From: a virus
Length of the DNA: 25,016 nucleotides
Virus record (IMG/VR): IMGVR_UViG_3300029259_000159
Location: 1 to 25,016 of that record
Reading direction: 5' to 3' (one strand)
In this document: positions 1 through 25,016 of the stretch, one piece after another
How positions within the stretch are numbered: the first letter of the stretch is position 1
Layout: the number at the start of each line of letters is the position of its first letter
The notes under the pieces: model-generated
Told to the model about the DNA's origin: nothing
Databases searched by the model: none
What the model saw: the letters and a program-made list of their open reading frames with translations, nothing else
Position numbers and translations under genes: made by a program

Positions 1-16
1 CGTTGGTTACAATCAT
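1..16 (-). CDS. start of a gene running off the left edge
   Basis: An ATG at 14-16 follows the TAA of the preceding gene by four bases. The GAGG element that ends the upstream coding sequence sits about nine bases before it, a normal ribosome-binding distance. Only MIVTN can be read before the window ends, so no function can be given. It would be the next gene of the early operon. Confidence 0.45.
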
Positions 17-20
17 TGGG

Positions 21-236
21 TTACACCTCGTCTATTGTTGAAATTATGTACTTAGCTTTATTAATCCAGCGCCTAGCAGTTTCGATACCGCCACGGCTCA
101 TGGATTCTTGAGCGTCACTGAGAATGCTCATGGCTAGCATCTTGTCGCCACCCATTGCGTCCTCGCGCATCTCATCCATCTCGGCAAAGGTTGCTCCGAA
201 CATCTGTACTTGCTCGTCTTCAGTCATTTTGCTCAT
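21..236 (-). CDS. small acidic early protein, unknown function
   Basis: 71 residues starting at an ATG with GAGGT about nine bases upstream. The N-terminal half is acidic and Met-rich; the C-terminal half (about 35-71) reads MLAMSILSDAQE ... ETARRWINKAKYIIS and should be mostly helical. I recognise this helical pattern from small hypothetical proteins of other phages but know of no function. It follows the 91-residue gene by four bases and precedes a truncated gene by four bases, so it is part of the early operon that begins with the ArdC-like protein. No membrane segment, signal peptide or metal site is visible. A role against host defences or in takeover is possible from position alone. Confidence 0.75.
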   Translation of the reverse strand: MSKMTEDEQVQMFGATFAEMDEMREDAMGGDKMLAMSILSDAQESMSRGGIETARRWINKAKYIISTIDEV

Positions 237-240
237 GGTG

Positions 241-516
241 TTAATACCTCTTGGTTAGGGTTGGGCAAATAGTTTTTAAAGCCGTGTATATATGGTCGTC
301 ATTAAGGTCATTTAAGCCGTAAAGGTTTGAACTGACCCAACTGCTAACACCTGCGCCAAACAACAAGTCAAAACAAAACCTGCGTTGTAAGTCTTTGGTG
401 CGGTCAGACCTTGAGAATTGGCCTAGCTCATACTCATCGATGACGTTTGGGTAATTAGCTAATACAGTTTCTATAGAGTCTTTAAGGTATGCGTAGTTTT
501 TGGGAGTGATTTTCAT
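241..516 (-). CDS. small conserved early protein (LNDDHIxTALK type), unknown function
   Basis: 91 residues from the ATG at 514-516, chosen because AGGA lies eight bases upstream; a longer GTG start at 564 would fall inside a strong hairpin and has no comparable ribosome-binding site. The sequence has an N-terminal KITPKNYAYLKDSI segment, a central RRFCFDLLFGAG stretch and a C-terminal LNDDHIYTALK motif. I recall this arrangement (LK..I...L / WDLL / LNDDHIDTAL) from hypothetical proteins on phages and plasmids, often near ArdC-type genes; that is memory, not a search. The protein is soluble and probably helical. It lies 76 bases after the ArdC-like gene, with a UUCG hairpin between them. Confidence 0.78.
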   Translation of the reverse strand: MKITPKNYAYLKDSIETVLANYPNVIDEYELGQFSRSDRTKDLQRRFCFDLLFGAGVSSWVSSNLYGLNDLNDDHIYTALKTICPTLTKRY

Positions 517-548
517 TGGGTAATTCCTGTGATAGTTGGTATTGATAG

Positions 549-564
549 GTGGCCCGAAGACCAC
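549..564 (-). other. UUCG-tetraloop RNA hairpin between early genes
   Basis: On the transcribed strand GTGGTC-TTCG-GGCCAC forms a six-pair stem (one U-G pair) closed by C(UUCG)G, an especially stable tetraloop. No U-run follows, so it is not a standard intrinsic terminator. It lies between the ArdC-like gene and the next early gene. It could stabilise or delimit an mRNA end, or be an RNase III processing site of the kind T7 uses between early genes; the role is inference. Confidence 0.45.
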
Positions 565-592
565 ACATGGTTATTTAGCAGTAGTGTGATAA

Positions 593-1477
593 CTATGCCG
601 CAACTTTAGAGTCATCAGCAACTGTCTCATAGTTATAATCATTGAGTAGATCAATAGCTTTCTGCGCCTTGCTTGCGGCTTGAAATAGAAACTTTGGGTC
701 AGAACGTAGCTTGCCAATCCATGATTTAATGTATTGAGCGTGGTCAGGCCGTACATCGTTGCTTATGCCTAGTTGGGCGCATAAGAACGTAGCACCTAAT
801 TCTGCAATCAATTCCTCAAAAGCGTAGGCGTCATCACCGAACTGCATACCCTTAACACGGTCTAGGCGTTCAGGGTTGCCAGTCCAATGAGTTAGCTCAT
901 GTAATAGGGTGGAGTAGTAAGATTCTGTAGCGGTGCTGGTTTCTGTGTCAATAAACAGGTTACGTGCTGGCATGTTTACAAAGTCCTGACGCGGATTGTA
1001 ATACGCTTGTGCTTCACCAGTTCTGACATCAGCACCAGTGTTCAAGACCCATTCATCAACGTGGGGTAAGGTCTGTACTTTACAGTCGATTGGCTCAGGT
1101 GGTGTGTATTCGTAGCCCTCCACTTGATCAGCATTAAATACCGTGTAGTTTCGTAAGATCATAAAGGACTCATCTTTACCACTAGCATCAGTGCGCTTCA
1201 CTGGTTGCCAGAAGACAATACCAGTGCCTTTGCTACCCTTAAGCACCTGCGCCCCCTTGTCTGCCCACTGTTTATATGTGGCCCACACTGGTGTTGATCT
1301 GCCAGCCAAAAGCAACAGATTAATTCCGCGGTAGTTTTTATTAGATACAGCGTTGATAGGTAAAGACGATAAAGCCGCGCCACTAACCCACGGCTTAACC
1401 CAATTGGTGCCGTTGGTTTCCATTAAGTCAGCGATCTTGTTAGCGATTGCTGTCATTGTTTCGGTCTGTTTGCTCAT
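593..1477 (-). CDS. ArdC-like antirestriction protein (zincin metallopeptidase)
   Basis: 294 residues from the ATG at 1475-1477, with GGAG nine bases upstream; a TTG five codons earlier is a less likely start. Residues 1-125 match the ArdC N-terminal single-stranded-DNA-binding domain: W26..PW30, P40.N42, K47.YRGIN52, WATYKQW and GAQVLKGSKGTGIVFW. Residues about 130-290 match the zincin-like metallopeptidase domain, with HELTH at 193-197 and a downstream EELIAE at 221-226 that fits the third zinc ligand. ArdC of conjugative plasmids protects incoming DNA from type I (and some type II) restriction and binds ssDNA. The gene follows a small ORF by two bases and lies near the start of the early operon, the place where T7 has the restriction inhibitor Ocr. 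Both domains look intact. Confidence 0.9.
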   Translation of the reverse strand: MSKQTETMTAIANKIADLMETNGTNWVKPWVSGAALSSLPINAVSNKNYRGINLLLLAGRSTPVWATYKQWADKGAQVLKGSKGTGIVFWQPVKRTDASGKDESFMILRNYTVFNADQVEGYEYTPPEPIDCKVQTLPHVDEWVLNTGADVRTGEAQAYYNPRQDFVNMPARNLFIDTETSTATESYYSTLLHELTHWTGNPERLDRVKGMQFGDDAYAFEELIAELGATFLCAQLGISNDVRPDHAQYIKSWIGKLRSDPKFLFQAASKAQKAIDLLNDYNYETVADDSKVAA

Positions 1478-1479
1478 GA

Positions 1480-1650
1480 TTATACACTCCAAAAAACTTT
1501 ATTAAGGCCATATTGCTTGGCAATTACTGGTAGTAATGGACTCACTGATAACTCAGCTTCGGCATCAATACTTCGTGCAGTATTCTGTGATACTACAGTT
1601 AATAAAACGTAGCCCTCAGCGTCTACAATGTAGTAGGTATGCTTAGTCAT
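1480..1650 (-). CDS. small early protein, unknown function
   Basis: 56 residues from the ATG at 1648-1650 (MTKHTYYIVDAEGYVLL...), with a GAG element seven bases upstream. A GTG at 1692 with AAGGA six bases before it would add 14 residues (MSLSLNQPTRVRII) and cannot be excluded. The sequence begins with a likely beta-hairpin (YYIVDAEGYVLLTVV) followed by a helix (TARSIDAEAEL). I do not recognise a family. Its stop is two bases before the ArdC-like start, so the two are probably translationally coupled. It is the first convincing gene after the early promoters. Confidence 0.65.
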   Translation of the reverse strand: MTKHTYYIVDAEGYVLLTVVSQNTARSIDAEAELSVSPLLPVIAKQYGLNKVFWSV

Positions 1651-1693
1651 AATAATTCTCACTCTGGTTGGTTGGTTTAACGAAAGACTCACA

Positions 1694-1912
1694 AAGAGTC
1701 CTTAAGTAAAACAACTAATTTTCATTTGGTTCACACTAGTCAGGCTTCGGGCCAGCTTGCGCTGTTCAACCCTCCACTTCACCTACTGCTTATCAATGCT
1801 CGCTCAGTCTGCGAATGACGGTCTTGAGTCGCTGCTCTATCCGCCCCTAGCACCACTTGTATCCCGCCAACTAGAAGCGGTACCAACAAAGCGTGTTGCT
1901 GCGTTGTTGATG
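1694..1912 (-). ncRNA. structured 5' leader of the early transcript (candidate RNA element)
   Basis: Downstream of the strong promoter the transcript runs about 220-260 bases before a convincing start codon. It can form CAACAACGC/GCTTTGTTG (1884-1909, one mismatch, 8-nt loop); CCGCTTCTAG/CTAGGGGCGG (1841-1880, ten pairs including two G-U); CAGC-GCAA-GCTG with a GNRA loop (1753-1764); and GGC/GCC (1743-1753). CTAGT.GGC (1866-1874) could alternatively pair with GCC..ACTAG (1736-1745), which competes with the ten-pair stem. The segment is visibly GC-richer than its surroundings, and its only open frames lack ribosome-binding sites. It resembles no RNA family I know. Structure by eye is suggestive, not proof. 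Confidence 0.35.
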
Positions 1913-1918
1913 CCATTA

Positions 1919-1947
1919 AATATACAGGGGATGTTTTATATTGTCAA
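1919..1947 (-). promoter_or_regulatory. strong sigma70-type early promoter
   Basis: On the minus strand TTGACA (1942-1947), a 17-base spacer and TATATT (1919-1924) form a near-consensus bacterial housekeeping promoter pointing at the early genes. T7-like phages rely on host RNA polymerase for early transcription before making their own polymerase, so a promoter here is expected. The start point should fall near 1912. Confidence 0.8.
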
Positions 1948-1968
1948 GGCCGATGTGTTATTAGAGCA

Positions 1969-2001
1969 TATATAAGGGTGCATATAGGTGTATATAAGGT
2001 G
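1969..2001. repeat. three degenerate ATATAnGGTG tandem units
   Basis: On the plus strand the units tatataagggtg, catataggtg and tatataaggtg follow one another with 10-12 base spacing. They lie just upstream of the strong early promoter. The spacing is close to one helical turn, so they could be protein-binding or bendable DNA, or part of the short-repeat arrays typical of T7-like genome ends. Confidence 0.45.
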
Positions 2002-2015
2002 ATATTAAGAGTCTT

Positions 2016-2030
2016 TGAGAATCATTCTCA
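2016..2030. promoter_or_regulatory. perfect 7-1-7 palindrome resembling a Fur box
   Basis: TGAGAAT-n-ATTCTCA is a perfect seven-base inverted repeat with a one-base centre. The Fur 7-1-7 consensus is TGATAATnATTATCA, from which this differs by one symmetric base per arm; such variants are common in proteobacterial Fur sites. It lies about 70 bases upstream of the strong early -35 element and downstream of the weaker promoter at 2088-2116, so it could block that transcript, or a weak promoter overlapping it. Any dimeric regulator could use the site; Fur is the best guess from sequence. Confidence 0.4.
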
Positions 2031-2087
2031 TCTAAACGAAAACAGTAGGTAGGAAAAAGAGAGAGTTTGGAAAGGTATAATGGTCGG

Positions 2088-2116
2088 CTGATAGGTGCTT
2101 GATAGGTGACTTTCAA
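2088..2116 (-). promoter_or_regulatory. possible second early sigma70 promoter
   Basis: TTGAAA (2111-2116), a 17-base spacer and TATCAG (2088-2093) on the minus strand give a good -35 and a mediocre -10. Tandem early host promoters are usual in T7 (A1-A3). The -10 overlaps a direct repeat (TGATAGGTG at 2089-2097 and 2100-2108, period 11), so the match may partly reflect repeat content. Confidence 0.3.
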
Positions 2117-2122
2117 GGCATT

Positions 2123-2135
2123 AAGAGTCCTTAAG
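2123..2135. repeat. 13-bp dispersed repeat in the genome-end region (second copy at 1694-1706)
   Basis: AAGAGTCCTTAAG occurs at 1694-1706 and 2123-2135, and a close relative TTAAGAGTCTTT at 2005-2016. Related TTAAAGAC and TTAAAGCT elements occur around 2300-2410. The clustering is confined to the gap between terminase and early genes and recalls the short arrays that flank the terminal redundancy of T7. Confidence 0.5.
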
Positions 2136-2300
2136 AGCATATAGTATGCCCTATAAAGTCCAATAGAATCAACAACTTAGCAAGTAGCGATGGTTATTTG
2201 GTGGTAATCAGGATTTCAAAGGGATTCTCAAGGGGTCTAGGGGGGTAGCTGCCGCCCAATCTCATTAAAAAAGGGTAACATATTTTTAGTTATAAATCTT

Positions 2301-2333
2301 AAAGACCCCCTAAAGACCTCCTAAAGAACCCCT
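2301..2333. repeat. three 11-bp tandem repeats with T7-like CCTAAAG cores
   Basis: The units AAAGACCCCCT, AAAGACCTCCT and AAAGAACCCCT are head to tail. The unit junctions read CCTAAAG twice, the same heptamer that makes up the SRL and SRR arrays beside the terminal repeat of T7 (established for T7). This is the best sequence marker that the physical genome ends lie nearby. Confidence 0.6.
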
Positions 2334-2487
2334 TAGCAATCCAATAGAAAAGACCACCTCCTATCTTAAAGCTCATGTGATATAACAGCATCCATGAGAG
2401 TTCTTAAAGACTATCTCTAGGTATGTGTATAGGAGTAGGTATAAGATACTACTACTACATTGCGCTATGTATCTTGAAGTACCACTC

Positions 2488-2513
2488 CTAGGGAAGCCAA
2501 CGAGTTCCCTTAG
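2488..2513. other. hairpin close to the terminase stop
   Basis: CTAGGGAA and TTCCC(T)TAG can pair over eight positions with one bulged base and a nine-base loop. No U-run follows on either strand, so it is not an intrinsic terminator. It lies about 90 bases beyond the terminase stop and could be a processing or packaging element. Confidence 0.3.
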
Positions 2514-2597
2514 AAGGGTACGCTAATTGCTAAACAGAGGGGGTCAGTGAAAGCCCCACAGCACTAAGTCTGTAGAGCGTTTTCAAACACTAACTCA

Positions 2598-4277
2598 CTA
2601 AATCCAAGAGTTATATCCGACCTTTTCACCAGAAGTGTTAAGGTGATTCATGAATTTATCTAACTCTTTGTCCATAAGTTCCCCATGTCTCTCTAGCATC
2701 ATCTCGTCTGCATCACTAGCCATTTGCTCTACCCAGTAGGCTGTAGCCATTGCTAGGGCATCTAAACGGTCATCATGGGCTAATGCCCCACGATCTTTAG
2801 TTATCCTAGTCATCTGGTAGAACAGTGAGTATCTTTGAGCTATGTCATTGGGATACTTCTGGATTGAGTCGTAGTCTTTCTGTATGACTTCCTTATCGAA
2901 CACTAGCTTGTGCTGATTCATAACTGGCTCAAGAGTGTCAATGATTCTTAACTCTTTCTGTTTGCTATGTCTGACTTCTTCCAAGGTCACAGGGTATGCT
3001 TTAGAAAAGTAAGGTTTGATAAGTTCACTGAACATACCATCACCGAAGTTACTCTCCACCAGCACATAGTTCACCTTGTTCTTCTTAGCTATAGCTACTA
3101 AAGACTCTAACGTCTGCCCTGAGTAACCACCTTCTACACCACCTGCATCTGGACAGTATAGATAGCCATTAAGCATCTTAAGGACTGCATAAGAAGTCTC
3201 GTCACTACCACGTCCAGAGGGGTCAATCGCCATGACTGAACCTGAGTAATCTACCCAGTCACCAGTAAGCTTAAATGGCTCGTAGAAGCGGTCTCCACGC
3301 ATCCCTAAGTTGGGTATATCTTTGACTTCAAGGTGGCTTAGAGTACCGTGTATTGGCTTCTCAGGAGCCTTAGAGACATCCACAGACATGACTATTAAAT
3401 CCTTAAGCTTCAAGGGGTGTCTGTCTGCATCGCTTAAGCTTGTATCTAGCTGGAACTGTAGGGCATAGCCAGAGCGTCCATAGGATAACTCACGTTCTAG
3501 TAAGTCTTCCTCATCGAATCTCATGGGGTCTGTAGGGTTCCATTCGATACTAGGGTCTGCCTCAAGTTCTAGCATAAGACTAGGGGCTATACGATCACCG
3601 TACCTGTTCACTTGGTCTGCTTTAGGATAACGGGAGGGCCATATACGAGTTACGTATCCTTTGTCCTGTAAGGCATCATATAGAGACTCTTCGGTCTGAG
3701 GAGTCCCAAGGTAGATGATCTTAGAGGTGTCTAAAGGTTTAAGTACGGCATCGAACTCAGTTACTAGAGTCGTTAGCTTCTCTCGCATCTGTTGTGTTTG
3801 AGAGTTATTAGGAACCTCAATGTCATCTGCGATTATAAGGTCTGCGCGAGAGCCTGTAAGCTGTCCCGTAATACCCACCGATTTGACACTAGGACTGTGT
3901 GAGGCCATAGCACCTTGAACATTAAAGGCTATTCTGCTCCATAGTTGGTCTTTGTCGGGGATAAGATGGGCCAGTAGTGGCATCTCCATAATGAGTCTTT
4001 GAGTAAACATTGAGAACGCATCCGCACGTTCTTTAGATGCTGATACCACCATGATCTTTAAGTCAGGGTCTAGCATTAAACGCCACACCACATAAGCACT
4101 AGTGATGTAGGACTTACCTACACCTCGGAATGCTTGGATGATGGAACGCTTAGGGCTAGTCTGAAGGTAGTCTGCAAGGTCGTATTGAACCTTGGTGGGT
4201 ACTGGTAGGTTTAGTTGCTTCCATACTAGGTACAAGAAGTTTCTAAAGTCCTTTAGAGGGTGCTTACCTGTCTCCAT
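2598..4277 (-). CDS. terminase large subunit (DNA maturase B, T7 gp19-like)
   Basis: 559 residues (T7 gp19 has 586). The ATPase domain shows a Walker A FRGVGKS at 50-56, Walker B LIIADDIE at 147-154 with E154 as likely catalytic base, and a coupling motif GTPQ at 191-194. The C-terminal RNase H-fold nuclease has the expected acidic residues: D352 in MAIDPSGRGSD, E408 in NYVLVESNFGDG and the D502/D503/D506 cluster in AHDDRLDALAMA. It pumps DNA into the prohead through the portal and cuts concatemers at genome ends. The ATG has GAGGAG eight bases upstream. It is the last late gene before the genome-end junction, as in T7. Confidence 0.96.
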   Translation of the reverse strand: METGKHPLKDFRNFLYLVWKQLNLPVPTKVQYDLADYLQTSPKRSIIQAFRGVGKSYITSAYVVWRLMLDPDLKIMVVSASKERADAFSMFTQRLIMEMPLLAHLIPDKDQLWSRIAFNVQGAMASHSPSVKSVGITGQLTGSRADLIIADDIEVPNNSQTQQMREKLTTLVTEFDAVLKPLDTSKIIYLGTPQTEESLYDALQDKGYVTRIWPSRYPKADQVNRYGDRIAPSLMLELEADPSIEWNPTDPMRFDEEDLLERELSYGRSGYALQFQLDTSLSDADRHPLKLKDLIVMSVDVSKAPEKPIHGTLSHLEVKDIPNLGMRGDRFYEPFKLTGDWVDYSGSVMAIDPSGRGSDETSYAVLKMLNGYLYCPDAGGVEGGYSGQTLESLVAIAKKNKVNYVLVESNFGDGMFSELIKPYFSKAYPVTLEEVRHSKQKELRIIDTLEPVMNQHKLVFDKEVIQKDYDSIQKYPNDIAQRYSLFYQMTRITKDRGALAHDDRLDALAMATAYWVEQMASDADEMMLERHGELMDKELDKFMNHLNTSGEKVGYNSWI

Positions 4278-4294
4278 TCGGGTTGCTCCTCTTT

Positions 4295-4435
4295 TTATCT
4301 TTTCTTAATAGTTAAAGCTGCTGATTTAAAATTATTAGAAGTTGGCGCATCTTTTGAACCCGCTTTTCTCATGGTCTCTTTAGAACCATTTTTAATACGC
4401 TTACGTTTAGCGTGAATGTTGGAATACAATCCCAC
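4295..4435 (-). CDS. 46-residue basic protein beside the large terminase
   Basis: Starts at a GTG (4433-4435) with AGGAG six bases upstream, overlapping the stop of the preceding gene, and ends at TAA 17 bases before the terminase start. It reads MGLYSNIHAKRKRI...ETMRKAGSKDAPT and ends KKR. From memory, marine T7-like phages carry closely similar proteins (MGLYANIHAKRKRI... with a KMRKPGSKGAPT centre). Function unknown; its charge would suit DNA or RNA contact. It is short enough to be missed by a length cut-off. Confidence 0.82.
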   Translation of the reverse strand: MGLYSNIHAKRKRIKNGSKETMRKAGSKDAPTSNNFKSAALTIKKR

Positions 4436-4444
4436 GGTTATCTC

Positions 4445-4720
4445 CTACCATTTTGATTTGTTGGCCCAGTAAGCTGCACTTGTCTTACCTTTGGCGATAT
4501 TTAAACTGTGCCTAGCTTTAAAAGATTTACGTTTTGCTACCATTGCTGCCGACTCTCCAGCTTTAGGCGCACCTGCTGTACTCGCACCTTTCTCTCCAAA
4601 CCGAATCATACGGTCTTTGCCTTTATCTTTGATGATAACGACATGCGACTTCTTGCCCTTGGCAGATGCTTTTGGCTTATTGTAGCCAGAGAATGTTTCA
4701 CCTCTGTACTTTATAGACAT
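4445..4720 (-). CDS. small basic conserved phage protein, unknown function
   Basis: 91 residues from an ATG with AGGA eight bases upstream. The N-terminal part holds a short beta-like segment (KKSHVVIIKDKGKDRMIRFG), followed by a Gly/Ala/Ser-rich linker and a basic C-terminal helix ending SFKARHSLNIAKGKTSAAYW. I recall the same ending (SFKARHxxNIAKGKMSAAYWANK) from hypothetical proteins of many unrelated phages. It lies between the small and large terminase genes, which suggests a packaging or DNA-contact role, but nothing in the sequence proves it. Confidence 0.8.
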   Translation of the reverse strand: MSIKYRGETFSGYNKPKASAKGKKSHVVIIKDKGKDRMIRFGEKGASTAGAPKAGESAAMVAKRKSFKARHSLNIAKGKTSAAYWANKSKW

Positions 4721-4734
4721 AACTGAGTTCCTAC

Positions 4735-4965
4735 CTAGTGAGCTAAAGCGTCTTGAAGACTCTCAGAGTTAAATGGTAAAGAACCCATTAAGCCGTCTAA
4801 AGGAGACCCTTGGACTGGCAAAGCATCTATGTTGTTGTCTTTAAGAAACTTAATAGCATTACTTATGTCTGCTGGTTTAGCATCTCCTGACTGCACACGG
4901 TCTAGTAGCTCTTGGGCTACAGCACAGTGTAAAGTAGAGAGCATTTTGTCTACGCTAGTATCCAT
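4735..4965 (-). CDS. probable small terminase subunit (DNA maturase A, T7 gp18-like)
   Basis: 76 residues, compared with 89 for T7 gp18. Two predicted helices (MLSTLHCAVAQELLDRVQSG and ADISNAIKFLKDN) are followed by an extended SPLDGLMGSLPF tail, a pattern I know from T7-type small terminases of marine phages. It overlaps the preceding gene by 11 bases and lies two genes upstream of the large terminase, between holin and terminase as gp18 does in T7. The small subunit recognises concatemeric DNA and stimulates the large-subunit ATPase. The assignment rests on position, size and helix pattern. Confidence 0.65.
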   Translation of the reverse strand: MDTSVDKMLSTLHCAVAQELLDRVQSGDAKPADISNAIKFLKDNNIDALPVQGSPLDGLMGSLPFNSESLQDALAH

Positions 4966-5194
4966 TTTTACCTTTCCTCCATCCTCGGTTCTTAGTCTTT
5001 GATTGGATTGATAAGTTGTTAGGGGAGTTGTTAGTAGGGTTACGGTCTTTATGATCTACATCTTTACCGTCACCTTTCTTAACTGTTCCTTTCTTGATGA
5101 GTAACTGTCTTGCTTGGTTACGCGAAGACCTACGCTTACGTTGTTCGGGTTTACTGTGGTACGTAGCGTATTCGTGTTTGTAATCTCTAGCCAT
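4955..5194 (-). CDS. small HNH-like nuclease family protein
   Basis: 79 very basic residues. The N-terminal MARDYKHEYATYHSKPEQRK is followed by basic helices (RRSSRNQARQLL), then DVDHKDRNPTNNSPNNLSI, with the D-H, N and NN spacing of an HNH (beta-beta-alpha metal) finger: DH at about 47-48 and NN-P-NN at 54-59. Similar 75-90 residue proteins are often annotated as HNH endonucleases in marine phages. It starts two bases after the holin stop and overlaps the small terminase start by 11 bases, so it belongs to the lysis-packaging cluster. HNH proteins beside terminases assist genome-end cutting in some cos phages; such a role here is inference. Confidence 0.65.
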   Translation of the reverse strand: MARDYKHEYATYHSKPEQRKRRSSRNQARQLLIKKGTVKKGDGKDVDHKDRNPTNNSPNNLSIQSKTKNRGWRKGKNGY

Positions 5195-5196
5195 GT

Positions 5197-5586
5197 TTAA
5201 GCGAGTCCTTTAGATTTCTCAAAGGTGCGTAATCCACCTAAGCCTAGTAAGGCCATAACGAGGGTTGTAAGTTCTGCTGCTTGGATAGAGGGTAGTTCTG
5301 CGGGGAGTAATGAATAGGCGTTGATGAGGCCAGCGAAGGGGAGTATTAGGAATTGGTAGCCCAATCCTATAGCACATACCCAACCTATAGCTGGTCGCCA
5401 ACCTGCCACAAATACAGACTTATGTTTGGCTTCTTCTATGTTAGCCATTGCCTGTAAAATGTGGGGTTTTTGAAGAGCCTCAGTGATTCTAAGACTAGCT
5501 ATAGCCTTCTCTTCGTCCGAGGTAAATAAATCATCAAGCCCACCCATGACTCCCTCTGCAATACCTGCAAAGGGGTTTAAGTTCAT
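5197..5586 (-). CDS. holin of the 3-TM (gene-transfer-agent) type
   Basis: 129 residues. The N-terminus NPFAGIAEGVMGGLDDLFTSDEEKA is the signature of the GTA_holin_3TM family, followed by an amphipathic helix and FVAGWRPAIGWVCA. Hydrophobic segments lie at about 64-92 (GWVCAIGLGYQFLILPFAGL) and 105-122 (LTTLVMALLGLGGL). Holins of this type permeabilise the inner membrane at lysis. AGGA lies ten bases before the ATG. The gene is next to another membrane-anchored protein (5612-5884) and just before packaging genes, as holin and terminase genes are neighbours in T7. No endolysin is in this window. Confidence 0.85.
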   Translation of the reverse strand: MNLNPFAGIAEGVMGGLDDLFTSDEEKAIASLRITEALQKPHILQAMANIEEAKHKSVFVAGWRPAIGWVCAIGLGYQFLILPFAGLINAYSLLPAELPSIQAAELTTLVMALLGLGGLRTFEKSKGLA

Positions 5587-5611
5587 GTGTATGGGTTCCT
5601 GTGTGTAGTGT

Positions 5612-5884
5612 TTAACTTCGCATCATAAAGGCTGCACCTGTTACCAAGGCAGCTATTAGTAAGCGTATAAACCACTCATTAGCACCACCAGTTTTAGCTG
5701 CTAGAGCTAACTGTATGGCGTGTGTGTCCAGTTCTTCGCTGTGCTTATTTAAACGAGCATCCTGCGTGTTATTGTGTAGTAATAGACCAGCTATCTTAGT
5801 GTCTATCTCTACAAGCTTTACCATCGCATCCGCTAGTTTATCTATCTTAGCTTCCAGCCTGTCGAATCTAGCAGTAGCTTCCAT
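5612..5884 (-). CDS. coiled-coil protein with C-terminal membrane anchor (XhlA-like)
   Basis: 90 residues from the ATG at 5882-5884, chosen because AGGA lies nine bases upstream; an ATG nine bases earlier sits too close to that site. Residues about 1-60 form a heptad-patterned coiled coil (ARFDRLEAKIDKLADAMVKL, then DARLNKHSEELDTH), and the last 20 residues form one membrane helix (FIRLLIAALVTGAAFMM). This matches the build of haemolysin XhlA-like proteins, which cooperate with holins. Its place directly upstream of the holin suggests a lysis accessory or antiholin role. No spanin-type lipobox is visible. Confidence 0.75.
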   Translation of the reverse strand: MEATARFDRLEAKIDKLADAMVKLVEIDTKIAGLLLHNNTQDARLNKHSEELDTHAIQLALAAKTGGANEWFIRLLIAALVTGAAFMMRS

Positions 5885-5897
5885 GTTTATCATTCCT

Positions 5898-6008
5898 TTA
5901 GACGATAGCTACTCTAGCTGCTGCCCTAGCTGTAGTCACATCGGCTGGCACTGCTGTAGTGCCTACCTCAACTGTGCTGAGCGTTGCTATGTTCCTTGCT
6001 TTAGACAT
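5898..6008 (-). CDS. 36-residue protein sharing the N-terminus of the upstream fibre gene
   Basis: ATG at 6006-6008 with AGGA seven bases upstream, supplied by the end of the preceding fibre gene; TAA at 5898-5900. It reads MSKARNIATLSTVEVGTTAV and continues with an Ala/Arg/Val-rich tail. Its first seven residues (MSKARNI) and about 16 bases of DNA around its start are the same as at the start of the 500-residue fibre gene. It is either a small fibre-associated protein or the leftover head of a duplicated fibre gene. Ribosome-binding site and spacing support expression. Confidence 0.6.
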   Translation of the reverse strand: MSKARNIATLSTVEVGTTAVPADVTTARAAARVAIV

Positions 6009-6011
6009 TGA

Positions 6012-7514
6012 TTATTCCTCTAACGCAGTTAAGCGTGTTTTTAATGTTTCGATTTCAGCAAGGGCTTCTTGCAATGTAGCCACTAATAATGGCACTACCT
6101 TAGCTTGATCGATCCCTTGCATATCTGGGACAGAACGAGTAGCCATAACCTGTGCTGTAGTTTCACGCCATTGCTGACCATCTTCTAAAGTTTCAGGCTG
6201 CTCTACGTCTGAGCTATGGATAACTTCTGCTACAGCATCAAAAGCTTCATGTACGGCTGCTACTATTAATACTTCAGCCTTAATCTCTACGCCATTAATA
6301 TCATAGTAAGCTGGGCTTGCTTGAATAGCGGTAGATACTTCGGTAAATCCTGCCTCGGTGCCTGCTGTATAAATGTCACCTGTTGCTGGAGTGGCCTGAT
6401 ACTCTTCATCCATCATTCCATTGTGAGTCCCAGTTGCACTTTCTGGTATAACTGCCTGTAGCTCATGCGCTAAGAAGCCGTTAACTCTAGTACCATCTGC
6501 TATCCACTCAAAGTTAACTGGGTTTAGCTGCATGAAGGTAGCTGTAGCGCCTGTCATTGGCTGTACGTTAGTTTTTAGGCGGTGGTCTGAGCTTGTGTTG
6601 TAGGCTGTGGATGATCCTGCGATTGATATATCGCCTACCTGAGTCCCGTCATTATGAAACTGAATAATATATCCATTATTTCCTGTTCGGTTTAAAGATA
6701 AAGGTGGGCCGTTCGCCTTAGTCATCCAATTTGAGCCACTAGCTTGCAGCTCTACCCCAGTATTACTAAATGATGAAGCAGACTTAACAGTAAGCAAGTT
6801 CCCATTGGCGTCTATTCTGAGTCGTTCAGCATCATTCGTGAATATAGAAAGAGCGTGTGCTGTAGTAGTTCCTAATGAAGCACTAGTATTTCCCGCAAAA
6901 GCCTTTAGTGATACTGTGTTTGTAGTGTCTGTCAAAAGTATTGTGGGAGAGGTAGCACTGGACATGGTCAAATTACCAGTATTATCAATAGTCATAGCAT
7001 TAGTCCAGCTTATCGCTGAGTCTGCTGCTCCTGTTGCTGCAACATCAAAAACAAAAGAACCTGCACTATCTAGTGTTAAATTAGCTGCTTTGTTAGCGTT
7101 TATACGTTTATAAGCACCATCGTATTTGACGTTCATTGATAGTCGGGTGGAGTTGTCGTTGTTGTTAGCCCATACTGCACCAGCTTGTCCAATCTGTAGA
7201 ACTTCAAAAGCACTTGCCCAATCTGTTTCTGGAACTACACCAAGACCTAAGTTGCCATTAGCGTCTATTCTCATGCGTTCTACGCCACCAGTTCCTAGGC
7301 GTAACAGGTTTGAAGCAGCGTTAGTGCCGCTTGCAGTTCCTATAAAAGCACCATTAGCGAAATGACCTACATTAAGAGTTCCGTATACTCCTATATTTCC
7401 GGTGTCCAAACCTATCTGATTACTGCCGCTAGAGACAGTCAAACCATCAGCAGTTACAGTGCCAGTGAAGTCAGGGCTAACTAATACATCTGAAATATTT
7501 CTTGCTTTAGACAT
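6012..7514 (-). CDS. tail fibre/spike with C-terminal S74 intramolecular chaperone
   Basis: 500 residues. A short head (MSKARNISDVLVSPDFTGTV) leads into beta-rich shaft repeats; the motif ERMRIDANGNLGLG at 79-92 recurs as ERLRIDANGNLLTV at 230-243. From about 308 the sequence is a Peptidase_S74/endosialidase chaperone: SSDHRLKTNV (cleavage expected before a Ser at 308-309), LNPVNFEWIADGTRVNGFLAHELQAVIPESATG, and near the end IDQAKVVPLLVATLQEAL plus a coiled coil. The chaperone trimerises the fibre and cuts itself off. About 80 residues (372-455) are inserted between its two conserved blocks, more than usual. GGAG is eight bases upstream of the ATG. It is probably a second receptor-binding protein alongside the T7-type fibre. 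Confidence 0.88.
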   Translation of the reverse strand: MSKARNISDVLVSPDFTGTVTADGLTVSSGSNQIGLDTGNIGVYGTLNVGHFANGAFIGTASGTNAASNLLRLGTGGVERMRIDANGNLGLGVVPETDWASAFEVLQIGQAGAVWANNNDNSTRLSMNVKYDGAYKRINANKAANLTLDSAGSFVFDVAATGAADSAISWTNAMTIDNTGNLTMSSATSPTILLTDTTNTVSLKAFAGNTSASLGTTTAHALSIFTNDAERLRIDANGNLLTVKSASSFSNTGVELQASGSNWMTKANGPPLSLNRTGNNGYIIQFHNDGTQVGDISIAGSSTAYNTSSDHRLKTNVQPMTGATATFMQLNPVNFEWIADGTRVNGFLAHELQAVIPESATGTHNGMMDEEYQATPATGDIYTAGTEAGFTEVSTAIQASPAYYDINGVEIKAEVLIVAAVHEAFDAVAEVIHSSDVEQPETLEDGQQWRETTAQVMATRSVPDMQGIDQAKVVPLLVATLQEALAEIETLKTRLTALEE

Positions 7515-7525
7515 TGGCTATTCTC

Positions 7526-7777
7526 CTATTCTGGGGCTGCGGCTGCTTGTGCTGCTGCGTAAGCTGATACAACAGCATCGGTATGTACTGCTGCACAGAT
7601 AGCAATAACTTTTGCATCTTCACCTGTCGTGTCACAATCTGGTGTGCACACATGACGATGGAAGGATGAGGATAGCTCTACACCATCTTCAAGTATTCGG
7701 GTTGCTGTGCGTACTTGTACTGTGCCGTTTTCTAAGACTTCGATCTTGTCTACGATTACTTCTTTGGTTAGTGCCAT
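7526..7777 (-). CDS. small tail-fibre-associated protein, unknown function
   Basis: 83 residues from an ATG with GGAG seven bases upstream. The N-terminal half is a beta-hairpin type sequence (VDKIEVLENGTVQVRTATRI), followed by FHRHVCTPDCDTT, with His-His-Cys-Cys spaced so that metal binding is possible, and an Ala-rich C-terminal helix. I recall near-identical short proteins (MALTKE..VDKIEVL..G..QVRTAT) beside fibre genes in many phages, without known role. It lies between the two fibre genes. Confidence 0.8.
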   Translation of the reverse strand: MALTKEVIVDKIEVLENGTVQVRTATRILEDGVELSSSFHRHVCTPDCDTTGEDAKVIAICAAVHTDAVVSAYAAAQAAAAPE

Positions 7778-7789
7778 GTTACTTCTCCA

Positions 7790-7807
7790 CTAGCAATTCC
7801 ATGCTAG
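7790..7807 (-). other. perfect six-pair hairpin between fibre genes
   Basis: CTAGCA-TGGAAT-TGCTAG on the transcribed strand lies in the 39-base gap after the main tail fibre. No U-run follows. It could be a processing site or a weak mRNA-end stabiliser. Confidence 0.3.
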
Positions 7808-7816
7808 ATAATTAGG

Positions 7817-10198
7817 TTATGAGTCAGTTGTGTAGGTCATTTGAATAATTAAAGGTGTGCTAGTAGGGACGTTATTATTGTAAACGTGCGCCCCGCCATT
7901 GTTTCTATGGAAGTAAATGTAGGTACCATTATTAATAACTAAAGGTTGACACCATGTGCTTGTATTTAAATTACCGCAGTACCCTAGACTCCCTCCAGCA
8001 TAGTAATTAGTGGAGGTTGAGGTAAAGGGAAGACCGCCTATCCTAAACTGTGCACCATTCTGAGTAGCAGAAGCGTGTATATATAAGTAAGCAGTAACCA
8101 AGTTACCTATTTTTGTATATATGGCTTTGTTAATACTTAGAGATCCACCATTTGGTAACGTAGGAGTCCAAGAACCCTCTTCATAATCATCTAGTGTATT
8201 AGCTGCTGCGGTATCTGAGCCAAAAGCAATACCACCAGATTGGATAGAGCCAGCAAGTGTTCCATTATGGTAAAAGGCTGTGGTTGGCGTTGTGCCACCT
8301 AAAAGCATTACTCTCTTTATAGCTCCAGCAGAGTCTGCGGCTCTTACGTCAATTGGTTCGCTAGTAGCTGCCTGATAAACAAGCATCGTTCCAGTATTGT
8401 TCTTTATTCGGGTGTATGTGCCATCGTGGTGAGCCGTAAAGTCAGTGCTATCACCTAACGCTAGAGTACCGTTATCTGGTAGGTTAACACCGCCAGTTAC
8501 GTCTACGCCTGTGGCTGTGGTGGATAATTTAGCGACGCCATCATGGTATACATACGATGTTCCATTAGCCTGCCCAACAAATGAGTATTTATTGTTTGTT
8601 ATTAAAGCGATTTGTGCAGCAGTAGATACTAAGTTCAGATCCCCTGTACCAAAGTCACTAATATATGAGTTGGAACCGTCATGGTAAACTTGTAGATCAT
8701 CACTAGCACCAAACTTAGCCTTGATGTTATCGCCATGTAGCGTATCACCTGTCATAGTGCCGCCAGCTTTGCCTAAGAACCTTGCATCAGCAGCAGTCTT
8801 AGTGTGGTGGTCTGCAACAGTGAATGACTTGAACGCTACAACTACTAGCTCACTGCCTGTTGTTGCGCCTGCACCCAGAACAATAGACGAGCCATTGGTT
8901 GCTGTGTAGTCAGAAGCGTCAAGCGTTATGCCGTTGAGCAATACAAGTATATTGGTGGCGGTGTAGGTAAGGGTTACAGAGTTAGCGTCTGAGCCTGTGA
9001 ATGTTGTTTGGTTATTGGTAGCAATGTACTTATAGGTCAGCAATGAAGCTGTGCCAGAAGAACTTGCCGCTATCCAAGCAGAGCCATCGTATACCTTCAT
9101 GCCATTAGCAGAAGTGTCAAAATACAAAGCACCTTGAACCAAGGCATTACCATCGTTGTCTTGACCGGGCGCAGAAGATTTAGCCCCTAAGTAGCGATCA
9201 TCAAATGAGTCTAGTGCTGTTGCTGCTGCGGCTGCTGAGTTAGCTGCGGCTGTTGCAGAGGCAGATGATTCATTACGTTTTGTAGTGGCGGTAGAGGCAC
9301 TAGATGCGGCTGCGGTTGCTGAGTTGCCAGAGGCCGTAGCTGAGTTTGCACTAGCTGTTGCAGAGTTAGCACTAGCCGTTGCACTTGCTGCTGATTCAGA
9401 AGCCTTTGTAACCGCTATGGTTTTTTGAGCAGTCGCTAGAACAACTTGTGCTGCTCCGTTGGTTGTTGCCAATCCAGCCTGAGTGGTTGCCAAAGCAACC
9501 TGCGCTGCTCCATTGGTTGTTGCTAATCCAGCTTGGGTAGTTGCCAAAGCAACTTGTGCTGCTCCATTAGTTGTTGCAAGGGCAGCTTTGGTGGCAGAAG
9601 TTGAGGCAGATGCAGCACCAGCTGTTGCACTATTAGCTGCTGCGGTGGCTGAGTTACCAGCACCAGATGCAGAAGAAGAAGCTGCCGTTGCAGAGTTAGC
9701 ACTAGCTGTAGCGGAAGAACTAGCCTCAGAAGCCTTAGTAGTCGCAATGTTTACTTGTGATGTACTAGCTGTCTCTGACCAGTTTTTAGTGGCAGCATCT
9801 TGCGCGTTTACAGGGTTAGCAACATTCTTAATAACTCGACTCTGCGCGTCAAACTTACCATCTGCTGCTTTAAGGATGGATGCTTCCGCAGTGTCTATGG
9901 CTTCTTGAGCCGCCTGAAAGACCTGAATGTTTGAGTTATCAAGGTCAGATTCAGTAAGAATAGCACCGTTACTAAAGTCTACTGCGCGTGTAGTAATAGC
10001 CGTAGTACGTGCAATACGTACAATGACACCACTAGTAGGCGCGGTAGATAAAGAAATGGTACTGGATGATGAAAAAGTAAATGATGTGGATGTGCCGCCA
10101 ACAAAGACAGCGACATCCGCTTGTTGTGTATAAGCAAACGGAATGGAAAAAGTAGTTGTACTTCCATTCGCAGTGTACTCAATATAGCTATTAGCCAT
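7817..10198 (-). CDS. tail fibre with T7 gp17-type N-terminal anchor
   Basis: 793 residues. Residues 1-135 (ANSYIEYTANGSTTTFSIPF, then ADVAVFVGG, ILTESDLDNSNIQ) match the Phage_T7_tail domain that attaches gp17 fibres to the tail tube. Residues about 145-330 are an Ala/Ser/Thr-rich rod with an 18-residue tandem repeat. Later parts carry beta-repeats of the YHDGS type (505-509, 551-554, 590-593) and a tip from about 668 (LDDYEEGSWTPTLPNGG, IYTKIGNLVTAYLYI, RIGGLPFTS) typical of marine phage fibres. The tip should bind the host receptor. No S74 chaperone is present, unlike the second fibre. GGAG lies at the end of the gp16-like gene, ten bases before the ATG. Confidence 0.92.
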   Translation of the reverse strand: MANSYIEYTANGSTTTFSIPFAYTQQADVAVFVGGTSTSFTFSSSSTISLSTAPTSGVIVRIARTTAITTRAVDFSNGAILTESDLDNSNIQVFQAAQEAIDTAEASILKAADGKFDAQSRVIKNVANPVNAQDAATKNWSETASTSQVNIATTKASEASSSATASANSATAASSSASGAGNSATAAANSATAGAASASTSATKAALATTNGAAQVALATTQAGLATTNGAAQVALATTQAGLATTNGAAQVVLATAQKTIAVTKASESAASATASANSATASANSATASGNSATAAASSASTATTKRNESSASATAAANSAAAAATALDSFDDRYLGAKSSAPGQDNDGNALVQGALYFDTSANGMKVYDGSAWIAASSSGTASLLTYKYIATNNQTTFTGSDANSVTLTYTATNILVLLNGITLDASDYTATNGSSIVLGAGATTGSELVVVAFKSFTVADHHTKTAADARFLGKAGGTMTGDTLHGDNIKAKFGASDDLQVYHDGSNSYISDFGTGDLNLVSTAAQIALITNNKYSFVGQANGTSYVYHDGVAKLSTTATGVDVTGGVNLPDNGTLALGDSTDFTAHHDGTYTRIKNNTGTMLVYQAATSEPIDVRAADSAGAIKRVMLLGGTTPTTAFYHNGTLAGSIQSGGIAFGSDTAAANTLDDYEEGSWTPTLPNGGSLSINKAIYTKIGNLVTAYLYIHASATQNGAQFRIGGLPFTSTSTNYYAGGSLGYCGNLNTSTWCQPLVINNGTYIYFHRNNGGAHVYNNNVPTSTPLIIQMTYTTDS
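9425..9580 (-). repeat. 54-bp tandem repeat in the tail fibre rod
   Basis: Three head-to-tail units encode LATTNGAAQVALATTQAG twice and an imperfect, shortened third copy (LATTNGAAQVVLATAQ), residues 207-258. Related Ala/Ser blocks flank it on both sides (SATASANSATA at about 162 and 272), so the rod seems to have grown by nested duplications. Unit number could change by slippage and alter fibre length. Confidence 0.8.
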
Positions 10199-10203
10199 AG
10201 TTG

Positions 10204-13200
10204 TTAATCTCCAAGTTCTGCGGCAATAGCGTTTAAGCCAGCCTTTGTATATGCCTGATTAATTATAGGCAGCATGTGTATAACTGACCTGTATTCTTGT
10301 TCTGTCATTTTCCCATCAGATAACAGCCCGTGTGCTAGGTGTCCCATTCCATCAAGATAACCAGCTAAAGGATTAGCCACTAAGCCCGAACCCCAACCCC
10401 TTTGGAATTTATCAGGGATTTCAGTAATCATACCCATGACACCAAACGCGCCTGTATAGCCAACCATATTTTGAGCTATATCTAATGGCCCTAAATGTTC
10501 TTCTAGGTATTCTCTTTGATCTGAACGACCTGCTGAAGATACGTGTGTACGTGCAGTAGTCACAAGACTTGCTATAAGCATTTGACCCAAAACAACATAG
10601 GCAGCTTCAACACCCATACCGTTCGTAGCCCTTCGATTCATACGAGCAAACTGTTGCTCTTGAGAGGCCACTGCGAAGCTTAAAAACTGACCAATAGTAG
10701 AACCTATTTGTCCTCTTAAAACGCTGTTAGTAGCACCTAAGTCAGTCTCTTGGACGTTGTTACGAACCTCTATAGACACATGGTTAGTAAAGGCATCTTG
10801 AGCCTCTACATCATCCCATTTGTCATATCCCATAACCCGCTTACCATCACCGTGTCTTTTTATCTGCACTTGGATTCGGTCATACATAGAATCTGTTATG
10901 CCTGTGTCCTGACGCATGGCTTTAGGTATGTCACCGTCCATCCATTTCTGACGCATAACAGCAGCGTTAAACCTCTGTAGAAAGTCAGTAACTGGGGTAA
11001 GACCTGAGATGACGCCTTGTATCTGCCTAGCTTTTTGCCACCAAGGGTCCATATGTTCAACCATACCGCCAATCTCATCTATACGAGTTGATGCCGAACC
11101 TGTTAAACCATGAGTACCTAAGCCTGTAGCATCAATAATGTTCTGCATATCATTGTTAGATACTTCCCCATTACGTGCAGCCTTTAGCCAATCTTTGTAT
11201 TGCGGGGCAACTTTAAAGATAACCCCAAGACCTCCATAAGCAATGATGTTTGCAGTCTCAATGACGCTCATCATTCCAAAGTATCCTGAGTAGGCTAGGT
11301 AGGTTAAATTACGGCCCATCTGTAAGCCTTTGGTCTTGTTCTTTTTTAAACCTAAAGACGTGTCCTCTATTAACTCAGAACCTTGAAGACCCTTAATAAG
11401 CTGACGTATGATTCTAATATCATCGGCTGTTTTAAGGGGGTCTATACCGTTGTCTGCGCCATACTTATCAATCTTTTTAATGGCATCTTCCATAGTGTCC
11501 ATACCGTCACCGTCAATACCATTTCTGGCAAAACCAATGTGTCGGCCTGATTTAAAAGCATAGCTTTGAACTACGTCAGACATATTATTATTAAGCATTT
11601 CACTGACTGACATGGTTAAACCATCAGCAGTAAATTTAGTCTCATAGTCCATATCAAGACGTTGGCGCATGTTAGTGTCTGGCACTCTTCGGTCTCCCTT
11701 AGAGGAAGCCATTTTTGAAGCCATACCTACATCAATCTCAGCTTCAGTCATACCTTCGTCTACAAGAAACTTACGCAATGCTGTGCTGTCCTCAAGGATG
11801 TCTTCTAGTCTATTAGCTGTAACACCAGTGTCTAAAGAAGATACCTTTTGAATAAACAAGCGACTAAGACGTACAGAGAAAGCTAAGTCCCAACCGTTTT
11901 TAGCAGCTATAGATTGACCAAAAACCTTACTGACTTTGGTTCCTCCATGCTCCTTCACTACGGCACGTAATTTACCTGAATCCCACTCAGTCGGAACGTA
12001 GTTACGGTCATACTGTGTTTCTTTAGCACCTATGACTCTGTAACGCTTTTTCTGCTCTAAAATATCTTTAAATACTTCACGTGCATTGTCTGCGGCTAAT
12101 TGGACTTCTTTAGGAGAGTTCGCATATACGGAGTCATTACGGACTGCCCTAGCTACTAACCCTTCAAACTCATCATGCGCCCTTGGGCTTGCCCAACTAT
12201 ACTTAGTGCTTTTACGCCACTTATTAAAGTTAGGTCTGTGAACCCTAGCTAACTTAGCCCTAGCACTGCGGGTAATACGTGTCTGAATACTTGAAGTAGA
12301 CTGTATGTTGGTACTGGATTTATTGTTTACCCTGTTGTCCTGAACTAAGATTCTACTTAGGTTACGTACTAGGGGGTTATCAGAACTACGTAATGCAGCA
12401 CCCTCAGAAAGTATGTTACTTAACCACTGAGTCCCAAACCATGTTTTACCTTGTTCTGGTGAATCAATTTCATCAATACGCTGAGGTGCGTGTACAGGCT
12501 GTGGGGCTTCTAAAGACATCTGAATATCAGGGTCTTTAAGATCACCACCTGCTAACACAGTAGCGGCTTTTTCATGTTCTCTTAAGTCATCTGCATGTTT
12601 TGCATACTTATGGATAAAGGAACCCATGCCACCTGCGAACCCTGCTGAAAAAGCAGTGTCTACAAGCACATCATTTATTGTGTAATCAGGTAAAACATTA
12701 CTGGCATAAAGACTCTCTAAGCCTCCTTGTGCGCCATAAACTGCGCCCATTTTACCTACTGTACGCATCCTAGTAGTGCCTGTGGTTGCTTTGTTCACGG
12801 CATTAGCTAAAGTGCCTATACCTTTACCCACGTTGGTCAGTCCCTTAACTCCTGATAACCAACCACCCGCGAGAGGTATTGCAGCCAGTGCCGCGTTTTC
12901 TTCGGTCAGCATACCAGCACCGAACATTGCCACTATTGTTAGAGCAGGGGAGTCACCAAAGTTCTCAGCCATGATTTTCTGGTTGTTCTGAGTCTGTGAT
13001 ACCTGCTCCATCATCTGCTTTAAAGACCCCTCTGATTCTGCTCCAAACATATAGTCGTGGAACTCTTCAGGGGTGTCGTCAAAGTAGGTTTTCATCACTC
13101 TGTCATCAAACCTAAACTCAGGGTCGTACTCATTATCTACAGCCATTTGACGTGCGGCTATTTCAACTAATGAGGCACCTTCTTCTCTAAAGGCTCCAAC

Positions 13201-13362
13201 AGAGTCTGTGAACCCAAAGTTATCAGGCTTGTCTATAAAGGCATTAACATTGGGGTCAAATACCTTACCGTTCTCTGTAGCTTGTCTCATAATCATTGAG
13301 GGGTCTTTGGGTGCTACAGAGTCTGAAGTAAAGACCGAAGTAAATTCTTCTATTGTTTCCAT
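10204..13362 (-). CDS. internal virion protein D-like (T7 gp16-like ejection protein), no transglycosylase domain seen
   Basis: 1052 residues versus 1318 in T7 gp16. It has the right place (last of the ejection-protein run, directly before the tail fibre) and style: long, helical, with Gly/Ala-rich amphipathic segments at about 138-172 (SPALTIVAMFGAGMLT, IPLAGGWLSG) and in the C-terminal third (LTYLAYSGYFGMMSVIETAN, AYGGLGVIFKVAPQYKDWL, MGVEAAYVVLGQMLIASLVT). In T7 gp16 forms, with gp15 and gp14, the trans-envelope channel that carries DNA into the cell. T7 gp16 begins with a lytic transglycosylase domain; I see no such catalytic motif in these first 250 residues. AAGGA is nine bases upstream of the ATG. 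Confidence 0.82.
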   Translation of the reverse strand: METIEEFTSVFTSDSVAPKDPSMIMRQATENGKVFDPNVNAFIDKPDNFGFTDSVGAFREEGASLVEIAARQMAVDNEYDPEFRFDDRVMKTYFDDTPEEFHDYMFGAESEGSLKQMMEQVSQTQNNQKIMAENFGDSPALTIVAMFGAGMLTEENAALAAIPLAGGWLSGVKGLTNVGKGIGTLANAVNKATTGTTRMRTVGKMGAVYGAQGGLESLYASNVLPDYTINDVLVDTAFSAGFAGGMGSFIHKYAKHADDLREHEKAATVLAGGDLKDPDIQMSLEAPQPVHAPQRIDEIDSPEQGKTWFGTQWLSNILSEGAALRSSDNPLVRNLSRILVQDNRVNNKSSTNIQSTSSIQTRITRSARAKLARVHRPNFNKWRKSTKYSWASPRAHDEFEGLVARAVRNDSVYANSPKEVQLAADNAREVFKDILEQKKRYRVIGAKETQYDRNYVPTEWDSGKLRAVVKEHGGTKVSKVFGQSIAAKNGWDLAFSVRLSRLFIQKVSSLDTGVTANRLEDILEDSTALRKFLVDEGMTEAEIDVGMASKMASSKGDRRVPDTNMRQRLDMDYETKFTADGLTMSVSEMLNNNMSDVVQSYAFKSGRHIGFARNGIDGDGMDTMEDAIKKIDKYGADNGIDPLKTADDIRIIRQLIKGLQGSELIEDTSLGLKKNKTKGLQMGRNLTYLAYSGYFGMMSVIETANIIAYGGLGVIFKVAPQYKDWLKAARNGEVSNNDMQNIIDATGLGTHGLTGSASTRIDEIGGMVEHMDPWWQKARQIQGVISGLTPVTDFLQRFNAAVMRQKWMDGDIPKAMRQDTGITDSMYDRIQVQIKRHGDGKRVMGYDKWDDVEAQDAFTNHVSIEVRNNVQETDLGATNSVLRGQIGSTIGQFLSFAVASQEQQFARMNRRATNGMGVEAAYVVLGQMLIASLVTTARTHVSSAGRSDQREYLEEHLGPLDIAQNMVGYTGAFGVMGMITEIPDKFQRGWGSGLVANPLAGYLDGMGHLAHGLLSDGKMTEQEYRSVIHMLPIINQAYTKAGLNAIAAELGD

Positions 13363-13374
13363 TGTTTAAATTCC

Positions 13375-15378
13375 TTATTGACTTGCCTGACGTTTGTTAG
13401 CTTCTAGTTGTTTGGTATCTCTTTCTTGTCTAGCGTTCAAACCATTAAACGTGTCTAAATGGAGGGGTAAGGTATTGGGTATGGTCATACCACGTAGGTC
13501 AGTAATCCAAAATGTCTTACCTCTTCCACTATAGCGAAGAGAAAGCTGTGTAGGGTCTAAAGCACCCATACCAATAGTTGCTGCTTGAATTTCAAAATAA
13601 GCTTGTGCATCTTCTTGGAATGTAGAACTTTCAATATCTTCACCTCCACCCATAAATACCAACTTCCCATTTACTACTGAGTGGTCACTTACGATTTCTT
13701 TTGCATACTCATCTATAAATTGTTCAGGGTTCATTCCTGTCATTCTGGTGATAACTTTGCCGTACTGAACTATCTTATCTGAGAGTAAGGATTTATCTTC
13801 TTCTCCAGTAACTATGTCACCCCACCCGAAAGTATCTAATTCAGCTAAGACTCCTGTAGAAAACTTTTGAAGGTCTGCTGAACTCGCTTTGGATTCTAAA
13901 TAATCTGGAGAACCTATAGCAGTTAAAGCCTCTACTTCACTGGTATCTCCATACATAGTTGCGACCCGCCAATCTGCAAATTGTGCGCGTTGGTTAGGGT
14001 CTGTGAGGTACTTCTTAAACATTTGAGGATTACCAGCATGAAGCTGTTTTAGTAGCTTGAATTTATTCATAGTGGCATCAAATGTAGGATTACCTACCCT
14101 AAAGTCACCAGTACCTAAACCATCAAAAGCTTTACCCGCCATTGCTTTCCATCGTGCGTTGATAACATCAACTTTAGAATACAAGCCTATTTCAGCCGCT
14201 AACTTTTGTTCAGGCGTTCCATCAGGTAGTTTGGCATTAACTATTTCTGTAATACGGAGTTGAGTGGCCTTGTCTATATCATCTTTAGAAATGGTCTGCT
14301 GTTTGCCATTTTGATCTACGTAAGAACCAGCCGATAGATCAAATACCCCTGCAATTTTATAAGCCACCGCAGAAGCCACAGCACCGCTTTTACGGACACC
14401 TGCTTCACGTACGGTAATCGCTGTAGTGTTTGCATTAAGGATTGAGATTCTTTGGAAGCTAGAGATGTCCCCTTCTTCTTCACGCCTTTTTAACTCAAGT
14501 TCAGCAGCCGTAGTTAAACCACCTGCTGCTGCTGTAGCGTTAACATCTATAAGATAATCTGTGACATCTGCTGAATTTGCTATTGACGCATTAGTATTAG
14601 CTTTTTCAATTAACCCTAAAACCTTGTTACGGTAATCAGGGCCACCGTTACCAGCTTTAATGAGGTAGTCACCAATGAATGTATCCGTGAACTCCTCACC
14701 ACGTCTTTCTTGCTCTTTGAGCCAGAAGTTCTGTAGGTCAGTGTTGGAGAATCCATACTTATCTTTTAAAATAGCTTCCATATCAGCAGCATAAGATGGA
14801 AACCCATCAACAGTTTCTTGATATAACTGCTCTTTTGATAAACCATCGGGGCCAAATTCGCGGCCTTCTGTCAAACTGTAAGTAGAACTAGCTTGGTTGA
14901 TGTGCAGGTCTGTAGTGCTAGAGCCAAACACCACGCCAGCATCGCGAAGGTCTTGCCTTTGGTATATGGCAGACGAAGCGGTACTAGATGCTTTTGAAGA
15001 CTGCCGCATAGAGTTAGCTAGAACACCCTTAAGGTCTTCGTCATCTACTTGGTCTAAGCTACCAAGAAATAACTTCTGATATTCTGGAGTTTCTAAAACC
15101 TCTTCGTGAGTCATTCGTGCAAACTGCTCTTGCTCCATCAAGGCTTTGAAGCCTGTGCCGAAGGAGTTCTGAGCAGCTTGCTTTTTACTAGCTTGAATCA
15201 TATCAAGCTTGCGTTCTTTCTTTTCCTCTACACGTTGTACGTTACCTGTAACGCTATCTAAAGCCTTACTGATCTGGTCGTTACGCGCTGGGCGCACAAA
15301 GGTATCTACGGGTGCAGCTTGGGGTCTCAGGCGCACCTGATTTTGCTGGTATTGGGTTTGTACTCTATTAGTAGCCAC
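13375..15378 (-). CDS. internal virion protein C-like (T7 gp15-like)
   Basis: 667 residues (T7 gp15 has 747), starting at GTG with AGGA nine bases upstream. The N-terminus (TNRVQTQYQQNQVRLRPQAA) is followed by a basic segment and a long, largely helical body; the protein is polar and lacks a signal or membrane helix. Order gp13-14-15-16 and the size support the assignment. In T7, gp15 builds the periplasmic part of the ejection channel. It ends just before the gp16-like gene. No enzymatic motif is visible; identity is mostly from position and general build. Confidence 0.75.
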   Translation of the reverse strand: MATNRVQTQYQQNQVRLRPQAAPVDTFVRPARNDQISKALDSVTGNVQRVEEKKERKLDMIQASKKQAAQNSFGTGFKALMEQEQFARMTHEEVLETPEYQKLFLGSLDQVDDEDLKGVLANSMRQSSKASSTASSAIYQRQDLRDAGVVFGSSTTDLHINQASSTYSLTEGREFGPDGLSKEQLYQETVDGFPSYAADMEAILKDKYGFSNTDLQNFWLKEQERRGEEFTDTFIGDYLIKAGNGGPDYRNKVLGLIEKANTNASIANSADVTDYLIDVNATAAAGGLTTAAELELKRREEEGDISSFQRISILNANTTAITVREAGVRKSGAVASAVAYKIAGVFDLSAGSYVDQNGKQQTISKDDIDKATQLRITEIVNAKLPDGTPEQKLAAEIGLYSKVDVINARWKAMAGKAFDGLGTGDFRVGNPTFDATMNKFKLLKQLHAGNPQMFKKYLTDPNQRAQFADWRVATMYGDTSEVEALTAIGSPDYLESKASSADLQKFSTGVLAELDTFGWGDIVTGEEDKSLLSDKIVQYGKVITRMTGMNPEQFIDEYAKEIVSDHSVVNGKLVFMGGGEDIESSTFQEDAQAYFEIQAATIGMGALDPTQLSLRYSGRGKTFWITDLRGMTIPNTLPLHLDTFNGLNARQERDTKQLEANKRQASQ

Positions 15379-15393
15379 GGCTATAATTCCTTT

Positions 15394-15918
15394 TTATCTT
15401 GAAGCCCGATGCCCAAGAGGTATCTTTTTGAAAGGTTTCTTTAACCCTTTAAAATAACTTGGGTTGCTTTCGTATGCGTCACCGCCAATCTGTAGGGCAG
15501 TCGCTGCAAAGCTTGGGTATGGGACTGAATTTATACGGGACTGTCTTCCAGTTTCCGCACCTTTCTTCTGTTCTGCTATCTGAGCTTTAGTAGCTCCAAG
15601 GTTAGAGTCAGCTTTAGTATCATCAAATAAATTCTGACGTAATATGTCGGACATGAGGGCATCTACGGATAAACCAGATACGCCTGACTCACCTGAAGCT
15701 GTCCTAGCTTTAGACGAATCCCTCATTGTTTGTATATCAGCTTCCATCCCACGTTGGGACTCTGCTTCTTCTTCTTGGCGTTGCCTTAAGTTAAGCTGTC
15801 GAACATCATTGAGATAAGAAGCGTTAGCATTCTTTTCATTAGCTTGAGCCTGTTGCTGCTGCTCACCTGCCGACACTATGGATGCCATAGCCGACAGAAT
15901 TGTTGATGGTTCACACAT
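15394..15918 (-). CDS. internal virion protein B-like (T7 gp14-like)
   Basis: 174 residues (T7 gp14 has 196). It starts MCEPSTILSAMASIVSAGEQ, continues with a Gln/Glu/Arg-rich helix (about 19-70), and ends with a Tyr/Phe/Lys-rich basic tail. An N-terminal hydrophobic helix followed by a long Q-rich helix is typical of gp14, which forms the outer-membrane part of the ejection channel. Its ATG overlaps the end of the gp13-like gene by eight bases (ATGTGTGA), so translation is coupled. Confidence 0.78.
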   Translation of the reverse strand: MCEPSTILSAMASIVSAGEQQQQAQANEKNANASYLNDVRQLNLRQRQEEEAESQRGMEADIQTMRDSSKARTASGESGVSGLSVDALMSDILRQNLFDDTKADSNLGATKAQIAEQKKGAETGRQSRINSVPYPSFAATALQIGGDAYESNPSYFKGLKKPFKKIPLGHRASR

Positions 15919-16369
15919 TATGGTTAATCCTCACGAACTCATAAAAAGGGATACCCCCTACGCCAAACTTAGGTATGAACTGCACAAATGAGAACCCAAT
16001 ATGATTGAGCCACCTGATTGATACCTTGTTTCTAGCATCTACATAATTAATAAGTAGGGGGTATTGTTGATTTACTTCTTTGACCCATTCCACTGACTGT
16101 GTAAGTAGGTCTTTCTTGATCTGTGGAATCTTGTCAGAACCTAGCATCCAAGGAGAACCTATAAGGTCATCAATATGGGCGCATCCGAACATTCCGATTA
16201 CTTCCTCATTGTGAATAATAGATTGAGCGTTAGACAACTCAAAGCCTCTTTGGAGGGCTTCAAGAGGCGTTACACCATTAGATGCTTTAATCTCCAACAC
16301 GTCTGCCTGTCGCATTTTTGCAGCAAGCACAGACACGTCTTCCTGAACGGAATCGCGGTAATGGGCCAT
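15911..16369 (-). CDS. gp13-like protein (GNAT-fold-like, DUF2833 type)
   Basis: 152 residues (T7 gp13 has 138). The centre and C-terminus follow the layout of Phage_T7_Gp13 and of an acetyltransferase fold: IIHNEEVIGMFGC, SPWMLGSDKI, WVKEVNQQYPLLINYVDARN and RWLNHIGFSFV. T7 gp13 is needed for assembly of the internal core but is not itself in the mature particle in quantity. It lies three bases after tail tubular B, as expected. The GNAT acetyl-CoA loop is not clear, so enzyme activity is doubtful. Confidence 0.78.
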   Translation of the reverse strand: MAHYRDSVQEDVSVLAAKMRQADVLEIKASNGVTPLEALQRGFELSNAQSIIHNEEVIGMFGCAHIDDLIGSPWMLGSDKIPQIKKDLLTQSVEWVKEVNQQYPLLINYVDARNKVSIRWLNHIGFSFVQFIPKFGVGGIPFYEFVRINHNV

Positions 16370-16372
16370 TAA

Positions 16373-18700
16373 TTAAATCCTTGATGTTCTTTGAGTTAAG
16401 AAACCTTCGTACTCTGCGCTTTGGAAGACACAAGGTAGGTAACTGTCTGAGAGGATGACAACTTTGGCGTACTTAGAATTAGTTAGTACAGAAACCTTAT
16501 AGCTTCCTGAAGCAAGGTTAGCCTGTCCTAGTATGTTACTAAGTGAGCCTACCACTCTGCCGTTAAATTCACGGGTCTGAGTAGCCCTAGCTTCGGGTGT
16601 GCTTTCTACCTTAAAGTAAGCTGTGTCACTGTACACAATGTTAAAGTTTCGTATTTGCAGTTTGTTAGTTGTAATCGCTTTGTTGTCTTGCTTTAAGACT
16701 TGCTCACTGAACTGGTACTTAAAGATGTAAGGTATACCCGCATATATAACAGCACTGGCTCCTATATCTGCTGTGGCTTCTGTTAGAGTTCTTAAAGACC
16801 CTGTAGTGTTCACAAAGAGCGTACTGCTGTTTGAATAAGGCAGTGTTGCACTGGTCATCTTATAACGCCTGTCGAGATGCAAGGCACCCCCACCATAGTT
16901 AGGTTTAGATGTGGTATACACCATGTCAGGGCTAGCTGCGTCACTGGCAAGACTTAGGTTTTCTAAGTACACACCATCTGAATATTCCATAACCAATTTA
17001 ATGGTTGAGCCGTTAAAGGCTGCGGAGCATACCTTGCCTGTAAACGTCCATTCTGACCAAGCACTCTGTAGCTTCTCTTCCCCACGCCAATAGTAGCGAT
17101 ACACAAAGATTGAGTTAGGCTTGTCTTCAGTCAGCACTAATAGCATGTCCTCGTTAGAAGACGCTGATAAGCCTCTTATTGTCCCATCTAGGTAGTTAGG
17201 TATGTGGGCAGATATGTCAGCAGCATCATTAGTTTCTGAAGCTTGTTCAACGAAATACTCACGTACACCTGACCATTTACCCTTAGAGAACCCAAAGAAT
17301 ACATAACGACCTGCGCCTACTGGTTTAGCAGTGAGGTTTGCCTCAAAGTTTGTAGATACGTCAATGTGTACTGAGTCAGGTGTTAACAGTTCTGAAGCTG
17401 TCAACATGAACTGAGTCAGGTCAGAAAAGATCAACAGTGATTCGTTGAATGGTATTGCGTGTTTTAGGATAGAGATTTGGTTGTTAGACACAGCCACGTC
17501 TATCGGGTTAGAGTCGAGAATAGTTAGTACAGTCTTAGGGAAGAAGTTGTAGAACTCACCAGCTTCACTAAAAATAACATTCTCATCTGCAAGGAAACCT
17601 AAGCGGTTACGATGAAAGAATATGTCATTGATCTTAAAGCCAACAAAAGAAGGTACTGGGTTTGTGTCATCATCCCCTGCTTCTCTATCGTCCCAAGTAA
17701 GAGGGGAGAAAGTAAATGTACCGTTAGTTTCCTTACGTAACTGGTGAGGCATTGTAAGCTTGTTAATACGATTCTTTAGGGCTGACCCATTTGTTGCGTA
17801 GCCGCCTACGGTTTCCTTCCAGATTAACTCATTGTTTGTGTTGTCACCTTGAGTTAGATGTACATAATGGTCGTCTTGCTTCTTCTCGTTACTACCTGCT
17901 ACCTTGATTTTAAAGCCTACTTTACCCTTGCGGGGTAGGTTCTTGAAGTCTATGGTTTGACCTTTAAACGAGTAAAGGAATCTGTCACCTGCACCATCAC
18001 TACTTGTGATTGTGAAGTCAGCATTGGCGTTCTTGACGTAAATCACTGAGCCTATTCGCTCTTTAACAAATGGAGAAGAAATAGATAAGTTATTGAATAG
18101 CTGAGTGGCTATATAGTCTGTTCCAATTTGAGCAGAGTGTGCAGAAGATGAACCGTCTGGTGTTGTAAAACTAGCTGAAGCACTGCCTACTGTAATTGTG
18201 AAAGTTAACCCGTAGTCAGCTTGTCTAATATAAAACAAAGCTTCATTCGGACGTGCAGTAGGTAAGTAAGTGTCTAGTGCTACAGTCTTAGCTTTGTTTA
18301 CTACAAAGGTAGTGTCACCTACTGATACCGCACTAATTGATGTTTCAAAATTAGATATACCAGTTAGGTATGTAGGGAGCGAAGTAATAGCGTTACCGTT
18401 TGCATCATTAACCACAAGTGCTGTACCAGCCTGATTAAACACCTTCACCCCTGCGGAACTAAACACTGCTGTATAGTCCTCAGTGGAGGAGTATTTAATT
18501 GGATGTAAGAATACATTTGCTGCGTTGGATACACTAGCTAACTTGGCTACGTGTTCAGTGCAGGGCCGTTTCTCAAGCCCACGCGTTACAGAAGAAAGAC
18601 CGTTTTCTTGAACTTCGGCTTGGCTTGGGTGACGTAGGCTTGCAGGTTGTTGGGATACCCCATTCAATAGATTTGGAATAGAACCTGAGATTAAGGACAT
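16373..18700 (-). CDS. tail tubular protein B (T7 gp12-like nozzle)
   Basis: 775 residues (T7 gp12 has 794). The start MSLISGSIPNLLNGVSQQPA, then LRHPSQAEVQENG and RGLEKRPC, is the signature of this family. Further family-like stretches are GFKINDIFFHRNRLGFLADEN and SEAGEFYNFFPKT at about 355-390. It forms the tail nozzle hexamer below the gp11-like adaptor and binds fibres. AAGGGG lies eight bases before the ATG, and the tail tubular A stop is four bases upstream of that ATG, so both are co-expressed. Confidence 0.94.
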   Translation of the reverse strand: MSLISGSIPNLLNGVSQQPASLRHPSQAEVQENGLSSVTRGLEKRPCTEHVAKLASVSNAANVFLHPIKYSSTEDYTAVFSSAGVKVFNQAGTALVVNDANGNAITSLPTYLTGISNFETSISAVSVGDTTFVVNKAKTVALDTYLPTARPNEALFYIRQADYGLTFTITVGSASASFTTPDGSSSAHSAQIGTDYIATQLFNNLSISSPFVKERIGSVIYVKNANADFTITSSDGAGDRFLYSFKGQTIDFKNLPRKGKVGFKIKVAGSNEKKQDDHYVHLTQGDNTNNELIWKETVGGYATNGSALKNRINKLTMPHQLRKETNGTFTFSPLTWDDREAGDDDTNPVPSFVGFKINDIFFHRNRLGFLADENVIFSEAGEFYNFFPKTVLTILDSNPIDVAVSNNQISILKHAIPFNESLLIFSDLTQFMLTASELLTPDSVHIDVSTNFEANLTAKPVGAGRYVFFGFSKGKWSGVREYFVEQASETNDAADISAHIPNYLDGTIRGLSASSNEDMLLVLTEDKPNSIFVYRYYWRGEEKLQSAWSEWTFTGKVCSAAFNGSTIKLVMEYSDGVYLENLSLASDAASPDMVYTTSKPNYGGGALHLDRRYKMTSATLPYSNSSTLFVNTTGSLRTLTEATADIGASAVIYAGIPYIFKYQFSEQVLKQDNKAITTNKLQIRNFNIVYSDTAYFKVESTPEARATQTREFNGRVVGSLSNILGQANLASGSYKVSVLTNSKYAKVVILSDSYLPCVFQSAEYEGFLTQRTSRI

Positions 18701-18704
18701 TCGG

Positions 18705-19286
18705 TTAACCCCTTCTTCGGTTTATAATTGAGTAAGTGTCATAGCTGTCAAAGATATTCAAATCTCTAACATCGGATTCGTTATGTGTAAGTGATACCCA
18801 TGCGGATTGCTCATCAGCAGCATTAAAGCTATGTAATGTTTCTGAGCCTAATACACGGTCTTGAAGAAGACGTGCAGCTTTAATAGTTACATAACGCCTA
18901 GCTGTTTCAGGCATTTCTTCAAAGTTCAGTAGAACAACTATGTCTACTTCAATAGTTTCTGTTATGACATAAGTGTTTTTAATACGGTCGTACATGCGTG
19001 TTCCGCGTTGTACTAAGTCGGTGGTAGAAGACATACGTAATGATGTAGTGTCTACATGAATACAATTAGCTGGCAGGGTAATCTCACTATTAGCGTCAGG
19101 TGTTAACTTAAAGGTTAAGTCTGTGTTAAAAGTCCACCCCATTGATTGCATATCACGACTTACGTTATCTAAAGTCTGGTTTGCAAGGCTGGCTTCAATT
19201 AAACCAGAGGACAAGGAGTTAACGGGAGATTCACCAATCGTAGCCAACAATGTATTAACCGCTTCTAGCTTGGTTGTTGGATTCAT
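18705..19286 (-). CDS. tail tubular protein A (T7 gp11-like adaptor)
   Basis: 193 residues from the ATG at 19284-19286 (T7 gp11 has 196), chosen because AAGGA lies six bases upstream and MNPTTKLEAVNTLLATIGES is the standard family start; a longer frame to 19340 would run through a terminator hairpin. Family features follow: LANQTLDNVSRDMQSMGWTF and RRYVTIKAARLLQDRVLGS. It forms the dodecameric ring between portal and nozzle. It is the first gene after the capsid terminator, so it is expressed by read-through or an unseen promoter. Confidence 0.93.
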   Translation of the reverse strand: MNPTTKLEAVNTLLATIGESPVNSLSSGLIEASLANQTLDNVSRDMQSMGWTFNTDLTFKLTPDANSEITLPANCIHVDTTSLRMSSTTDLVQRGTRMYDRIKNTYVITETIEVDIVVLLNFEEMPETARRYVTIKAARLLQDRVLGSETLHSFNAADEQSAWVSLTHNESDVRDLNIFDSYDTYSIINRRRG

Positions 19287-19306
19287 TAGCTTTCCTTTTT
19301 GTAAAG

Positions 19307-19345
19307 AAAAAAAAGGGCAGAGAGAAATTAATCCCTCCACCCTTT
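19307..19345 (-). terminator. intrinsic terminator after the major capsid gene
   Basis: AAAGGGTGGAGGGA and TCTCTCTGCCCTTT can pair over 14 positions (three G-U) with a TTAATT loop, followed by a run of eight Us overlapping the stem's end. Placed 20 bases after the capsid stop, it corresponds in position to Tphi of T7, which lies just after gene 10. Confidence 0.85.
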
Positions 19346-19364
19346 AGAGTAGAACTAGAACGAT

Positions 19365-20384
19365 CTACACAGCGTTCAAGGAAATGGCGCAAGCAGGGCG
19401 TAGGATGTTATGACCCATAGCGTACTTAGCAACCATTAGCGTACCTTGACGTTCAATCTGATACTCAGACTCGACACCTAAATCTAACAACTTCACAGTT
19501 GCAGCAGCGTCTTGGCTGAAGATCAAACCGCGCAAGGCAGTGTAGTTAGCTCGGTATGCCGCAGTACGTGAACTTGTAACTGGTTCAGCGTCTGCTGACG
19601 AACTAGATTGGTTAGTGTTAGGAAGATGATTACTCATCATAATCTTAACGCCACCTACTTGTGGTACTACACCAGAAGCTACGGAACCCTCACCACCAAC
19701 ATCACGGTTCAACCATGCTGCGTTGGCTACACTAGGCACGTTCAATAGCGCGTAGTATTGGGCAGGTGGTAATACACAAACTTTGTCACCGCCTACGTCC
19801 TTCTTATCGAACTCTTCAAGAGCCGCATAGATAGCCGCTACAATTTTGGCACCATCTAATGCGTGTGCAGTAGTAGAACCAATGTTGAAGTTAGATGTGT
19901 ATACCTCGTCAGTAAATGCAGTGCCAAAGGCAGTTGCAGCCAAAGAACTGGTAGTGATTGTTGCTGCTTTAGCAATGATACGTGCAATGTTCCGATCAGA
20001 GACATTAGCTAATGCGTTACCTGACTCTTTTGAGTAGATGCTACGCACATCGTAGTGGTTCATTGCTTCGTCAATCTTGGCAACAAATTGAGTTGAGATT
20101 AGTAGATCATCTACAGTAACAACACGCTCACCATGCTTGATAGCGTCTGCCTGAATTAACGTACCAGCAGTGTGGTACTTTGCAGAACCTGTGCCAGTAA
20201 GAGGGAATGATGCTGACTTACCATTTGAGATAGTGCGTGAGCGATGTAGAGGCATGAATACGTTCTTTTCTTCAAACGCAGTAAGAACTTCACCAGCGTA
20301 TAATTTGAGAAATAATGAACGATCATCACCTGCTGAGTTAGTTTGTCCTAAACGAGAGACTGTTTGGTCTGTTGGAAATGCCAT
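19365..20384 (-). CDS. major capsid protein (T7 gp10A-like)
   Basis: 339 residues (T7 gp10A has 345). The N-terminus (QTVSRLGQTNSAGDDRSLFL) and KLYAGEVLTAFEEKNVFMPL are characteristic, followed by FPLTGTGSAKYHTAGT and the P-loop-like HK97-fold segments through VCVLPPAQYYALLN. It assembles the icosahedral shell on the scaffold. The gene sits alone between two intrinsic terminators (20528-20549 upstream, 19307-19345 downstream), which suggests its own promoter in the 140-base leader. No frameshift extension like gp10B is apparent. Confidence 0.96.
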   Translation of the reverse strand: MAFPTDQTVSRLGQTNSAGDDRSLFLKLYAGEVLTAFEEKNVFMPLHRSRTISNGKSASFPLTGTGSAKYHTAGTLIQADAIKHGERVVTVDDLLISTQFVAKIDEAMNHYDVRSIYSKESGNALANVSDRNIARIIAKAATITTSSLAATAFGTAFTDEVYTSNFNIGSTTAHALDGAKIVAAIYAALEEFDKKDVGGDKVCVLPPAQYYALLNVPSVANAAWLNRDVGGEGSVASGVVPQVGGVKIMMSNHLPNTNQSSSSADAEPVTSSRTAAYRANYTALRGLIFSQDAAATVKLLDLGVESEYQIERQGTLMVAKYAMGHNILRPACAISLNAV

Positions 20385-20470
20385 GTTATATGTACCTATT
20401 TAAAGTAAAGTAATTTATAAGTTGTTGAGATTGTTTACTCAGCTACTCTTACTTCCTTTCCCATAAAGAT

Positions 20471-20492
20471 TGTCCACCGCAGTGGGTCGATA
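20471..20492 (-). promoter_or_regulatory. weak candidate for a phage RNA polymerase promoter before the capsid gene
   Basis: On the minus strand TATCGACCCACTGCGGTGG matches the -13 to -2 part of the T7 promoter core ACGACTCACTATAGG at CGAC, CACT and the final GG. It lies between the scaffold terminator and the capsid gene, where T7 has phi10. Against it, the usually AT-rich melting segment is GC here, CCAC-TGCG-GTGG is also a small hairpin, and I found no second copy in the window. Confidence 0.25.
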
Positions 20493-20527
20493 GATACTAA
20501 GAATAAAGTTGTTGCTTCATTAAACGT

Positions 20528-20549
20528 AAAAAAACCCCCGAAGGGGCTT
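20528..20549 (-). terminator. intrinsic terminator with UUCG tetraloop after the scaffold gene
   Basis: AAGCCCC-TTCG-GGGGTTT forms seven pairs (one G-U) capped by C(UUCG)G and followed by a T-run of seven on the transcribed strand. It lies 23 bases after the scaffold stop. It should separate the portal-scaffold transcript from the capsid gene. Confidence 0.9.
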
Positions 20550-20571
20550 AAAGATTGCGGAGACAGATCAT

Positions 20572-21324
20572 CTACAGAATGTTGCTTCGTGATAATTTAG
20601 AAGCTACTTGCTGTCGATATGCAGAGTCTGAACTGTACCTTGGGTCACGCATTGCTGCGGTTAGTTGGGCGGCAGAATCAAAGACCCCACCTGTTACGGA
20701 TTTAGTCTCGCCCATGACCAATGATGGTTCATTGCCGTTAACAGAACGGTACTGTGCTTGCAGACCTTGGATTGCAAGATTCGCTGTCTCTATGTTTCCA
20801 CTGTTTACAGCGTTGTTAAACGCATCAATGGATGCTTCGGGCATATTGTCAGAAGCCCAAGAAACCATATCTAAATATGCTTCTTGTCCTCCAACCTGCT
20901 CAAAGGCTTCTTGTTGCATCTGTTCAGCCACCGCCATTTGACCATCTATAAATTGGTCAACCATAGAGCGAGGGATACCAGCTTCTATTAAAGAATCGTA
21001 AGAATCTTCGGACAGTCCACCTAGCTCTGCGAACTCTTGTGATAAGGAATCAAAATCAATACCAATCTCTTCAAGGTCTTCAGTGATGGACTCTAATTCG
21101 TCATCTCCTAACTCTTCTTCGTACTCTTCTTCGTCCTGAGAGCCTAACTTCTGTTCAAGAGATTCATAAGCTTGCGCCATATCCTCAACACTGTTGAACT
21201 TCTCAGGGAGCCATTCAGGACGGTCAGACGCATCAGGATTCTCAAGACCTTCGGCCTTTTCTAACATATCTAATGTGTGCTGACCGTCTTCAACGGTTTC
21301 TTCGTATGTGTTAATTGTATCCAT
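20572..21324 (-). CDS. capsid assembly scaffolding protein (T7 gp9-like)
   Basis: 250 residues (T7 gp9 has 307), strongly acidic. The family motif RPEWLPEKF-NSVEDMAQAYESLEQKL starts at residue 35. An acidic stretch follows (about 63-95) and the C-terminus (GVFDSAAQLTAAMRDPRY, then SKLSRSNIL) is the basic, helical coat-binding end. The scaffold guides capsid assembly and leaves before DNA packaging. GGAG lies ten bases upstream of the ATG. It is the last gene before a terminator. Confidence 0.93.
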   Translation of the reverse strand: MDTINTYEETVEDGQHTLDMLEKAEGLENPDASDRPEWLPEKFNSVEDMAQAYESLEQKLGSQDEEEYEEELGDDELESITEDLEEIGIDFDSLSQEFAELGGLSEDSYDSLIEAGIPRSMVDQFIDGQMAVAEQMQQEAFEQVGGQEAYLDMVSWASDNMPEASIDAFNNAVNSGNIETANLAIQGLQAQYRSVNGNEPSLVMGETKSVTGGVFDSAAQLTAAMRDPRYSSDSAYRQQVASKLSRSNIL

Positions 21325-21349
21325 CTTTAACTGTCTCCAAACAGATAAT

Positions 21350-22729
21350 TTATTTAGTCTTTGTTGAGTAAGATTTACCGTTAAACTTAAAGGTTTTTTT
21401 ACCTTCTTTTTTAGCAGCCTTAAAAGCTGTTCCGAAGGACGTTGCTTTCTTACCTGACTTTGCGTTTAAGTGTCCACGTAGGTCTTTACTACCTGACTTC
21501 TTAACGTCATCTTTAGTTGCCGTTGAGTAAGACTTACCGCCTTTGGGCCAAGTAAATATCTTTTGTCCAGCATCTTTAGCTTTTCTAAAGGCTGCTCCAA
21601 AAGAACTTGTTGTAGCTGTTTGCTTATCACCAGTGCCTTTCTTATCGGTTGTTGAAGCCACTGAAGAAGTAGCTGCTTGAGCAGTTGTAGGTTTTGTCTT
21701 CTTAGTGCCAAAGCCAGCCTTAGATGGGCCTGAACGCTTTTTAACTTCGTCTGGGTGTACTGCGTTATAAAGCATTGAACCTGCTGACACTGCTGCCAAC
21801 GGGCCAAACCTAAGTAGGTTCTTACCGACTTTAGCTAACCTACTGCCTTTTTTAACACTGGATGGATTACCACCGATACGTTCACCAGCAGGGCCGACAG
21901 ATGCGTTACGCGGGTTAACTTTAGGGTTACTACGTGCCGAAGTAGTTGGCTTTACTGCCTGCGTTGGTTTTGCTGTGGGTGTGCCACGCTTAACTGTGGG
22001 GTTAGTACGCTTAACTGTGGGGTTAGTACGCTTAACTGTAGGGTTAGTACGCTTAACTGTAGGGTTAGTCCTTGCACTTGTTCGGTCTACTGTAGGCTTC
22101 TTAATTTCAAGCTTTGCTGTAGTTTTTGGCTTAAAGGTCGAAGGGTTAGTACGCTTAACTTTAGGGTTAGTACGCTTAACTTTAGGGTTAGTACGCGCAC
22201 TTGTACGCTTAACTGTAGGCTTCTTAGCTTCAGTTTTTTTGACTTCAGGTTTCTTTAAAGATTTAGCAAGCTTTGATACTGGCTTCTTAACTGTAGGCTT
22301 CTTAACCGCAGGCTTCTTAACTGTAGGCTTCTTAACCGTAGGCTTCTTAACCGTAGGCTTCTTAACCGTAGGCTTCTTAGCTTCTGGCTTCTTAACTGTA
22401 GGCTTCTTAACCGTAGGCTTCTTAGCTTCTGGCTTCTTAACCGTAGGCGGTTTACCCCTTGTGCTTTTAACCTTAGTCTTAGCTTCAGGCTTCTTAGCTT
22501 CAGGCTTCTTAGCAGTGGGTGGTTTACCCCTTGTGCTTTTAACCTTAGTCTTAGCTTTTTCTACGGTCTGACCTTTACTATTAAACTTAGCAACTGTTCG
22601 ACCTTTCCTAGCCTTTTTAAGTTCTGCTTCTAGTTCTTTAGCACCACCTTTAGCTTTCTTTCTTTCAGCGAGTTGTCTTTCTATATCAGCAATTATTCGC
22701 TTATCTTCTGCACTCAATGCTATTGCCAT
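21350..22729 (-). CDS. lysine/proline/threonine repeat protein between portal and scaffold
   Basis: 459 residues, extremely basic. Residues 1-50 form a charged helix (AEDKRIIADIERQLAERKKA). Residues 98-150 are pentapeptide repeats KKPTV/KKPEA. Residues 178-195 and 220-247 are heptapeptide repeats RTNPTVK. A short hydrophobic segment lies at about 305-323 (LLRFGPLAAVSAGSML). The C-terminus has two copies of a motif: SFGAAFRKAKDAGQKIFTW...GKSYST (376-403) and SFGTAFKAAKKEGKKTFKF.GKSYST (430-456). I recall that motif from marine phage structural-region proteins. The middle resembles histone H1-like tails, so DNA binding in head or tail is possible. Its ATG overlaps the portal stop (TAATG), so translation is coupled. 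Function unknown. Confidence 0.85.
   Translation of the reverse strand: MAIALSAEDKRIIADIERQLAERKKAKGGAKELEAELKKARKGRTVAKFNSKGQTVEKAKTKVKSTRGKPPTAKKPEAKKPEAKTKVKSTRGKPPTVKKPEAKKPTVKKPTVKKPEAKKPTVKKPTVKKPTVKKPTVKKPAVKKPTVKKPVSKLAKSLKKPEVKKTEAKKPTVKRTSARTNPKVKRTNPKVKRTNPSTFKPKTTAKLEIKKPTVDRTSARTNPTVKRTNPTVKRTNPTVKRTNPTVKRGTPTAKPTQAVKPTTSARSNPKVNPRNASVGPAGERIGGNPSSVKKGSRLAKVGKNLLRFGPLAAVSAGSMLYNAVHPDEVKKRSGPSKAGFGTKKTKPTTAQAATSSVASTTDKKGTGDKQTATTSSFGAAFRKAKDAGQKIFTWPKGGKSYSTATKDDVKKSGSKDLRGHLNAKSGKKATSFGTAFKAAKKEGKKTFKFNGKSYSTKTK
21989..22072 (-). repeat. 21-bp tandem repeats (RTNPTVK heptapeptide)
   Basis: Four head-to-tail copies of the 21-base unit encode RTNPTVK at residues 220-247; a related pair (RTNPKVK) lies at 22145-22195. 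Near-identical DNA between copies points to recent slippage or duplication. Confidence 0.85.
22280..22438 (-). repeat. 15-bp tandem repeats (KKPTV pentapeptide)
   Basis: About ten head-to-tail copies of a 15-base unit encode KKPTV with KKPEA and KKPAV variants, residues 98-150. Copies are nearly identical at the DNA level. The number may differ between related phages. Confidence 0.85.
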
Positions 22730-24288
22730 TACTGTTCACCGCCTTGTTGTTTCATCATACCTGCTGCAACTGGGCCTGTAGCTTTCTCAGCCATTGAGGA
22801 CATCATTTGTTGCATCTGTTGTTGTTGAGCCTGTTGTTGAGCCTGTTGTTGCTCTTGGGCTTTCTGTTCTGGTGATTTCACCAAGCCAGTGGTATCAATT
22901 CCTAAAGATGCTCCAAGACGGTCAATGTAATCATCTACGTTTAACTCACGCGCCAGCACTTCATTGCCTAGCGGTGCTAGCATCTGAAGTAACTGAGAGA
23001 GTTTGTTAAGGTCTTGACCACGGCCTAAAGCTTCCATACCAGTAACGATCTGAGGCTTAAGGGTGTTGTCGGGGAACTTAGGCATCTTGCCACTCTTCTC
23101 CATACGGGAGAGCAGTAGCTTGACTAAGGGATACTGAAACTCTTGGGAGAGTATTGAGTACACACCGCCTAATGCTGACTCAAGTTCTTGAGCCATGTAG
23201 CGCACTTCTTCTGCTGTCACTCGTTCTGCTTTACGCTGGACTGAGCTATTCATAAGGAAGGAGAAAGCAAGTCGTTCGGTAATCTCACGCGCTGTGTCTT
23301 GTGCTACTCGGAAGTCATTAAACTTCTGAAGTTGTAGTACAGACACATCGTTAGCATCACCTGCCGCTATGCCACCGTTAGGTGTGTTAGCTATGGTTCT
23401 TGCCTTGGTCGTACCGTTAGGTCGGACTAAGAATAGTACCTTTGCTGCGGCTGCTGAACCTTCGACAATAGCTTTAGTCAGTGTCTCTAGTGAACTTAAG
23501 TCACCAATGAACTCTTCAACATAACCACGTCCATAGGATTCACCATCAATACGTACCATACGCAGTGACATAAAGGGTGACTTGTCTAAGGGGAATGAGC
23601 CTTGAGAGCTAGGTATAACTTGGCCCTCAACCTCTTGATGTACTTCCCACTTCTTATTGACACGCTTAACGCTTGTAAATAGATCAACAGACTTAAGCTG
23701 TGAGTCGCCAGTTGGTTTGGTCAGTAACTCTTGGACTTCTGTAGGAAGCATAAGGGGGCTGACGGTTTCTTTGGTAATAATCTCTAGGACATTACCCATT
23801 GCGTCACGCTGACATACGTAACGGTCTAAACGAAATACACGAACACCACCATCTTTAGGCATGTGAACTAACACGTTACCTGAAACAATGAGTTGTTTTA
23901 AAGCCTCAAACACTGGGACACGGACTGCTGTAGCTTCAACTTCTTGCATGGCAGCGCGTTCTATCCGTGAGAGTGCTTCTTCTACTTTACCCCTAGCACC
24001 TTCACCACCCGCTAGACTCTGAAGATCAAAGTCATCAATAGTCAGGCGAAAGAAAGGTGAGTTAGGAGGTAATAAGGTCATCAATAACTTAGAACTTAAA
24101 TTATTAACACCACGCGCACCAATGGATTGGAAAGGCGTATCGTAGTACGAAGAACCTGTGTGACCTTCAGGGGGCATGAGCGTAGGTATGGTTAGTACGG
24201 CTGCTTCTCTTGCCCTATGTAAAAAAGGTGTACGGTCACTTTCGAGTTGTGCATAGCGTTTAGCTGCTGCTCCTTGGGTTGGTAGCAT
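22729..24288 (-). CDS. portal protein (T7 gp8-like head-tail connector)
   Basis: 519 residues (T7 gp8 has 536). The start (RYAQLESDRTPFLHRAREAA, then LTIPTLMPPEGH) and NNLSSKLLMTLLPPNSPFFRL are standard for T7-type portals. Further family segments are DKSPFMSLRMVRIDGESYGRGYVEEFIGDL split over about 234-264, and RVTAEEVRYMAQELESALGG near 364-383. The C-terminal 40 residues are Gln/Met-rich. The portal ring sits at one capsid vertex, binds terminase during packaging and the tail afterwards. An AAGAGA element lies some distance before the ATG, a weak ribosome-binding site. Confidence 0.96.
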   Translation of the reverse strand: MLPTQGAAAKRYAQLESDRTPFLHRAREAAVLTIPTLMPPEGHTGSSYYDTPFQSIGARGVNNLSSKLLMTLLPPNSPFFRLTIDDFDLQSLAGGEGARGKVEEALSRIERAAMQEVEATAVRVPVFEALKQLIVSGNVLVHMPKDGGVRVFRLDRYVCQRDAMGNVLEIITKETVSPLMLPTEVQELLTKPTGDSQLKSVDLFTSVKRVNKKWEVHQEVEGQVIPSSQGSFPLDKSPFMSLRMVRIDGESYGRGYVEEFIGDLSSLETLTKAIVEGSAAAAKVLFLVRPNGTTKARTIANTPNGGIAAGDANDVSVLQLQKFNDFRVAQDTAREITERLAFSFLMNSSVQRKAERVTAEEVRYMAQELESALGGVYSILSQEFQYPLVKLLLSRMEKSGKMPKFPDNTLKPQIVTGMEALGRGQDLNKLSQLLQMLAPLGNEVLARELNVDDYIDRLGASLGIDTTGLVKSPEQKAQEQQQAQQQAQQQQMQQMMSSMAEKATGPVAAGMMKQQGGEQ

Positions 24289-24307
24289 AGCTAATCATTC
24301 TCTTTTG

Positions 24308-25016
24308 TTAAGTTGGAATATTTAAACCTGTGTTTCTGGATGAATAAGAAAGCCCAGCTAGGTTCCTAGTGGATTTTTTGCCTTTAGCCCTTTTTTTTCT
24401 ATTCATTGCTAACATGTTCTTTTGGTTGTTTACATCTCCAGTACGTCCAGCACTACCACCAGCCAAAGCTGTATCTTGGCTTGAGCCACCACCACCACCA
24501 CCGCCTTTAGCTGGTATTGCAATACTTACCTTGGCTTTGGGCATAGGCTCCACATTAGAACCCGTAGCGTGGTCAGAATAGACTTTCTTAAAGTCTGTGG
24601 TTTTAAACTGCCCATTGCCATGCTTAGAGTACGCACCTCCACCTGATTTGTGGATTGAACGACCTTGTGTATTAGCTTTATTCTGCTCACCAATTACATC
24701 ACGGCCTTTAGGCTTTGAACCGAACTGTAGCAAACTCTGGCGCGGTGTGTGTTTCTCACCTGACATTAAAGAATTAAAGACCCCTTTAAAGCTTGTGTCT
24801 TTTCCTGTGGTGGCTGATTGCTGCCGCGCCAGTTCATTAAGACCTTCTGCACCTCTCTTACCTTGTTTAGCTAACCTTACTAATGCAGGGTTAGTTTCAG
24901 AGTTGGCTACGCCTTTTATACGTTTTCCACTACTATCGGTGATATTAGAACGGGCCACACCGATTCCTTTAGCCTTTTGACTTGCTGTGTGTTTAGCACC
25001 TGCAATCTTGTTCTTA
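24308..25016 (-). CDS. gp7.3-like tail/host-range protein, 5' end outside the window
   Basis: The frame stays open to the right edge without an ATG (upstream residues read KNKIAGAKHTASQKAKGIG), so the true start is probably outside. A GTG at 24956-24958 with AGGA six bases upstream would give 216 residues. The protein is basic, Gly/Ser/Lys-rich and disordered-looking, with a Gly8 run at about 153-160. Its end, NRKKRAKGKKSTRNLAGLSY...GLNIPT, resembles the C-terminus of T7 gp7.3 as I remember it (RKKARAGGKKSL..ARSSGGGINI). gp7.3 is a virion protein affecting adsorption and lies directly before the portal gene in T7, as here. Confidence 0.65.
   Translation of the reverse strand, partial: KNKIAGAKHTASQKAKGIGVARSNITDSSGKRIKGVANSETNPALVRLAKQGKRGAEGLNELARQQSATTGKDTSFKGVFNSLMSGEKHTPRQSLLQFGSKPKGRDVIGEQNKANTQGRSIHKSGGGAYSKHGNGQFKTTDFKKVYSDHATGSNVEPMPKAKVSIAIPAKGGGGGGGSSQDTALAGGSAGRTGDVNNQKNMLAMNRKKRAKGKKSTRNLAGLSYSSRNTGLNIPT

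Follow-up and report, generated by a model that had tools for sequence, protein, structure and literature searches.

A predicted structured RNA in the early leader of a T7-like marine phage, with a candidate RNase III hairpin at its 3' end

Early leaders of described phages and the layout of the marine locus

The leader of the phage T7 early transcript is usually regarded as dead weight before gene 0.3. The order of elements in this region of T7 is documented as A1, A2, A3, R0.3 and gene 0.3 (PMC3276506), and in the T7 record the A1, A2 and A3 promoters are found at 498, 626 and 750 and the anti-restriction gene 0.3 at 925. The processing of T7 early mRNA by RNase III is also established (PMC4858673). 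Another phage RNA from the start of an early transcript is the put RNA of phage HK022, which is about 70 nt long and consists of two stem-loops, with putL located just downstream of PL (PMC9378689); the feature particular to this RNA is antitermination through the zinc-binding domain of the polymerase beta' subunit.

The DNA analysed here (hereafter the window) is a virus record of 25,016 bases with a T7-like gene order, whose early region is located at its left end and runs leftward from a promoter at 1947-1919 (Table 1). Between this promoter and the ATG of the first early gene (at 1650) lies the leader segment. An initial annotation had described the segment as a foldable, not convincingly coding and G+C-richer leader following a strong early promoter. 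The promoter is indeed present (TTGACA and TATATT at a spacing of 17 nt, minus strand), and the G+C content is 50% in 1701-1900 vs. about 37-42% nearby. In all six loci that have the first helix of the leader (P1), the start of TTGACA is exactly 35 nt ahead of P1 position 1, and this constant distance indicates that P1 begins at about +1.

The locus resembles T7 and T3 in that a host-polymerase promoter is followed by a few hundred nt of leader and then by a two-tier hairpin immediately ahead of the first early genes, with an anti-restriction gene near the start (PMC3276506). As in a leader of the T7 type, the promoter of the window is host-type, no gene lies between it and the first early gene, and a long imperfect hairpin stands directly before that gene. 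The two differ in that T7 has three tandem promoters vs. one here, and in that the whole leader here forms a conserved fold, whereas the T7 leader is not so described in the papers found; the likeness to T7 is one of layout, with no sequence relation shown. With the HK022 put RNA, compared by description and not by sequence, the leader shares its place at the very start of a phage early transcript and its compact stem-loops, but it differs in size and shape, having five conserved helices over about 180 nt followed by a further hairpin (P6). The leader resembles the RNase III-processed small RNAs of bacteria in being a structured RNA that cleavage within a double-stranded hairpin would free from a longer transcript, but it is part of a phage leader.

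Table 1. Positions of the leader, its helices and neighbouring features in the window (columns are those of the alignment of five sequences)
Feature	Position	Strand	Basis or remark
Early sigma-70-type promoter, TTGACA - 17 nt - TATATT	1919..1947	minus	top of 4 promoter-like sites in 1-4000
Early leader RNA (predicted), ~240 nt, from +1 at about 1912 to the end of P6	1671..1912	minus	alignment of relatives, pair counts, covariance-model matches
P1, 5' hairpin from +1/+2, loop motif CAGCA(A/G)C	1882..1911	minus	columns 2-12/21-31
P2, short hairpin ACCGC..GCGG(T/G)	1863..1881	minus	columns 32-36/46-50; consensus fold
Possible pseudoknot, P2 loop TCTAG (1871-1875) with CTAGG (1846-1850)	1846..1875	minus	columns 38-42/63-67
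P3, two-tier hairpin G(G/A)CGG-ATA-GAG[CAGCGA]CTC-AAGA-CCGTC	1817..1845	minus	columns 68-72/92-96, 76-78/85-87
P4, hairpin TCGC..GCGA	1800..1814	minus	columns 99-102/112-115; consensus fold, invariant
P5, long helix capped by CAGC-GCAA-GCTG (1753-1764)	1733..1789	minus	outer stem, columns 126-132/178-184; inner columns 139-140/171-172, 144-147/164-167, 152-155/160-163, closing on the GCAA loop
P6, two-tier hairpin with internal bulges, candidate RNase III site	1671..1715	minus	folding vs. shuffles
First early gene, 56 aa	1480..1650	minus	unrelated to the first gene of other carriers
Anti-restriction protein gene (phrog_7245)	593..1477	minus	downstream in 4/4 A-type loci reaching that far
Terminase large subunit, tail fibres, major capsid protein		minus	

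Conservation and comparative structure of the type-A RNA

Related marine phage contigs were gathered with the anti-restriction protein and the terminase as queries, and the collections searched contain only five distinct sequences of the leader as it occurs in the window (type A), viz. those of the window itself, L003 (the same contig as L035), L041, L050 and L052. The four relatives hold the whole or nearly the whole segment directly downstream of the early promoter. Between any two of the five contigs the 145-nt core is 93.1-98.6% identical, while the four-fold sites of their large terminase gene (TerL) are only 62-82% identical.

Two pattern scans of the viral collection yielded no further copies, barring two matches (in L111 and L113, to the pattern GAACAGCGCAAGCTGGCCC) that span only 20 nt of apparently unrelated, GC-rich sequence and were regarded as chance matches, and a covariance model run against 93 sources recovered the known copies only. 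No homologue of the RNA was found in isolated phages, plasmids or 84,980 species genomes, the genome scans being by exact pattern, which diverged copies could escape; within the reach of these searches, no laboratory phage is known to carry the type-A RNA. Among more distant viruses, those whose terminase is 65-66% identical carry different genes behind it, making them uninformative for the leader, and Roseobacter phage CRP-804, whose TerL is a relative at 59% and which has a related left-end gene, has no comparable promoter before that gene. The statement of the initial annotation that no known family was recognised agrees with Rfam 15, which gave no match in the window at the gathering score and, at E values up to 5, only sub-threshold matches, none of them plausible for the type-A RNA; ARAGORN reported no tRNA or tmRNA genes. 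Such an RNA is also not described in the open-access papers found, subscription literature being outside this search.

Folding energy gives no indication of structure for the segment as a whole. The 221-nt minus strand of 1692-1912 folds at -62.1 kcal/mol vs. a shuffled mean of -62.6 (z 0.12), the interval 1640-1915 is equally unremarkable against dinucleotide shuffles (z -0.18), the plus strand of the segment folds worse than its own shuffles, and only 1838-1912 folds better than dinucleotide shuffles (z -3.5). Comparison with such shuffles was the check that the initial annotation had put forward, and taken alone its outcome would refute the proposed structure. Since whole-segment energy carries no signal, comparative evidence was used instead, and the clear covariation seen in the same segment means that screening based on energy alone would miss RNAs of this kind.

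The comparative model, which consists of helices P1 to P5 and a possible pseudoknot, has 96.3% of its cells paired across the five sequences. The compensatory changes that the annotation had suggested looking for are found at seven pairs changed on both sides, four of them in P1 (which exists in three different stem sequences), one in inner P3 and two in the outer stem of P5. The count of double-change cells is 13 vs. a mean of 5.0 after shuffling, none of 500 shuffles reaching as high a value; when the partners are slid by 1-3 columns only 0-1 double-change pairs and 25-38% pairing are left, a control in which the model has an advantage, having been drawn with the same five sequences, themselves few, in view. 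In P3, the inner pair changes from G-C to C-G in L041 and the outer pair from G-U to A-U in three relatives. The outer stem of P5 takes the forms GCAGTAG/CTAGTGT, GCATTAG/CTAATGT (L050) and GCGGTAG/CTACCGT (L052), and one of the covarying pairs is a G.G mismatch in the window. The possible pseudoknot is 100% paired, with one pair changing from U-G to C-G in L003 and the rest invariant, while variation is almost absent from P2, P4 and inner P5, for which the support comes from folding and not from covariation. The model contains 24 G-U cells vs. one A-C cell, from which it follows that the minus-strand RNA, and not its complement, is under selection.

Two elements of the initial annotation are thus recovered within this model: its nine-position stem at 1884-1909 is P1, and its CAGC-GCAA-GCTG hairpin with a GNRA loop is real and caps the longer helix P5. 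Its view of the segment as non-coding also holds, in that no reading frame is conserved in the five sequences. A host-type promoter, structure from +1, conserved helices, a conserved 3' hairpin, the lack of a conserved frame and minus-strand selection are all shown by sequence comparison, and we consider it very probable that the segment is a structured RNA that is conserved and non-coding. In the place of the T7 initiator leader it represents a new RNA family.

The motif CAGC(A/G)(A/G) is present in the hairpin loops of both P1 and P3 (1884-1911 and 1826-1837 in the window), and also near the 5' end of the unrelated type-C leader of L055. This motif may be a protein-binding site.

The 3' hairpin and exchange of leader cores among close relatives

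The hairpin P6, which the initial annotation missed and which reaches past the span given there, is located about 20 nt before the start codon of the first gene. In the window it is short, with about 16 pairs and bulges, and when folded alone it beats shuffles in 9/9 loci (z -2.5 to -7.7), the three type-D loci giving the strongest values (-6.6 to -7.7) and the six loci of types A to C giving -2.5 to -4.4. Its shape is kept despite sequence change, the two arms being AAGGACTC/GAGTCTTT in the window, AAACGTCT/AGACGTTT in L003, where the loop is longer, and AAAGGCTT/GAGCCTTT in L055. As an intrinsic terminator P6 was rejected: it has no clear U-run and is unlisted by the terminator scan. The T7 leader region before gene 0.3 folds into a similar hairpin, and the shared shape and position make cutting by RNase III a reasonable inference; release of the RNA by this enzyme appears somewhat more likely than not.

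Close relatives of the window carry other leaders at this site. L043 (type B) has the promoter and P1 as in the window with a different core, L055 (type C) has another core, and a further core (type D) is common to L036, L039, L044, L045 and L058, in which P6 is very strong. At the amino acid level, the terminase of the window is about 94% identical to those of the type-B and type-D phages and 87% identical to that of the type-C phage. Types B and C are each represented by one sequence, and type D by five sequences in two main lineages, which were examined by folding. Rfam returned no matches in five relatives with other leader types, including three of type D that were tested. The elements retained in the widest range of loci are P1 at +1 and P6 immediately ahead of the start codon. 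As judged from these sequences, related viruses appear to keep a structured leader at the site and replace its middle with unrelated ones.

The leader of L043 (5727-5935) is a hybrid, with the promoter and P1 type of the window, a similar P6 and an unrelated core, the second hairpin of which (GGTAG-CAGCAACCAA-CTACC) repeats the CAGCAAC loop motif of P1. The type-D leader, a conserved RNA with a predicted structure that occurs in eight contigs in the same place as the A-type leader, contains GGTTCGGCTATTCGGAACC and a hairpin of 20+ bp; its loci include L036:4207-4400, L039:3295-3487, L044:2976-3170, L045:2862-3056 and L058:1877-2070.

The genes that follow the leader are also variable. The first genes of the window, L035 and L050 encode proteins of 56, 48 and 69 aa that have no mutual BLAST matches, and in L052 the anti-restriction gene comes directly first. 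Since the first gene differs between carriers, gene-specific regulation is unlikely, and the RNA does not appear to be tied to the adjacent gene. In 4/4 readable A-type loci the anti-restriction gene takes first or second place, and in L055 third, and a looser link of the RNA to this gene is possible. The first early gene (1480-1650) is hypervariable, with a different small protein in each related phage.

Possible function and alternative explanations

Taken together, we slightly favour the reading that the leader is an early initiator RNA of a T7-like marine phage, released by RNase III and probably acting in trans. In this reading the 5' end of the early transcript is a conserved, structured, non-coding RNA some 190 nt long, with P6 after it; host RNase III would cut P6 and free the RNA from the early mRNA, as with the A1-A3 leader of T7 at R0.3; the 5'-terminal P1 and the compact fold would keep the freed RNA stable; and in the first minutes of infection it would act in trans through binding to a protein or RNA of the host (or phage). 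Differing first genes and the swapping of the core between close relatives make action in trans, and not a switch for the neighbouring gene, the most likely mode, and we place this part of the reading, reached by elimination, at about even. The position of the T7 leader is occupied here by a conserved fold of a new family, which close relatives swap while keeping the processing-type hairpin, and the role of an early phage leader RNA thereby becomes testable by comparison and by simple swaps between related phages of the laboratory. A broader suggestion, which we make tentatively and consider to be on the unlikely side, is that T7-like marine phages carry an exchangeable cassette of at least four unrelated structured early RNAs (A to D) at a single site, with the early promoter on one side and the RNase III-type hairpin on the other, that are released in the first minutes of infection and act in trans on the host. 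If this is true, the cassette RNA would be the first host-takeover tool of the phage, ahead of the anti-restriction protein, with a target such as a defence system or a host enzyme.

An alternative to a released, trans-acting RNA is that the leader acts in cis and modifies the host RNA polymerase leaving the early promoter, so that terminators and pauses in the early region are read through, as is the case for HK022 put. The exact start of the RNA at +1, comparable to putL just downstream of PL (PMC9378689), its independence of the first gene, and its compactness and conservation are all consistent with such a role. However, put, with two stem-loops in about 70 nt, is a much smaller RNA than one with five helices over about 180 nt, and unrelated cores in viruses with near-identical terminases would be odd if all addressed one shared polymerase site; we regard this explanation as unlikely. 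Slightly less likely again is that the leader only stabilises or insulates the early mRNA, with P1 protecting the 5' end, P6 giving a clean processed 5' end and the core serving as filler. The most widely kept elements, P1 and P6, are those that this explanation needs, and T7 early mRNA provides an established case of RNase III processing (PMC4858673), but the A-type core is 93-99% identical including its loops and joining segments, and filler would drift.

A regulatory leader with mutually exclusive stems, as the initial annotation proposed, which would be an attenuator or riboswitch, is very improbable. Both of its competing elements can be drawn in the window, and the ten-pair stem at 1841-1880 has a z of -2.7 when folded alone; this stem, however, contains a C.A in three of the five sequences and no covarying pairs, and the long-range CTAGT/ACTAG pairing likewise does not covary and is broken in two of four scorable sequences (L050 and L052). 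ACTAG is instead the 3' side of P5 and pairs with GCAGTAG, where relatives have double compensatory changes. As both competitors are without covariation and are broken in relatives, mutually exclusive stems are unsupported, and all five sequences keep a single set of helices (P1 to P5). P6, without a clear U-run, is absent from the minus-strand list of terminators, and the first genes differ between carriers, which also speaks against a switch. Thus the part of the annotation that called the segment a structured leader or small RNA stands, through covariation and not through energy, and the switch is not supported. The weakest explanation, a short protein gene of 45 codons from an ATG at 1916, was rejected as scarcely credible. 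Each of the five sequences has some 35 codons of this frame open, but the ATG precedes the predicted start site and does not exist in L041 and L050, insertions of 2, 1 and 1 nt shift the frame in L052, double changes that keep pairs alter amino acids (P3 of L041), and the residues encoded by P1 are unrelated between sequences.

Some other parts of the window have features of their own. Four contigs with an identical terminase (L031-L034) all stop within 2300-2490, a region rich in short repeats (e.g. TTAAGAGTC) that is probably a terminal repeat. Two strong hairpins are present at 2473-2596, directly after the terminase gene, and ~100 nt of this interval are conserved even in relatives with a different leader. 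The major capsid gene is directly followed, at 19309-19364, by a strong hairpin that resembles a terminator and includes a T run (AAAGGG..CCCTTTTTT); its position is that of the T7 late terminator.
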